Shown one piece after another: positions 1 to 64,000 of a DNA stretch of 64,000 nucleotides (its first letter is position 1; each line of letters begins with the position of its first letter). The stretch comes from an uncultured bacterium (GTDB taxonomy: Bacteria; Bacteroidota; Bacteroidia; Bacteroidales; Bacteroidaceae). The translations under genes were made by a program, and so were the position numbers. Below the pieces are notes generated by a model, which worked only from the letters and a program-made list of their open reading frames with translations, was not told where the DNA came from and ran no database searches. The stretch is from assembly GCA_946188155.1 (NCBI GenBank), contig CAMHUC010000009.1, positions 1 to 64,000 on the forward strand, given 5' to 3'.

Positions 1-770
1 GCACCGCCACGGGTGTCGCCGTCGAGCTTGGTGAGCACCACGCCGTCGAAGTCGAGGCGGTCGTTGAACTCCTTGGCAGTGTTGACAGCATCCTGACCCG
101 TCATCGCGTCAACCACGAAGAGGGTCTCGTCGGGCTGGATGGCGTTCTTCAGCGTCTCTATCTCGCGCATCATCTCCTCATCGACGGCCAGACGGCCGGC
201 GGTATCGACGATGACCACATTGAAGGACTCCTGCTTGGCCTTGCGGATGGCGTTCTGGGCTATCTCCACCACGTTCTTGTTGCCCTCCTCGGTATATACC
301 TCCACGCCTACGCTCTGGCCTACCACCTTCAGCTGCTCGATGGCGGCAGGACGATAGACGTCGCAGGCCACCAGCAGCGGCTTCTTGTGCTGGCGCGCCT
401 TGAGCATATTGGCCAGCTTGCCGGAGAAGGTGGTCTTACCAGAACCCTGCAGGCCCGACATCAGGATGATGGCCGGACGGCCCTCGAGCTTCAGCTCCAC
501 GGCCTTGCCGCCCATCAGGTCGGTCAGCTCGTCGTGTACAATCTTCACCATCAGCTGACTGGGCTTCACGGCTGTCAGCACGTTCATGCCCAGGGCCTTC
601 TGCTTCACGGTGTCGGTGAAGTTCTTGGCCACCTTGTAGTTCACGTCGGCATCGAGCAGCGCACGGCGCACGTCCTTGAGCGTCTCGGCAACATTGATCT
701 CGGTGATTTTCCCCTCACCCTTCAGTATCTTGAACGACCGTTCGAGCCGCTCGCTTAAATTCTCAAACAT
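1..770 (-). CDS. ffh: Signal recognition particle protein Ffh (partial, C-terminus beyond window edge)
   Basis: Minus-strand translation MFENLSERLERSFKILKGEGKITEINVAETLKDVRRALLDADVNYKVAKNF... GLQGSGKTTFSGKLA ... VDTAGRL ... LTKLDGDTRGGA: SRP54 NG-domain motifs. Confidence 0.93.
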   Translation of the reverse strand, partial: MFENLSERLERSFKILKGEGKITEINVAETLKDVRRALLDADVNYKVAKNFTDTVKQKALGMNVLTAVKPSQLMVKIVHDELTDLMGGKAVELKLEGRPAIILMSGLQGSGKTTFSGKLANMLKARQHKKPLLVACDVYRPAAIEQLKVVGQSVGVEVYTEEGNKNVVEIAQNAIRKAKQESFNVVIVDTAGRLAVDEEMMREIETLKNAIQPDETLFVVDAMTGQDAVNTAKEFNDRLDFDGVVLTKLDGDTRGG

Positions 771-794
771 ACTACTCCTTATTAATTTAGGGTG

Positions 795-826
795 CAAAGG
801 TACGAATAAGCGAGCAAAAAACCAAA
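795..826 (-). promoter_or_regulatory. Bacteroidota-type sigma-A promoter for ffh (TTTG-N20-TACCTTTG)
   Basis: Minus strand TTTG (823-826), 20-nt spacer, TACCTTTG (795-802), just upstream of ffh. Confidence 0.6.
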
Positions 827-911
827 TATTTACCTGAGTTTTTTCGAGCCGAGTACATTCGTCGATGCCTTTTCTTTTCCGTTCCGAAAAATACCTATAT
901 AGATAATAAAC

Positions 912-1390
912 ATAACCCGCACATCTCGCACATCTGCTATATCTTATTAAATATCAATATGTTGTACGTGAAGGTATCTCGCATTTATCTCGCATTTACC
1001 TCGCAGCGAGGGTGAAACAAGAGCCTCGGAAGAGGTTTGAATAGCCTAAACACCGACGGAGAAAGGGCTAAAAGGATGGCCAAATGGCTTCCAACCCATA
1101 AATTCTCGAGAGAATTCAGAGGTTTAAAGGCACTAAAGGTATGCTTTGGAGCCTACTTCCGGTTAAATTCTCTAGAGAATTTAGGCGTCCGAAGGCTCCT
1201 GGCGCAGATATAGCACATTACACTGCCCGACTTTAGGCTACCCAAGGCAGAAAAGATGCCCCGGAAGCTTGAAATCAGGCTGGAAACGATGGTTGTTGCG
1301 AGGTAAATGCGAGGTAAATGCGAGATAGACAGTCTTGCAACATCTTACGTATCAAGCAATTATAGCAGATGTGCGAGATGTGCGGGTTAT
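912..1390. mobile_element. Noncoding element with about 94-bp terminal inverted repeats (MITE-like or structured RNA)
   Basis: 912-941 is the exact reverse complement of 1361-1390 (30 bp); 975-1005 vs 1297-1327 match 30/31; the gap between blocks is 33 nt on both sides. Confidence 0.6.
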
Positions 1391-1577
1391 ATCTATTTAT
1401 ATATATATGTTGTACACCTCTCAGAAAAGCTATTCCGCAGAAATGAAGGGACTTTGGCGTTTTCAGTTTGATAAATAAAACAGAAATGATGGTTCTGTTT
1501 CTTCGTATTCTCAAAGATATTGGTTAAATTTGCGTTCAAATCGATTTTATTCAAGACATGGAAGATCTAACGACACT

Positions 1578-1643
1578 ATGATTACGGGCGAGATAAAATC
1601 GAAGATCGACCTCATCTGGGAGGACTTCTGGACGGGCGGCATC
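1578..1643 (+). pseudogene. Possible remnant of type I restriction-modification HsdM N-terminus
   Basis: ATG followed by MITGEIKSKIDLIWEDFWTGGI, resembling the HsdM N-terminus, then disrupted by a palindrome. Confidence 0.4.
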
Positions 1644-1677
1644 CGTTCGGTCGGATTGCAAATCCGACCGAACGGAT
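1641..1677. repeat. Perfect 17-bp inverted repeat with 3-nt loop
   Basis: atccgttcggtcggatt-gca-aatccgaccgaacggat. Confidence 0.8.
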
Positions 1678-1693
1678 CATTACTACATAAAAT

Positions 1694-1728
1694 AAAAACG
1701 AGACCCAGAACATTGAGCCTCGTTTTTT
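1694..1728 (-). terminator. Probable intrinsic terminator of the acyl-CoA synthetase gene
   Basis: Inverted repeat aaaaacgag...cctcgtttttt with a T-run on the minus strand. Confidence 0.5.
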
Positions 1729-1754
1729 CACTATTCATTATTCACTATTCACTT

Positions 1755-3482
1755 CTAAATCACCTCGTAGCCGAACTTCTTGCAGAGGTCGAGGCTCATC
1801 TCCTTGAGACGGAACTTCTGAATCTTGCCAGAGCCCGTCAGGGGGAACTCGTCGATGAAGAACACGTACTTGGGAATCTTGTAGCGGGCAATCTTGCCAC
1901 GGCAGAACTCCTGCACGTCCTCGGGCTCCATCTTCACGCCGGGCTGGAGGATGATGAAGGCACCGACGGCCTCGCCATACTTCTTCGACGGCACGGCAGC
2001 CACCTGCACATCCTTGATGCCCTCCATGTGGTAGAGGAACTCCTCAATCTCACGGGGATAGATGTTCTCGCCTCCACGGATAATCATGTCCTTGATGCGG
2101 CCCGTGATGCGATAGAAGCCCTGCTCGTCCTTCACGCCGAGGTCGCCGGAATGAAGGAACCCGTTCTTGTCGATCACCTCGGCCGTGGCCTGCGGATTCT
2201 TATAGTAGCCCTTCATCACGTTGAAGCCCCGGCAGCACATCTCGCCCTGCACGCCCACGGGGCACTCCTCGCCGGTCTCGGGGTCGAGCACCTTCACCTC
2301 CACGAAGGGATAGTCGCGGCCCACGGTGGTGCAGCGCTGCTCGAAGGAGTCGTTCAGACAGGTCTGCGTCATGCCAGGCGACGACTCGGTCAGTCCGTAG
2401 ACGCTGGTGATGGTCATAAACATCTTCTCCGAGACGCGCTTCATCAGCTCCACGGGGCAGAGGCTGCCGGCCATGATGCCGGTGCGCAGACAGCTCAGGT
2501 CGAACATGGAGAACATCGGGTGGTCGAGCTCGGCGATGAACATCGTGGGCACGCCGTAGACGGCCGTACACCGTTCCTTATGGATGGAGGCCAGCACCAC
2601 TAAGGGGTCGAACTTCTCGACCATCACCTCTGTACAGCCGTGGGTGAGGCAGTTCATCGTGGCCAGCACCACGCCGAAGCAGTGGAACAGGGGCACGCAG
2701 ACGCACAGCTTGTCATCCTGGGTGAAGCCCATGTTCTCGCCGGTGAAGTAGCCGTCGTTGGCAATGTTATAGTGGGTAAGCATCACGCCCTTGGGGAATC
2801 CCGTGGTGCCCGAGGTGTACTGCATGTTGCACACGTCGTGGCAGGTGACGTTCTTCTTCATCTCGTCGAGCGTCTCGTCCTCGATGTTCTGCCCTAAGAG
2901 GAGCAGCTCGGCGGTGTTGAACATGCCGCGATACTTCTCCATGCCTATGAACACCACGTTCTTCATGTGGGGGAAGCGCTCCGAGCAGAGATGGCCGCGC
3001 TCGCAGTTCTTCAGCTCGGGCAGCATGGTGTAGGTCATGTCGACGTAGTTGCAGTCCCACGTGCCGTCGGTGATGCAGAGGGTGTGCATGTCGGAGTCCT
3101 TACACAGGAATTCCAGCTCGTTCTGCTTGTAGTTGGTGTTCACCGTCACGAGCACGGCACCGATCTTCGCCGTGGCATAAAGGAACGTCAGCCAGTCGGG
3201 CACATTCGTTGCCCAGATGCCCACGTTCGACCCTTTCTTCACGCCGATGGCGATGAGACCCTTGGCCAGGTTGTCAACGCGCTCGTTGAACTTCGCCCAG
3301 GTGAAGCGGAGGTCGCGGTCGCTGTAGACGATGTATTCCTTGTCGGGCGTCGTCTCGGCCCAGTGCTCGAGCCACTGGCCGAGGGTGCGCTCATAGAGCT
3401 GATAGCCCTCGCTGCCCGTCTCGGCGGGGTATGTACGGTCAGGCAGCGGACGGCCTGCCATGTCTAATCTCACGTTACTCAT
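1755..3482 (-). CDS. AMP-binding acyl-CoA synthetase
   Basis: 575 aa; [48 protein letters not shown] motifs. Confidence 0.9.
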
Positions 3483-3484
3483 CT

Positions 3485-3538
3485 TTTCGTTATTACGACA
3501 TTACGTTATTACGACATTACGTTATTACGACATTACGC
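3485..3538. repeat. Tandem word array (cgttattacgacatta)
   Basis: Three direct copies of cgttattacgacatta between the acs and cupin-regulator genes. Confidence 0.75.
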
Positions 3539-3540
3539 TA

Positions 3541-4125
3541 TCAGAAAGGAATATAAACCAGTGCGAGAATCTTTGCCGACTTGCCCAGTGCGCCGTGCAG
3601 ATGGTGCTTCACGATGGAGTCGTAGTAGATGGAGTCGCCCTGCTTGAGCAGATACTTCTCCTTGCCATACTCCACCTCTATCTCGCCCTCCATGACGTAG
3701 ATGAACTCCTCACCCTCGTGGGCCGAGAGCTTATAGTCGAGCGAGTCGGTGGGATTGATGTCGATGATGAACGGCTCCATGTGCCGCCCGACCTTCTGCT
3801 GTGCCAGCGGGTGGTACTCCATGTGCTTGCGGGCATCGGTGGCCCCGTTGGAGAAGCTGATGCTGCTGTCCTTCTCCCGATCCTCGGCACGGGTGACGAC
3901 GGGACCCAGCGAGTCGTTGTCGTCCATGAAGGTGCCCAGTCGCACACCCAGTGCCCGGGCTATCTTGATCAGCGGCCCCAGCGAGGGCAGGTTCGTGTCG
4001 TTCTCAATACTTGTAATCTGCTCTACGGAGAGGCCGGTGCTCTCTGCAATCTCCTCGATGCTGAGGTTCTTCGATTCTCTGAGTCCCTTGATTTTGGAAC
4101 CTACGAAAGTGTTACTATTCGACAT
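3541..4125 (-). CDS. XRE-family transcriptional regulator with cupin domain
   Basis: N-terminal HTH (IEEIAESTGLSVEQITSIEND) plus C-terminal cupin (HEGEEFIYVMEGEIEV). Confidence 0.88.
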   Translation of the reverse strand: MSNSNTFVGSKIKGLRESKNLSIEEIAESTGLSVEQITSIENDTNLPSLGPLIKIARALGVRLGTFMDDNDSLGPVVTRAEDREKDSSISFSNGATDARKHMEYHPLAQQKVGRHMEPFIIDINPTDSLDYKLSAHEGEEFIYVMEGEIEVEYGKEKYLLKQGDSIYYDSIVKHHLHGALGKSAKILALVYIPF

Positions 4126-4199
4126 AAAAAACTTATGATTTGTTACATTTGCCTATTTTAGGACGCAAAATTACAACAAAATTGTGAAATGCGCAAACT

Positions 4200-4805
4200 T
4201 TACGTGTCGTTTTTACTTTGTTTCACATTCTGAGACTGTCGCCAGCTGAACTCGCAGCCGCAGTACTGCTGATTATAGAAGCCGTACTCGCGTAGCAGCT
4301 GGTTGCGGCGCTCCTGCAGTCCCCCCTTTCGCCAGTTCTGATCCCAGTAGACGACTCCCTCCACAGCCTGCTCTGCCTGATGGCCAGCCCTGTCAATCTG
4401 CTCCTGGCTCTTCCAGCGGCTGGAGGCCAGCGTGGTGGTAAAGTACTTCAGCCCCAGCTCGCGGGCCTTCTGTGCTGCCACCGTCAGACGAAGGATGAAG
4501 CACTGCTGGCACCTGTTGCCTCGCTCCGGCTCGTCCTCAAGCCCGCGGACACCACGGCGCCACTGCTCATGGTCGTAGTCGCCGTCGATCCACCGGAGTC
4601 CGAGGCTCTCGGCATGGCGCTTACTCTCGTTCTTACGGATGTCGTACTCCTCGCGGGGCCAGATGTTGGGATTATAATAGAATAAGGTGGGGCGCACCCC
4701 ATGCCCCAGCATCCACTCGACAATAGCCGAGGAGCACGGGACACAGCAGACGTGGAGCAACACCTGCTCGCAATCCTCAGGAACAACTATAACCGGACTC
4801 CTCAT
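4200..4805 (-). CDS. queH: Epoxyqueuosine reductase QueH
   Basis: LLHVCCVPCSS, YYNPNIWPREEYDIRK, RCQQCFILRL motifs of the QueH family. Confidence 0.88.
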   Translation of the reverse strand: MRSPVIVVPEDCEQVLLHVCCVPCSSAIVEWMLGHGVRPTLFYYNPNIWPREEYDIRKNESKRHAESLGLRWIDGDYDHEQWRRGVRGLEDEPERGNRCQQCFILRLTVAAQKARELGLKYFTTTLASSRWKSQEQIDRAGHQAEQAVEGVVYWDQNWRKGGLQERRNQLLREYGFYNQQYCGCEFSWRQSQNVKQSKNDT

Positions 4806-4970
4806 TATTTCACATCAAAATAATTTATGATAATTCTTGTTCAATCCGTGATAATTATATGTTTATATCTTAACACGAATTGCCACGAATTGAACACGAA
4901 TTTCTCATTAACCTTTTATATAAGATAATATTGCGCATCTACTTATTCTATTTTTACATTCTTACATTTT

Positions 4971-5819
4971 TCACAGTCCTCGCGCCTTCCAGATGCGGTC
5001 CTTCGCGGCATTGATCTCCTGGAATTTCTTCTCAGCAGCCTTGCGCACATCCTCACCCAGGGCCGCCACCTTGTCGGGATGGTGCTCCAGGGCCAGTTTG
5101 CGGTAGGCTTTCTTCACCTCGTCGTCACTGGCATCTGGGCTGACGCCCAGCACCTTGTAGGCATCCTCCAGCGTATCGCCCGAGAGGTGGAGCATCGAGT
5201 CAACCTCGCTGTCGCGCAGCCCCATCCAACGAGCACACTCCTTCAGTGCCTCTACCTCGCTCTGGGGAACAGAACCGTCGGCCTGGGCCACCAGCACCAG
5301 ATAGTTGAGCAGCTGAAGGCGCTGCGAGTAGTCCATCGAGCGGTTGATCTGCATCGAGCAGTCGCGCACCGTCTGCTTGAACTGCTGCCAGCCCTCGCGT
5401 TTCTGCTCGTCGAAGAGCTTGTTCAGGATTTCATTGCCCTGGCTGACGGCACCCTCGCCAAAGTTCTGGCGCAGCATCTGGCGCACCAGCTCCATCTCGG
5501 AGTGCATCGCACGGCCGTCGGCCTTGATAATATAGCTGGAGAGCACCAGCAACGAGAAGAGGAAACTGTTGCGGTCGCCCTGCTGCTGCCGCCGCCGGTA
5601 GGCCTGCTGGTACATCTGGCTGTAGTCCTGATACGACTGCTGCTGCCACGAGGCCCGCTCGCGCTCAGAACCCTGGCCCCACGTGCCAGAGTTGTCGGCG
5701 GAGTTCACACCGTCGAGCATGGTGTCGAAGGCGGAGCCAAGCAGCCAGCCTGCCAACGCGCCAAGGGGTCCACCTGCCATCCAGCCGATGAATCCCGCTA
5801 TCCACTTGCCTGCTGCCAT
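4971..5819 (-). CDS. TerB-like/DnaJ (DjlA-type) co-chaperone
   Basis: C-terminal J domain [31 protein letters not shown]; central TerB-like helical region. Confidence 0.85.
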
Positions 5820-5825
5820 CGCCGC

Positions 5826-6065
5826 TTACTTCTTAATCAGCGAGGCTACCCACAGAATGGCTACAGCGCCCACGATGGCTGTACCCAGCTGGCCCAGCAC
5901 ACCACCCCACTCGATGCCTAACTGCTCGAACAGCCAGCCACCGACAAGACCACCAAAGAGGCCCAGCACCAGATTCATGATGAACCCGAAGCCGCCGCCC
6001 TTCATCAACTTGCCGGCACAGAAGCCGGCCAGACATCCAAGAATGATTGAACCTATTAATCCCAT
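5826..6065 (-). CDS. GlsB/YeaQ/YmgE-family stress-response membrane protein
   Basis: 79 aa, Gly-rich TM helices (GSIILGCLAGFCAGKLMKGGGFGFIMNLVLGLFGGLVGGWLF). Confidence 0.85.
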   Translation of the reverse strand: MGLIGSIILGCLAGFCAGKLMKGGGFGFIMNLVLGLFGGLVGGWLFEQLGIEWGGVLGQLGTAIVGAVAILWVASLIKK

Positions 6066-6181
6066 AATCTTTTCTGCTTAATGATAAAAACGCTGCAAAA
6101 GTACAAAGAAAAATCGGAAACGCCAAAGCTTCCCACTATTTTCGGCAACAGAACACGAAGAAACGAAGTAAGGCAAAGCAC

Positions 6182-7081
6182 TTAGCGCTCAAGGTCAGCT
6201 GCCGACTTGATAGTCGTCAGCAGGTCGTGCTGTACGATGCCGTTCGTTGCCACCACGCTGTTGCCCTGCGTGAAGTCGACAGAACCCAGATAGTCGGTCA
6301 CCATGCCACCGGCCTGCTGCACTATCAGGCTGCCGGCCATATAGTCCCACTGGCCGATATACTGCTCTGCATAGCCGTCGAGGCGGCCCGCGGCCACATA
6401 GCAGAGTGCCATTGCGGCCGACCCGCACATGCGGATGCTGCCCACACGGCCATAGAGGGCATCTATCAGGCGCTTGATGACGGGTTTATAGGCGTCGCTG
6501 TTGTAGGGCAGCTGCAGACAGAGCAGGGCATCCTGAATCTTCTGTCCGCTCACGTGCAGGCCGATGGGTCGTGATGACTGTTTGTAGTCCTTCCCCATGG
6601 ATTGCTGCAGCCATGCTCCTCCTCCCTGCCAGGCATAGAAGCACTCGTCGGCACATATCTCATAGACCACGCCAATCAATATCTCCCTGCCCTTCAGCAG
6701 CGCGATGCTCACGGCGTACGGCGCATACTGATGGATGAAGTTGGTAGTGCCATCCAGCGGGTCCACCACCCAGCACGGTGCGTCAGGCCCTGCGGAGCGC
6801 ACAGCAGAGGGGCTGTCGCTCTGTGCTGCCGTCCCCTCCTCGGTGATGAAGCCAGCCTCAGGCAACAGCTCTCGCAGAGCGCTGACTATCAGCCGCTCCG
6901 AACCTTTGTCCACATACGACACATAGTCGTGGGCGTGCTTACGCTCGACACGCTCCAGCGAAAACTTCTTGCGTTCCTCTCGTATATAGCTGCCTGCCCG
7001 TCTGGCAATGTCGCAAACGGCCTGCGTACATTTCTCTAAATCAATCGTCTGCTCTATAGTCAGTATCTTGTCATTATTCAT
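6182..7081 (-). CDS. Inositol monophosphatase family protein (SuhB/CysQ-like)
   Basis: FITEEGT, WVVDPLDGTTNFIHQYAPYAVS, GQWDYMAGSLIVQQAGG motifs; start at MNNDKIL. Confidence 0.88.
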   Translation of the reverse strand: MNNDKILTIEQTIDLEKCTQAVCDIARRAGSYIREERKKFSLERVERKHAHDYVSYVDKGSERLIVSALRELLPEAGFITEEGTAAQSDSPSAVRSAGPDAPCWVVDPLDGTTNFIHQYAPYAVSIALLKGREILIGVVYEICADECFYAWQGGGAWLQQSMGKDYKQSSRPIGLHVSGQKIQDALLCLQLPYNSDAYKPVIKRLIDALYGRVGSIRMCGSAAMALCYVAAGRLDGYAEQYIGQWDYMAGSLIVQQAGGMVTDYLGSVDFTQGNSVVATNGIVQHDLLTTIKSAADLER

Positions 7082-7148
7082 GTTTGTTCTCGTTCTAAAG
7101 AATAGCTGGCTGCAAAGGTAAGCATTTCCCATGAAACAGCAAAGCAAA

Positions 7149-8081
7149 TCACTTACTTTTCTTGTCGGCCAGGTACATACCTACAAGGATGAGCAGCGTG
7201 CCCAGTAGGAACCAGAGGGTGATCTGCTCGGAGAGGATGAGCCAGGCGAAGATGATGGTGGTGACGGGATTGAAGTAGACATAGTTGGTGGCCACGACGG
7301 CTCCAAGCTTCTTCATCACCCAGTTCCAGGCCAGGAAGCAGCCCATCGAGGCGATGCAGCCGAGGAAGAGGAGGTTGAAGAGAATTGAAAGATTGAAGGA
7401 TTGAAGAGTGGAAGAATTAAATATTCCAGTTTCTTCGGGTCGCCACATAAAATAAGGTATCATGGCGAGCAGTCCGTAGAAGAACACCTTGCGGGTGATG
7501 AATAGCGTGTTGTAACGACTGTTGGCCGGTATCATCAGCAGCGAGTAGAAGCCCCAGCAGAGGGCTGCCAGGAAGGCCAGCGAGTCGCCCAGGGGCGATA
7601 GATGGAGCACGAAATGGCCGTTGAGCACCACCACGGCGACGCCGAGTGCCGCCATCAGGGTGCCAAGCGTCTGCAGACGGCTGAGGCGCTGCGAGCGGTA
7701 GAAGATGACGATGAGTGCCGTGGCCACGAGTGGCGACAGGCTGACGATGAGCGAGGTATTGGTGGTAGTGGTGTAGTTCATCGCAGTGTTCTCGGCGAGG
7801 AAGTAGAGCGTGCCGCCACTGATGCCCAGCAGGAGCATCAGCAGCTCGTCGCGCCAGGAGTCGGCAAAGAGGCGCAGCCGCTTCCTGGCATAGCTGTAGC
7901 CCAGCAGCAGCACGTAGGCGATGATGAACCGCAGCGTGAAGATCTGCGCCGGCGTAAGGCCGCCGAGCAGCAGCAACTTGGTGGATATGAACGTAGACCC
8001 CCAAATTGCCACTACCGCGAAAGCAGCCAGATGATATATCAAGCCCTTCTCTCTCACCTTTTTCCACTCACCTCTCACCAC
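7149..8081 (-). CDS. EamA/DMT-family transporter
   Basis: 310 aa, ten predicted TM segments, AIWGSTFISTKLLLLGGLTPAQIFTLRF; carries an internal word-array insertion. Confidence 0.85.
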   Translation of the reverse strand: MVRGEWKKVREKGLIYHLAAFAVVAIWGSTFISTKLLLLGGLTPAQIFTLRFIIAYVLLLGYSYARKRLRLFADSWRDELLMLLLGISGGTLYFLAENTAMNYTTTTNTSLIVSLSPLVATALIVIFYRSQRLSRLQTLGTLMAALGVAVVVLNGHFVLHLSPLGDSLAFLAALCWGFYSLLMIPANSRYNTLFITRKVFFYGLLAMIPYFMWRPEETGIFNSSTLQSFNLSILFNLLFLGCIASMGCFLAWNWVMKKLGAVVATNYVYFNPVTTIIFAWLILSEQITLWFLLGTLLILVGMYLADKKSK

Positions 8082-8876
8082 TCACCTCTTAATCTCGATA
8101 TCCCGACGCACATTATTCCGAATCTTCGTCAGATATGCCTTCATGCCCTCAGCATCCTTCGTGTCTATAATCTCGAGCAGCTCTTTCAGCTCGGTGCGTA
8201 TCTGGCTGACCTGATCGTGGGTGTAGGGGTTGAAGAGGATTTCCTGCAGCAGGTAGTCGTCCTCGTTGAGCACGCCCTTGGCTATCTTCATGTGGCGCTT
8301 GAAGGTGGTGCCCGGTGCGTCCTGATGCTTCATGACGGCAGCGAAGACGAAGGTCGACACGAAAGGAATCGACAGCGAGTAGGCCACCGTCTTGTCGTGC
8401 TCCTCGAAGGTGTACTCGTAGATGTTCAGGCCCAGTCGCTGGTAGAGGTCCTTGAAGAAGATGCGCCCCATGTAGTCGCCCTCGCTGATGATGATGGCGT
8501 TCTCCTCGGAGAGCTGCTGCAGGTTGGCGAATGTGGGTCCGAACATCGGGTGGGTGCTGACGTAGCGCATGCCCGACTGCTCATAGAACTCCTTCAGGTC
8601 AGTCTTCACCGACGCGATGTCGCTGATGATGCACTCCTTGGGCAGATAGGGTATCACCTCGCGGAACACGGGGATGGTGTACTTCAGCGTGACGGCATTG
8701 ATGAGCAGCTCGGGCTGGAAGGCCTGCACCTCCTCGTAGGTGGTGAACCGCTGACAGTTATAGGTGAACCGCATGCGCTTGGGGTCGCGCTCGAATACAG
8801 CCACCTCGTGGTCGAAACTCAGCAGGTCGATGAAGAAGCTTCCCATCTTGCCTGCTCCCATAACTAATATCTTCAT
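8082..8876 (-). CDS. tyrA: Prephenate dehydrogenase
   Basis: MKILVMGAGKMGSFFIDLLSFDHEVAVFERD; YVSTHPMFGPT; located in the aromatic amino-acid operon. Confidence 0.85.
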   Translation of the reverse strand: MKILVMGAGKMGSFFIDLLSFDHEVAVFERDPKRMRFTYNCQRFTTYEEVQAFQPELLINAVTLKYTIPVFREVIPYLPKECIISDIASVKTDLKEFYEQSGMRYVSTHPMFGPTFANLQQLSEENAIIISEGDYMGRIFFKDLYQRLGLNIYEYTFEEHDKTVAYSLSIPFVSTFVFAAVMKHQDAPGTTFKRHMKIAKGVLNEDDYLLQEILFNPYTHDQVSQIRTELKELLEIIDTKDAEGMKAYLTKIRNNVRRDIEIKR

Positions 8877-8894
8877 ATTCTATACATTTTTTTA

Positions 8895-8968
8895 TTCTAA
8901 GGATGCAAGGAGAGAAGGAGTTTTAATCATATTCCAAGAGGATCTCCTTACCTCCTTGTCTCCTTAGA
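8895..8968. repeat. Inverted word repeat (tctaagga... / ...tccttaga)
   Basis: tctaaggatgcaaggagagaaggag opposed to ctccttacctccttgtctccttaga in the tyrA-aroF intergenic gap. Confidence 0.6.
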
Positions 8969-8987
8969 CAATAAAAACATCCTCAGA

Positions 8988-10052
8988 TTACTTGTTAATA
9001 ATCTCCATTTGCTGACGCACCGACTCCTCGTGGATATTCTCGAATACGCGGGCCACGAACTCGGCGTCCATGCCGGTCAGTGTGCCCTGTGCGCCGCGCT
9101 TGTTCAGGATCTCGTTGTAGCGGTTGGTCTGCAGCACGGTCATGTTGTGTTCCTTCTTATACTGGCCTATCTCGCGGCATACCTTCATGCGACGGGCCAG
9201 CACGTCCATGATCTCATTGTCGAGCTCGTCAATCTGCTTACGCAGCTGGGTGAGTCCTTCGGTGGTGGTGTTCTCGTCGCGGATGACGAGCAGCGAGAGG
9301 ATATAGTCGAGCACGTCGGGCGTCACCTGCTGCTTGGCATCGCTCCACGCCTTGTCGGGGTCGCAGTGGCTCTCGATGATCAGTCCGTCGAAGCCCAGGT
9401 CCATGGCCTGCTGGCAGAGCGGTGCTATCAGCTCGCGGCGGCCTCCGATGTGGCTGGGGTCGCTGATGATGGGCAACTCGGGGATTCGGCGGTGCAGCTC
9501 GATGGGTATCTGCCACATCGGGGCGTTGCGGTAGATCTTCTTCTCATAGCTGGAGAAGCCGCGATGGATGGCCCCCAGCCGCTTGATGCCGGCCTGGTTG
9601 AGGCGCTCCATGGCCCCGATCCATAGCTCGAGGTCGGGGTTAACGGGGTTCTTGACGAACACGGGGATGTCCACACCCTGCAGGGCATCGGCCAGGGCCT
9701 GCATGGCGAAGGGGTTGGCCGAGGTGCGCGCACCAATCCAGAGGATGTCGACACCATACTTCAGGCAGAGCTCCACATGCTCGGGCGTGGCCACTTCGGT
9801 GGAGACGAGCATCTTGGTCTCCTGCTTCACCTGCTTGAGCCACACTAAGGCCGGCTCGCCGTGGCCTTCGAAGCCGCCGGGCTTGGTGCGGGGTTTCCAC
9901 ACACCGGCACGGAAGTTGTGGCAGCCCTTCATGGCCAGTTCGCGGGCAGTAGTCATCACTTGTTCCTCGGTCTCGGCAGAGCAGGGGCCTGCTATCACGA
10001 AGGGACGTTCGTTGTCACTCGGAAGGTTCAGTTTTTCTAATTCCAGTTCCAT
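8988..10052 (-). CDS. Bifunctional 3-deoxy-7-phosphoheptulonate synthase/chorismate mutase
   Basis: RPFVIAGPCSAETEEQ, FRAGVWKPRTKPGGFEG; C-terminal chorismate mutase domain LRKQIDELDNEIMDVLARRMKV. Confidence 0.93.
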   Translation of the reverse strand: MELELEKLNLPSDNERPFVIAGPCSAETEEQVMTTARELAMKGCHNFRAGVWKPRTKPGGFEGHGEPALVWLKQVKQETKMLVSTEVATPEHVELCLKYGVDILWIGARTSANPFAMQALADALQGVDIPVFVKNPVNPDLELWIGAMERLNQAGIKRLGAIHRGFSSYEKKIYRNAPMWQIPIELHRRIPELPIISDPSHIGGRRELIAPLCQQAMDLGFDGLIIESHCDPDKAWSDAKQQVTPDVLDYILSLLVIRDENTTTEGLTQLRKQIDELDNEIMDVLARRMKVCREIGQYKKEHNMTVLQTNRYNEILNKRGAQGTLTGMDAEFVARVFENIHEESVRQQMEIINK

Positions 10053-10106
10053 ATTGCTTGGGATTCTATTGTTATTCTTTTACTTATTGTCTAAGGATTT
10101 TAGGAT

Positions 10107-10496
10107 TTAAAGGATTTCTTTATATCGACTGTTGAATACTGGGTGTATTTCATCTCGAATATTATCCGTATTGAAATTGACTACATAACCCATCTCACAA
10201 TTCATCAGCCGAAGATAAGTAAGAAGTTACTTTTCAAACAACTTACGGTATTCGACAACCGACTTTAGCTCAAGAATCAGCTTGTTATCAATTATCAAGT
10301 CCAACCGCATGTCAGGACAGATCATCTCTCCCTTATAGAACACCGGTACCTGAACCTGGCTTCGCACATCAAATCCTTGAAGCCTCAATTCACGAATCAT
10401 CGCTTTTTCGTAAATAGACTCCAACAGTCCTGGTCCAAGCTGGTTATAGACTTCATAGACACATCCTAAGACTTTATATGTATAACCTCTATCCAT
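10107..10496 (-). pseudogene. GxxExxY-family (PDDEXK-like) protein with one in-frame premature TAA stop
   Basis: Intact to ...ELKSVVEYRKLFEK, TAA at 10227-10229, then the same frame continues LLTYLRLMNCEMGYVVNFNTDNIRDEIHPVFNSRYKEIL*, the expected GxxExxY C-terminus. Confidence 0.85.
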
Positions 10497-10540
10497 AAGA
10501 AATAATCCTTTTAATCCTTAAATCCTTAGACAAAAAATTC

Positions 10541-11716
10541 TCAGATAAAAACACTTTCAATTCTCCTCAGCGCCTCAAGAATTATCTCCTCCTTGGCGCA
10601 GAGCGAGATGCGGATGTAGCGCTGGCCGTTGCTGCCGAAGATGAAGCCGGGGGTGATGAATACTCGGGCCTCGTGGAGCACACGCTCGGTGAGTTCCTCC
10701 ACGTCGGCATACTTATCAGGGATGCGCCCCCAGAGGAACATGCCCACTTGCGAGGGGTCGAAGGTGCAGCCGAGCACCCTCATGATCTCCTCGGCATAGC
10801 GACGCCTACGGGCGTAGGTATTGATATTGTACTCCCGATGCCAGGCGTCGTCGTTCTTGTAGGCCTCGGCAGCGGCCAGCTGGATGCCACGGAAGGTGCC
10901 GCTCTCGATATTCGACTGCACCTTCAGTATCCAGGAGATAAACTCAGCGTTAGAGGCACAGAGTCCTACGCGCCAGCCCGGCATGTTGTGGCTCTTCGAC
11001 ATCGAGTTGAACTCTATGCAGCAGTCCTTGGCACCCGCCACCTGGAGGATGCTCAGATGCTCCTCGCTGAGGATAAAGCTGTAGGGGTTGTCGTTTACCA
11101 CGACCAAGCCGTGGTCTGCGCCGAACTGCACCAGGCGCTCGTAGGTCTCGCGGCGGGCACGCCCGCCTGTTGGCATGTTGGGATAGTTGGTCCACATCAG
11201 CTTCACCCGCGAGAGATCCATCCGCTCCAGCTCGTCGAAGTCGGGCTGCCAGCCGTTTTCCTCGCTGAGGTTGTAGTTGACGATGTTCGCCCCGAGAATC
11301 TTCGAGAGCGAGGTGTAGGTGGGATAGCCGGGATTGGGCACAAGCACCTCATCGCCGGGGTTCACCAGTGCGAGGGTCACGTGCAGTATGCCCTCCTTCG
11401 AGCCGATGAGGGGCAGCACCTCGCTCTTGGGGTCGAGGCTGACGTCGTACCAGCGCTGGTAGAAGTCGGCCATCGCCTGGCGCAACTCCGGCGTGCCCAT
11501 CGTTGGCTGATAGCCGTGGGCACTGGGGTCGTGGGCCACCTCACAAAGTTTCTCCACGGTCTGCTCCGACGGCGGCATGTCTGGACTGCCTATGGCCAGG
11601 CTGATGATGTCGCGGCCCTCGGCGTTGAGCTGGGCCACCTCCTTCAGCTTGCGGCTGAAGTAATATTCGCTTACGAGCGACAGGCGCTCGGCGGGTTCAA
11701 TTCGTTTGCTTTCCAT
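10541..11716 (-). CDS. PLP-dependent aminotransferase (class I/II; aromatic operon)
   Basis: LAIGSPDMPPSEQ, NPGYPTYTS, FNSMSKSHNMPGWRVG (PLP-lysine region). Confidence 0.9.
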   Translation of the reverse strand: MESKRIEPAERLSLVSEYYFSRKLKEVAQLNAEGRDIISLAIGSPDMPPSEQTVEKLCEVAHDPSAHGYQPTMGTPELRQAMADFYQRWYDVSLDPKSEVLPLIGSKEGILHVTLALVNPGDEVLVPNPGYPTYTSLSKILGANIVNYNLSEENGWQPDFDELERMDLSRVKLMWTNYPNMPTGGRARRETYERLVQFGADHGLVVVNDNPYSFILSEEHLSILQVAGAKDCCIEFNSMSKSHNMPGWRVGLCASNAEFISWILKVQSNIESGTFRGIQLAAAEAYKNDDAWHREYNINTYARRRRYAEEIMRVLGCTFDPSQVGMFLWGRIPDKYADVEELTERVLHEARVFITPGFIFGSNGQRYIRISLCAKEEIILEALRRIESVFI

Positions 11717-12539
11717 CCTTATATTCTCCTAATATCTTTAAGTCTTTTGTCAGCGGTACTATGGCATCGATCGACTGCCTGTAGCGGGTCAGGTCGTCGT
11801 ACATCACGTCGACGTAGAACAGATACTCCCACTCCCGTCCGATGATGGGCAGCGACTGAATCTTCGTCAAGTTGATGTGGTAGAACGAGAGGATGGCCAG
11901 CACGTGAGCCAGCGAGCCCTGCTCGTGGGGCAGCGAGAATACGATGCTCGACTTGTTGGTCTCCGTCAGGGGGCGCAGCAGGTCGGCCTTGTAGGGGTTC
12001 GACACCACGAGGAATCGGGTGAAGTTGTGCTTGTTGTCCTCGATATGGTCCTCGAGCACCTTCAGGCCGTAGAGCCGCGCTGCCTCGGCGTGGCAGATGG
12101 CCGCCCATCCTCGGTGCTGCCCCTCGCTGATCATCTTCGCCGAGCCGGCCGTGTCCTCAGCCTCCACGTTCTTCAGCGCCGGGTGCTGGGCCAGGAACTG
12201 GCGGCACTGCATCAGTGCCACGGGATGAGAGTGAACCTCCCGGATGGAGTCCCAGTCGTCGTCCGGCAGACAGCAGATGCAGTGGGAGATGTGCAGCTTG
12301 TGTTCGCCTACGATAGTCGTGCCCGAATCGCGCAGCAGCTCGTAGTTATGGAGCAGGCTGCCGGCGATGGTATTCTCTATGGCGAGCATGCCGATGGCCG
12401 TGGGATCCTGCTTGATGTTCTGGAACACCTCCTCGAAGGTGCTGCAGCAGATGAGCTGTATCTGCTCGCCTTCGAAGAAGAGGTGCGCCGCGATGTCGTG
12501 AAACGACCCTATGAGTCCTTGTATGGCAATCCGTTTCAT
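11697..12539 (-). CDS. pheA: Prephenate dehydratase
   Basis: AIQGLIGSFHDIAAHLFF; AIENTIAGSLLHNYELL; FTRFLVVS; ACT-type C-terminus SIVFSLPHEQGSLAHVLAILSFYHINLTKIQSLP. Confidence 0.92.
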   Translation of the reverse strand: MKRIAIQGLIGSFHDIAAHLFFEGEQIQLICCSTFEEVFQNIKQDPTAIGMLAIENTIAGSLLHNYELLRDSGTTIVGEHKLHISHCICCLPDDDWDSIREVHSHPVALMQCRQFLAQHPALKNVEAEDTAGSAKMISEGQHRGWAAICHAEAARLYGLKVLEDHIEDNKHNFTRFLVVSNPYKADLLRPLTETNKSSIVFSLPHEQGSLAHVLAILSFYHINLTKIQSLPIIGREWEYLFYVDVMYDDLTRYRQSIDAIVPLTKDLKILGEYKDGKQTN

Positions 12540-12569
12540 TATCTACTAATTATGTATTTACTTCTTACT

Positions 12570-12610
12570 ATCTAAACAGAAACCCCGTCTCACATAGTGT
12601 GAAGCGGGGC
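12570..12610 (-). terminator. Leader-region intrinsic terminator (attenuator) upstream of pheA
   Basis: Minus strand GCCCCGCTTCACACTATGTGAGACGGGGTTTCTGTTT: stem CCCCG.TTCAC / GTGAG.CGGGG plus T-rich tail; competing upstream strand TGTGAAGCGGG at 12659-12669. Confidence 0.8.
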
Positions 12611-12645
12611 TGTGTCTATTCTTATCTCTATCCTATTCGCTGAAC

Positions 12646-12723
12646 TTATACGCAACGACCCGCTTCACAACTGCTTGCAAAGTAAAAGTAATAGCCGTAA
12701 AAGTATGCGTTCAAGTGTGACAT
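12646..12723 (-). CDS. Phe/Tyr-rich leader peptide MSHLNAYFYGYYFYFASSCEAGRCV
   Basis: 25-codon ORF upstream of pheA; codons 7-15 are YFYGYYFYF; the antiterminator strand overlaps codons 19-22. Confidence 0.85.
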   Translation of the reverse strand: MSHLNAYFYGYYFYFASSCEAGRCV

Positions 12724-12750
12724 ATTCTGTTCTTTTTTGTATTTCGGATG

Positions 12751-12782
12751 CAAAAGTAATGTTTTTCCGCGAAACAAACAAA
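12751..12782 (-). promoter_or_regulatory. Promoter of the aromatic operon leader (TTTG-N20-TACTTTTG)
   Basis: TTTG at 12779-12782, 20-nt spacer, TACTTTTG at 12751-12758 on the minus strand, 28 nt upstream of the leader ATG. Confidence 0.65.
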
Positions 12783-12810
12783 TAAAATGCAAGAAAAGTT
12801 GCGATTTTGC

Positions 12811-14265
12811 TTACATTTTTCCTCCGACGGCCTCACATACTATCTCTGCCAGCCGCTCGGCACCCTTGCCATTGGGATGGATGCCGTCGGGCTGCACCAA
12901 GTCGGCACCGTCGGCGAAGAGAGTGTGCAAGTCAATTAACTGCAGCCCGTACTTCGCGGCCAGTTCCTTCTGAACGGGGATTATACCGTTGGCGATGACA
13001 GAGTCGTTGATTTCCCATGTCGACTTGAAAGCCGGGATGGGGGTACAGAGAAATATACGGGGTTTTGCCGGGGCTACAGTCTTGGCCTTCTTGCCTTTTT
13101 TCTTGGCAAGCTGAGCCAGCTGAGGACTGAGCGTGGTGATCATCTGCTCCAGGTCCTGACGGAACTCTGCGCCGTGCCGCCAGTTATGAGGCTTGGAGTC
13201 GTTGGTGCCGAGCTTAATGACCACGATGTCGGGCTTGAATGCCAGAGCATCCTTCCACGCCATCTCGTTCATATAGGGATGATCACCCTTGTTGAGCAGC
13301 GTTCGGGCGCTCACGCCGAAGTTCCTCACCCAATAGTCGCCGCCCAGTTTCTTCTGCAGCAGGGCAGGATAGCCGTAGGCCGTTGCCATGTCGATGCCGT
13401 GGCCGTCGGTGATGCTATTGCCGATGCAGGCCACGCGGATGGCATCCTTCCGGGGCACCTGGCGCGCCTTGAGCCAGTTGCCAAGATCCTGCAGCATCTG
13501 GTCGTGATAGGGAAACCAGGGGCCGAAGCCGAAACCGTGGTCGCCAGTGGGGTAGACGTAGAGCGAGCAGTCGTTGCCCACACTGCGCATGGCTGAATAG
13601 TAGGCGATGCCATTGGTGACGGGGGGCACCAGCCGGTCGTCGTTGGCTGTGATGATGATGGCCGGAGGGGTCAGGTGTCGGCGCACGGCATTCTGTGTCG
13701 AAAAGTCGCGCACCAGTGCCTTGTCCTTCTGTCCTTCCTCGCCAAGAAAATTTCGGCACGACCACTTATGCGTCAGCCGCTCATCCATCGAGATGACGGG
13801 ATAGAAGAGTATGGAGAAGTCGGGGCGCACCTCGAAGTCGGAATGCGTGGATATGACCGATGCCAGATGGCCGCCAGCCGAGAAACCCATGATACCTACG
13901 CTGTGGGGATTGATGCTCCAGACGTCTGCCGAGTCGCGCACGATGCGGATAGCCTTCTCCACATCGCCGATGGGTAGAGAGCGGTCGCCGTTGGGCAGGC
14001 GATAGTCCACCACGAAGTAGGCGATGCCCTGCTGATTCAGCCAGTCGGAGGCCTGATGCCCTTCATGGCTGTTCGACAAGACGGAGTAGCCACCGCCCGG
14101 CACCCCTACGATGGCCATGCCCGAGGGGTTGGTCGGGATATAGCACGTCATCTTGGCCTTACCATCGTCACTCAGGCCGATGGTGAACTTCCTCGCCGTC
14201 TGGGCTTGAACTGCCAACACCGTCAGCAGCAGCCCAATCATTGTCAACATTCCATTTTTCTTCAT
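12811..14265 (-). CDS. Two-domain secreted esterase: alpha/beta hydrolase plus SGNH/GDSL hydrolase
   Basis: Signal peptide; GFSAGGH nucleophile elbow and GDHGFGF; second domain CIGNSITDGHGID (GDS-like), KLGTNDSKPHNW, DGIHPNGKGAE. Confidence 0.85.
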   Translation of the reverse strand: MKKNGMLTMIGLLLTVLAVQAQTARKFTIGLSDDGKAKMTCYIPTNPSGMAIVGVPGGGYSVLSNSHEGHQASDWLNQQGIAYFVVDYRLPNGDRSLPIGDVEKAIRIVRDSADVWSINPHSVGIMGFSAGGHLASVISTHSDFEVRPDFSILFYPVISMDERLTHKWSCRNFLGEEGQKDKALVRDFSTQNAVRRHLTPPAIIITANDDRLVPPVTNGIAYYSAMRSVGNDCSLYVYPTGDHGFGFGPWFPYHDQMLQDLGNWLKARQVPRKDAIRVACIGNSITDGHGIDMATAYGYPALLQKKLGGDYWVRNFGVSARTLLNKGDHPYMNEMAWKDALAFKPDIVVIKLGTNDSKPHNWRHGAEFRQDLEQMITTLSPQLAQLAKKKGKKAKTVAPAKPRIFLCTPIPAFKSTWEINDSVIANGIIPVQKELAAKYGLQLIDLHTLFADGADLVQPDGIHPNGKGAERLAEIVCEAVGGKM

Positions 14266-14277
14266 CTTCTATACTCT

Positions 14278-14946
14278 TTATTTTAATAGTTTTAGCCATT
14301 CGAAGCGCACCTCATCGCGCTCCATCTCGTCGATGAGTATCTCCGCAAGCGCCTCAACCAACTGCTCCGGCACTCGGAAACGAATGTCGTCGCTATGCGG
14401 GTCGATGGCCGGCAGGAAATGGGGCATCTCGGCCTTGTACACATCCTTCATGCGCGAACCTCTCCCCCCGTCGGCCGAACAGGAATAGGCAATGTTGGCC
14501 AGCCGGTCGCAGAGCTTGACGAATGGGGCGTAGGGTGTCTCACGGATGCCACGGTAATACTTCTCCCCCGCCCGCTCGGCACGCGTGCGCCCCTTGTCGT
14601 TGGTCAGGGCATAGACAATCTCCGTGGCCATCAGGGCCTGCTCGCCCTTCATCCACTTCAGGGCCGTCTTCATCACGTCATTGTACGTCAGCCGCGCATC
14701 CTCGATACTGTCGTGGTAGTAGCCGCCGAAGAACATCGGCACCACATCCTCCTCACGGGCACACACCAGGTGGCCGTAGTCGTGGATGCCCTGCACCACC
14801 ATGTCGAGGTGGAACCCGTAGGGCAGCGAGTCGCCATACGTCTGGTTCACACTCTGGTGAAGGTCATGGGCCGACTGCCTTATCTCTTCTATCTGCGGAG
14901 CGTACTTCTCTTCATACGCCTGAAATTCTTCTTTCTTCATAATCAT
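14278..14946 (-). CDS. HD-domain phosphohydrolase
   Basis: YYHDSIEDARLTYNDV and KLCDRLANIAYS resemble RelA/SpoT-type HD motifs. Confidence 0.65.
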   Translation of the reverse strand: MIMKKEEFQAYEEKYAPQIEEIRQSAHDLHQSVNQTYGDSLPYGFHLDMVVQGIHDYGHLVCAREEDVVPMFFGGYYHDSIEDARLTYNDVMKTALKWMKGEQALMATEIVYALTNDKGRTRAERAGEKYYRGIRETPYAPFVKLCDRLANIAYSCSADGGRGSRMKDVYKAEMPHFLPAIDPHSDDIRFRVPEQLVEALAEILIDEMERDEVRFEWLKLLK

Positions 14947-16544
14947 TATCTATTGTCGTTCTCGTACTTCTTTGACTCATACCGCTCAATCCGGCACTCA
15001 TGCTGTTTAGTCTCGCGGTCGTAGCTGATGCCCACTAAGAGCAGGCGGTCGGCATATTGGGCCACCTTGTCAGGATATTTCCTGCACTTGATTTGCGAGA
15101 GGGCCGTGTCGGCTGTCTGATTATACTTCAACTCGATAACGACGGCAGGCGAATTGACATTCTTGCGGGGGATGAGCACCAGGTCGGCAAAGCCCTTGCC
15201 CGTGGCATACTCGCGGTGGATGATATAGTCATTAAAAGCATAGTAGTAGGCGATGCTCAGCACGCAGGCCAGCGAATTCTCGTCGTTATAGCTCAGGATG
15301 CTCGTATGCTCGTCGTGGGCCGCGTCGACGCCCCGCGCCACAGCAGCCTCATCACCGGCGAGGGTGGAGCGCAGCAGCTGTCTAGACTCATCCAGCGCCG
15401 AGGCCACACGACTCCAGCTGGCATCCCTGACCGCATTGACCATCTCGCCGGCCACCTCGCGGTTGGGTATGTAGCACTCACTCTCGCGCCAGTCGTAGCT
15501 CAGATAGCCCAGATGAATGAGTACCGTCAGCACGTCATCCTTTGAGCGGATGACCGACATGTCATTCTGGAAGCCTGTTGGATCGACGTAGCACCGCCCG
15601 CCGGCCAGCATCTCGATAACGTCATCCTTCAGCCCCTCGTAGTTCATCTGGATATAACGGGCCACGGCGTCGTAGGCACCCGTCGAGGCCCAGAAGCTGC
15701 GGCAACGGCGGCTGCGAAGGGCCGACATCACGGAGTTAGGGTTAAACATAGACAGTGTGTCGCCTATCTGATAGCCGTCGTACCACTTCTCCAGTTCGTC
15801 GAAGTCCATCTGGTGCTTCTCGGCCAAGGCTTTCACCTCGTCCTTCGTGAAGCCGAAGAAAGACCCCATGTCGATAGGCTCCACCATCGAGTACTCCTGG
15901 AAGTTGTTCAGAGCCGACTCCGTCTTGTATTTCTTCACAGGCAGGATGCCCGTCATATAGACACCGGCGAACACCCTGCTTGCCTCCGCGCTCTTGAACA
16001 TCCGCCGGAGCCACGACACATAGCTGTCCATAGCCTCACTCCCCGGGGCGAACTCACGGCAGATGGCATCCCACTCGTCGATGATGAAGAAGAACTGCTG
16101 CCCGTGCCTGGCTGCTATCCGCATGAGCAGGGCCATCAGGTCGTCGTCAGCCTCCTGGCTCACGTCGGGATAGGCCGCCGAGATGTCCTTGCGCAGCTCG
16201 GCATCCATCCTCTGCACGATGTCGTCAGTCTTATACCGCGTCACGAAACTCGTCAGGTCGAGATAGATGACAGGATATTTGTTCAAGTGCTTCTCAAACG
16301 TCGGGTCGCCGGCTATCCGCAGGTCGGCGAACAAGGCCCGCGAGTCGCACGACTGGTCGTAGTAGGCACAGAGCATCTTCGCCGCCATCGACTTGCCGAA
16401 GCGGCGGCACCGCGTCACACAGCTGAAGCTGCGCTCAGTAAAGAGCGTGCTGTTCACAACGGCGATAAGCCCCGACTTATCCACGTACTCACTATTCCGC
16501 ACTCGCTGGAATCCGGCATTACCTGTATTGATGTAATTTCCCAT
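14946..16544 (-). CDS. AAA-ATPase-like/PD-(D/E)XK nuclease-domain protein
   Basis: RNSEYVDKSGLI, CVTRCRRFGKSMAAKML, IDEWDAICREF; C-terminal FADLVLIPRKNVNSPAVVIELKYNQ nuclease motif. Confidence 0.88.
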   Translation of the reverse strand: MGNYINTGNAGFQRVRNSEYVDKSGLIAVVNSTLFTERSFSCVTRCRRFGKSMAAKMLCAYYDQSCDSRALFADLRIAGDPTFEKHLNKYPVIYLDLTSFVTRYKTDDIVQRMDAELRKDISAAYPDVSQEADDDLMALLMRIAARHGQQFFFIIDEWDAICREFAPGSEAMDSYVSWLRRMFKSAEASRVFAGVYMTGILPVKKYKTESALNNFQEYSMVEPIDMGSFFGFTKDEVKALAEKHQMDFDELEKWYDGYQIGDTLSMFNPNSVMSALRSRRCRSFWASTGAYDAVARYIQMNYEGLKDDVIEMLAGGRCYVDPTGFQNDMSVIRSKDDVLTVLIHLGYLSYDWRESECYIPNREVAGEMVNAVRDASWSRVASALDESRQLLRSTLAGDEAAVARGVDAAHDEHTSILSYNDENSLACVLSIAYYYAFNDYIIHREYATGKGFADLVLIPRKNVNSPAVVIELKYNQTADTALSQIKCRKYPDKVAQYADRLLLVGISYDRETKQHECRIERYESKKYENDNR

Positions 16545-16735
16545 ACTGATATTTTTCTGCAAAGATAGTGCTTTTTCCCGAAACGGCAAAACATTTCTTT
16601 CGGATAATGTCACAAACGGTGCTTAACTCCTCGGACACATACGCAAATAGAGATTGCAACCGGTTTGCAAAAATATAAAATTCCGCGCCTCCCGTGCCAT
16701 TCGTGACTAAAAAAATTGTACCTTTGCACCCGATT

Positions 16736-18697
16736 ATGGAGAAAAAGACAATTGCAATACTCGGAATGATGTGCGCCGGATGCTCTGCCCGCGTGGAGAA
16801 ACGCCTCAACGAACTCGAAGGCATACAGTCGGCTGCCGTCAACCTGTCGGCTCGCACGGCACTGGTGGAATATGACCCGCAGAAGATCTCACTACAGCAA
16901 ATGAAGGACGAACTGGGCAAGATAGGCTATGACATGGTGATCGAGGAGGACCGTAACGTGGAGGCCATCGAGCACCGGGCCTATAACTCCCTGAGGAATA
17001 AGGCCATCGCCTCCTGGGGCTTCGCCATCGCCGTGATGGCCATCGCGATGGACTGGATATCCGTTGGTGGAAAAGACATCTCTAACCAAACGATGCTCAT
17101 CCTGTCGCTGCTCAACCTCATCTACTGCGGCCGTCAATTCTATGTGACGGCCTGGAAGCAGCTCATCCACGGCTCGGCCAACATGGACACGCTGGTGGCC
17201 CTCTCCACGGCCATCTCCTTCCTCTTCAGCACCTTCAACACCTTCTTCGGCGACCAGGTGTGGGGCAGCCGAGGCGTCGAGTGGCACACATGGTTCGATG
17301 CTTCGGTGATGATTATCACCTTCGTGCTCACTGGCCGACTGCTTGAGGAGCGTGCCAAGAACGGTACGGCATCGGCCATCCGCGCACTGATGGGCCTACA
17401 GCCCAAGACGGCTCATCTGGTGACTGACGGGAGCGCGGGGGCGCGGGGGTGCGGAGGCACGAACTGCGGCACCATCGCCGAAGCTCCCATCTCGACCCTC
17501 CAGCCTGGTGACATTATCGAGGTGCGCCCCGGCGAGCGCATTCCCGTCGACGGAACTGTTCTTAGTGGCGAGCATTTAGCCTCTCACCACTCACCACTCA
17601 CCTCTAATATTCCCCCAATGGTCGACGAGTCGATGATCACCGGCGAGCCAGCAGCCATACAGAAGAAGGAAGGCGACCAGGTGCTGGCCGGTACGATGGT
17701 GAAGCAGGGCACCTTACAGTTCCGGGCAACCGAGGTAGGCCAAAAGACAATGCTTGCACACATCATCGAAATGGTACAGCAGGCGCAGGGGTCCAAGGCC
17801 CCCGTGCAGCGCACCGTCGACCGCATAGCCCTCATCTTCGTGCCTACGGTGGTCGCTATCAGCCTGCTGACGTTTATCCTCTGGCTCCTCATCGGCGGCA
17901 CGGTCATGCTGCCGCAGGCCATCCTCTCTGCCGTCTCCGTGCTGGTCATCGCCTGCCCCTGTGCCATGGGACTGGCCACGCCCACCGCCCTGATGGTGGG
18001 TATCGGCAAGGCTGCCGAGAAGAACATCCTCATCAAGGATGCCACCGCCCTGGAGGAGATACGCAAGACCGATGCCCTGGTCATCGACAAGACGGGCACG
18101 CTCACCGAGATAAATGAAGAATTCATTCTTCACTCTTCACTTGAGAGCCTTCGCCCCCACGCCCGCGAGGCAATGGAGCAGCTGGCCGCCGAGGGCATCG
18201 AGGTGTGGATGTGCAGCGGCGACAAGGACGAACGGGCACGTGCCATTGCCCAGCAGGCCGCCATCCCCCACTACAAGTCGCAGGTGCTGCCACAGGATAA
18301 GGAATACCTGGTGCGACAGCTGCAGCGCGAAGGCCGTCATGTGGCCATGGTGGGCGACGGCATCAACGACTCGCAGGCCCTGGCCGCTGCCGACGTGAGC
18401 ATCGCCATGGGTCGGGGCACCGACGTGGCGATGGAGGTGGCGCAGGTGACGCTCATGGGCAGCGACCTGCGACGCATACCCGATGCCATCAGCCTCTCGA
18501 AGCGTACCGTCGGCATGATCCATCAGAACCTCTTCTGGGCATTCATCTACAACGTCGTCTGCATACCGCTGGCAGCCGGACTGCCCTACCTCTTCGGCCT
18601 GTACTGGCAGATTACGCCCATGTGGGCATCGGCACTCATGGCTTTCAGCAGCGTCAGCGTGGTGCTCAACAGCCTCCGACTGAAGTTCACGCACTGA
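16736..18697 (+). CDS. copA: Heavy-metal (copper-type) translocating P1B ATPase with a very short nucleotide-binding region
   Basis: GMMCAGCSARVEKRL HMA, CPC motif (ACPCAMGLATPTALMVG), DKTGTLT, GDGINDSQALAAAD. Confidence 0.92.
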   Translation: MEKKTIAILGMMCAGCSARVEKRLNELEGIQSAAVNLSARTALVEYDPQKISLQQMKDELGKIGYDMVIEEDRNVEAIEHRAYNSLRNKAIASWGFAIAVMAIAMDWISVGGKDISNQTMLILSLLNLIYCGRQFYVTAWKQLIHGSANMDTLVALSTAISFLFSTFNTFFGDQVWGSRGVEWHTWFDASVMIITFVLTGRLLEERAKNGTASAIRALMGLQPKTAHLVTDGSAGARGCGGTNCGTIAEAPISTLQPGDIIEVRPGERIPVDGTVLSGEHLASHHSPLTSNIPPMVDESMITGEPAAIQKKEGDQVLAGTMVKQGTLQFRATEVGQKTMLAHIIEMVQQAQGSKAPVQRTVDRIALIFVPTVVAISLLTFILWLLIGGTVMLPQAILSAVSVLVIACPCAMGLATPTALMVGIGKAAEKNILIKDATALEEIRKTDALVIDKTGTLTEINEEFILHSSLESLRPHAREAMEQLAAEGIEVWMCSGDKDERARAIAQQAAIPHYKSQVLPQDKEYLVRQLQREGRHVAMVGDGINDSQALAAADVSIAMGRGTDVAMEVAQVTLMGSDLRRIPDAISLSKRTVGMIHQNLFWAFIYNVVCIPLAAGLPYLFGLYWQITPMWASALMAFSSVSVVLNSLRLKFTH

Positions 18698-18711
18698 CCA
18701 CGACCAGAAAA

Positions 18712-20931
18712 CTAAAAGCCCAGCCTGACTAGGCAGGAGCCCAACTTCCGTCCGTCAGCCTCCGACAGCTGAACCACGTGGACACCTGTGACTGCCATAG
18801 GTAGGGGCACAGAGGCCTGACGGCCGTCGACTCGCTGTAAGCTATCGAAGACACACCTGCCGTCGAGGCTATACACCTTAATATATATATTGTCATCAAC
18901 AGTCCTGTCAAAACTCAGTTGCAGGCTGCCGGCCGTCGGCTTCATCTCCACACCCTTGGGTTGGTGCTGGCTGATGGCTTCCACCCCGCTCAGCCCGAGG
19001 ATATCGAGCAGTCCACGGTATGCGTCAATCTCACCATAGCCGTAGGTGGCATTCGGATAGTCCATACCTGCCTCGGGATGCCGACAGCAGCGACTCATCA
19101 CGCCCCGGATGTCATCGGGCGTCAGGTCGGGCCGGGCCTGTAGCCACAGGGCGATGACACCTGCCACTACCGGTGCCGACATCGAAGTACCGCTGTCTGC
19201 TCCCCAGTGATACTGCTGGCCGTTGAAGGTGGAGGTGCCCACCACATGGTCCTCACGATGGTAGTAATGGCTGTACGACGACACCACGTTGGTACCGGGG
19301 GCCGTCACATCAGGCTTCGTAAGCCCGTTCATCGACGGGCCGGTCGACGAGTAGTACCAGACGGTGCCGGGCACGGTGCCGCTATAGTCGGTATCGAGCT
19401 GCCGCCCCTGCGGGTCGGCTATCGTCAGCCGGTGGGCGGTGGCCCCTACGCTGATCAGAGCGGGGAAACAGCTGGGTGCGTTGATGTCACGACCCCGGCG
19501 GGCTGCCGTCCAGCGCCCGTCGGCCGCATCGTCCTTGAAGGCAAAGGTAGTACTGCCATACACCTCCGCCGCGCCAGGCCCCGTCACCACAAGGGCCATC
19601 GGCATTAACTGGTCGAGCGTCCGACTGCCCTTTACCAGCACTTGCCAGATGTCGTCATCGCCAAAGCGCGAGCGGTCACGATAGGCTGACAGCTGCAGCG
19701 AGTCCTCACCGAAGGCCACCTGCTTGGAGAGCAGCGTGTCAAGCGGCACTTCGCCTGTCTCGAAGGTGAGCGTGTCGGTAGCTGCCCGTCCTGCCTCGCC
19801 ATAGCAATAGAGCGAGAGCCTCACGGGGCCGTCGGCCTTGATGCGATAGATGGCCGACTTCCTGAAACAACGCACGAAAGCCCCTGCCGCCTCGCTGTCG
19901 GCCGACTTTTCGAAATACGACTTCTCCCCTCCCCCGTTGCCTGCCGCTGCCACGATGATGCGGCCCGGCCCCGTCAGGCTGTCGAGCACCGCCGCATAGA
20001 GGCTGTCCTCCTGGTCCAGATAGGGGGCATAGCCCTCGCTGAGCGACACCACACAGGGGCGTCCCTGGCTTTCGGCATAGTCGAGACAATATTTGAAGGC
20101 CAGCGCATCCGTAGCCGTGGTGTACTTGTAGAGGCTGGCAGAGTCGATATACTCTATATTAGAACTCAGGGCATTGGCCACCAGACAGAGGTCACTGCCG
20201 AAGGCTACGCCGCGATAGCGTGTGTCATAGCCGCTGCCGACAGCGATGCCTGCCGTATGGGTGCCGTGGTTCAGCGTCTTGCTGTCGGTAGACCCTCCGA
20301 TTCCCCTGATGGCCTCAGTCCCAACATAGTCGCGCCCCACTGGCATCCGACTGCCAATGGTGTCGGCCGACAACTGGTCCCAGAAGGCAGCAATACGGTA
20401 GCGTTCTCCTGCCTGGTCATAGAAGTTGGGATGGGTCAGGTCGATGCCCACGTCAACCAGTCCTACCACCACGCCCTCACCAGTATAAGCCTGATGCGTG
20501 GCTGTTGCCTCATAGACGGGCTGGGCATTGACGACAATGGCCGTCGTGTCGCTTTGCAGACTGGCGGGACCACTGGCCTCAATACGCCTGACGGACTGCT
20601 CTGCCGACAGGCCGGCCAGGCTCCCTAAGGGTATGTCGGCAATGGTGATGTCGCCCCAGCGTGCCAGCGAGCGACAGCCGTAACGCTGTAGCACCTCGTC
20701 GGCCCGCGACTGGTCAATGCTCACAAAGGCTGTCAGCCGGCGAATGTCGGCAGCCGTTCCGCGAGTGCGTCCTGGGATTTCGTTTCCCGGCACCCCCGCG
20801 CCACTGCGCCACCGGTATCCATCGCTCACAGCCTGCCTCACCAGCCTCGACATCTTCCAACGTGCTGTCTGCTGGGCCTCGGCCGTCAATAGTGTCAAGA
20901 GTAGTATCAATAGCAGACTGGCTTTCTTCAT
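18712..20931 (-). CDS. Secreted S8-family (subtilisin-like) serine peptidase
   Basis: VGLVDVGIDLTHPNF (Asp), NHGTHTAGIAVG (His), GTSMSAPVVAGVIAL (Ser); signal peptide; C-terminal sorting-type domain. Confidence 0.92.
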   Translation of the reverse strand: MKKASLLLILLLTLLTAEAQQTARWKMSRLVRQAVSDGYRWRSGAGVPGNEIPGRTRGTAADIRRLTAFVSIDQSRADEVLQRYGCRSLARWGDITIADIPLGSLAGLSAEQSVRRIEASGPASLQSDTTAIVVNAQPVYEATATHQAYTGEGVVVGLVDVGIDLTHPNFYDQAGERYRIAAFWDQLSADTIGSRMPVGRDYVGTEAIRGIGGSTDSKTLNHGTHTAGIAVGSGYDTRYRGVAFGSDLCLVANALSSNIEYIDSASLYKYTTATDALAFKYCLDYAESQGRPCVVSLSEGYAPYLDQEDSLYAAVLDSLTGPGRIIVAAAGNGGGEKSYFEKSADSEAAGAFVRCFRKSAIYRIKADGPVRLSLYCYGEAGRAATDTLTFETGEVPLDTLLSKQVAFGEDSLQLSAYRDRSRFGDDDIWQVLVKGSRTLDQLMPMALVVTGPGAAEVYGSTTFAFKDDAADGRWTAARRGRDINAPSCFPALISVGATAHRLTIADPQGRQLDTDYSGTVPGTVWYYSSTGPSMNGLTKPDVTAPGTNVVSSYSHYYHREDHVVGTSTFNGQQYHWGADSGTSMSAPVVAGVIALWLQARPDLTPDDIRGVMSRCCRHPEAGMDYPNATYGYGEIDAYRGLLDILGLSGVEAISQHQPKGVEMKPTAGSLQLSFDRTVDDNIYIKVYSLDGRCVFDSLQRVDGRQASVPLPMAVTGVHVVQLSEADGRKLGSCLVRLGF

Positions 20932-22655
20932 CTCCTTACGATCTTCTTGCCATTCACGATATAGATGCCTTTAGGCAACTGCTCCAAAGGCGCGTCCAGA
21001 CTGCTGCCCGACAACGAATACACGCCCTTGGCCGCGCCGGTGCGCCGGGCAGTACGGATGCCGTCGGCCTGACCGTTGCGCAGCGTGAACGACACCGTGC
21101 CGTCGGCATGCTGCGTGATGTCGGTGATGCTCTTCGAGAGGAAGCGCGAGCCGTTGGCATCGGTATCGTACATCTGCGTCGAGGGTGCCGACGTAGCGTT
21201 CAGCGTACGGTTCACGAAACTGGTGGAGTCCGTCTGCCAGGGATAGGCCGCCGTGCTCATCAGAGTACTGTTCATCCAGCCATTGTTATAGTATTGGCTC
21301 TTTCTGCCGTGGCGCGCCACATGCAAAGTCCGCCAGTCATCAAAGTCCATGTTGTCGGCTGCCACAATACTATAATAGGGTTTGCCGCTGACGTTGTTCA
21401 CAATGTTGCCCACCCATCGGCCACGGTCGAACTTCACGTGGTAGATGAGCAGTCCGCGCCCGGGCAGTCCCAGGTCCCAGCCACTCCACTGCCGGTTCTC
21501 CAGCAGCAGGAACTCACTGTCGGTATGACGAATTAGGAATACCATGCCCCCTTCTGCCAGGGGCTTCAGGTTGCTGATGACGGTGTCGCCCGTCAGTTCC
21601 TCAGGCTCGAGCCAACCCATGATCATCTTCTCCAGCGGGGAGTAGTTGGGTGGACACCAGCCACGGTTGGTGGACGGCCCTCCGTCCATCAGGTCCCACT
21701 CGTCGGCCACCGAGAACGGCAGGTCGTCTGACGAACCTGTCGGATAGATGTCGGGCAATGCCATGGAAGCAGAACCCGTCGGACTCAAGGCATGGCTGAG
21801 TTCGTGACAGATGGTGCCTATGCCGCAGGAGGTGTCGTTCGTCCACAGCTCGCCACTGGCAGAATAGGCTGAGACGCGGTAGCCGTCAGGAGTGGTGACG
21901 CTGCCGAACGTCCAGGTATTGGGCCACAGATACCCCTCATCAGCGACAGCCGTCTGATTGCCGGCATAGCCTGCATATACGAATACCACCTGGTTCACGC
22001 GCTTGTTGCCGTTCCAGTCATATGGTGAAAAGTCCACGTCGGGGTTCTCGGCCATCATCAGCCGCATGGCCTCCTGAAATATAGAGGGGCCGTGGTCCTT
22101 TTTCGCCGACGACCTGACACTGGAACTCACCTTAAAGGGTCCGTAGACGTCGAACTGCAGGTTCAGCAGCCCCTGCGACTGGTCGCGGAAATAGTCGGCC
22201 ACGCAGCCTGCTCCCAGCCGCTGGTTGTAGCCCGGCTCATTGAACATCGCGTCGTAGGTGCCCCGGGGATCCTCGCAGCTGAAGCTGCAGTCGGCAAACT
22301 CCACCAGCACCACCAGCTGTCGGTATACGCGCATAGCATTCCAGCCGGCATCGCAATAGCCGATGTCGGAAATACCTGAAATGCTACGTGTGGGAAAAAC
22401 CTCTGGGACATCATCCGTCACCGGTATGGTAATCGGATGAAAGAAGCCCAAACTGTCACGGGAGAAAACATGCCCAGCCAAATCCCGATAACAGTGGAAA
22501 TGCGCATTGCCCCAGAGTGTCAATGTAAATATCGTGCCGTCTGGTTGTACATAGTCCTTGAATTCTATCTTGGCCCGCGAAGCGGAGACCGCGAGTGTCA
22601 TGGTGCATAGCACCAGCAGCACCATCATGCGCCGCATATTTCGTCGTACGTTCAC
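20928..22655 (-). CDS. M6-family secreted metalloprotease
   Basis: GTICHELSHALSPTGSASMALPDIY (HExxH); C-terminal LPKGIYIVNGKKIVRR tail typical of Bacteroidota secreted proteins. Confidence 0.88.
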   Translation of the reverse strand: MNVRRNMRRMMVLLVLCTMTLAVSASRAKIEFKDYVQPDGTIFTLTLWGNAHFHCYRDLAGHVFSRDSLGFFHPITIPVTDDVPEVFPTRSISGISDIGYCDAGWNAMRVYRQLVVLVEFADCSFSCEDPRGTYDAMFNEPGYNQRLGAGCVADYFRDQSQGLLNLQFDVYGPFKVSSSVRSSAKKDHGPSIFQEAMRLMMAENPDVDFSPYDWNGNKRVNQVVFVYAGYAGNQTAVADEGYLWPNTWTFGSVTTPDGYRVSAYSASGELWTNDTSCGIGTICHELSHALSPTGSASMALPDIYPTGSSDDLPFSVADEWDLMDGGPSTNRGWCPPNYSPLEKMIMGWLEPEELTGDTVISNLKPLAEGGMVFLIRHTDSEFLLLENRQWSGWDLGLPGRGLLIYHVKFDRGRWVGNIVNNVSGKPYYSIVAADNMDFDDWRTLHVARHGRKSQYYNNGWMNSTLMSTAAYPWQTDSTSFVNRTLNATSAPSTQMYDTDANGSRFLSKSITDITQHADGTVSFTLRNGQADGIRTARRTGAAKGVYSLSGSSLDAPLEQLPKGIYIVNGKKIVRR

Positions 22656-22936
22656 TGTCTGTCAATTTCTTGATGCAAATATACGACTTTTCCTCCTAAT
22701 TTCCAAATATTTAACCTATTTTACGATAATGCCCGGCACAACGGTACTGTTCACGCAGGTATTTGCGCCAAACATGCTCGAAATTGTCACAGGCGAACTG
22801 GGATGTGTCATGGCTGTTTCCGAGAACGAGATACCCGTTGTTTGCCTGCGTGTCGTGGATACCGTGCCTTTTCCTAATTTCACTTGACAGATGGCGCTGC
22901 AAATATAGTGAAAATATCATTACCATGCACCTGTTA

Positions 22937-23131
22937 TCAGTCTTTTTTCCAAAGATTCTTGCCAGGATCCTCACCGCTATACACGTCCATCGGTTTCTTG
23001 TTGCCTATACTCATGTGCGGTCGTACGTTGTTGTAGAAGCCTATCTCACGCCCGATCTCCCGCAGGGCTTCCTCATAGTCCCTGAACATGGCCAGATGAC
23101 ATATCCACTCGTCTTTGAGGATGCCATTCAT
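22937..23131 (-). pseudogene. IS3-family transposase OrfB fragment (C-terminal)
   Basis: MNGILKDEWICHLA...REIGFYNNVRPHMSIGNKKPMDVYSG: IS3 rve C-terminal signature, only 64 aa, truncated upstream at a repeat. Confidence 0.8.
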
Positions 23132-23157
23132 CTAAGGAGCAGAGGAGAGAAGGAGTT
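23131..23157 (+). repeat. 27-bp direct repeat, copy 1 (flanks AAA ATPase gene)
   Basis: tctaaggagcagaggagagaaggagtt, identical to 24910-24936. Confidence 0.85.
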
Positions 23158-23173
23158 TTATTGTTACACAATA

Positions 23174-24787
23174 TCACATACCCCAGACCATGATGCGGCG
23201 GCCCTGAGCGTCGTAGGGCCGGTGCCAGATACGTTCGTCCCAAGACAGCTGCTGTGTGCGGTCGAAGATGATGAGGTGTCCCTCGTCAACGCTGCCTACG
23301 ATGTCCATATATTCGGCAGTTTGCTGAAGTCCTCTATCGATGACCTTGTCCAGGTCGCCCCGTTTGATTTTCAGTTCGAGCACCACGCGCTGCACGGGCC
23401 CGCCATAATGGTCAGTGAGCGGTTTGCGGATGAGCAGGTCGGTACGCTTGCGGCCCAGGCCGTACTCACGGTCGATGTAGCCGCCACCGTTGACGATACG
23501 CTGCAGGAAGCACTGCAGTAGCAGCTGGGGCCCGGCCTCGGCATAGTCGAAGCGTCCTATCCATGCGTCGGCATTCTGTCGGAAGAACTGCTGGAAGTCG
23601 GTCAGCAGCTTCTCCACGTTGATGCTGTGGTCGGCGTTCTCGTACCACTGCGGTTCCTGGGTGAGTCCATTCTGGGTGCTCCACGTCAACTCGCGTGGTA
23701 TTATCTCTCGGTAGATGCCGTTGGCAATACGCCGGGGCTTTCCCTTTTCCCAGGTGATAAGCCCCATGTCCTTCACATACTGGATATCGTCGGTAGGAAT
23801 CTGATTTTCGTCAGCCTCCTCACTGTCAGCCAGCATCGGTTCGATGACCCTTCTTACCCTCGGCTCCATGAGCTTGTCGATGAGGATGTCGATGTGGGTG
23901 TCACGGCGGTAGATGATGTTCTCGATGGCGCGGTCGATCATCTCGGGGATGATGCGTACGGAGCGGTCACGGTTCTCACGCATGTTCCACGTCACCTCGC
24001 GCCCCAGCGCATTCACCAGCCAGGGCTGTCCCTCGGTGGCCTGCCACACCATGGGGAAGCAGGTCTCGTCGAACACCTGCCCCGTCTCCCGTGTGTGCTG
24101 CATATAGAGTTCGTGGATCTCCTCGCGTGAGAAATTGCCCAGGCGTAGCGACGTAGCCTTGATGTTGAATGCCGAGCCGCCGGTGACGATGTCCTGGTTG
24201 GAGAGCACGATACGGTAGTCGCGCACGTCGCGCACCCCACAGAGGATGATGGTCTGGGGGAAGGAGGCGGGGCGGTCAGTGTAGCCGGAGCGTATCTGTC
24301 GGAGCACGGCCACCAGCGAGTCGCCCACCAGTGCGTCGATCTCGTCGATGATGAGCACGATAGGCTTAGGCAGTTCCTCGGAGAGGCGTCGCAGGTATGT
24401 GGCCAGCATAGAGTCCTTGCCCACCTGTCGCACCTCGTCGCGTATACGCAGTGGCAGGTCGCTCCTGTTGAGCACGCCCCTGAATTGTTCGGCCAGCGTG
24501 TCGCAGGTGGACTTGATGACACTCTCAGAGTCGTTGCGCGAGGCTTGTCCTCCCTCCACATTGGCATAGACGGCAATGTAGCGGCCCTCGCGGTTCAGGT
24601 AGTCGCGAAGGGCGAGCATACAGGAGGTCTTGCCCGTCTGTCGGGGTGCGTGCATCACGAAGTAGCGCTGCTGGCGTATCAGCATCAGGACCTCATCCAG
24701 GTCGAACCGGCTCAGCGGGTCGATGGTATAGCAGTCGGGTATCTGCGGCCCTGCGGTATTGAAGAACTTTTCCATGTTGGCTGTCAT
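23174..24787 (-). CDS. AAA+ ATP-binding protein (ORC/AAA-like, C-terminal nuclease-like domain)
   Basis: MHAPRQTGKTSCMLALRDYLN (Walker A), VLIIDEIDALVGD (Walker B); C-terminal REYGLGRKRTDLLIRKP...VVLELKI. Confidence 0.85.
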   Translation of the reverse strand: MTANMEKFFNTAGPQIPDCYTIDPLSRFDLDEVLMLIRQQRYFVMHAPRQTGKTSCMLALRDYLNREGRYIAVYANVEGGQASRNDSESVIKSTCDTLAEQFRGVLNRSDLPLRIRDEVRQVGKDSMLATYLRRLSEELPKPIVLIIDEIDALVGDSLVAVLRQIRSGYTDRPASFPQTIILCGVRDVRDYRIVLSNQDIVTGGSAFNIKATSLRLGNFSREEIHELYMQHTRETGQVFDETCFPMVWQATEGQPWLVNALGREVTWNMRENRDRSVRIIPEMIDRAIENIIYRRDTHIDILIDKLMEPRVRRVIEPMLADSEEADENQIPTDDIQYVKDMGLITWEKGKPRRIANGIYREIIPRELTWSTQNGLTQEPQWYENADHSINVEKLLTDFQQFFRQNADAWIGRFDYAEAGPQLLLQCFLQRIVNGGGYIDREYGLGRKRTDLLIRKPLTDHYGGPVQRVVLELKIKRGDLDKVIDRGLQQTAEYMDIVGSVDEGHLIIFDRTQQLSWDERIWHRPYDAQGRRIMVWGM

Positions 24788-24833
24788 TTCAGAGTTAGCG
24801 GTGCAAAGATACGAAGTTATTCTGAGACGGCAA

Positions 24834-24883
24834 AATTTTGGGGGACATAAATCTGGATAATTTTGGGGGACATAAATCTGGAT
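24834..24883. repeat. 25-bp tandem duplication (aattttgggggacataaatctggat x2)
   Basis: Identical copies at 24834-24858 and 24859-24883, upstream of the AAA gene. Confidence 0.9.
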
Positions 24884-24909
24884 AAAATCTAAATTAAAAT
24901 CTTTATTTG

Positions 24910-24936
24910 TCTAAGGAGCAGAGGAGAGAAGGAGTT
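24910..24936 (+). repeat. 27-bp direct repeat, copy 2 (flanks AAA ATPase gene)
   Basis: Identical to 23131-23157, same orientation. Confidence 0.85.
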
Positions 24937-25225
24937 ACTTGTTATAGTATAAAAAAATGTACGCGCGAGATGTGTTTTTACGGAAAGAAGAGAGAGTGGG
25001 GTCGGCCCCAGGGGGCATACTCACTCTCTCATTCATAGTGTTTACAAGCTAAACTTGAACAGTCCGGACTTTCATTTCTTCATACGCATTTCAGTTTTTT
25101 AATGGGTCCAACATGTTAACACTCGCTTCTTATAGTTCACGGTGCAAAGGTCGCACTTTTCGCGTGAATATGCAAAGGAGTATCCCTAAAATGCGCGGGG
25201 GAAATTCCTATGGCCGGAGGGGAAA

Positions 25226-27391
25226 TCACTCCTTGTCGAGGAGAATCTTCATCATCTCTACGGCCGCCTTGGCGACGGAGGTGCCTGGGCCGAAGATGGC
25301 AGCGACGCCCGCCTTGTAAAGGAAGTCGTAGTCCTGGGCGGGTATGACACCTCCGGCTATGACCATGATATCCTCGCGTCCCAGCTTCTTGAGTTCCTCG
25401 ATGAGCTGGGGGATGAGCGTCTTGTGACCAGCGGCGAGCGACGATGCTCCCACGCAGTGTACATCGTTCTCGACAGCCTCACGGGCAGCCTCGGCGGGTG
25501 TCTGGAACAGCGGTCCCATATCCACGTCGAAGCCACAGTCTGCGTAGCCTGTAGCCACCACCTTAGCACCACGGTCGTGACCGTCCTGCCCCATCTTAGC
25601 GATGAAGATACGCGGGCGGCGACCCTCCTTCTCTGCGAACTCGTCGGTCAGCTTGCAAGCCAACTCGAAGTCCTTATCATTCTTTGACTCTGAACTGTAC
25701 ACGCCTGAAATTGTTCTGATAACTGCTTTATAACGGCCCACAATCTCCTCGCAGGCATCCGAGATCTCACCGAGGGTGCAACGCAGCTGTGCAGCCTTGA
25801 CGGCCAGGTCGAGCAGGTTGTGCTCCGACTTGCGGCCCTCCTGGAAGTCGCGCACACAGTCGGTGATGGCCTTGAGGGCAGCCTGGCAGGCAGCCTCGTC
25901 GCGTGTGGCACGCACCTGCCTGAGGCTCTCCTCCTGCTGCTTGCGCACGGCGGTATTGTCCACCTCAAGGATGTCGATGGGATCTTCATGGTCGAGACGG
26001 TACTTGTTGGTACCGACGATGGTCTGCACGCCGCTGTCGATACGGGCCTGCGTCCGGGCGGCAGCCTCCTCGATACGCATCTTCGGCAGACCGGTCTCGA
26101 TGGCCTTGGCCATACCACCGAGCTTCTCGATCTCCTGGATGTGCTCCCAGGCCTTATGAACCAGCTCGTTGGTGAGCGTCTCCACATAGTAGGAGCCAGC
26201 CCAGGGGTCGATCTGCTTGCAGACCTTCGTCTCGTTCTGGATGTAGATCTGCGTGTTGCGGGCGATACGGGCCGAGAAGTCCGTAGGCAGGGCGATGGCC
26301 TCGTCGAGGGCGTTGGTGTGCAGCGACTGGGTGTGACCTAAGACGGCAGCCATAGCCTCGATGCAGGTGCGGCCCACGTTGTTGAAGGGATCCTGCTCGG
26401 TAAGGCTCCAGCCGGAGGTCTGCGAGTGGGTACGCAGGGCCAGCGACTTGGGGTTCTTGGCGCCGAACGACTTTACGATCTTGGCCCAGAGCAGGCGGCC
26501 TGCGCGCATCTTGGCAATCTCCATGAAGTGGTTCATGCCGATGGCCCAGAAGAACGAGAGGCGCGGGGCGAAGGCATCCACGTCGATGCCGGCATTGACA
26601 CCCGTGCGGAGGTAGTCCATACCGTCGGCCAGCGTGTAGGCCAGTTCGATGTCGGCCGTAGCACCGGCCTCCTGCATGTGATAGCCCGAGATGGAGATGC
26701 TATTAAACTTCGGCATCTTCTGCGAGGTGTACTCGAAGATGTCGGCGATGATCTTCATCGAGAATGCGGGGGGATAGATATAGGTGTTGCGCACCATGAA
26801 CTCCTTGAGGATATCGTTCTGGATGGTACCGGCCATCTCCTCCAGTTGGGCACCCTGCTCCAGACCGGCCACGATATAGAAGGCCAGGATGGGCAGCACG
26901 GCCCCGTTCATGGTCATCGAGACCGACATCTTGTTCAAGGGGATACCCGAGAAGAGCACCTTCATGTTCTCCTCATTGCAGATGCTCACGCCGGCCTTAC
27001 CCACGTCGCCCACCACGCGGGCGTTGTCGGGGTCGTAGCCACGGTGCGTGGGCAGGTCGAAGGCCACGGAGAGGCCCTTCTGGCCCGAGGCCAGGTTACG
27101 GCGATAGAAGGCGTTCGACTCCTCAGCCGTAGAGAATCCGGCATACTGACGGATAGTCCACGGACGGAAGGGATACATCATCGAATACGGACCGCGGAGA
27201 TAGGGCGGAATACCGGCCGTGAAGTCGAGGTGCTCCATGCCCTCCAGGTCCTCTTTGGTATAAACGGGACGAACATCGATATGCTCTGGCGTGTGCCAGT
27301 TCTCTACAATACCATTGTCTTTAATCCACTTGGCTCCATCTTGGGGATGAATGCCAGCGTAGATATCTATTTTACTAAAATCTTTTCTCAT
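25226..27391 (-). CDS. mutB: Methylmalonyl-CoA mutase large subunit
   Basis: [46 protein letters not shown]-terminal B12 motif [35 protein letters not shown]. Confidence 0.96.
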
Positions 27392-27405
27392 CGGTGTTAT
27401 TTTTA

Positions 27406-27438
27406 ATGGAACACAAAGACACAAAGACACAAAGTTTT
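27406..27438. repeat. 33-bp terminal inverted repeat, copy 1 (flanks GxxExxY gene)
   Basis: atggaacacaaagacacaaagacacaaagtttt; exact reverse complement of 27868-27900. Confidence 0.95.
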
Positions 27439-27900
27439 TTAGGCTCTGATAGGTTTTATGCCAGTGTATTCAATTTTACCATTTATTTTTCTCTTTATTC
27501 CTTCTTTAAGAACTGGAACATTAAAGTTTATGAGCAGCCCCATATGCGTATCTGTTAATTTCATATAAGTCACCAACTGTACTTCGTGTAAGGGTTTGAT
27601 AAGTTCTACGGCTTTCAATTCCAGAATAAACACGTTATCTACTAACATATCAATCCGGAAAACTTTTCCAGTATCCTTACCTTTATAAATTAAGGGGAAA
27701 TCGACCTGAGTCTTTACATCCAATCCCTGTGACTCTAATTCTACCCGAAGACATTCCTCATAAACAGATTTCAAAAGACCAGGACCCAATTCCCGATGCA
27801 CCTCAATAGCAGCACCAATAATGGTATTGCTCAGGGCTTGCAATCGGTTATATTCCTCCAACGGAATAAAACTTTGTGTCTTTGTGTCTTTGTGTTCCAT
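27439..27900 (-). CDS. GxxExxY-family PDDEXK-like protein
   Basis: [47 protein letters not shown]...[18 protein letters not shown]...[30 protein letters not shown]. Confidence 0.92.
27868..27900. repeat. 33-bp terminal inverted repeat, copy 2; encodes the N-terminal [11 protein letters not shown] of the GxxExxY protein
   Basis: aaaactttgtgtctttgtgtctttgtgttccat; exact reverse complement of 27406-27438. Confidence 0.95.
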
Positions 27901-27908
27901 AAATAAAA

Positions 27909-29768
27909 TTATATACCTAACTTAGCATTATATTCCTTGAGGGTTTCGAGCACATTGCAGCGCACGTGGATGAAGTTCTCGATGCCGGCGGCCTTGAGGT
28001 CGTCCATGCAGGCGGGGGCACCGGCCACGACGAACATGGCACGGCCGTCGAGATAGTTGAAGGCGGGGATGGCATACTCAGCATACTCATCGTCGCTGGA
28101 GCAGATGACCACGATGTCGGCCTTAGCCTCGAGGGCAGCGTCGACACCCTCCTCGACAGTCTTGAAGCCGAGGTTGTCGATGACCTTGTAGCCGGCGCAG
28201 GCGAGGAAGTTGCAGGAGAACTGTGCACGGGCCTGGCGCATGGCGAGGTTGCCGATGGTGAGCATGAAGGCCGTGGGCACGCGAGTTTCCTCGGTGTGGA
28301 TGCGAAGGTCCTCGAAGTCGGCGGCCAGGCGGGTGGTCTCGAGTTTCTTGAAGGGGGCCTCGCAGGCTTGAGCTGCGGAATTACCGCAGCATACTGGACG
28401 GCATGCAGGGCGCTTGCCCTCGCTGCGCTCGGTGAAGTTGGGGAACTGGTTGGTGCCGAGGATGAACTCCTTGCGCTTGGCGGCATCGCCGTGGCGCTTC
28501 ACATTCGTAGCGTTGATGTCGTCCTGCACGACGCCCTTCTTGACAGCCTCGAGGAAGCCACCCTCGTCCTCGATCCTGAGGAAGATTTTCCAGGCCTCCT
28601 GGGCCAGTGCGTCCGTCAGGTGCTCGATGTAATAGCTGCCGGCGGAGGGGTCGACGATACGGTCGAAGTGGCTCTCCTCCTTGATGAGGAGCTGCTGGTT
28701 GCGGGCGATGCGCTCAGAGAAGTCGGTAGCCTTCTCGTAGGGAGCGTCGAACGGTGTTACCACCATGGAGTGTACGCCACCGAGGGCGGCCGACATGGCC
28801 TCCGTCTGGGAGCGGAGCAGGTTGACGTAGGAATCAAACAGTGTCTGATTATACGTAGACGTGGTGGCGTTGATACACATCTTGCACGAGTTGTCGTCCT
28901 TCGGCTCATACTGCTTGACGATCTGCGCCCACAGCAGGCGTGCGGCCCGGAACTTGGCAATCTCCATGAAGTAGTTTTCGGAGACACCCATGTAGAACTT
29001 CATCTGCCGGGCAGCGATGTCGGCATCGATACCGGCATCGACGAGCTGCTGTAGGTATTCGTTACCCCAGCTGAGGGCGTAGCCAAGTTCCTGCACGATG
29101 TAGGCCCCGGCATTGTTGAGCGTCTCGGTGTGGACGGTCATCACGTGAGCCTTGGGGTAGTCCTTCAGCAGTTCCACGATCTTCGGTCCGTCGGCCAGAC
29201 GGGCAGTCACATCCTTTCCCTTGGTGAGCATATTCTCGATGGGGTCGAAGCCCACGGTGAAGGAGAGTTTCTCCTTGTCGAAGCCTTTCTTGGTGAAATA
29301 GTCGTCAACAATCTCAGCCAGCTTCAGCGCGTGACAGGGGCAAGTGCGGAAGTTCAGGTCAACGATCTCGCAGTAGATGCCCTCGAGCAGTGCCTCGATG
29401 TCCTCTGGTGTCACCAGGTCCTTAGGGATGCGGAATCCGAGGGAGTCGATGCCCTTGTTGAGGATGCCGAGTGCCTTGGCATTCGCCTCCTTGGGGTCGC
29501 TGACGGCGATATTCTGCCGTACGTACCACTCATTGGAATCCTTTTTGTTACCACGCACGAAGGGGAACTCCCCAGGCAGTGCGTCGGGAGTTTTGAGGTC
29601 CTTGAGGTCCTCACGACGGTAGAAGGGCTGCACGTTGAAGCCCTCATTGGTTCTCCATACCAACCGTTTCTGGAAATCAGCCCCTTTGAGGTCTACCTCG
29701 ATCTTGTCGAGCCACTCCTGGGTGGTTGGTGCCTGAAACTCGGTAAAGAGTTTCTCTTTGTTTGCCAT
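27909..29768 (-). CDS. mutA: Methylmalonyl-CoA mutase small subunit
   Basis: MANKEKLFTEFQAPTTQEWLDKIEVDLKGADFQKRLVWRTNEGFNVQPFYRREDL; FLACAGYKVIDNLGFKTVEEG. Confidence 0.94.
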   Translation of the reverse strand: MANKEKLFTEFQAPTTQEWLDKIEVDLKGADFQKRLVWRTNEGFNVQPFYRREDLKDLKTPDALPGEFPFVRGNKKDSNEWYVRQNIAVSDPKEANAKALGILNKGIDSLGFRIPKDLVTPEDIEALLEGIYCEIVDLNFRTCPCHALKLAEIVDDYFTKKGFDKEKLSFTVGFDPIENMLTKGKDVTARLADGPKIVELLKDYPKAHVMTVHTETLNNAGAYIVQELGYALSWGNEYLQQLVDAGIDADIAARQMKFYMGVSENYFMEIAKFRAARLLWAQIVKQYEPKDDNSCKMCINATTSTYNQTLFDSYVNLLRSQTEAMSAALGGVHSMVVTPFDAPYEKATDFSERIARNQQLLIKEESHFDRIVDPSAGSYYIEHLTDALAQEAWKIFLRIEDEGGFLEAVKKGVVQDDINATNVKRHGDAAKRKEFILGTNQFPNFTERSEGKRPACRPVCCGNSAAQACEAPFKKLETTRLAADFEDLRIHTEETRVPTAFMLTIGNLAMRQARAQFSCNFLACAGYKVIDNLGFKTVEEGVDAALEAKADIVVICSSDDEYAEYAIPAFNYLDGRAMFVVAGAPACMDDLKAAGIENFIHVRCNVLETLKEYNAKLGI

Positions 29769-29973
29769 AGATAAATACGTTTAATTATTATATAAGAGTT
29801 GTTCCGAAACTTGCTAAACGGGCTACAAAGATACAACATTTTTGTTCATTTTGCCGCTTTGAATTGTGAAAGAAATAAAAAATCGGTTTTTATCCAAAAT
29901 TTGATGCACAAAAATGCGATTAATGCGCATTTTTTGAGTACCTTTGCAGCGAGTTTAAAGATAATATCAGCTG

Positions 29974-31665
29974 ATGGAATCATTTCAATGGTTAAAAGAC
30001 CTGTTCACGACGACTGACTCCGTGGCGCACATAGCGCTGCTCTATGCAATAGTCATCGCCGTTGGTGTGTATTTAGGGAAAATCAAGGTGTTCGGTATCT
30101 CTCTGGGTGTCACTTTTGTGCTGTTTGCGGGTATTCTGGCCGGTCACATCGGCTTTACGGCCCCGACCCCCATTCTGACATTTGTGCAGGATTTCGGATT
30201 GATTCTCTTTGTGTTTATGATTGGCCTTCAGGTGGGTCCCGGTTTCTTTGAGAGTTTCGGTACGGCAGGCTTGAAGCTCAATGGTTTGGCAGCTTCAGCC
30301 ATCCTGCTGAACATCCTGGTGATGTTCGCCTGTTACTACATATTCTTCGACACGTCGAACGTGGTGAACCTGCCCATGATGGTAGGAACGCTCTACGGAG
30401 CGGTGACGAACACCCCCGGACTCGGTGCTGCCAACGAAGCCCTGTCGACGGTGTTCCCCAATGGTGCTCCCCAGATAGCCTCTGCCTACGCCTGTGCCTA
30501 CCCGCTGGGTGTGCTGGGCATCATCGGTGCCACTATATTAATAAGGTATATCTGCAAGGTGAGGCTTGAGGAAGAGGAGGAACAGCTGGCAGCTCAGGAA
30601 GAGGGCAATGCCAACAAGAAGCCCTACAAGATGCACTTGGAGGTGACGAATAAGTACCTGGAAGGCAAGACGTTGCTACAGGTACACGACTTCATGAACC
30701 GCGACTTCGTGGTGACGCGACTGGTGCATCAGGGCGAGCTGTGCATCCCCAACCGTGACACCATTTTCCACTTGGGCGACCAGATGCTCATCGTGTGTGC
30801 CGAGGCCGACCAGGAGGCCATCACGGCCTTCATCGGTCCGAAGCTCGACATCGACTTTGAGCAGTCGGACCAGCCCCTTGTGTCGAAGCGTATCCTCGTC
30901 ACCAACCCAAGTATCAACGGCAAGACGCTGGGAGGGATGCACTTTTCGAGTGTCTATGGTGTGAACGTCACCCGTGTTACCCGTCACGGCATGGACCTGT
31001 TCGCCTCTACCAGCCTGCCCCTGCAAGTGGGCGACCGCATCATGGTGGTAGGTCCGGAGGATGCCGTAGACCGCGTAGCCAACAAGATGGGCAACAGCAT
31101 CCGCAGGCTTAATGCGCCGAATATCGCCACCATCTTCGTGGGCATCTTCCTCGGCCTCATCTTCGGCTCGCTACCCTTCGCCATCCCCGGCATGCCGGTA
31201 CCTGTGAAGTTGGGCTTGGCAGGCGGTCCGCTGATTATCGCCATCCTGATAGGCCGCTATGGCTATAAGATCCATCTGGTGACCTATACCACCACCTCGG
31301 CCAATATGATGCTACGTGAGATTGGTCTGGTACTCTTCTTGGCCAGTGTAGGCATCAAGGCAGGAGCTTCGTTCTTCTCGACTGTAGTGGAGGGCGACGG
31401 TCTGCTTTACGTGCTGACCGGTTTCCTGATAACGGTCATCCCCATCCTGATAGTAGGTCCGATAGCCCGTCTGCGGTACAAGTTCAACTACTTCACCATT
31501 GCAGGTATGATAGCCGGCACCTATACCGACCCCCCCGCACTAGCCTACGCCAACAGCATCTGCTCGAAGGAGGCCCCTGCCGTGGGCTACTCGACGGTGT
31601 ACCCGCTGTCGATGTTCCTCAGGATTTTTACGGCACAGATAGTGGTGCTGTTCTTCTGCGGGTGA
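29974..31665 (+). CDS. AspT/YidE/YbjL-family transporter with TrkA-C domains
   Basis: 563 aa; duplicated permease domains around two RCK_C-like segments; [20 protein letters not shown] and [14 protein letters not shown]. Confidence 0.88.
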
Positions 31666-31722
31666 GGAATGATGCAATAACGGAATAACGGAATAACGAT
31701 TATAATACACGTAACTAAAGAA

Positions 31723-32748
31723 ATGAATGACTTCAAGAAACTCCTGCTAAGCAGTGTACTGCTGGCAAGCGCCACGGGTGCGATGGCTCAGGGAGCCAAG
31801 AACATCCGCATCAACGAGGTGCTGACCAACAACACGGCAAGCATTGAGGACGAGTACGGTAACCGTGAGGCATGGATAGAGATGGAGAACACCTCGTTTA
31901 CGACCTACAACATCCGTGGCATGTACTTCACCACCGACCGCAGCGTGCTCGACCCTCAGATGAGTGTTCCCGAACGCATCAAGCGCATGAGCGTCATCCC
32001 CAGCGGTGACCCACGCACGCAGATTGGCGGGCGGCAGCACCTGATCTTCTATTGCAACTCAAAGCCCGCACAGGGCAAGCTGCACCTCTCACTGAACGTG
32101 CCGATGTCGGAACCCGTCTGGATAGGATTCTACAACGGTAACGCCACGGAACTGATTGACTCCGTGAGCATTCCTGCACTGTCGGCCAACCAGAGCTATG
32201 CACGCCACGGCAACACGTGGAGCGTGAAGTCGGCAGAAAACGTCACCCCCGGCATTGAGAACTTCATCAAGACCGACGAGACGAAGGATGCCAAGCTGAA
32301 GCGCGAGGACCCCTACGGAGTGGGTATCACCCTGCTGGCCATGGGTATCGTGTTCTTCTGCCTGGCCTTGCTGTTCTTGTTCTTCTGGATATTCGGCGTG
32401 ATTATGCGTCACCTCGACACGGCCAAGAAGGTGGTGAACACGCAGCCCATCAAGACCGTCACCAAGACTGTGGAGGTGACCCACGACATTGCCCACGCCA
32501 CGGGTAACATCCTGCAGGACGGCTTGAAAACGAAGGGTATCGACAAGGAGGTGTACATCGCCGTCATCTCCATGGCCCTGAAGCAGTATCAGGACGATGT
32601 ACACGATGTGGAGTCGGGTGTGATTACCATCAAGTCGCAGCGCACTGGCTGGAGCGACGAATATTCGCAGATGACTCACTTCCACGACCCGATGCAGCCC
32701 CAGAGCCACCAGGCCCCGAAGATCCCCACGACACCGGAGCTGCACTAA
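31723..32748 (+). CDS. Lamin-tail-domain/OadG-like (decarboxylase gamma subunit) fusion
   Basis: N-terminal signal peptide plus LTD (IRINEVLTNNTASIEDEYGNREAWIEMEN), single TM GITLLAMGIVFFCLALLFLFFWIFG as in OadG; directly upstream of BCCP and OadB. Confidence 0.75.
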   Translation: MNDFKKLLLSSVLLASATGAMAQGAKNIRINEVLTNNTASIEDEYGNREAWIEMENTSFTTYNIRGMYFTTDRSVLDPQMSVPERIKRMSVIPSGDPRTQIGGRQHLIFYCNSKPAQGKLHLSLNVPMSEPVWIGFYNGNATELIDSVSIPALSANQSYARHGNTWSVKSAENVTPGIENFIKTDETKDAKLKREDPYGVGITLLAMGIVFFCLALLFLFFWIFGVIMRHLDTAKKVVNTQPIKTVTKTVEVTHDIAHATGNILQDGLKTKGIDKEVYIAVISMALKQYQDDVHDVESGVITIKSQRTGWSDEYSQMTHFHDPMQPQSHQAPKIPTTPELH

Positions 32749-32751
32749 TAG

Positions 32752-32793
32752 CATAGAGTTTATAGTTTACAGTTTATAGTTTACAGTTTATAG
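32752..32793. repeat. Word array (agtttatagtttac)n in a decarboxylase-operon intergenic gap
   Basis: gagtttatagtttacagtttatagtttacagtttatag. Confidence 0.8.
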
Positions 32794-32795
32794 AG

Positions 32796-33248
32796 ATGAA
32801 CAAGTATCAATATAAAGTACAAGGCGTCGACTACGACGTAGAAATCGAAGAAGTAGAGGGCAACGTAGCCAAGGTGAACGTCAACGGCATCCGTTTCGAC
32901 GTAGAGCTGAAGCAGCCCATCAACCCGACCAGCACGCTGAAGAAGGTGCGCGTAGAGGCCCCGAAGCCGGTGGCCCGTCCTTCGGTAGCTCCGGCAGCAG
33001 CTCCAGCAGCCGCCAAGCCTTTGGCAGCTGGCACGGGCAACCCCGTGAAAGCCCCCCTGCCCGGCACAGTGACAGAGCTGAAGGTCAATGTGGGCGACAC
33101 GGTCAAGACCGGCGACGTGGTGCTCGTGCTGGAGGCCATGAAGATGCAGAACAACATCGAGTCAGAGTACGAGGGCACCGTGACAAGCATCACCGTCAAG
33201 CAGGGAGAGACCGTCATGGAGGGTGCTGTCATGATGACCATCGGGTGA
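32796..33248 (+). CDS. Biotin carboxyl carrier protein/biotin-lipoyl domain
   Basis: Ala/Pro linker and VVLVLEAMKMQNNIESEYEGTV biotinylation motif (EAMKM). Confidence 0.93.
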   Translation: MNKYQYKVQGVDYDVEIEEVEGNVAKVNVNGIRFDVELKQPINPTSTLKKVRVEAPKPVARPSVAPAAAPAAAKPLAAGTGNPVKAPLPGTVTELKVNVGDTVKTGDVVLVLEAMKMQNNIESEYEGTVTSITVKQGETVMEGAVMMTIG

Positions 33249-33311
33249 TTTGACAATTTGACCATTTCACTACAATTGTAAAATCGTAAAATTGTAAAAT
33301 CGTTAAATGTT

Positions 33312-34469
33312 ATGGATCTCGGACAATTTATCATACAGAACTTCCATGAGTTCCTCACCTACACGGCATTCGCCAATGCCACGGTGGGCAATCTCATCAT
33401 GATAGCAGTGGGAGCCTTCTTCATCTGGCTTGCCATCAAGAAGGACTTCGAGCCGCTGCTGCTCGTTCCCATCGGCCTGGGAATCATCCTGGGCAATATC
33501 CCCTTCCGTGCTGATGCCGGCCTGGAGATAGGCCTCTATGAGGACAACTCGGTGCTGAATATCTTCTATCAGGGTGTGCGCCAGGGCTGGTATCCGCCGC
33601 TCATCTTCTTAGGCATTGGAGCCATGACCGACTTCTCCGCCCTGTTGGCCAATCCCAAGCTGATGCTCATCGGTGCTGCGGCACAGTTCGGCATCTTCGG
33701 TGCCTACATGGTGGCACTGGCCATGGGCTTTGAGCCCTCACAGGCAGCAGGTATCGCCATCATCGGCGGTGCCGACGGCCCCACGGCTATCTTCCTCAGT
33801 TCGAAGCTTGCACCCAACCTGATGGGAGCCATCGCGGTGTGTGCCTACTCGTATATGGCCCTCGTGCCGGTGATTCAGCCATTCATCATGCGCCTGCTCA
33901 CCACCGACAAGGAGCGCGTCATCAAGATGAAGCCCGGTCGCGAGGTGAGTCAGACGGAGCGCATCCTCTTCCCCATCATCGGACTGCTGCTGACCACGTT
34001 CATCGTGCCTTCCGGCCTGCCCCTGCTGGGTATGCTCTTCTTCGGCAACCTGCTCAAAGAGAGCGGCAAGACCACCCGCCTGGCCAAGACTGCCGGTTCA
34101 TCGCTCAACGACATCGTAGTGATTCTGCTCGGTCTTACCGTGGGTTGCTCCACACAGGCCTCGGAGTTCCTCACGCTGAACACCATCAAGATCTTCGCCC
34201 TTGGAGCCATGGCCTTCATGATAGCCACCGCCTCGGGTGTTGGCTTCGTCAAGTTGATGAACCTCTTCCTGCCTGAGGGCAAGAAACTCAATCCGCTGAT
34301 TGGCAACGCCGGTGTGAGTGCCGTACCTATGGCAGCCCGCATCTCCAACAACCTCGGTCTGGAGTACGACCGTCACAACTTCCTGCTGATGCACGCCATG
34401 GGCCCGAACGTGGCCGGCGTGATTGGCTCTGCCGTGGCAGCAGGAGCCCTGCTGGGATTCCTGTCTTAG
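33312..34469 (+). CDS. Sodium-translocating decarboxylase beta subunit (OadB/MmdB)
   Basis: IAIIGGADGPTAIFLSSKLAP, NAGVSAVPMAARISNNLG, HAMGPNVAGVIGSAVAAG. Confidence 0.95.
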   Translation: MDLGQFIIQNFHEFLTYTAFANATVGNLIMIAVGAFFIWLAIKKDFEPLLLVPIGLGIILGNIPFRADAGLEIGLYEDNSVLNIFYQGVRQGWYPPLIFLGIGAMTDFSALLANPKLMLIGAAAQFGIFGAYMVALAMGFEPSQAAGIAIIGGADGPTAIFLSSKLAPNLMGAIAVCAYSYMALVPVIQPFIMRLLTTDKERVIKMKPGREVSQTERILFPIIGLLLTTFIVPSGLPLLGMLFFGNLLKESGKTTRLAKTAGSSLNDIVVILLGLTVGCSTQASEFLTLNTIKIFALGAMAFMIATASGVGFVKLMNLFLPEGKKLNPLIGNAGVSAVPMAARISNNLGLEYDRHNFLLMHAMGPNVAGVIGSAVAAGALLGFLS

Positions 34470-34527
34470 AGGTGAGAGGTGAGAGGTAAGATATAAAAAG
34501 TACGATTAAATAAAGAAAGGAAAAGGT

Positions 34528-34956
34528 ATGATCAGGAAGCTGACACTGCCCAACGACATTGAGACGATTCCCCAGCTGAGCGAATTCGTTGATAGTGTGT
34601 GCGAAGAGACAGGCTTCGATATGAGCACCACGATGAGTCTCAACCTGGCTATAGAGGAGTCGGTGGTAAACGTGATGACCTACGCCTACCCTGAGGGGGA
34701 AAGGGGAACTGTCGACATCGAGGCCACCTCTGATGACCACAGTGTCACCTTCTGCATCAAGGATGCCGGCATCCCCTTCGACCCCACGACCACCGCAGAA
34801 GTAGACACCACGTTGCCTGCCGAGAAGCGTTCTATCGGCGGACTTGGCATTCACCTGATGCGCAAGATTATGGATGCCATCCACTACCATCACGACGGCA
34901 AGCACAACATCCTGACTCTCAAGAAGCTGCTACCAGGTAAGCATAAACAACAATAA
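34528..34956 (+). CDS. ATP-binding anti-sigma factor-type kinase (RsbW/SpoIIAB-like)
   Basis: LNLAIEESVVNVMTYAYP N-box, FCIKDAGIPFDP, GGLGIHLMRKIMD. Confidence 0.88.
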   Translation: MIRKLTLPNDIETIPQLSEFVDSVCEETGFDMSTTMSLNLAIEESVVNVMTYAYPEGERGTVDIEATSDDHSVTFCIKDAGIPFDPTTTAEVDTTLPAEKRSIGGLGIHLMRKIMDAIHYHHDGKHNILTLKKLLPGKHKQQ

Positions 34957-34982
34957 AAGAACAAATCAATAAAAAGTCAACT

Positions 34983-35285
34983 ATGATTTTCGACATTAAA
35001 GAAACCAGTGAGGGCATGCTTGCAAATGTGAGCGGGCGCCTCGACACCCCTGCCGCCGTCAAGGCCCAGCAGGAGATTACGCCATTGTTAGAGAACGCCA
35101 GCAAGGAGATTACCCTTGACTGCAAGGACTTGGAATACATCAGTAGCTCCGGTCTGCGTCTGTTTCTCTCCATCCGCAAGGAGGCCACGGTAAAAGGTGG
35201 CAAAGTGATTATCAAGAACATCAACGACGACATCAAGAAGGTGTTCATGATGACAGGTTTCTTCAACCTGTTTGAGATTGTCTGA
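34983..35285 (+). CDS. STAS-domain anti-anti-sigma factor
   Basis: GRLDTPAAVKAQQEI...ITLDCKDLEYISSSGLRLFLSIRKEA. Confidence 0.9.
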   Translation: MIFDIKETSEGMLANVSGRLDTPAAVKAQQEITPLLENASKEITLDCKDLEYISSSGLRLFLSIRKEATVKGGKVIIKNINDDIKKVFMMTGFFNLFEIV

Positions 35286-35306
35286 CACTGACCTTAGACA
35301 AACGCA

Positions 35307-35900
35307 ATGGAGGGAAGGCCGAAGATAGCCATCATCGACCCTAACACGCTGGCTGCCATGGGGCTGAAGCAGCTCCTGCAGAACGTGATGCCCATCATGA
35401 CTGTCGACACATTCGGCTCGATGGCCGAATTGTCGGCCAGTCAGGTGGACACCTATGTACACTATTTCGCGGCAATGAACATTGTGCTGGAGAACCGTAC
35501 GTTCTTTACTGAGCGGCGGCGCAAGACTATCGTGCTGACCCTCTCCCTCGATTCAGCCTCACAGCTCAGCGAGTTCCACAGTCTGTGCATCAACGTGCCC
35601 GAGCAGCAGCTGGTGCGCTCGCTGCTGGCCTTGGAGCAGCATGCCCACGGGCGCGGCCAGAACCTGCCTCCCATGCCCCGCGTGCTACAACAGAAAATCC
35701 TTACCGACAGAGAAATAGAGGTGATGTCGCTCATTGTGCAGGGCTATATCAACAAGGAGATAGCCGAGCGTCTGAACATCGGCCTGGCCACAGTGGTCAC
35801 CCACCGCAAGAACATCATGGACAAGCTCGGCATGAAGAGCGTGTCGGCGCTCACCATCTACGCCGTGATGCACGGTTACGTAGACATCAATGCTATTTGA
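35307..35900 (+). CDS. LuxR-family regulator with degenerate receiver-like N-terminus
   Basis: C-terminal HTH LTDREIEVMSLIVQGYINKEIAERLNIGLATVVTHRKNIMDKLG; no obvious receiver phospho-Asp. Confidence 0.85.
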   Translation: MEGRPKIAIIDPNTLAAMGLKQLLQNVMPIMTVDTFGSMAELSASQVDTYVHYFAAMNIVLENRTFFTERRRKTIVLTLSLDSASQLSEFHSLCINVPEQQLVRSLLALEQHAHGRGQNLPPMPRVLQQKILTDREIEVMSLIVQGYINKEIAERLNIGLATVVTHRKNIMDKLGMKSVSALTIYAVMHGYVDINAI

Positions 35901-35924
35901 CAATCGAGCGAATCCACATTATAT

Positions 35925-35990
35925 CGTTATGACGTTATTTCGTTATGACGTTATTTCGTTATGACGTTATTTCGTTATAACGCCATGACG
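35925..35990. repeat. Word array (cgttatgacgttattt)n between convergent LuxR genes
   Basis: atcgttatgacgttatttcgttatgacgttatttcgttatgacgttatttcgttataacg. Confidence 0.85.
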
Positions 35991-36000
35991 ATGCTGCAAT

Positions 36001-36963
36001 TTACAATTTGACACTTGAGATATCCACCAGGCCGTTGACGATGGCATAGATCGTGAGACCTGCTGGAGAGTGAATCTGTAGCTTCCTTGCAATATTGCGC
36101 CGATGGGTGATGACGGTATTGACGGAGATGTACAGATGGTCGGCAATCTCCTTATTAGCCATCCCCTGAACCAGTGCGATGATGACCTCACGCTCCCGTT
36201 CTGAGAGCGTCTCGGCCGCCTCGCCTACCCCCGCCTTGAACACCATGTCGCTGATATTCCTCGACACGTCGCTCTGCTTTGCCATCTGCTCCAGTCGACG
36301 GATGGCAGGCACGAAGATATGATCCTCCACCTGTGCGTGCTGCCGCAGCCAGGCCTCGTTGTCGTAGATGTCGTGCAGCGTGGCAGTCAGCTGGTTGTTG
36401 TGCTGTCCGTCCTGCGGCAGATACTTAATGATCAGCAGCTTCAGCTCGCGCAGCTTCTTGTCGGCCGCCCCGTGGTGCTTCGAGAATGTCTCCACGTTAT
36501 AGTCACTGGCGGGATGACCTTCCAATAGCGACTCCACGTATGGGAAGAGCGTCTTCTGCTCATACTGCATGTGGCGGCGTATCTCGTGGGCATACTCGTC
36601 GTAGAAGCGCATGATGAGCTGCCCCAGGGAGTCGCGCTCGTCGAGCGACTCCTGCAGCTCCCTGCGGATGAAAGGCAGCTGGAAGTCGAGGTAGTAGGCA
36701 TGGCTGGCCTCCAGATAGTGGAGCAGCGTGCGCACGGATATCTGCTCGTCATTCTCAAATTCTCCCGAGCCGTTGATGGTAAAGTTCACCACGGCCAGGA
36801 AGGTATACGTGTCCACATGGTTGTCGATGCAAGTTTCCCGTACTGTCTTATCGCCAAACCCCAGGCTGATGCCGAAGCTGCCCAGAGCCTGCAGCAGGTC
36901 ATAGTTGTCGCGGATGAGGGATATCATCTTGTCGTCCGCCTCATACATCTTCTGATTCTTCAT
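36001..36963 (-). CDS. Hemerythrin-domain/LuxR-HTH fusion regulator
   Basis: Hemerythrin-like HxxxE/H-rich helices (MRFYDEYAHEIRRHMQYEQKTLFPYVESLL...KHHGAADKKL...VEDHIFVPAIRRLE) plus LuxR HTH (LSEREREVIIALVQGMANKEIADHLYISVNTVITHRRNIARKL). Confidence 0.85.
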   Translation of the reverse strand: MKNQKMYEADDKMISLIRDNYDLLQALGSFGISLGFGDKTVRETCIDNHVDTYTFLAVVNFTINGSGEFENDEQISVRTLLHYLEASHAYYLDFQLPFIRRELQESLDERDSLGQLIMRFYDEYAHEIRRHMQYEQKTLFPYVESLLEGHPASDYNVETFSKHHGAADKKLRELKLLIIKYLPQDGQHNNQLTATLHDIYDNEAWLRQHAQVEDHIFVPAIRRLEQMAKQSDVSRNISDMVFKAGVGEAAETLSEREREVIIALVQGMANKEIADHLYISVNTVITHRRNIARKLQIHSPAGLTIYAIVNGLVDISSVKL

Positions 36964-37162
36964 CTGTACCTATTATTGATTACGGCTGCAAAATTATACA
37001 TTTTTCCCGTAATATACAATAATCACATTTAGGTATTTTCGTTCATCAAAGGTCACAAAAACAGGGATTTTTGGCGATTTCACAATTTTTAGGTATTGCA
37101 TTTTCTTACGGAAAGGCCTACCTTTGCAGCCGATTTCAGAAAGATTAGGTTAAATTATCAAT

Positions 37163-38461
37163 ATGAAGAGACTTTTAAGCTTGCTTGCAATAAGCACTAT
37201 GATAACCTCAGCGCAAGCTGCGGAGCCCGACACCCTGGGCTATGACAAATTTCGCATCGGCGGCTACGGCGAGATGGTGGCCAACTTTATGGACTACGGC
37301 ATCAACCGTTTCTACGGCCACAAGGAAGGCAACGCCAAGCAGAGCCACAACAAGATCTCCATTCCACGCTTCGTGCTGGCCCTCGACTACAAGTTTACAC
37401 CGAAGTGGGTGCTCGGCGCGGAGATTGAATTCGAATACGGCGGCACCGGCACGGCCTACGAGCTGGAGAACACCGAGAACGGCGAGTATGAGACCGAGGT
37501 GGAGAAAGGCGGCGAGGTGGCCTTGGAGCAGTTCCACATCACCCGTCTGATTGTTCCTGAATTTAATGTACGCGCGGGTCACCTCATTGTACCCGTAGGC
37601 CTCACCAACGCGCACCATGAACCCATCAATTTCTTCGGCACCTCGCGCCCAGAGGGTGAGTCGACCATCATTCCCTGCACCTGGCACGAGACGGGCATCG
37701 AGTTCCTCGGACGCTTCGGCAAGGGCTACGCCACCTTCGACTACGAGGCGATGATTGTCACCGGCCTGAATGCCAACGGCTTCGACCGCAACAAATGGGT
37801 GCGCGGCGGCAAGCAAGGACTCTTCGAGGGCGACAACTTCACCAGTCCCGCCTACGTGGCACGCATCAACTACACCGGCGTGCCCGGTCTGCGCCTCGGC
37901 GGCTCTTTCTACTACTGCCCCAACACGGGTGCCAATGCCGACAAGCTCGTCACCTACGACGAGATAGGCAAGATACCCGTTACCATCTGGTCGCTCGACG
38001 CACAATATAATAATAGGTACGTGACAGCCCGCGCCAACTACCTCACTGGCAACATCGCCCACGCCGACAAGGTAGGTGCCAAGAACGGCAAGCTCTCCAA
38101 CAAGTCGGGCTACAGCCGCCTGACGCCCATCGCCAAGCGCGCCGTGTCGTATAATGCCGAGGTGGGCATCAACCTGGGGAGCATCATCGGCGGCAGCTTC
38201 CCCGTCATCTACCCCTTCGCCCAGTACGAATACTATAACTCACAGGAGAAGGGCGAAGGCATGGACGTGATGGATGCCCGTTGCCAGGTGAGCAAGTGGA
38301 ACTTCGGCCTCAACTGGAAGGCCCTGCCGAACCTTGTGGTGAAGGCCGACTACACCATGCGCCAGATAGGCACCTCGAAGGTGTTCGGCACCGGTCCCTA
38401 CAACAGCGAGAACGAGTTCAGCATCGGCGTGGCCTACATCGGCTGGTTCTTCAAGAAATGA
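37163..38461 (+). CDS. Outer-membrane porin (OprO/P-like beta-barrel)
   Basis: Signal peptide; FRIGGYGEMVANF...PRFVLALDYKFTPKWVLGAEIEFEYGG; terminal aromatic (AYIGWFFKK). Confidence 0.75.
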   Translation: MKRLLSLLAISTMITSAQAAEPDTLGYDKFRIGGYGEMVANFMDYGINRFYGHKEGNAKQSHNKISIPRFVLALDYKFTPKWVLGAEIEFEYGGTGTAYELENTENGEYETEVEKGGEVALEQFHITRLIVPEFNVRAGHLIVPVGLTNAHHEPINFFGTSRPEGESTIIPCTWHETGIEFLGRFGKGYATFDYEAMIVTGLNANGFDRNKWVRGGKQGLFEGDNFTSPAYVARINYTGVPGLRLGGSFYYCPNTGANADKLVTYDEIGKIPVTIWSLDAQYNNRYVTARANYLTGNIAHADKVGAKNGKLSNKSGYSRLTPIAKRAVSYNAEVGINLGSIIGGSFPVIYPFAQYEYYNSQEKGEGMDVMDARCQVSKWNFGLNWKALPNLVVKADYTMRQIGTSKVFGTGPYNSENEFSIGVAYIGWFFKK

Positions 38462-38488
38462 CAAAAACACTAAATAGCAAAAATCAAA

Positions 38489-39655
38489 ATGAAAAAGAAT
38501 TTATTTCTGATGGGTCTCGCCATGATGGGACTCTGCACCTTCACCGCCTGTGGCAGTGATGACGACGACAAGAAGGAAACGGTCGAGACAACCGTCATCC
38601 AGGACTCTGAGTACGACGCTATCATCAACCAGTATGTCAACAACGTGGTAATGCCCACCTACCGTGAGCTGAAACAGAAAAACAGCGCCCTCTACAACGC
38701 TGTTGTCAGCTTCGGCGACGCACCCACCGATGCCAAGTTCCAGGCCATCTGCGACGCTTGGCTGGCCGCCCGCGAGCCGTGGGAGTCGAGCGAGGCCTTC
38801 CTCTTCGGCCCCGTTGCCGACTTCGGCCTCGACCCCAACATGGACTCGTGGCCCCTCGACCAGGAGGCCATCGTCAACACGCTGAAGTCGCAGCAGTGGA
38901 ACACCATGCAGTGGACAGGCGACTACGATGAGGACGACGAGGCCATCGCCGCCGCACAGAACGTGCGCGGCTTCCACACCCTGGAGTTCCTCGCCTTCCG
39001 CGACGGCAAGGCCCGTACGCTCAGCGACGTGGCAACCAGCGACAATGCCGCCGACTACGTCTACAACGCAGACAACGCCACCGCATGGGCACAGTATATG
39101 AGGAATACCGCCCAGCTGCTCGTGGATGACGTGACGCTGCTCGTGGACGCATGGGAGAACGGCTATGCCGACGAGTTCAAGAATCACAGCGGCGGCGACT
39201 TCACCAGCGGCCTGAGCTGCATCGAACAGCTCATCGACGGCTGCATCGACATTGCCGGCGAGGTGGGCGACGCCAAGATCGGGGAGCCTTACACCCTCTA
39301 TGTGTCAGGCCGCACCCAGGAGGCCCTCTACGCCGTGGAGTCATGGTACAGCTGGCACTCGCGCGACGACTATACCAACAACATCTACTCCATCCGCAAT
39401 GCCTACTACGGCTCGCGCGACGGCAGCATCAATGCCAACTCGCTCTCGAAGCTGGTGGCCAAGTACAACCCCACCCTCGACACGGAGGTAAAGGCAGCCA
39501 TCACCACGGCAGCCGCTGCCATTCAGGCTATTCCCCAGCCCTTCCGCAACAACATCAACTCGAAGGAGGCCATGGCGGCTATGGAAGCCTGCAGCGAGCT
39601 CAGCGACATTCTCGAAGGCCAGCTGAAACCCTACCTGCAGAACAACACCAAGTAA
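38489..39655 (+). CDS. Imelysin-family (M75) lipoprotein
   Basis: Lipobox FTACGSDD; GFHTLEF (GxHxxE) motif; imelysin fold sequence. Confidence 0.88.
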   Translation: MKKNLFLMGLAMMGLCTFTACGSDDDDKKETVETTVIQDSEYDAIINQYVNNVVMPTYRELKQKNSALYNAVVSFGDAPTDAKFQAICDAWLAAREPWESSEAFLFGPVADFGLDPNMDSWPLDQEAIVNTLKSQQWNTMQWTGDYDEDDEAIAAAQNVRGFHTLEFLAFRDGKARTLSDVATSDNAADYVYNADNATAWAQYMRNTAQLLVDDVTLLVDAWENGYADEFKNHSGGDFTSGLSCIEQLIDGCIDIAGEVGDAKIGEPYTLYVSGRTQEALYAVESWYSWHSRDDYTNNIYSIRNAYYGSRDGSINANSLSKLVAKYNPTLDTEVKAAITTAAAAIQAIPQPFRNNINSKEAMAAMEACSELSDILEGQLKPYLQNNTK

Positions 39656-39762
39656 GCCGGGAAGGCACCAGCCACAGCATACCGCAAAGCGGAGACGAGA
39701 CCTCAAATCCCGTCTTCGCTATTGTGGTCTAAAGGAGAAAAAGGATTATTTTATAGCATCTA

Positions 39763-41217
39763 ATGAACAAATACTTTAGCATTCTACTGTTGTCAACAGG
39801 TCTCTTTGCCTTCGCGGCATGCGACGACGGCGAGCAGCTCGACGTGGAGGACGTCAACATCCCCCGAGGCTATGCCCTCTCGGCAGGCACAGCGACGGGA
39901 TTCTACAATTCCTCCGTGGCCTACGACCAGGCAGCCCGCTGGCTCTCGGGCACCTACGCCACGCGCTTCAGTGCCGGTGACCGTCTGTACGACAACGTGA
40001 AGACCTCCAACGAGAACGGCCATGGCGGCGGCCTCGGCCCCGTATATGCCGGCTACAGCTGCGGCTCCTGCCACCGCAACGCGGGGCGCACGGAGCCTAC
40101 CTACTGGACCAGCTTCAAGCAGGGCAGCGACGACGGCTCAGGCCCCTACGGCTTCACCGCCTCGCTCATCTACATCACCCGCAAGAACGGCACCTTCTTC
40201 CCCAACTACGGGCGCGTCATCCACGACCAGGCCATCTACGGCGTACGTCCCGAGGGCAAGCTGAAGGTGCGGATCGACTCCATGCAGTTCGTCTTCCCCG
40301 ACGGTGAGAAGTACACCCTCTGCGTGCCCAAGTGGAGCATCACCGAGTGGTATGCCGACTCCATCAGCCCCGACGACCTTTTCTGCACAGTGCGCGTACC
40401 GCTGCGACACGTCGGCATGGGCCAGATGATGGCCATCGACACCGACGAGATTGAGGCCCTCGCCCGCCAGAGCAACTACCCCGAATGGGGCATCAGTGGA
40501 CGCGCCAACTACATCAATGAGCGCGGACGCCTGCAGCTCGGCCTCTCCGGCAACAAGGCCCAGCACGCCGACCTCACCGTGGAGCTGGGCTTCAGCAGCG
40601 ACATGGGCATGACCAACAGCCGCTATCCCGAGGAGATCTGCGAGGGGCAGCGGCAGATGGAAGAGGGTTCGATGATGGGCCTCGCCTACGATATGCTCGA
40701 CGTGCCCGCCCAGGACATGGAGGACGTAGACCTCTATATGCAGGGCCTCGCCGTGCCTGCCCGCCGCAACGTCAACAATGCCGACGTGCAGGCCGGCGAG
40801 CAGCTCTTCTACCAGGCTGGCTGCCACCTCTGCCACGTCACCACCCTGCACACCAAGCCCCGTGGCTCCACCCTGCTCATGGGCACCGGCCTGCCCTGGC
40901 TGGGCCGCCAGACCATACACCCCTACTCCGACTACCTGCTCCACGACATGGGCTCCGAGATCATGGGCGTGGGTCTGAACGACAACTTCGTCAGCGGACT
41001 GGCCCGGGGCAACGAGTGGCGCACCACACCGCTCTGGGGCGTGGGGCTGCAGAAGAAAGTCAACGGCCACACCTACTTCCTGCACGACGGCCGCGCCCGC
41101 AACTTCGTAGAGGCCATCATGTGGCACGGCGGCGAGGGCGAAGCCTCGAAGAACCGCTTCAAGAACATGACCAAGCAACAGCGCGACCAGCTCGTGCAGT
41201 TCCTAAATTCACTTTAG
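39763..41217 (+). CDS. Di-heme oxidoreductase/putative peroxidase lipoprotein
   Basis: Lipobox FAACDDG; two CxxCH motifs (CGSCH, CHLCH); HTYFLHDGRARNFVEAIMWHGGEGEASKNRFKNM. Confidence 0.85.
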   Translation: MNKYFSILLLSTGLFAFAACDDGEQLDVEDVNIPRGYALSAGTATGFYNSSVAYDQAARWLSGTYATRFSAGDRLYDNVKTSNENGHGGGLGPVYAGYSCGSCHRNAGRTEPTYWTSFKQGSDDGSGPYGFTASLIYITRKNGTFFPNYGRVIHDQAIYGVRPEGKLKVRIDSMQFVFPDGEKYTLCVPKWSITEWYADSISPDDLFCTVRVPLRHVGMGQMMAIDTDEIEALARQSNYPEWGISGRANYINERGRLQLGLSGNKAQHADLTVELGFSSDMGMTNSRYPEEICEGQRQMEEGSMMGLAYDMLDVPAQDMEDVDLYMQGLAVPARRNVNNADVQAGEQLFYQAGCHLCHVTTLHTKPRGSTLLMGTGLPWLGRQTIHPYSDYLLHDMGSEIMGVGLNDNFVSGLARGNEWRTTPLWGVGLQKKVNGHTYFLHDGRARNFVEAIMWHGGEGEASKNRFKNMTKQQRDQLVQFLNSL

Positions 41218-41218
41218 A

Positions 41219-41266
41219 AAGACTAGGATGACTAGGATAACTAGGATGACTAGGATGACTAGAAAA
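41219..41266. repeat. Word array (gactaggat)n
   Basis: gactaggatgactaggataactaggatgactaggatgactag. Confidence 0.85.
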
Positions 41267-41281
41267 AACAAAAAGAATACA

Positions 41282-42556
41282 ATGAAATACAATAGAATAT
41301 ACGCCATCCTCATGGCAACGACACTCTCGGCAACAGCAGCCGCCAAGACAGAGACAGAAACCACCGTGGCCACCGCCCCCGACACCGAGGAGCAGACAGA
41401 GGCCGCAAAGTACAACATGGACAACGGCGTCATCCCCATCGCCGACGACCGGGGCTTCACCCTGCAGTCCGACAACGGCAACTTCGTGTTCAAGCCCTAC
41501 CTCTTCATGCAGACCACACTCAGCTACCGCTACTACGACGACGAGGGCCTCGACAAGGCCTACAACCAGGACAACGTGGCCAATTCGGGCTTCGCCATCC
41601 CCTACGCCATCATCGGCTTCACCGGCAAGGCCTTCGGCAAAATCGACTACAACGTGTGCGTCAATGCCGCCGCCTCCGGAGGCAACATCCTACAGCAGGC
41701 CTGGATCGACTACGCCCCACGCCCGGAGGTACGTTTCCGTGTGGGTAAGTTCAAGACACCCTTCACCCACGCCTACCTGACCACCCTCGGCGAGACGCTC
41801 TTCCCACAGCTGCCCACCTCGCTCACGGCACAGGCCATCCTACCCTACTCGCTCAACGCCGTCACGCCGGGCATCGGAACCGGCTTCGACCTCGGCTTCG
41901 AGGTACACGGACTCGTTGCCGACAAGTTCGGCTACGAGGCTGGCATCTGGAACGGCACCGGCTCAGCACAGAACGGAGCCACCAAAGGCCTGAGCGACGA
42001 CAACCACCTGCCCTCGCTCCTCTACGCCGCCCGTCTCACCTACCAGCCCAAGGGTGCCATGCCCATGACGCAGGGCAACCCCAAGCTGCTCCATGAGAAC
42101 AAGATGCTCTTCGGCCTGAGTGCCAACTTCAACAACGAGGCCGAGAGCGAGTCGACCAACGACTTCCGAGCCGGAGCCGAGTTCGCCATGCTCAAGGGCC
42201 GATGGTACGTGGGAGCCGAAGCCTACTACATGCACATCGGATTCACCAAGCGACAGAAGATCAGCGACGCCTACAACTACTGGGGAGCCTACGCACAGGT
42301 GGGCTACTTCGTACACCCGCAGTGGCAGCTGGGACTGCGCTACGACTTCTATGACCGCAACGGCACGACGAAGGACGGCATCCTCAATATGCCCGCCGCC
42401 AGCGTCAACTTCTTCATACCCAAGACCAACATCAAGCTATCGGCCATGTACCAGTTCATCGGGCGAACAGGCCACGCCACACAGCTCGACCGCGACCTCG
42501 ACGACCTGGGCATCTGCACACACACCGCACAGCTGATGCTGCAGTACGGCTTTTAA
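41282..42556 (+). CDS. Outer-membrane porin
   Basis: Signal peptide from MKYNRIYAILMATTLSATAAA; beta-barrel repeats; ends in LMLQYGF. Confidence 0.75.
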   Translation: MKYNRIYAILMATTLSATAAAKTETETTVATAPDTEEQTEAAKYNMDNGVIPIADDRGFTLQSDNGNFVFKPYLFMQTTLSYRYYDDEGLDKAYNQDNVANSGFAIPYAIIGFTGKAFGKIDYNVCVNAAASGGNILQQAWIDYAPRPEVRFRVGKFKTPFTHAYLTTLGETLFPQLPTSLTAQAILPYSLNAVTPGIGTGFDLGFEVHGLVADKFGYEAGIWNGTGSAQNGATKGLSDDNHLPSLLYAARLTYQPKGAMPMTQGNPKLLHENKMLFGLSANFNNEAESESTNDFRAGAEFAMLKGRWYVGAEAYYMHIGFTKRQKISDAYNYWGAYAQVGYFVHPQWQLGLRYDFYDRNGTTKDGILNMPAASVNFFIPKTNIKLSAMYQFIGRTGHATQLDRDLDDLGICTHTAQLMLQYGF

Positions 42557-42600
42557 GAGTTAAGAGTTATGAATTATGAGTTAAGAATTTGCATATCTCA

Positions 42601-43329
42601 ATGAAAAAGTATATCTTTGCAACCCTGTTGGCACTGACAACCCTCACGCTGGCCTCCTGCGACGACGGACGCATCTACCCCGAGACGAGCACTACTGCCG
42701 AAGGAAAGACCGTGGTCGTGGAGGGCAACGTCAGCGGACTCGACTCCTGGCCGGGCAACTACCGTGTGTCAGTGGCAGGCTTCGACGATGCCGACGACGA
42801 GTATGCCAGCGTGTCGAAGACCATCACTGCCAGCGACATCCAGGGGGGCCGGCTCTCTGTAGAGCTGTCAGGCATCAAGAGTGAGGTGAAGCTCGTCCGC
42901 CTATGCATCCTCGACCGTCTGCGCCGACATATCGTCACCTTCGGCGAGACCGACATACAACAGGCCACGGAGACCGTCAGGATGGATGTGGGCACGGTAG
43001 ACCTGAGCATGTTCAACGCCATTCAGCAGGCTTACCTGAACACCACCTGCGCCAACTGCCACGGAGCCTCCAACCGCGCCGCAGCAGGCCTCTACCTCAC
43101 CGAGGGCCGCAGCTACGCTGCACTCGTAGGCGTCGCCTCCAAGCGTGTTGAGGGCAAGCAGCTCGTCACCCCCAACGACGCCAACAACAGCGTGCTCCAC
43201 ATGGTGCTCAACCAGCAGAGCGTGGAGGGCATCTCGATGGACCACCGCGACCTGGTGTCGGAGAAGAACGAACTCACCATCCTGCCGCTCATCGACAGCT
43301 GGATCAACAACGGGGCGAAGGAGAATTAA
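42601..43329 (+). CDS. c-type heme lipoprotein
   Basis: Lipobox LASCDDG; single CANCH heme-binding motif. Confidence 0.75.
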   Translation: MKKYIFATLLALTTLTLASCDDGRIYPETSTTAEGKTVVVEGNVSGLDSWPGNYRVSVAGFDDADDEYASVSKTITASDIQGGRLSVELSGIKSEVKLVRLCILDRLRRHIVTFGETDIQQATETVRMDVGTVDLSMFNAIQQAYLNTTCANCHGASNRAAAGLYLTEGRSYAALVGVASKRVEGKQLVTPNDANNSVLHMVLNQQSVEGISMDHRDLVSEKNELTILPLIDSWINNGAKEN

Positions 43330-43392
43330 GGTTTAGAGTTTATAGTTTAGAGTTTATAGTTTATAGTTTATAGATGAATAGTAAATCGTAAA
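43329..43392. repeat. Word array (gtttatagtttaga)n
   Basis: ggtttagagtttatagtttagagtttatagtttatagtttatagatg. Confidence 0.8.
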
Positions 43393-43394
43393 TA

Positions 43395-44534
43395 TTGATG
43401 ATACAGAACATACAGTTTGAGAACGCCCGAGCCGAGGTCTTCAGCTTCGACTGTGGAACAGAGGTCAAGGAATACCACGCGATGATTCACGTGACGATGC
43501 CCCGACTGCCATTTGCCAAGCAGCTCGAAGCCGTGCTCGCCGCCTACGACCAGCTTATCAGTGAGACACTACCCGGAGCGCAGGCCGTATTCAAGCGCTA
43601 CTTCCTCAGCGATGCTGCCAACCAGCAGGACGAGGTGGTGGTGGCCGACATGACCGACTGCGCCAAGAGCATCATCCAGCAGGCACCACTCGACGGCACC
43701 AAGCTGGCCCTCTGGGTCTACCTCATGACCGGCGTGCAGACCAGCATCACCGGCAGCGGACTCTACGCCGTCAGTCACGGACAGTTCCGGCACCTGTGGA
43801 ACGGCTCTGCCCACAACCTGGCAGCCAACTCCGAGTACCAGACGCGCCTGCTCTTCAACGAGTACAACATGCAGCTGCTGCAGGAGGGGTGTACCCTGGA
43901 GGCCAACTGCATACGCACCTGGTTCTTCGTCAACGATGTCGACCTCAACTACGGTGGCGTCGTCCGCGCCCGCAACCAGTTCTTCTTCACCCAGGGACTC
44001 ACCGTCCACACCCACTTCATCGCCTCCACAGGCATCGGAGGGCGACAGGCCGACCCCAACGTGCTCTCGCAGATGGACAACTACGCCATCGACGGCATCC
44101 AGCGCGAACAGATCCACTACCTCTACGCCCCCACCCACCTGAACCGCACGAGCGACTACGGCGTGAGCTTCGAGCGCGGCACACGTGTCGACTATCAGGA
44201 CCGTCGCCACGTGTTCATCTCCGGCACGGCCAGCATCAACAACAAGGGCGAGGTGAAGTATCCCAAGAACATCGTCAAGCAGACCGAACGCATGTGGGAA
44301 AACGTGGAGGCCCTGTTGGCCGAGGCCGAATGCACCTACGACAATGTCTGCGAGATGGTGGTCTACTTGCGCGACACCGCCGACTACGGTATCGTCAGCG
44401 ACATGTACCGCGAGCGCTTCCCCGGCCGGCCCTACGTCATCGTCCACGCCCCCGTGTGCCGTCCCGGCTGGCTCGTCGAGATGGAGTGCATGGCAGTCAG
44501 GCAGGTCAGCAATCCTGAACTACCGGCGTTCTAA
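43395..44534 (+). CDS. Rid/chorismatase (FkbO/XanB2)-like protein
   Basis: C-terminal RidA-like domain HVFISGTASINNKGEVKYPKNIVKQTERMWENVEALLAEAECTYDNVCEMVVYLRD; long N-terminal domain. Confidence 0.65.
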   Translation: MMIQNIQFENARAEVFSFDCGTEVKEYHAMIHVTMPRLPFAKQLEAVLAAYDQLISETLPGAQAVFKRYFLSDAANQQDEVVVADMTDCAKSIIQQAPLDGTKLALWVYLMTGVQTSITGSGLYAVSHGQFRHLWNGSAHNLAANSEYQTRLLFNEYNMQLLQEGCTLEANCIRTWFFVNDVDLNYGGVVRARNQFFFTQGLTVHTHFIASTGIGGRQADPNVLSQMDNYAIDGIQREQIHYLYAPTHLNRTSDYGVSFERGTRVDYQDRRHVFISGTASINNKGEVKYPKNIVKQTERMWENVEALLAEAECTYDNVCEMVVYLRDTADYGIVSDMYRERFPGRPYVIVHAPVCRPGWLVEMECMAVRQVSNPELPAF

Positions 44535-44561
44535 GTTTAAGGCAACATGCATAATAGCCAC

Positions 44562-44620
44562 TTGTTCAGACCACCCCTAACCCCTCCTAAGTTAGGAGGG
44601 GTTAGGGGTGGTCTGAACAA
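44562..44620. repeat. Perfect 29-bp inverted repeat with 1-nt loop
   Basis: ttgttcagaccacccctaacccctcctaa-g-ttaggaggggttaggggtggtctgaacaa. Confidence 0.95.
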
Positions 44621-44660
44621 CGGCAAAACAAACCAACTCATTAATTAAACATTCCTAAGT

Positions 44661-46667
44661 GTGAAAACCATCAAGATTCTCCTGGCAGTCGCCTATACGG
44701 CGCTGCTCTTAGTGATGGGCTACGCCACCTTCCTGGCCCAGGCCAATGGCCAGCAGTACGCCTCCGAGCACGTCTATGCCGCCCCCTGGTTCTTCGGTCT
44801 CTGGGCGCTGCTGTCGGCACTCTCGCTGTGGTATCTGTGGCGCCGGCAGCTGTGGCGGCGCACCTCCGTCTGTCTGCTCCACGTATCCTTCCTGGTCATC
44901 CTCGCCGGCAGTGCCCTCACCTGGTTCACCGCCAGCGAGGGTCTGCTCCACATCCGGCAGGGCGACACCCAGGACCACTACCTCGCCGACGGCCGGCTGA
45001 AGCCGCTGCCCTTCGCCCTGACGCTCCACGCCTTCACCATCGACTACTATCCCGGCTCTCACGCCCCTGCCGACTTCGTGAGCACCCTGGTCTGCCAGGG
45101 CGACACCGTCAGCATATCCATGAACCACATCATGCAGCGCCAGGGCTACCGGCTCTTCCAGTCGTCCTTCGACCCCGACCGTCAGGGCACCATCCTCAGC
45201 GTGCGCTACGACCCCTGGGGCACGCCCCTCACCTACTTCGGCTACGCCCTGCTCGGCCTGAGCATGCTGTGGGTGCTGCTGGCCCGTGGCGAGGAGTTCC
45301 GACGCCTGCTGCGCCAGCTGAGCCAGTCGCGCACCGTGCTGACAGCCTTGCTGCTCTCTATCGCGGGAGCTGTTTCTGCCCGCAGCGTGCCCACCATCAG
45401 CCAGGAGAAGGCCCGTCAGGCCGCCCGCATGCAGATAGTCTACAACGACCGCGTGGCCCCGCTCTCCACCCTGGCCCACGACTTCCTGCAGAAGGTCTAC
45501 GGCCGCAGCAGTTACAAGGGTCTCACGGCCGAGCAGGTCGTCTACGGTTGGCTCTCGCGTCCCGATGCCTGGAAGCAGGAGCCAATGATCAAAATCAAGG
45601 ACGCACGTCTGCGCCAGCAGCTCGGCATCAAGAGCCAGTACGCCTCGCTCGCCCAGCTCTTCGACGGCGACGACTACCGTCTGATGCCCCTCATCGAGGC
45701 CAATGGCAACCGTCCCGACAAGGCCATGCAGGAGCTCGACGAGAAGGTGGGGCTCATCGTCATGCTCACCGAGGGGCAGCTCATCGTGCCGCGCCCTGCC
45801 GACGTGGCTCCGCTGTCGGAGGCGAAGGTTTCGGCCGAGATCCTCTACAACACCATTCCCTTCAGCAAGCTGCTCTTCATGGCCTGTCTCACTCTCGGCT
45901 TCATCACCTTCTTCCTGATGCTCTACCGCTCCTCCCACAGCAAGAGCGGCACCCAACTCGCCTCTCACCACTCACCTCTCACCTCTTTCCTCCTCACCCT
46001 CCTCACCCTCTTCCACCTCGCAGGCTACTGCCTGCGATGGTACGTCAGCGGCCGCATACCACTGGGCAACGGCTACGAGACGATGATCTTCATGGCCCTC
46101 GTCATCCTCTTCATCACCCTCGTGCTCCACCGCCGCTTTGCGTTCATCCTGCCCTTCGGCCTCATGCTCGCCGGCTTCACCCTGCTCGTGAGCCACCTCA
46201 GCCAGATGAATCCGCAGATCACCCACCTCATGCCCGTGCTCTCCTCGCCACTGCTCACCTCGCACGTCAGCATCATCATGATGGCCTACGCCCTGCTCGC
46301 CTTCATGATGCTCAACGGCATCTACGCCCTCATCCTCATCGCCATGGGCCGAAGCGGCGACATCGAGACGCTCACCCTGCTCAGCCGCGCGATGCTCTAC
46401 CCCGCCGTGTTCTTCCTCGCAACAGGCATCTTCCTCGGTGCCCTCTGGGCCAACGTCTCCTGGGGGCGCTACTGGAGCTGGGACCCCAAAGAGGTGTGGG
46501 CACTCATCACGCTGATGGTCTACGCCGTGGCTTTCCACCGGCAGAGCATCCCGCAGCTGCGCCGTCCCGCAGTGTTCCACGCCTACCTCGTCATCGCCTT
46601 CCTGGCCGTGCTGATGACCTACTTCGGCGTCAACTACTTCCTCGGCGGCATGCACTCCTACGCATAA
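44661..46667 (+). CDS. Cytochrome c biogenesis protein CcsBA (ResB-CcsA fusion), GTG start
   Basis: N-terminal ResB-like region; C-terminal CcsA WGRYWSWDPKEVWALITLMVYAVAFHRQS and NYFLGGMHSYA. Confidence 0.92.
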   Translation: MKTIKILLAVAYTALLLVMGYATFLAQANGQQYASEHVYAAPWFFGLWALLSALSLWYLWRRQLWRRTSVCLLHVSFLVILAGSALTWFTASEGLLHIRQGDTQDHYLADGRLKPLPFALTLHAFTIDYYPGSHAPADFVSTLVCQGDTVSISMNHIMQRQGYRLFQSSFDPDRQGTILSVRYDPWGTPLTYFGYALLGLSMLWVLLARGEEFRRLLRQLSQSRTVLTALLLSIAGAVSARSVPTISQEKARQAARMQIVYNDRVAPLSTLAHDFLQKVYGRSSYKGLTAEQVVYGWLSRPDAWKQEPMIKIKDARLRQQLGIKSQYASLAQLFDGDDYRLMPLIEANGNRPDKAMQELDEKVGLIVMLTEGQLIVPRPADVAPLSEAKVSAEILYNTIPFSKLLFMACLTLGFITFFLMLYRSSHSKSGTQLASHHSPLTSFLLTLLTLFHLAGYCLRWYVSGRIPLGNGYETMIFMALVILFITLVLHRRFAFILPFGLMLAGFTLLVSHLSQMNPQITHLMPVLSSPLLTSHVSIIMMAYALLAFMMLNGIYALILIAMGRSGDIETLTLLSRAMLYPAVFFLATGIFLGALWANVSWGRYWSWDPKEVWALITLMVYAVAFHRQSIPQLRRPAVFHAYLVIAFLAVLMTYFGVNYFLGGMHSYA

Positions 46668-46755
46668 TAGCTGAAGAAAAAATCCTACGCAAAATTTGGC
46701 TATATCAAAGATAATGTCTATCTTTGCGCCGTAAACCCCAAAAATACAAATAACT

Positions 46756-47673
46756 ATGGATTCACAAAGTAACGACAAGAAGAGAGAAACAATGGCAAAA
46801 GGCAAGTATTTAAACCCCAAGGCCGACCTGACCTTTAAGCTGGTGTTCGGCGAACATCCAGACCTGGTGATGAGTCTGCTCAATGCCCTGCTGCCCATTG
46901 CGGAGGAGAACCCGATTGTCAGCGTGGAGTATCAGACGTCCGAATTGGTGCCCGAGAACAAGGGCAAGAAGGACAGCATCGTCGACGTGCGCTGTAAGGA
47001 CTCCAGCGGACGGCAGTTCATCGTGGAGATGCAGATGTACTGGAACGAGGATTTCAAGAAGCGCGTGCTGCTGAATGCCTCCAAAGCCGTAGTGAAGCAG
47101 GTGAACGAGGGTGAGAACTATCAGCTGATAGAGCCTGTGTTCTCGCTGAATCTGATCAACGACGACGGCTTCCAGCCCGACACCGACGAATTCTACCACG
47201 ACTACGCCGTGCTCAACGTGGCCCACCCTGAGCGCACCATCGACGGGTTGCGCTTCGTGTTTGTAGAACTGCCCAAGTTCCAGCCCAAGAGTATCGCTGA
47301 GAAAAAGATGGCTGTGCTGTGGCTCCGCTTCCTCACCGAGATAAGCGAAAGCACACAAGAGGCTCCCGCCGAGCTACTGGAGAACGAGCAGACTCGCAAG
47401 GCCCTGAGCATCGTGGAGAAGTCGGCCATGACTGAGGCCCAGCTCTACGCCTACGAGCGGTTCATGCTGTCCATCGTCGACGAGCGTGTCATCATCGAAG
47501 GGTCCCACAAGAAAGGCATCGCTGAAGGCATGAAAAAGGGAATGGCCGAAGCTGAGGAGAGAAGGATTAAGGAACGGCTGCAAAACGCCCGTAGCCTAAA
47601 GGAGAATGGTGTTGCCCTGGATATAATAGTCCAAAGTCTTGGACTCACTGAAAGCGAACTGAACCAGCTATAG
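46756..47673 (+). CDS. Rpn-family recombination-promoting nuclease/PD-(D/E)XK transposase-like protein
   Basis: KYLNPKADLTFKLVFGEHPDLVMSLLNALLP; DSIVDVRCKDSSGRQFIVEMQMYWNEDFKKRVLLNASKA. Confidence 0.92.
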   Translation: MDSQSNDKKRETMAKGKYLNPKADLTFKLVFGEHPDLVMSLLNALLPIAEENPIVSVEYQTSELVPENKGKKDSIVDVRCKDSSGRQFIVEMQMYWNEDFKKRVLLNASKAVVKQVNEGENYQLIEPVFSLNLINDDGFQPDTDEFYHDYAVLNVAHPERTIDGLRFVFVELPKFQPKSIAEKKMAVLWLRFLTEISESTQEAPAELLENEQTRKALSIVEKSAMTEAQLYAYERFMLSIVDERVIIEGSHKKGIAEGMKKGMAEAEERRIKERLQNARSLKENGVALDIIVQSLGLTESELNQL

Positions 47674-47785
47674 CCTATTTGAGAACCGGCCCCTGCAGTG
47701 ATGCCTACTTCACTACAGGGGCCGAAACCTTTTTTATATCACGCCGACTGGCAAACAGCCAGAGTCAGCTCATTGTGCGAGCAGC

Positions 47786-47914
47786 TCAGATCTGCTCTTC
47801 CGTCGTCTCGTCGTACAGTTCGAATGTGCTGATGTCGGAATCCGTCAGGATGACGCCTTCCAGCGCCACCTCTACGGCCACTGACTCAGGGGCAATGTAT
47901 CTTCTCTTTTCCAT
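47786..47914 (-). CDS. Small peptide (42 aa)
   Basis: MEKRRYIAPESVAVEVALEGVILTDSDISTFELYDETTEEQI*; resembles short MKKYIAPxxxVVxLExExxIL peptides common in Prevotella/Bacteroides. Confidence 0.55.
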   Translation of the reverse strand: MEKRRYIAPESVAVEVALEGVILTDSDISTFELYDETTEEQI

Positions 47915-47929
47915 ATTGTTCACAGTCTG

Positions 47930-49921
47930 TTATTTTACCACTTTCTTTCCGTTGATGATGTAGACGCCCTTCTGCGTCTGGCTGACGCGACGGCCCTGCA
48001 GGTCGTAGCTTGGAGCCTGGCTCTCGTCGGTGCCGATGCGCTCAATGCCCGTGGCGTCATCGCCCAGTCCGGCGATGGTGATGCGGGCCAGTGAGCCGCC
48101 GGCCACAGCGAGATAGGCCTTGCCGCCCTTCAGCGTCTCGCCGGTGTACTTGTAGAAACCGAACTCAGTGCTGTTAGCCAGTGTGTACACGGTGCCCTCG
48201 ATGCTGCTCGTGGGGATGTCCACCTGCGTGCCCTGCAGCGAGTTGGTGGAGTAGTCGCCCGTTCCCTCACTGCTGGCTGTCACGAGCATCGGGTCCTTCA
48301 CCGTCGACTTCATCAGCACGGCCTGGCCGCAGGGGATAATCTTGTCAGCAATCTCGTTCAGCGTGAGTTCCTTCCCGTCGCTGCTCAGCGTCGCGGTATA
48401 GACGGTGGTGTTCTCGTCAGCCTTCACGTTGCGGGTGTCGGTATAGAAGCTCGACCAGTACTGCACGCTCGTGCCAATTGTCACGGTTGAGAATGTAGTA
48501 CGCTTGCCCGTGAAGTAGCCGCCAGAGTTCGGATGAGCGTATGCGGAAGTAATATTCTCAGCCGAATAGGTCGTACCGTGTCCGCCCTTAATGCTTTCGC
48601 AACCTTCGAACATATTCTCATGCCCCTCTGCCCATGTGTCATTGCAATAAATGGTCTCGAGGTTGCTACAACCCTGGAACATCATACCCAAGCCAGTATA
48701 CTCAATCCACTTTTCGGAAGGTTTGACATTGCCTGTATCGAAGTTGCTCACATCGAGACTCGTTAGGCTACTACATCCAGAAAACATCTCATCAAGGTGT
48801 TCGACATTGCTGGTATTGAAGTTGCTCACATCAAGACTTGTAAGTCCACTACATCCATAAAAAAGTGCTGACATAACTTTGGCACTGCCGGTGTCGAAGT
48901 TGCTGATGTCAAGACTGGTCAGCTTGCTACATTCCATGAACATACTACCAAAGTTTTCGACATTGCTGGTATCAAAATGACTGACGTCAAGACTGGTGAG
49001 ATTGCTACATCCACCAAACATTCCTCCCATATGTGTGGCATTGCAAGTATTGAAGTTACTGACGTCAAGACTTGTTAAGCCTGTGCATTCGTTAAACATG
49101 AAAGTCATGTTAGCGACGTTGCCGGTATTGAATTTACTGACATCAAGACTTGTCAAACTACTGCACCCGTCGAACATGTCACCCATATTTGTGACGTTGC
49201 CGGTATTGAATTTACTGACATCAAGACTTGTCAAGCTGCTGCATCCATAGAACATATAGCTCATGTCTGTAACGTTGCCGGTATTGAAGTTGCTGACATC
49301 AAGACTGGTTAGATTGGTACATTCCGCAAACATCAAGCTCATACCTGTAGCGTTGCCAGTATTGAATTTACTGACATCAAGACTTGTTAAAGTACTACAT
49401 CCCCAAAACATAGCACTCATATCTGTGACATTGCCTGTATTGAATTTACTAACATCAAGACCTGTCAAACTGCTGCATCCGTAGAACATGTACTCCATGT
49501 CGGTAACGTTGCTGGTATTAAAATGGCTGACATCGAGACTTGTCAAGCTGCTGCATCCGAAGAACATCCATTTCATATTTGTGACTTCGGATGTGTTAAG
49601 ATTTTCAATTCCGACAATTTCAGTCAAATTCGAACAATCACAAAACATAAAACTCAAATCTGTTGGATTATATGCATGGCAAGAAGCACTAATTATTGCT
49701 TTCTTTACACTTTTTACTTCTTCACCTGATCCAGCTTGCCAGCCAAGTACAAAGTGGTCGACACCTTCGATAAGATTATCAGGAAGTTGACCATATTCAA
49801 AGGTAACCGTACCTGCTGTGGGGTTAATGTAGGAATAAGGCCCTACATAAGGCTCTGAATCTTGTGCCCATCCGCTGAGCGGGATAAGCATCACACACAT
49901 CATAAGTAATAGTTTCTTCAT
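47930..49921 (-). CDS. BspA-like surface protein with DUF285 repeats
   Basis: Many approximately 23-24-residue repeats SLTSLDVSKFNTGNVTDMSYMFYGCS; signal peptide; C-terminal YDLQGRRVSQTQKGVYIINGKKVVK. Confidence 0.95.
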   Translation of the reverse strand: MKKLLLMMCVMLIPLSGWAQDSEPYVGPYSYINPTAGTVTFEYGQLPDNLIEGVDHFVLGWQAGSGEEVKSVKKAIISASCHAYNPTDLSFMFCDCSNLTEIVGIENLNTSEVTNMKWMFFGCSSLTSLDVSHFNTSNVTDMEYMFYGCSSLTGLDVSKFNTGNVTDMSAMFWGCSTLTSLDVSKFNTGNATGMSLMFAECTNLTSLDVSNFNTGNVTDMSYMFYGCSSLTSLDVSKFNTGNVTNMGDMFDGCSSLTSLDVSKFNTGNVANMTFMFNECTGLTSLDVSNFNTCNATHMGGMFGGCSNLTSLDVSHFDTSNVENFGSMFMECSKLTSLDISNFDTGSAKVMSALFYGCSGLTSLDVSNFNTSNVEHLDEMFSGCSSLTSLDVSNFDTGNVKPSEKWIEYTGLGMMFQGCSNLETIYCNDTWAEGHENMFEGCESIKGGHGTTYSAENITSAYAHPNSGGYFTGKRTTFSTVTIGTSVQYWSSFYTDTRNVKADENTTVYTATLSSDGKELTLNEIADKIIPCGQAVLMKSTVKDPMLVTASSEGTGDYSTNSLQGTQVDIPTSSIEGTVYTLANSTEFGFYKYTGETLKGGKAYLAVAGGSLARITIAGLGDDATGIERIGTDESQAPSYDLQGRRVSQTQKGVYIINGKKVVK

Positions 49922-50030
49922 AATGAAATAATTTAAATTAATACTAAAAGAACAACGTCAACAGCGGAGCCGACTATGCGGCTGCGACGCACAGAGGTAC
50001 GGGCACAAAGAATGGCGTGGCCACTCTTAT

Positions 50031-50215
50031 GCACTTTACCTTAGGGGCAGGTCTGGAAAACTTTGGAACCCCCACTATGATATAAGAATGCTCCACGCCA
50101 GAGGCGTGTGCATAGCCAATGCTCATAGTGGGAAAAGACTAGTATCCAGCCCTTCCTTTGCTTCTTAATTCGAACTATTCCAAATGAAGTTTTCCAGACC
50201 TTTTCGGTAAAGTGC
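50031..50215. mobile_element. 185-bp MITE-like element with nested inverted repeats
   Basis: gcactttacc (50031-50040) / ggtaaagtgc (50206-50215); aggtctggaaaactt (50049-50063) / aagttttccagacct (50187-50201); inner ccccactatga / tcatagtggg. Confidence 0.6.
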
Positions 50216-50442
50216 GAAATAAAAGCTAATGCATCTGCGGCTCGGAATTTCTCCTCCGAAACCGCTGCAAAGTTAGCACTTTTTTCCGATACGGCAAACA
50301 AATTGCCCACATTTTTTTATAGCCGCCCCATTTTTCCCTTCTCTGCGGCCGAAATCCTGTCAAATCCATGACGATTTAGCAACCATCATTAGAGAATCAC
50401 CCACTCGAATCGACATAGACCCATTACTTTTTGCAAAATTTA

Positions 50443-50474
50443 TTTGGAAGTTACAGATAAAGTTCGTATCTTTG
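50443..50474 (+). promoter_or_regulatory. Promoter of MNT/HEPN operon (TTTG-N20-TATCTTTG)
   Basis: TTTG 50443-50446, 20-nt spacer, TATCTTTG 50467-50474. Confidence 0.65.
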
Positions 50475-50500
50475 CCCTGAATTCAATAAAACTTAGCGAA

Positions 50501-50800
50501 ATGACAGACAGAGAGACAATAATCCGGCAGACAGCCGAATATTTCAAAACCCAACCCGTGTTGAAAGCCTGGCTCTTTGGCTCCTATTCACGTGGCGAGC
50601 AGCGAAGAGAGTCTGACGTAGATATTCTCGTCATGCTTGACCCTGAGCAGGCCGTCGGGATGAAGTTTTTCGGAATGTATGAGGATCTGAAGGAATTGCT
50701 GGGATGCCGTGTCGATTTGGTGACCGATCGTTCTTTGGCCCCATACGCCCGTGAGAGTGTCGACCGTGATAAGATTTTAATCTATGAGAGAGCCGCTTAG
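50501..50800 (+). CDS. MntA-type nucleotidyltransferase antitoxin
   Basis: LFGSYSRGEQRRESDVDILVML (GSxxRG...SDxD). Confidence 0.88.
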   Translation: MTDRETIIRQTAEYFKTQPVLKAWLFGSYSRGEQRRESDVDILVMLDPEQAVGMKFFGMYEDLKELLGCRVDLVTDRSLAPYARESVDRDKILIYERAA

Positions 50801-51137
50801 AGACAAAGAACGGTTAGAGCATATCCTGGCGGCAATAGACCGTGTGCTACGCTATACATCGGGCAAGACATACGATGACCTTGTTGCCGATGACATGATG
50901 TACTATGCTGTCGTGAAAAATATTGAAATCATAGGCGAAGCTGCCAATCTTCTTTCACCAGAGTTTATTTCACAACACCCACAGACGCCTTGGAAGCAAG
51001 TAAAAGGTATGCGCAACTATATTGTGCATGAATATTTCCAAGTTGACGACGTAGTGGTATGGGGAGTAGTCAAAGAAGATATTCCCATTCTCCGCAGGCA
51101 ATTGTTAGAGTTCATCGATGAGGTGACACAAAGTTAA
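50784..51137 (+). CDS. HepT-like HEPN ribonuclease toxin (DUF86)
   Basis: MRNYIVHEYFQVD (RxxxxH) and NIEIIGEAANLLSPEF; overlaps the MNT gene. Confidence 0.9.
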   Translation: MREPLRDKERLEHILAAIDRVLRYTSGKTYDDLVADDMMYYAVVKNIEIIGEAANLLSPEFISQHPQTPWKQVKGMRNYIVHEYFQVDDVVVWGVVKEDIPILRRQLLEFIDEVTQS

Positions 51138-51294
51138 CTGGGGCATATAATAGTTGGAGGTAGCCCCGCTACTGCGAGTTCCACGGCGTGGACTCGCCGG
51201 GACGTCTGGCCGCAGCGACGGTCCAGCCGCTGGACGCATCAAAAGGATGAACGGCGATGCCGGGTGAGCAACCGCCTGGAAGTTTTTTTTGCAG

Positions 51295-51460
51295 TTTTTG
51301 ATGCCACTGTTGCCACTAAGTCCCCTTACTCACTGACTATCAGGCAGTTGCGAAGTGGCAAGAGACCCCATTCTCTTGCCACTCTTGCCACTGCCGTTGC
51401 AAGCCGTAAATACCTGACAATCAACAGATTAGCCCTTAGTGGCAACAGTGGCATCAAAAA
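51295..51460. repeat. Inverted-repeat element with perfect 26-bp ends
   Basis: tttttgatgccactgttgccactaag (51295-51320) / cttagtggcaacagtggcatcaaaaa (51435-51460); inner gtggcaagag/ctcttgccac hairpin. Confidence 0.8.
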
Positions 51461-51624
51461 ATAAACAAAAAGTACTGACGGATAGCCTCCGGCAGGCGAC
51501 GATGAGGCCGGAGGTGCGACGGAGTGACGAGCCCTAATTTCGTGTTTTCGTGCAAAAAAGGGGTGAAGGTAGCGTAAAGCTCAAAATTTATTCGTACCTT
51601 TGCAGAAAAATTAGAGACGGAAGA

Positions 51625-53166
51625 ATGAAACTGTACAGCGACGACGAATTGGCCGAGCTACTCGACCAAGAGATATTCCACCAGATTACGGAGGCTGCCG
51701 AGAGGGTCGGCGTGGAGTGCTACGTGGTGGGAGGCTACGTGAGGGACATCTTCCTGGAGCGCCCTTCGAACGACATCGACGTGGTGGTGGTGGGCAGCGG
51801 TATCAGCGTGGCCGAGGAGCTGAAGCGCATGGTGGGCCGACGGGCTCACCTGAGCGTGTTCCGCAACTTCGGCACGGCACAGGTGAAGTTCCGCCAGAAG
51901 GGCGTGGAGTATGAGGTGGAGTTTGTAGGGGCCCGTAAGGAGAGCTACAGCCACGACTCGCGCAAGCCGGTGGTGGAGGACGGCACGCTGGAGGATGACC
52001 AGAACCGTCGCGACTTCACCATCAACGCGATGGCCATCTGTCTGAACCGCGACCGCTTCGGCGAGCTGGTGGACCCCTTCAACGGGCTGGCCGACCTGGA
52101 GGACGGCATCATCGCCACGCCCCTCGACCCGGAGGTGACGTTCAGCGACGATCCGCTGCGCATGATGCGCTGCATACGCTTCGCCACGCAGCTGAACTTC
52201 CAGATAGAGGACGAGACCTTCGAGGCCCTCGAGCGGATGGCCGACCGCATCAAGATTGTCAGCGGCGAGCGCATCAAGGACGAGCTGAACAAGATCATCA
52301 TGGCCCCGCACCCCAGCATCGGCTTCGAGCTGCTGCAGCGGTCGGGGCTGCTGCAGATTATCCTGCCCGAGCTGTCGGCCCTCGACATCGTGGAGCAGAA
52401 GAACGGACGGGCGCACAAGAACAACTTCTACCACACGCTGGAGGTGCTGGAGAACGTATGTAAAATGAGTAATGAGCAATTAGGAATGAAAAATTATGAT
52501 TACTCTCAGGGCGGGAAAGACTCTGACTCTGCCAGCAAAGGTAATCATAATTACTCATTACCCATTACTCATTCCTCATTATACCTCCGCTGGGCAGCGC
52601 TGCTGCACGACGTGGGCAAGACCCGCTCAAAGCGTTGGGACCCGGCTGTGGGCTGGACGTTCCACAACCACAATATGATTGGGGCGAAGATGGTGCCCCA
52701 GATATTCCGCCGCCTGTCGCTGCCGATGGACATGAAGATGAAGTATGTGCAGAAGCTGGTAGACCTGCACATGCGGCCCATCGCCATTGCCGACGACATC
52801 GTGACCGACTCGGCCGTCAGGCGGCTGGTGAACGATGCCGGCGACGACATCGACGACCTGATGACGCTCTGCGAGGCCGACATCACGTCGAAGAACGAGG
52901 TGAGGAAGAAAATCTTCCTGGAGAACTTCCGCATGGTGCGCGAGAAGATTGCCGACCTGAAGGAGAAGGACTACAAGCGGCTGCTGCAGCCCGTGATCGA
53001 CGGCAACGAGATCATGGAGCTGTTCCACCTGAAGCCCAGCCGCGAGGTGGGCGTGCTGAAGCAGTACCTGAAGGATGCCGTGCTCGACAACCGCGTGGAG
53101 AACGAGCGCGAGCCGCTCATGGCGCTGCTGATGGAAAAGGCGAGGGAGATGAAACTGACAGAATAA
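51625..53166 (+). CDS. CCA-adding enzyme/poly(A) polymerase family nucleotidyltransferase with HD domain; internal insertion
   Basis: YVVGGYVRDIFLERPSNDIDVVVVG; RRDFTINAMAICL; LRWAALLHDVGKTRSKRWD. Confidence 0.9.
   Translation: MKLYSDDELAELLDQEIFHQITEAAERVGVECYVVGGYVRDIFLERPSNDIDVVVVGSGISVAEELKRMVGRRAHLSVFRNFGTAQVKFRQKGVEYEVEFVGARKESYSHDSRKPVVEDGTLEDDQNRRDFTINAMAICLNRDRFGELVDPFNGLADLEDGIIATPLDPEVTFSDDPLRMMRCIRFATQLNFQIEDETFEALERMADRIKIVSGERIKDELNKIIMAPHPSIGFELLQRSGLLQIILPELSALDIVEQKNGRAHKNNFYHTLEVLENVCKMSNEQLGMKNYDYSQGGKDSDSASKGNHNYSLPITHSSLYLRWAALLHDVGKTRSKRWDPAVGWTFHNHNMIGAKMVPQIFRRLSLPMDMKMKYVQKLVDLHMRPIAIADDIVTDSAVRRLVNDAGDDIDDLMTLCEADITSKNEVRKKIFLENFRMVREKIADLKEKDYKRLLQPVIDGNEIMELFHLKPSREVGVLKQYLKDAVLDNRVENEREPLMALLMEKAREMKLTE
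52463..52582. repeat. In-frame inverted word-array insertion within the nucleotidyltransferase
   Basis: Left arm aatgagtaatgagcaattagg...aattatgattac, right arm gtaatcataattactcattacccattactcattcctcatta; encodes MSNEQLGMKNYDYSQGGKDSDSASKGNHNYSLPITHSSL. Confidence 0.8.
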
Positions 53167-53340
53167 TTCATGAGAAATTCGTGGTCAATTAATGGCAATT
53201 CGTGTTAAAAATAAAGGAAACAGAAAGAATAATTCATGAGAAATTCGTGGTCAATTAATGGCAATTCGTGTTAAAAATAAAGGAAACAGAAAGAATAATT
53301 CATGAGAAATTCGTGGTCAATTAATGGCAATTCGTGTTTA
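53165..53340. repeat. 66-bp tandem repeat, about 2.7 copies
   Basis: aattcatgagaaattcgtggtcaattaatggcaattcgtgtt... starts at 53165, 53231 and 53297 (period 66). Confidence 0.95.
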
Positions 53341-53442
53341 AAAATAGAATAAAGATTAGTGCTTAAGAAATAGGAAATATTTATGTTTAACATATAATTA
53401 TCACGAATTGAACACGAATTTTTCATATAATTTTTTAGGTGT

Positions 53443-55707
53443 ATGAAGAGATTACTGCTTGCGATATTAGTCTGCGTGGGGATGAATATGTACGGGAACC
53501 CGGTGGATGAGCTGTTGGAGAGAATTGATGCCGGTGCATCGAAGAAATTCGAGACGGAGCTGTGGAAGTCGGAGCGTGACTTCTTCGAGCTCGACCAGAA
53601 AGGGCAGAAAGTGGTGGTGCGCGGCAATACGTGGGTGAACATCGCGTCGGGGGTGAACTGGTATCTGAAGTACTATGCCGGCATCCACCTGACGTGGAAC
53701 CAGATGCACGCCAAGCTGCCCGCCGTGCTACCCCCCGTGACGAAGAAGGAACGCCACGAGACCGACCTCACGCTGCGCTACGCCTTCAACTACTGCACTT
53801 TCTCCTACTCGATGGCCTTCTGGGACTGGCAGCGCTGGGAGCAGGAGATAGACTGGCTGGCGCTGCACGGCGTGAACCTGCCGCTGGCCATCGTCGGCGA
53901 GGAGTGCGTCTGGCGCAATATGCTCTTGAAGCTCGGCTACACGGAAGAGGAGGTGGGCAAGTTCATAGCCGGCCCGGCATTCCTGGCCTGGTGGGAGATG
54001 AACAACCTGGAAGGCTGGGGCGGCCCGCTACCCCGCTCATGGTATCAGCGGCAGGAGAAGCTGCAGAAGCAGATACTGGCCCGCATGAAGCGGCTCGGCA
54101 TGCACCCCGTGCTGCCAGGCTACAGCGGCATGGTGCCCCACGACGCCAAAGAACGACTGAGCCTGAACGTGGCCGACGCAGGCCTGTGGAACGGATTCCA
54201 GCGCCCTGCCAACCTGCTGCCCACCGACCCGCGCTTCGCAGAGATAGCAAAGTTGTACTTCGACGAACTCACACGCCTCTATGGTCGTGCCGACTATTAC
54301 TCGATGGACCCCTTCCACGAGAGCAGCGATGATGCCTCTATCGACTATGCCAAGGCTGGTGAGGCGATGATGCAGGCCATGAAGCGAGTGAATCCCACGG
54401 CCGTCTGGGTGATACAGGGGTGGACGGAGAACCCGCGCCCCGCGATGGTCGACGGCATGAAGCAGGGCGACCTGCTGGTGCTCGACCTCTTCTCGGAGTG
54501 CCGCCCCATGTTCGGTGCGCCCAGCATCTGGAAGCGTGACGAGGGCTACAAGCAGCACTACTGGCTCTTCTGTATGCTGGAGAACTTCGGTGCCAACGTC
54601 GGCCTGCACGGTCGTATGGACCAGTTGCTCGACAACTTCTACTTAATGAGTAATGAGCAATTAGTAATGAGTAATTACTCACTTAAAAAGGGTATCGGCT
54701 TCACGATGGAGGGCTCGGAGAACAACCCCGTGATGTTCGAACTGATGAGCGAACTGCCCTGGCGACCGAAGAAGTTCAAGCGCGAGGACTGGATCAAAGG
54801 CTACGTGAAAGCCCGCTATGGCAAGGCGGAGCCATTGACGCTGACGGCCTGGCGGCTGCTGTCGGAGAGCATCTACAACTGTCCGGCAGGCAACAACCAG
54901 CAGGGTCCTCACGAGAGCATCTTCTGCGGGCGACCCACATCGAACAATTTCCAGGCATCGTCGTGGTCGAAGATGAAGAACTACTACGACATCGGCACCG
55001 TCAGGGAGGCGGCACGCCTGATGAACGAGGCCGCAGCGCACTATCGGGGCAACAACAACTTTGAGTACGATCTGGTGGACATCACCCGTCAGGCACTGGC
55101 CGACTACGCCCGTCTGCAATACCAGCGCGTCATCGGCGACTACAAGGCTTTCGACGGCAAGCTCTTCAACCTGGATGCCGCCCGCTTCCTCAACCTGCTC
55201 GTGATGCAGGACTCGCTGCTGGGCACGCGACGGGAGTTCCGCCTGGGCCACTGGACACAGGCTGCACGCAACTGCGGCACGACGCCCGAGGAACAGCGGC
55301 TCTACGAGTGGAATGCCCGTGTGCAGATCACCACCTGGGGCAACCGCTACTGCGCCGACACCGGCGGGCTGCGCGACTATGCCCACAAGGAGTGGCAAGG
55401 GCTGCTCCGCGACTTCTACCACAAGCGCTGGAGTGCCTATTTCGAGGCCCTGGCCCGGCAGATGTCAAGACAGATGCAGCCCGACATGACGCTGCTCGGT
55501 GGAGGCCCGAATGCCAACAAGACCTCGGCGGAGCTCTTCCAGATGGCCCTGCCCCAGGAGGTGACGCTCGACTGGTATGCCATCGAGGAACCCTGGACGC
55601 TTGAACAGAATGCCTATTCGCCGGAGCCCGTTGGCGACCCGGTGGATATGGCGCGCAAGGCGATGACAATGATTCTGAAAGGACTACACGACGACAGCGC
55701 ATGGTAA
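53443..55707 (+). CDS. Alpha-N-acetylglucosaminidase (NAGLU, GH89-type)
   Basis: WDWQRWEQEIDWLALHGVNLPLAI; GWGGPLPRSW; FHESSD; ENFGANVGLHGRMD; GIGFTMEGSENNPVMFELMSELPWR. Confidence 0.93.
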   Translation: MKRLLLAILVCVGMNMYGNPVDELLERIDAGASKKFETELWKSERDFFELDQKGQKVVVRGNTWVNIASGVNWYLKYYAGIHLTWNQMHAKLPAVLPPVTKKERHETDLTLRYAFNYCTFSYSMAFWDWQRWEQEIDWLALHGVNLPLAIVGEECVWRNMLLKLGYTEEEVGKFIAGPAFLAWWEMNNLEGWGGPLPRSWYQRQEKLQKQILARMKRLGMHPVLPGYSGMVPHDAKERLSLNVADAGLWNGFQRPANLLPTDPRFAEIAKLYFDELTRLYGRADYYSMDPFHESSDDASIDYAKAGEAMMQAMKRVNPTAVWVIQGWTENPRPAMVDGMKQGDLLVLDLFSECRPMFGAPSIWKRDEGYKQHYWLFCMLENFGANVGLHGRMDQLLDNFYLMSNEQLVMSNYSLKKGIGFTMEGSENNPVMFELMSELPWRPKKFKREDWIKGYVKARYGKAEPLTLTAWRLLSESIYNCPAGNNQQGPHESIFCGRPTSNNFQASSWSKMKNYYDIGTVREAARLMNEAAAHYRGNNNFEYDLVDITRQALADYARLQYQRVIGDYKAFDGKLFNLDAARFLNLLVMQDSLLGTRREFRLGHWTQAARNCGTTPEEQRLYEWNARVQITTWGNRYCADTGGLRDYAHKEWQGLLRDFYHKRWSAYFEALARQMSRQMQPDMTLLGGGPNANKTSAELFQMALPQEVTLDWYAIEEPWTLEQNAYSPEPVGDPVDMARKAMTMILKGLHDDSAW
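54642..54687. repeat. In-frame word-array insertion in the NAGLU gene
   Basis: ttaatgagtaatgagcaattagtaatgagtaattactcacttaaa encodes LMSNEQLVMSNYSLK. Confidence 0.75.
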
Positions 55708-56792
55708 ACAGCAAACGACTACAGTCACTCGACATCCTGCGCGGCATCACCGTGGCAGGCATGATACTGGTGAACAACGGCTGGGGCGAGTCGTTTGAGA
55801 TGCTGCGCCACTCGCGGTGGAACGGCATGACGCCGTGCGACCTGGTGTTCCCCTTCTTCCTCTTCATCATGGGCATCTCGTGCTACCTGTCGCTGGTGAA
55901 GTCGGAGTTCAAGCCCACCGTGACCGTCTTGAGGCGCATCCTGAAGCGTGCGGTGCTGCTCTTTGTGATAGGCCTGCTGATACACTGGCTCGACGGGGCC
56001 CTTGGCGGCGACTACGGGCTGAGTCACCTGAGGATCATGGCCGTGCTGCAGCGCATCGCACTCTGCTATCTGGCTGTGTCGCTCTTCGCCGTCTACTGCA
56101 ACCATCGCTACACGCTGCCCGTGGCCACAGGCCTGCTCGTGGTCTACACCGCTATCCTGCTGCTCGGCAACGGCTATGCCGAGGATGCCGCAACCAACGT
56201 GCTGGCACAGTTCGACCTCAGCGTGCTGGGCTACGACCACATCTACCATAAGAGTCCTGTAGACCCCGAGGGTCTGCTGGGCACCATCCCCAGCATCGCC
56301 CACGTGCTATTAGGCTTCTACTGCGGGCAGCTGATCAGGCAGCGCGAGACGCTGGAGCAGAAGGTAATCGCCGTATTCGCACTGGGCACGGTGCTCGTCG
56401 TCGCGGGCTATCTGCTATCCTTCGGCCTGCCGCTGAACAAGCGCATCTGGAGTCCCAGCTACGTACTGATGACCTGCGGACTGGCCTCGCTGCTGCAGGC
56501 GCTGCTAATAAGTGAAGAGTTAAGAGTGAAGCGCTCGAGCGCTTCACTCTTAACTCTTAACTCTTCATTTTTTAAGGTTTTCGGCATGAACGCCTTGGCG
56601 CTCTACGTGTCGAGCGAGCTGCTGGCCATCCTGTTGGGGCACTTCGGCGTGTCGGAATGGGTCTATAACGGCATCCACGCCCTGATACCAGCTGCCAAGT
56701 GGGCCTCGCTGGCCTACGCCCTCTACTTCGTCGGACTCAACTATGCGCTGGGCTACGTGCTGTATCGCAAGAAAATATTCATCAAACTATAA
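55701..56792 (+). CDS. NagX-like/DUF5009 membrane acyltransferase (heparan-alpha-glucosaminide N-acetyltransferase-like)
   Basis: QSLDILRGITVAGMILVNNGW...PCDLVFPFFLFIMGISCYLSL; multi-TM. Confidence 0.88.
   Translation: MVNSKRLQSLDILRGITVAGMILVNNGWGESFEMLRHSRWNGMTPCDLVFPFFLFIMGISCYLSLVKSEFKPTVTVLRRILKRAVLLFVIGLLIHWLDGALGGDYGLSHLRIMAVLQRIALCYLAVSLFAVYCNHRYTLPVATGLLVVYTAILLLGNGYAEDAATNVLAQFDLSVLGYDHIYHKSPVDPEGLLGTIPSIAHVLLGFYCGQLIRQRETLEQKVIAVFALGTVLVVAGYLLSFGLPLNKRIWSPSYVLMTCGLASLLQALLISEELRVKRSSASLLTLNSSFFKVFGMNALALYVSSELLAILLGHFGVSEWVYNGIHALIPAAKWASLAYALYFVGLNYALGYVLYRKKIFIKL
56515..56558. repeat. Perfect 44-bp palindrome inside the NagX-like gene
   Basis: aagagttaagagtgaagcgctc|gagcgcttcactcttaactctt. 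Confidence 0.95.
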
Positions 56793-56798
56793 AACAAA

Positions 56799-57968
56799 AT
56801 GTTTAACAGACTTATGAATTGTAAGCTAAAGATTTTGACAGTCACCATGCTTATAGGCTCACTGAGCCTGGCTTCGTGCATCAAGGACGAGGAGCCAAAC
56901 AAGGAGTGCGACATTCTGAATGCCTGGGTGCAGGGCGAGGAGTACCAACAGTATTTCACCGATGCCAACCTGATGCGCAAGGAGAATATCAGTGCCACGG
57001 AGAGCGACATCGTGTTCACCGTGCGCTCGCTGGCATCGCTGCCCAAGCAGCTGCCCCTCTCGTTCGACGTGACGGAGGGAGCCACCATCGAGCCAGCCAG
57101 CGGGTCGATGCAGGACTTCACCAACGGCCCCGTCACCTACACCCTCACCTCGCAGGACGGGCAGTACAAGCGACAGTACCGGGTGTCGTTCACCGAGCCC
57201 GTTCTCCCCTCGTACGACCTTAGTTTCGAGAATGTGGCGCTGTCGGAAAAAACACTGAGCGGATGCGTCTACCACGAGTTCTACGAAATAGGCGACAACG
57301 GTCAGCGACAAGACATCTGGGCGTCGGGAAATCCCGGAGCAGCCCTGACGATGAACAATGGCCAGCCAGACGCCTTCCCCACCATGTCTACGGAGAATGG
57401 CTATAAGGGCAAGGGTGTCTGTCTGAAGACCATCTCGACAGGGGCGCTGGGTGAATGGATGAAGAAGCCCATCGCCGCCGGCAACCTGTTCCTCGGCAAG
57501 TTCATCCTGGAGCAGGTGCTCGTCAATGCGCTGAAGGCCACGCAGATGGGCATACAGATCAACCGCGACCCAGTGCGCGTGACGGGCTACTACAAGTATC
57601 GCCCAGGCGCGAAGTTCACCAATGTCGACATGAAGGAAGTGCCAGGCAAGGTTGATGAGCCCAACATCTATGCCGTGTTGTATAAGAACAAGGACAAGGA
57701 CGGCAAGGAACAGTTCCTACACGGCGACGATGTGCTGAGCAGTCCCATTATCGTGAAGAAGGCAGTGGTGAAGTCGCTGCCGCCCACCGACGAGTGGACG
57801 CGCTTCGAGATGTTCTTCGAAGGAGAAGAAGCCGACCCCGAGATGGTGGCCAAGGGCGAGTACAACCTGGCCCTGGTGTTCTCATCGAGCAAGGAGGGAG
57901 ACAAGTTCGAAGGTGCCATCGGCAGTACCCTGTATGTAGACGAAGTGAATGTATCATTTGAAAAATAG
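56799..57968 (+). CDS. PCMD-domain (putative carbohydrate metabolism) lipoprotein
   Basis: Lipobox SLASCIKDE; PCMD-like C-terminal domain (VTGYYKYRPGAKF...LALVFSSSKEGDKFEGAIGSTLYVDEVNV). Confidence 0.85.
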   Translation: MFNRLMNCKLKILTVTMLIGSLSLASCIKDEEPNKECDILNAWVQGEEYQQYFTDANLMRKENISATESDIVFTVRSLASLPKQLPLSFDVTEGATIEPASGSMQDFTNGPVTYTLTSQDGQYKRQYRVSFTEPVLPSYDLSFENVALSEKTLSGCVYHEFYEIGDNGQRQDIWASGNPGAALTMNNGQPDAFPTMSTENGYKGKGVCLKTISTGALGEWMKKPIAAGNLFLGKFILEQVLVNALKATQMGIQINRDPVRVTGYYKYRPGAKFTNVDMKEVPGKVDEPNIYAVLYKNKDKDGKEQFLHGDDVLSSPIIVKKAVVKSLPPTDEWTRFEMFFEGEEADPEMVAKGEYNLALVFSSSKEGDKFEGAIGSTLYVDEVNVSFEK

Positions 57969-57987
57969 GAACAAGGAGGACAAAGAT

Positions 57988-58746
57988 ATGAAGAAGATTA
58001 TCACGACAATATTCGCTTTCCTGCTCATGTGGCTTTCGCCCGCCAACAGTGTGGCCGAAACGCCGGGGGGACTACAGTTGAAGGCACGGGCCGGTTGGAG
58101 CATCGGCGGCACAGCCCCCTTGGGAGTGCCCGCCACCATCCGCAGTATCGACGCATTCAGGCTGACGCCATCGTTCATGGTGGGTGCCGACGTAGGGTTG
58201 CCGCTGAGCGACAGATGGGGCCTGCTGACGGGCCTCCACTTCGAGAACAAGGGCATGAACGTAGACGTGACTGCCAAGGCCTACCACATGGAGGTGCGCA
58301 AGGGCGACAGCATGCTCGAAGGCCTGTTCACCGGTAAGGTGCATCAGGAGTCGGCTATGTGGATGTTCACGCTGCCCGTCTGTGCCACCCTACAGGTGAG
58401 CGACCGCCTGCTGCTGAAGGCAGGCCCCTACTTCTCGCTGCTCACCAGTCGCAAGTTCGAGGGCATCGCCTCCGACGGCTATCTGCGCCAGGGCACTCCC
58501 ACGGGTCCCAAGATTCTGATGGGCGACCGCGAAGGCGAATGGGCCACCTTCGACCTGGCCGACGATATGCGCCGCTTCCAGACAGGCATCACCATTGGCC
58601 TCGACTGGCAGTTCTACCGCTCGCTGGGCCTCTCCGCCGACCTCAACTGGGGTCTGAACGGCATCTTCCCCAAGGATTACAAGACCGTTGAGCAGACGCT
58701 CTACCCCATCTACGGCACCGTCAGCCTGTTCTATCGGCTAAGGTAA
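57988..58746 (+). CDS. Outer-membrane beta-barrel protein (PorT-like)
   Basis: Signal peptide; alternating beta strands; terminal YGTVSLFYRLR. Confidence 0.75.
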   Translation: MKKIITTIFAFLLMWLSPANSVAETPGGLQLKARAGWSIGGTAPLGVPATIRSIDAFRLTPSFMVGADVGLPLSDRWGLLTGLHFENKGMNVDVTAKAYHMEVRKGDSMLEGLFTGKVHQESAMWMFTLPVCATLQVSDRLLLKAGPYFSLLTSRKFEGIASDGYLRQGTPTGPKILMGDREGEWATFDLADDMRRFQTGITIGLDWQFYRSLGLSADLNWGLNGIFPKDYKTVEQTLYPIYGTVSLFYRLR

Positions 58747-58846
58747 CAAAACGGAAAATTCCGACATTATGTCTATTATGTACAATAGCCGATAAACTTT
58801 GTTAAATTAGCGGTACACCTTAATATAATATAAGGGACTTTTTCGT

Positions 58847-58896
58847 AACTTTGCACCCCGAAAACCGAACGCAGGATGTTTTCGGGGTACAAAGTT
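58847..58896 (+). promoter_or_regulatory. Long hairpin overlapping the -7 box and 5' UTR of the RND operon
   Basis: AACTTTG-c-ACCCCGAAAAC ... GTTTTCGGGGT-a-CAAAGTT (18 of 19 bp), overlapping TAACTTTG at 58846-58853. Confidence 0.7.
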
Positions 58897-58928
58897 TTAG
58901 TGAGTTTAAACTAGTTTAAAGGATAAGT

Positions 58929-60116
58929 ATGAAAAAGAACAAGATTTTGATGTTCGCCGCTGCCACGTTGCTTCTGGCTTCGTGTGGTGGAGGTGGTGGT
59001 CGCCCTAATTTTGGCGACAATGAGTATCCGGTAGTGACCGTCGGCACGACGAGCACACAGATGCAGACAACCTATCCCGCCACCATCAAGGGTGTGCAGG
59101 ATGTACAGATCTCGCCGAAGGTGTCGGGATTCATCACCCAGATTAATGTGAAGGAAGGTCAGACGGTTGGTGCCGGGCAGGTGCTCTTCGTGATTGACAA
59201 TGTGACCTATCAGGCCCAGGTCCGCCAGGCTCAGGCTACGGTGAACACCGCCAAGGCAGCCTGCAACACTGCCAAGCTATCGTATGAGAACTCGCAGAAG
59301 CTCCGTGAGGGTAACGTGATTGGCGACTTCGAGCTGCAGTCGGCCACCAACCAGTATGAGCAGGCCAAGGCCAGTCTGGCTCAGGCAGAAGCTGCGCTGG
59401 CATCAGCCAAGGAGATGCTGAGCTTCTGCTACGTGAAGAGTCCTGCGGCAGGTGTGGTGGGCACGCTGCCCTACAAGGTGGGTACGCTGGTGAGTGCCCA
59501 GAACGTGCTGACCACCGTGTCGAACAACTCGTCGATGGAGGTATACTTCTCGCTGACGGAGAAGGACGCCCTGGCCATGTCGAAGGATGCCGGCGGGCAG
59601 AACGCCGCCATCAGTGCCATGCCCAGCGTGAAACTGCAACTGGCCGACGGCACCGTCTACGGCCACGAGGGTAAGGTGACGAAGATGAGCGGTGTGATTG
59701 ACGGTGCCACGGGCAGCGTCCAGCTGATAGCCCTCTTCCCCAACCCCGAGAAGATGCTCAAGAGTGGTGGCTCGGGTGCCATCATCATCCCCAAGAGCAA
59801 CTCCTCGTCGATTGTCATTCCCCAGGCTTGCGTCTCTGAGGTGCAGAACAAGAAGTTCGTCTACACCCTCGGCGAGGGTAATAAGGTGAAGTACACCGAG
59901 ATCAAGACCGACCCGCAGACCGACGGCAACAACTACATCGTGACCGACGGCCTGAAGGTGGGCGACAAGTATATCACCAACGGCATCACCAAACTGAAGG
60001 ACGGTATGGAGATTGTGCCCATCACGCCTGAGAAGTATGAGCAGAAGATCAAGGATCAGGCCAAGGAGATGTCGGCCGGCGAGATTGTGGATGCCGTGCA
60101 GAAGGCTACGAAGTAA
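58929..60116 (+). CDS. RND efflux periplasmic adaptor (AcrA/HlyD family)
   Basis: Lipobox LLASCGGG; VSPKVSGFITQINVKEGQTVGAGQVLFVIDN-type biotinyl-lipoyl segment. Confidence 0.93.
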   Translation: MKKNKILMFAAATLLLASCGGGGGRPNFGDNEYPVVTVGTTSTQMQTTYPATIKGVQDVQISPKVSGFITQINVKEGQTVGAGQVLFVIDNVTYQAQVRQAQATVNTAKAACNTAKLSYENSQKLREGNVIGDFELQSATNQYEQAKASLAQAEAALASAKEMLSFCYVKSPAAGVVGTLPYKVGTLVSAQNVLTTVSNNSSMEVYFSLTEKDALAMSKDAGGQNAAISAMPSVKLQLADGTVYGHEGKVTKMSGVIDGATGSVQLIALFPNPEKMLKSGGSGAIIIPKSNSSSIVIPQACVSEVQNKKFVYTLGEGNKVKYTEIKTDPQTDGNNYIVTDGLKVGDKYITNGITKLKDGMEIVPITPEKYEQKIKDQAKEMSAGEIVDAVQKATK

Positions 60117-60175
60117 GAAGTAGTTAGAAGTAGTTAGAAGTAGTTAGAAGAAGTTAGAAGTAGATAGAAGTAGAT
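60111..60175. repeat. Word array (agaagtagtt)n between adaptor and pump genes
   Basis: aagtaagaagtagttagaagtagttagaagtagttagaagaagttagaagtagatag. Confidence 0.85.
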
Positions 60176-63100
60176 ATGACATTTACAACCTTTATCAAAC
60201 GCCCGGTACTCTCGACGGTGATCTCCATCGCCATCGTGCTGCTGGGATTTATCGGTCTGGCATCGCTGCCTATCGAGCAGTACCCGGACATCGCGCCGCC
60301 AACGGTGGTGGTCTACACCAGCTATCCTGGTGCTGATGCCGAGACCGTGAAGAACTCCGTCATCGTGCCGCTCGAAGAGTCGATCAACGGTGTGGAGGGT
60401 ATGGACTATATCAGCTCTACGGCATCCTCCGGGTCGGCACAGATACAGGTGCTCTTCCGCCAGGGAATGAATGCCGATATGTGTGCGGTGAACGTGCAGA
60501 ACCGCGTCTCGCAGGCCCTGGCCCTGCTGCCGGCCGAGGTGACGCAAATCGGTGTGACGGTAATGAAACGCCAGACATCGCAGGTGCTGATGTTCACCCT
60601 GACCAGTGACGGTCGCTACGACGACGAGTTCCTGACGAACTACAACAACATCAACATCATCCCGGCCATCAAGCGTATTCAGGGTGTGGGCGACGTGCAG
60701 AGCCCCGGTCTGAAGACCTACTCGATGCGTATCTGGCTGAAGCCCGACGTGATGAAGCAGTACAACCTGATGCCGAGCGACATCACGGGCGTGCTCGCCG
60801 AGCAGAACATCGAGGCAGCACCGGGTTCGTTCGGACAGGAGTCGAATGTGGCCTACGAGTACGCCATGCGCTACACGGGTCGCCTGAAGACACCCGAGGA
60901 GTTCGGCAACATCATCATCTCCAGCGACCGCAACGGCCAGACGCTGAAGCTGAAGGACGTGGCCAAGATCGAGCTTGGCGGACAGCAGTACTCGGTGTCG
61001 ATGAAGAACAACAACATCCCATCGGTGATGGGTATGGTGCAGCAGATTGCAGGCTCCAACGCCAACGAGATTGCCAAGCAGGTGAAGGCCGAGCTGGAGG
61101 AACAGGCCAAGCTGTTCCCTCCGGGCATGACCTACAAGATCAACTACGACGTGACGGAGTTCCTCTACGCCTCTATCGAGGAGGTGGTGTTCACGCTCGT
61201 ATTCACGCTGATCCTGGTGTTCATCGTGATCTATATTTTCCTGCAGGACTGGCGCTCGACGATGATTCCGCTCATTGCCGTGCCTGTGTCACTGGTGGGT
61301 ACATTCTTCTTCCTCGAGGCATTCGGCTTCTCCATCAACCTGCTGGTGCTCTCGGCACTGCTGCTGGCCATCGCCATTGTGGTGGATGATGCCATCGTGG
61401 TGGTGGAGGCCGTCCACGCGAAGCTCGACCAGGGCTATAAGTCGACGCTGACGGCCTCTATCGACGCCATGAACGAAATTTCGGGTGCCATCATCTCGAT
61501 TACGCTCGTGATGGCATCGGTGTTCATCCCCGTGTCGTTCATGGGTGGCGTGACGGGTACGTTCTACCGTGAGTTCGGTGTGACGATGGCCGTGGCCATC
61601 TTCATCTCGGCCCTGAACGCCCTGACACTGTCGCCGGCACTCTGTGCCATCTTCCTGAAGCCCCACGATGGTGAGGGCCACAAGAAGATGTCGCGCATCG
61701 ACCGCTTCCACGCAGCCTTCAACACCGCCTTCACCACCACTACCAACAAGTATAAGAACATCGTTGAGAAGCTGGTGCGCAAGCCGGTGGCCATCGGCAT
61801 CGCTGCCGTGGTTGGTATCGCCGCACTGGTTGCTACGATGGCTACCACGAAGACCGGCCTGGTGCCCGATGAGGACACGGGTACCGTGTTCTGTACCATC
61901 TCCATGCCACCCGCTACGTCAGTGGCACGCACGCGCCAGATCATCGACGAGGTGGATGCCATCCTCGCTGCCGACCCCGCCATCCAGAGCCGTGAGCAGA
62001 TTCAGGGTTACAACTTCATCGCCGGTGCTGGTTCCGACCAGGCCACGTTCATCATCAAGCTCAAGCCCTTTGCCGAGCGACAGAAGGGATTCTGGTGGAA
62101 GCTCAGCGGACTGTGGCAGGGCGACGGCATCTACCGTTTCTTCTTGAACCCGTGGGAGCGCGACGGCGTGCTGGCACAGATCTACCTCAAGACGGCCCAC
62201 ATCAAGGATGCACAGATCCTGGCCTTCGGACCGCCAATGATTCCCGGCTTCTCGGCCAACTCAGGTATCTCGCTGGTGATGCAGGACCGTACGGGTGGTA
62301 ATCTGACACGTTTCTTCGACATCGTGCAGGACTATCTGGCCGAGCTCAACAAGCGCCCGGAGATCCAGATGGCACAGACGTCATACAACCCGAACTATCC
62401 GCAGTACATGATCTCGGTGGATGTGGCCAAGTGTAAGCAGGCCGGCATCTCGCCCCGCGTGGTGCTCACTACCCTTCAGGGATACTATGGCGGACTCTAC
62501 GCCTCGAACTTCAACGCCTACGGTAAGCTCTACCGCGTGATGGTGCAGGGCTCGCCCGAGACCCGCATGACGGAGGAGTCGCTTAATAATATATATGTAC
62601 GCACGTCGGCAGGCATGTCGCCCGTGAAGGAGTTCTGCAATATGAAGCGCGTCTATGGCCCGTCGAACATCAACCGTTTCAACCTGTTCACCTCCATCAA
62701 CGTGACGGCAACCGTGGCCAACGGCTACTCGTCGGGTGAGGCCATCAAGGCTGTGGAGGAGGTGGCAGCACAGATACTGCCCACCGGCTACACCTACGAC
62801 TACTCGGGTCTGACGCGACAGGAGGCACAGTCGAGCAACTCTACTGCGCTCATCTTCCTGCTCTGCTTCATCTTCATCTACCTCATCCTCTCGGCACAGT
62901 ACGAGTCGTATATCCTGCCGCTCTCGGTAGTGCTCTCCGTACCTTTCGGACTGGCAGGAGCATTCCTGTTCACGCAGCTCTTCGGCCACTCCAACGATAT
63001 CTACATGCAGATTTCGCTGATCATGCTGATTGGTCTGCTGGCCAAGAACGCCATCCTGATTGTGCAGTTCGCCCTGGAGCGCCGCGAGACGGGTATGGCC

Positions 63101-63433
63101 ATCTCCTGGTCGGCCGTGCTGGGTGCTGCAGCCCGTCTGCGACCCATCCTGATGACCTCGCTGGCCATGGTCATCGGTCTGCTGCCGATGATGTTCGCCT
63201 CCGGTGTGGGCAAGAACGGTAACCAGACGCTGGGCGCTGCTGCCGTGGGCGGTATGCTTGTGGGTACGCTCATCCAGATCTTCGTGGTGCCCGCCCTGTT
63301 CGTCATCTTCCAGTCGCTACAGGAGAAGCTGCGCCCGATGAAGTTCGACGACGAGGAGAATCCCGAGGCTGCTGCCGAGCTGGCACAGTATGCACATGGT
63401 AAACAGCAAGTGGACTATGAGCTGGAGAAATGA
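60176..63433 (+). CDS. RND efflux pump permease (AcrB-type HAE1)
   Basis: MTFTTFIKRPVLSTVISIAIVLLGFIGLASLPIEQYPDIAPP; VVDDAIVVVEAVHAKL; 1085 aa. Confidence 0.96.
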   Translation: MTFTTFIKRPVLSTVISIAIVLLGFIGLASLPIEQYPDIAPPTVVVYTSYPGADAETVKNSVIVPLEESINGVEGMDYISSTASSGSAQIQVLFRQGMNADMCAVNVQNRVSQALALLPAEVTQIGVTVMKRQTSQVLMFTLTSDGRYDDEFLTNYNNINIIPAIKRIQGVGDVQSPGLKTYSMRIWLKPDVMKQYNLMPSDITGVLAEQNIEAAPGSFGQESNVAYEYAMRYTGRLKTPEEFGNIIISSDRNGQTLKLKDVAKIELGGQQYSVSMKNNNIPSVMGMVQQIAGSNANEIAKQVKAELEEQAKLFPPGMTYKINYDVTEFLYASIEEVVFTLVFTLILVFIVIYIFLQDWRSTMIPLIAVPVSLVGTFFFLEAFGFSINLLVLSALLLAIAIVVDDAIVVVEAVHAKLDQGYKSTLTASIDAMNEISGAIISITLVMASVFIPVSFMGGVTGTFYREFGVTMAVAIFISALNALTLSPALCAIFLKPHDGEGHKKMSRIDRFHAAFNTAFTTTTNKYKNIVEKLVRKPVAIGIAAVVGIAALVATMATTKTGLVPDEDTGTVFCTISMPPATSVARTRQIIDEVDAILAADPAIQSREQIQGYNFIAGAGSDQATFIIKLKPFAERQKGFWWKLSGLWQGDGIYRFFLNPWERDGVLAQIYLKTAHIKDAQILAFGPPMIPGFSANSGISLVMQDRTGGNLTRFFDIVQDYLAELNKRPEIQMAQTSYNPNYPQYMISVDVAKCKQAGISPRVVLTTLQGYYGGLYASNFNAYGKLYRVMVQGSPETRMTEESLNNIYVRTSAGMSPVKEFCNMKRVYGPSNINRFNLFTSINVTATVANGYSSGEAIKAVEEVAAQILPTGYTYDYSGLTRQEAQSSNSTALIFLLCFIFIYLILSAQYESYILPLSVVLSVPFGLAGAFLFTQLFGHSNDIYMQISLIMLIGLLAKNAILIVQFALERRETGMAISWSAVLGAAARLRPILMTSLAMVIGLLPMMFASGVGKNGNQTLGAAAVGGMLVGTLIQIFVVPALFVIFQSLQEKLRPMKFDDEENPEAAAELAQYAHGKQQVDYELEK

Positions 63434-63436
63434 CTA

Positions 63437-63482
63437 TAGTTAAAGACTATAGACTGTAGATTATAGACTATAGATTATAGAT
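63437..63482. repeat. Word array (gactatagatta)n, left flank of GxxExxY gene
   Basis: gttaaagactatagactgtagattatagactatagattatag. Confidence 0.75.
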
Positions 63483-63521
63483 GTAAGGAAATGATTTGTT
63501 TGAAGAAAATGAAATACTGAT

Positions 63522-63911
63522 ATGGATACGAAGGAATTGATAGACTTGATAGCAGATTGTGCAAAGCAGGTAAGAGGTCAACTCACCCCGGGCTTTGAGG
63601 AAAAAGTTTACAAGAACGCTATGTTCATTGAACTGCGCGATGCCGGAGTCAGTGTTGAGGCCGAAGTACCCTTCAAAGTGTATTATAAGAATCACATTGT
63701 GGGTGACTATCGAGCAGACATGATTGCCAACAGGTGCGTGGTTATCGAACTCAAGGCTGTCAATGCCCTTCTTCCCATCCATGAGGTACAGCTGGTGAAC
63801 TATCTCACAGCCACAGGCATCGACGATGGTATGCTCATCAATTTTGGTGCCGAGCGTCTGGAGATCCGTCACCGCAATCGTCTCTACAAGCAGAAGCTGT
63901 CGAATAAATAG
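63522..63911 (+). CDS. GxxExxY-family PDDEXK-like protein
   Basis: PGFEEKVYKNAMFIELRDAGVSVEAEVPFKVYYKNHIVGDYRADMIANRCVVIELKAVNALLPIHEVQLVNYLTATGIDDGMLINFGAERLEIRHR. Confidence 0.92.
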   Translation: MDTKELIDLIADCAKQVRGQLTPGFEEKVYKNAMFIELRDAGVSVEAEVPFKVYYKNHIVGDYRADMIANRCVVIELKAVNALLPIHEVQLVNYLTATGIDDGMLINFGAERLEIRHRNRLYKQKLSNK

Positions 63912-64000
63912 TCTAAAGGTCTAAAGTCTATAGTCTATAGTCTATAGTCTAAAGTCTATAGTCTAAAGTCTAAAGTCTATAGTCTAAAGTCAATCGCCTA
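63909..64000. repeat. Word array (gtctatagtctaaa)n, right flank of GxxExxY gene, runs to window edge
   Basis: gtctaaaggtctaaagtctatagtctatagtctatagtctaaagtctatag... Confidence 0.9.

Follow-up and report, generated by a model that had tools for sequence, protein, structure and literature searches.

Aromatic leader region upstream of pheA

The locus examined here raises the question of how transcription is controlled in an operon for the synthesis of Phe and Tyr. In the window, that is, the whole 64,000-nt stretch of DNA analysed, a short minus-strand region separates pheA from axeA1, an acetylxylan esterase gene that ends at 12811, and this region contains a promoter, a leader ORF and four RNA strands arranged as alternative hairpins (Table 1). 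The nearest named relatives of the genome are rumen Prevotella and Xylanibacter ruminicola (family Prevotellaceae, class Bacteroidia).

The first-pass annotation had described a TTTG-N20-TACTTTTG promoter, a 25-codon ORF with Tyr or Phe at 8 of codons 7-15, a terminator with a T-rich tail before pheA, a strand exactly complementary to the 5' arm of this terminator, and the gene order pheA-aminotransferase-DAHPS/CM-tyrA. Direct reading of the minus strand recovered the first four at the same positions, and the gene order was verified with Pfam. The terminator-like hairpin (CCCCGCTTCACACTATGTGAGACGGGG, 12609-12583) has a single internal C.A mismatch in its stem and is followed by a T-rich tract that is interrupted. 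The longer segment of strand 2, TGTGAAGCGGG, is the exact 11-nt reverse complement of CCCGCTTCACA (12608-12598). A protector hairpin (12682-12675/12670-12663) competes with the pairing of strands 2 and 3, and with it all four strands of a classic attenuator are in place. Neither a simple terminator scan nor a sigma-70 promoter scan of the window listed the element, owing to the interrupted T tract and to a promoter that does not belong to the sigma-70 type. The motif TANNTTTG occurs in 79/79 leaders of close Prevotella and 79/81 leaders of the family, roughly 50 nt 5' of the aromatic run; in shuffles the rate is 5-6%.

The window leader has 8 aromatic residues within 10; for most real leaders the count is 7 to 10, while shuffled upstream regions reached at most 6, and did so 4 times in 744. 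The aromatic run is not a product of chance, since it lies above the shuffle maximum and is conserved in hundreds of genomes.

Table 1. Coordinates of the pheA leader element and of the genes downstream of it in the window
Feature	Coordinates	Strand	Details
Promoter, Bacteroidota-type	12751..12782	minus	-33 TTTG 12782-12779, 20 nt spacer, -7 TACTTTTG 12758-12751
Leader peptide ORF MSHLNAYFYGYYFYFASSCEAGRCV	ATG 12723 to TAA 12646	minus	25 codons; read from sequence, conserved
Control codons 7-15, YFYGYYFYF	12679..12705	minus	Sequence; run conserved across class Bacteroidia
Strand 1, protector hairpin 5' arm CTTTGCAA	12675..12682	minus	Pairs with strand 2
Strand 2	12659..12670	minus	TTGTGAAG 12670-12663 pairs with strand 1; TGTGAAGCGGG 12669-12659 pairs with strand 3
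Strand 3, terminator 5' arm CCCCGCTTCACA	12598..12609	minus	Sequence, comparison
Strand 4, terminator 3' arm TGTGAGACGGGG	12583..12594	minus	Sequence, comparison
T-rich tract TTTCTGTTT	12574..12582	minus	Sequence; tract interrupted
pheA, prephenate dehydratase	11697..12539, ATG at 12539	minus	PF00800, E 1e-56
Class I/II aminotransferase	10541..11716	minus	PF00155
DAHP synthase fused to chorismate mutase (DAHPS/CM)	8988..10052	minus	PF00793 + PF01817
tyrA, prephenate dehydrogenase	8082..8876	minus	PF02153
EamA/DMT-family exporter	7149..8081	minus	PF00892; start directly behind tyrA

With pheA, the aminotransferase, DAHPS/CM and tyrA, the operon covers the synthesis of Phe as well as Tyr, and it includes the step at which the aromatic pathway as a whole begins. 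The EamA/DMT exporter may be the final gene of this operon; its resemblance to the aromatic exporter YddG is weak, with an NCBIfam YddG match below the cut-off. Elsewhere in the genome, hisG has a promoter close to the gene and no His leader was seen there, and a TWY-pattern search for further aromatic runs gave 66 matches versus 111 for the reversed control pattern. The window also contains, at 14946-16613 on the minus strand, a predicted AAA-ATPase with a PD-(D/E)XK nuclease-like C-terminus (PF09820 + PF08011).

Distribution of the leader in Bacteroidia

The leader ORF, the terminator and the antiterminator strand were present upstream of pheA in all 80 of the nearest Prevotella loci, 79 of which were scored; the remaining one (L076) is cut by a contig end and still retains strand 2 and the terminator. 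The same element precedes pheA in 81/84 genomes of the family, 34/37 of the order and 28/30 from other orders of Bacteroidia, which indicates, as far as sequence comparison can tell, an element conserved throughout the class. Outside Bacteroidia, a pheA leader was found in just 3/16 genomes from other classes of the phylum. The leaderless members of the family (L208, L212 and L219) all have a lone pheA, and in L163 and L164 a coding frame, tentatively aroA, extends up to pheA.

The three leaders from other classes belong to L141 (G231), L143 (G350) and L167 (G283), where an aromatic leader precedes pheA. Their PheA proteins are closer to the query than those of most other-class genomes, and this similarity suggests that operon and leader were transferred together into these lineages. 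In L143, pheA lies within a 702-aa open frame, possibly encoding a fusion protein.

Pairing and covariation of the RNA strands

A terminator follows 222/225 leaders, and the pairing of strand 2 with the terminator 5' arm is stronger than in shuffles (median z about -4). Among 78 distinct Prevotella leaders, 100% of cells pair in helix 1:2, where an A-U to G-C double change occurs in 29 sequences, and helix 3:4 shows double changes at four pairs, with 0/500 shuffles as good. The core of helix 2:3 is nearly invariant in these 78 sequences, so that the Prevotella set provides no covariation support for this helix.

Across the order and the class, strands 2 and 3 differ by lineage (for example, GAGCGGGA/TCCCGCTC, GGCCGGGA/TCCCGGCC and GCGAGGCTTTG/AAAGCCTCGT). 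At these levels, in 61/65 cases, strand 2 pairs more stably with the terminator arm of its own leader than with foreign arms on average, with medians of -13.0 and -9.0 kcal/mol, respectively. Within the family, the same control gave 54/79, a weak result since the motif is nearly uniform there. The first-pass annotation had proposed that orthologous leaders be compared for a conserved aromatic run and for covarying stems; in the close, family, order and class draws, upstream leaders retain both the run and the stem complementarity, and compensatory changes occur in the protector (1:2) and terminator (3:4) hairpins.

Coding constraint and ribosome geometry

In the 78 Prevotella leaders, the wobble base of codons 7, 8 and 12 varies while the aromatic residue is retained; Tyr, Phe or, rarely, Trp interchange at codons 7, 9, 11 and 12, and codons 13-15 are invariant. 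No change at any base was detected in codons 19 (TGT) and 21 (GCG), as expected if these positions are constrained by base pairing instead of the encoded residue.

The distance from the last aromatic codon to the start of strand 2 is 9-12 nt, with medians of 9 (close set), 12 (family), 11 (order) and 10 (phylum draw), and standard deviations of 0.4 nt in the close set and 2.7 nt in the family. The distance from strand 2 to the stop codon has a standard deviation of 11.8 nt in the family and can be negative. Fixed spacing on one side and a variable stop distance on the other mean that the register is set by the control codons. Strand 2 starts approximately at the expected edge of a ribosome stalled at the last aromatic codon, so the spacing fits the earlier proposal that such a ribosome leaves strand 2 free for the antiterminator.

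This geometry was tested assuming that the ribosome covers 10 nt beyond its A site. When the last aromatic codon occupies the A site, helix 2:3 is predicted to form in the nascent RNA, folded up to strand 3, in 205/206 leaders, and to be masked mostly 2-4 codons further on; under the assumed footprint, stalling thus exposes strand 2 and progress masks it. Equilibrium folding of the window leader predicts antitermination when codons 11-15 occupy the A site and termination from codon 16 onward, although the 5' limit of this range is sensitive to details and unreliable. An antitermination window appeared in just 91/219 leaders when the complete leader was folded at equilibrium and, since this is less than half of them, the switch must be kinetic. 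With no ribosome present, 2:3 is preferred in the nascent RNA and 3:4 in the full leader, so the untranslated state is not firmly predicted. In one genus (L010, L012, L015, L016 and L175) the leader ORF continues for about 33 nt after strand 2; strand 2 would then not be covered by a ribosome that has reached the stop codon, and the genus would need timing or an additional feature.

Leader codons and downstream genes

Downstream genes were scored in a first sample consisting of loci with enough flanking sequence. Behind all 157 leaders with at least two Tyr codons in the run, pheA is followed by the aminotransferase and/or DAHPS/CM. The five leaders with no Tyr in the run (L029, L113, L124, L135 and L138, the peptide of L135 having one Tyr elsewhere) all have a lone pheA downstream. 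A second draw from further genomes of the same order, taken as a test of this match, gave 68/68 Tyr+Phe leaders before the operon and 3/3 leaders without Tyr in the run (L345, L372 and L378; L372 has one Tyr outside it) before a lone pheA. Two loci of this draw (L310 and L312) come from genomes already present in the first one and are not among the 157. Combining both samples, pheA plus shared or Tyr genes lie downstream of 225/225 scorable Tyr+Phe leaders, and a lone pheA lies downstream of 8/8 Tyr-less runs. These eight leaders do not represent eight independent events because they were drawn from five families, and some families are represented in both samples. The aromatic codons therefore match the genes of the operon, in agreement with the mixed Tyr+Phe sensor put forward in the first-pass annotation.

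L225 has a single Tyr inside a long Phe run and the full operon downstream, and the nearest to an exception is L383, a leader below the score threshold whose run (IRFFFYF) contains one Tyr before a lone pheA. Loci without a leader are mixed, mostly with a lone pheA and a few with the operon.

Approximately half of the leaders from other Bacteroidia orders contain one Trp codon. Exactly one such codon in or next to the run was observed in L144-L146, L149-L152, L155, L156, L158-L160, L166 and L231, and also in L075, L099, L101, L103 and L109. Leaders of this type possibly sense all three aromatic amino acids, and a Trp codon would fit control of the shared DAHPS step.

For lone pheA genes, the rest of the operon was sought elsewhere in 11 genomes. 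In four of them (G110, G134, G144 and G482) both parts have their own leader: the run is MQQLNAYVYSYYYFTLTR before the aminotransferase part versus FFSNFFFVF before pheA in G110, MNNTFGYYAFYYYFFYNN versus FFTHFFFFF in G134, and VFAYFYYYFYF versus FRFFFFFAFFF in both G144 and G482. G053 and G217 have no leader before pheA but a mixed one before the other part. No leader was seen in the sequence examined for G072, G154, G208, G487 and G552, the upstream sequence being short for G072, G154 and G487. Second aromatic leaders before an aminotransferase-DAHPS/CM-tyrA part separated from pheA are found in L390, L392, L393, L394 and L396, and at the end of L270.

Together, these genomes probably reflect an ancestral, class-wide attenuator of Bacteroidia that senses Tyr and Phe jointly, and whose sensor codons were re-dealt when the operon split, with Phe-only leaders at lone pheA and Tyr-containing leaders at the aminotransferase-DAHPS/CM-tyrA part. 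Genomes with split operons constitute a natural experiment linking leader codons to the genes they control. If this scenario is true, the leading ribosome trails RNA polymerase in Bacteroidota closely enough to control termination.

Proposed mechanism and alternative explanations

Several features by which an attenuator is recognised were found together: a leader ORF with a run of codons for an amino acid made downstream, a terminator hairpin and T tract between this ORF and the first gene (the tract being interrupted in the window), and a mutually exclusive antiterminator that uses the terminator 5' arm. With a probability of roughly 0.93, the element is a classic ribosome-mediated transcription attenuator before the pheA operon, a reading supported by conservation, spacing, covariation in helices 1:2 and 3:4, and the match between codons and genes.

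From this anatomy and from the established enteric systems we infer leader translation, ribosome stalling, termination and an effect on expression. RNA polymerase would start about 20 nt upstream of the 25-codon leader gene. When charged tRNA-Tyr or tRNA-Phe is scarce, the first ribosome would stall in the aromatic run with its front edge just short of strand 2, strands 2 and 3 would pair as antiterminator, and polymerase would continue into pheA-aminotransferase-DAHPS/CM-tyrA. When both tRNAs are charged and plentiful, the ribosome would move 2-4 codons beyond the run and mask strand 2, so that strands 3 and 4 would pair and transcription would stop near 12574. If the switch works in this way, ribosome and polymerase are functionally coupled in Bacteroidota.

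Three other explanations were considered and rejected on the evidence against each. In a translation-independent RNA switch, the hairpin would be selected by a metabolite or protein bound to the leader RNA, and the aromatic ORF would be incidental; this would account for the clear alternative hairpins, and translation of the leader is a prediction. Nevertheless, aromatic identity is retained throughout the class despite base changes, the distance from the run to strand 2 is constant, at a length that suits a ribosome, amid otherwise variable spacing, Tyr codons are missing from the run where Tyr genes are not downstream, and no Rfam riboswitch matches, all of which make such a switch very improbable.

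It is hardly credible that the hairpin is an ordinary terminator of the upstream gene, or part of an independent small RNA, with pheA not regulated. Although axeA1 has the same orientation, with its end only 200 nt ahead of the hairpin, it adjoins pheA in only 7/168 loci, compared with an almost universal leader; furthermore, a promoter lies between axeA1 and the leader, and strand 2 would be left without a role. Finally, TnaC-type arrest peptides work by ligand sensing in the ribosome tunnel, and the aromatic peptide might sense a free amino acid or other ligand there, with stalling independent of tRNA charging. Identical cores in some leaders, such as YFYGYYFYF, are what this idea would predict, but Tyr and Phe are freely permuted in order across genera (YFYFFFYFYF, FFYFYFYF, FFFFFF), as expected for codon sensing, and an arrest peptide is accordingly very improbable.

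Relation to known systems

Comparative predictions of amino acid attenuators, including some in Bacteroidetes/Chlorobi, were reportedly made by Vitreschak et al. in 2004 and by Lopatovskaya et al. in 2010. The latter study is cited in PMC4833913. In B. thetaiotaomicron, sORFs reminiscent of attenuating leader peptides have been mentioned (PMC7366714), and Bacteroid-trp RNA (RF01692) is a candidate cis-regulatory RNA of Bacteroidetes named for trp genes (PMC2864571); its covariance model matched neither the genome of the window nor the pheA leaders. Searches of the leaders with Rfam covariance models yielded no family at the gathering score and, up to E 10, chance matches only. The main text on the Flavobacterium psychrophilum transcriptome presents strong indications that amino acid operons are preceded by leader-peptide attenuators, and it describes a structured element 5' of pheA that is shared among Flavobacteriaceae and has no Rfam match (PMC9723704). 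This element belongs to the same class and the same gene as the Prevotella leader; that main text gives no peptide, sensor codons, mechanistic detail or extent beyond Flavobacteriaceae.

In the openly accessible main texts searched, no description was found of a Prevotella or class-wide Tyr+Phe leader family, nor of the partition of sensor codons. Thus, the kind of regulation is textbook and partly reported for Bacteroidia, and its class-wide extent, the mixed sensor and the codon partition look new. The leaders constitute a regulatory RNA family with clear limits, not represented in Rfam, for the aromatic operon of a class that ranks among the most abundant in gut and rumen.

A close parallel is the enterobacterial pheA attenuator (pheL), in which a leader peptide rich in codons for the end product lies ahead of mutually exclusive antiterminator and terminator hairpins formed by strands 1-2-3-4. 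The element described here shares with it the end-product codons, the exclusive hairpins, the four-strand layout and pheA as downstream gene. It differs from pheL in lacking an Rfam family match, in its Bacteroidota promoter, in a strand 2 that often lies within the leader ORF and in a mixed Tyr+Phe sensor, sometimes with one Trp, placed over an operon that also makes Tyr.
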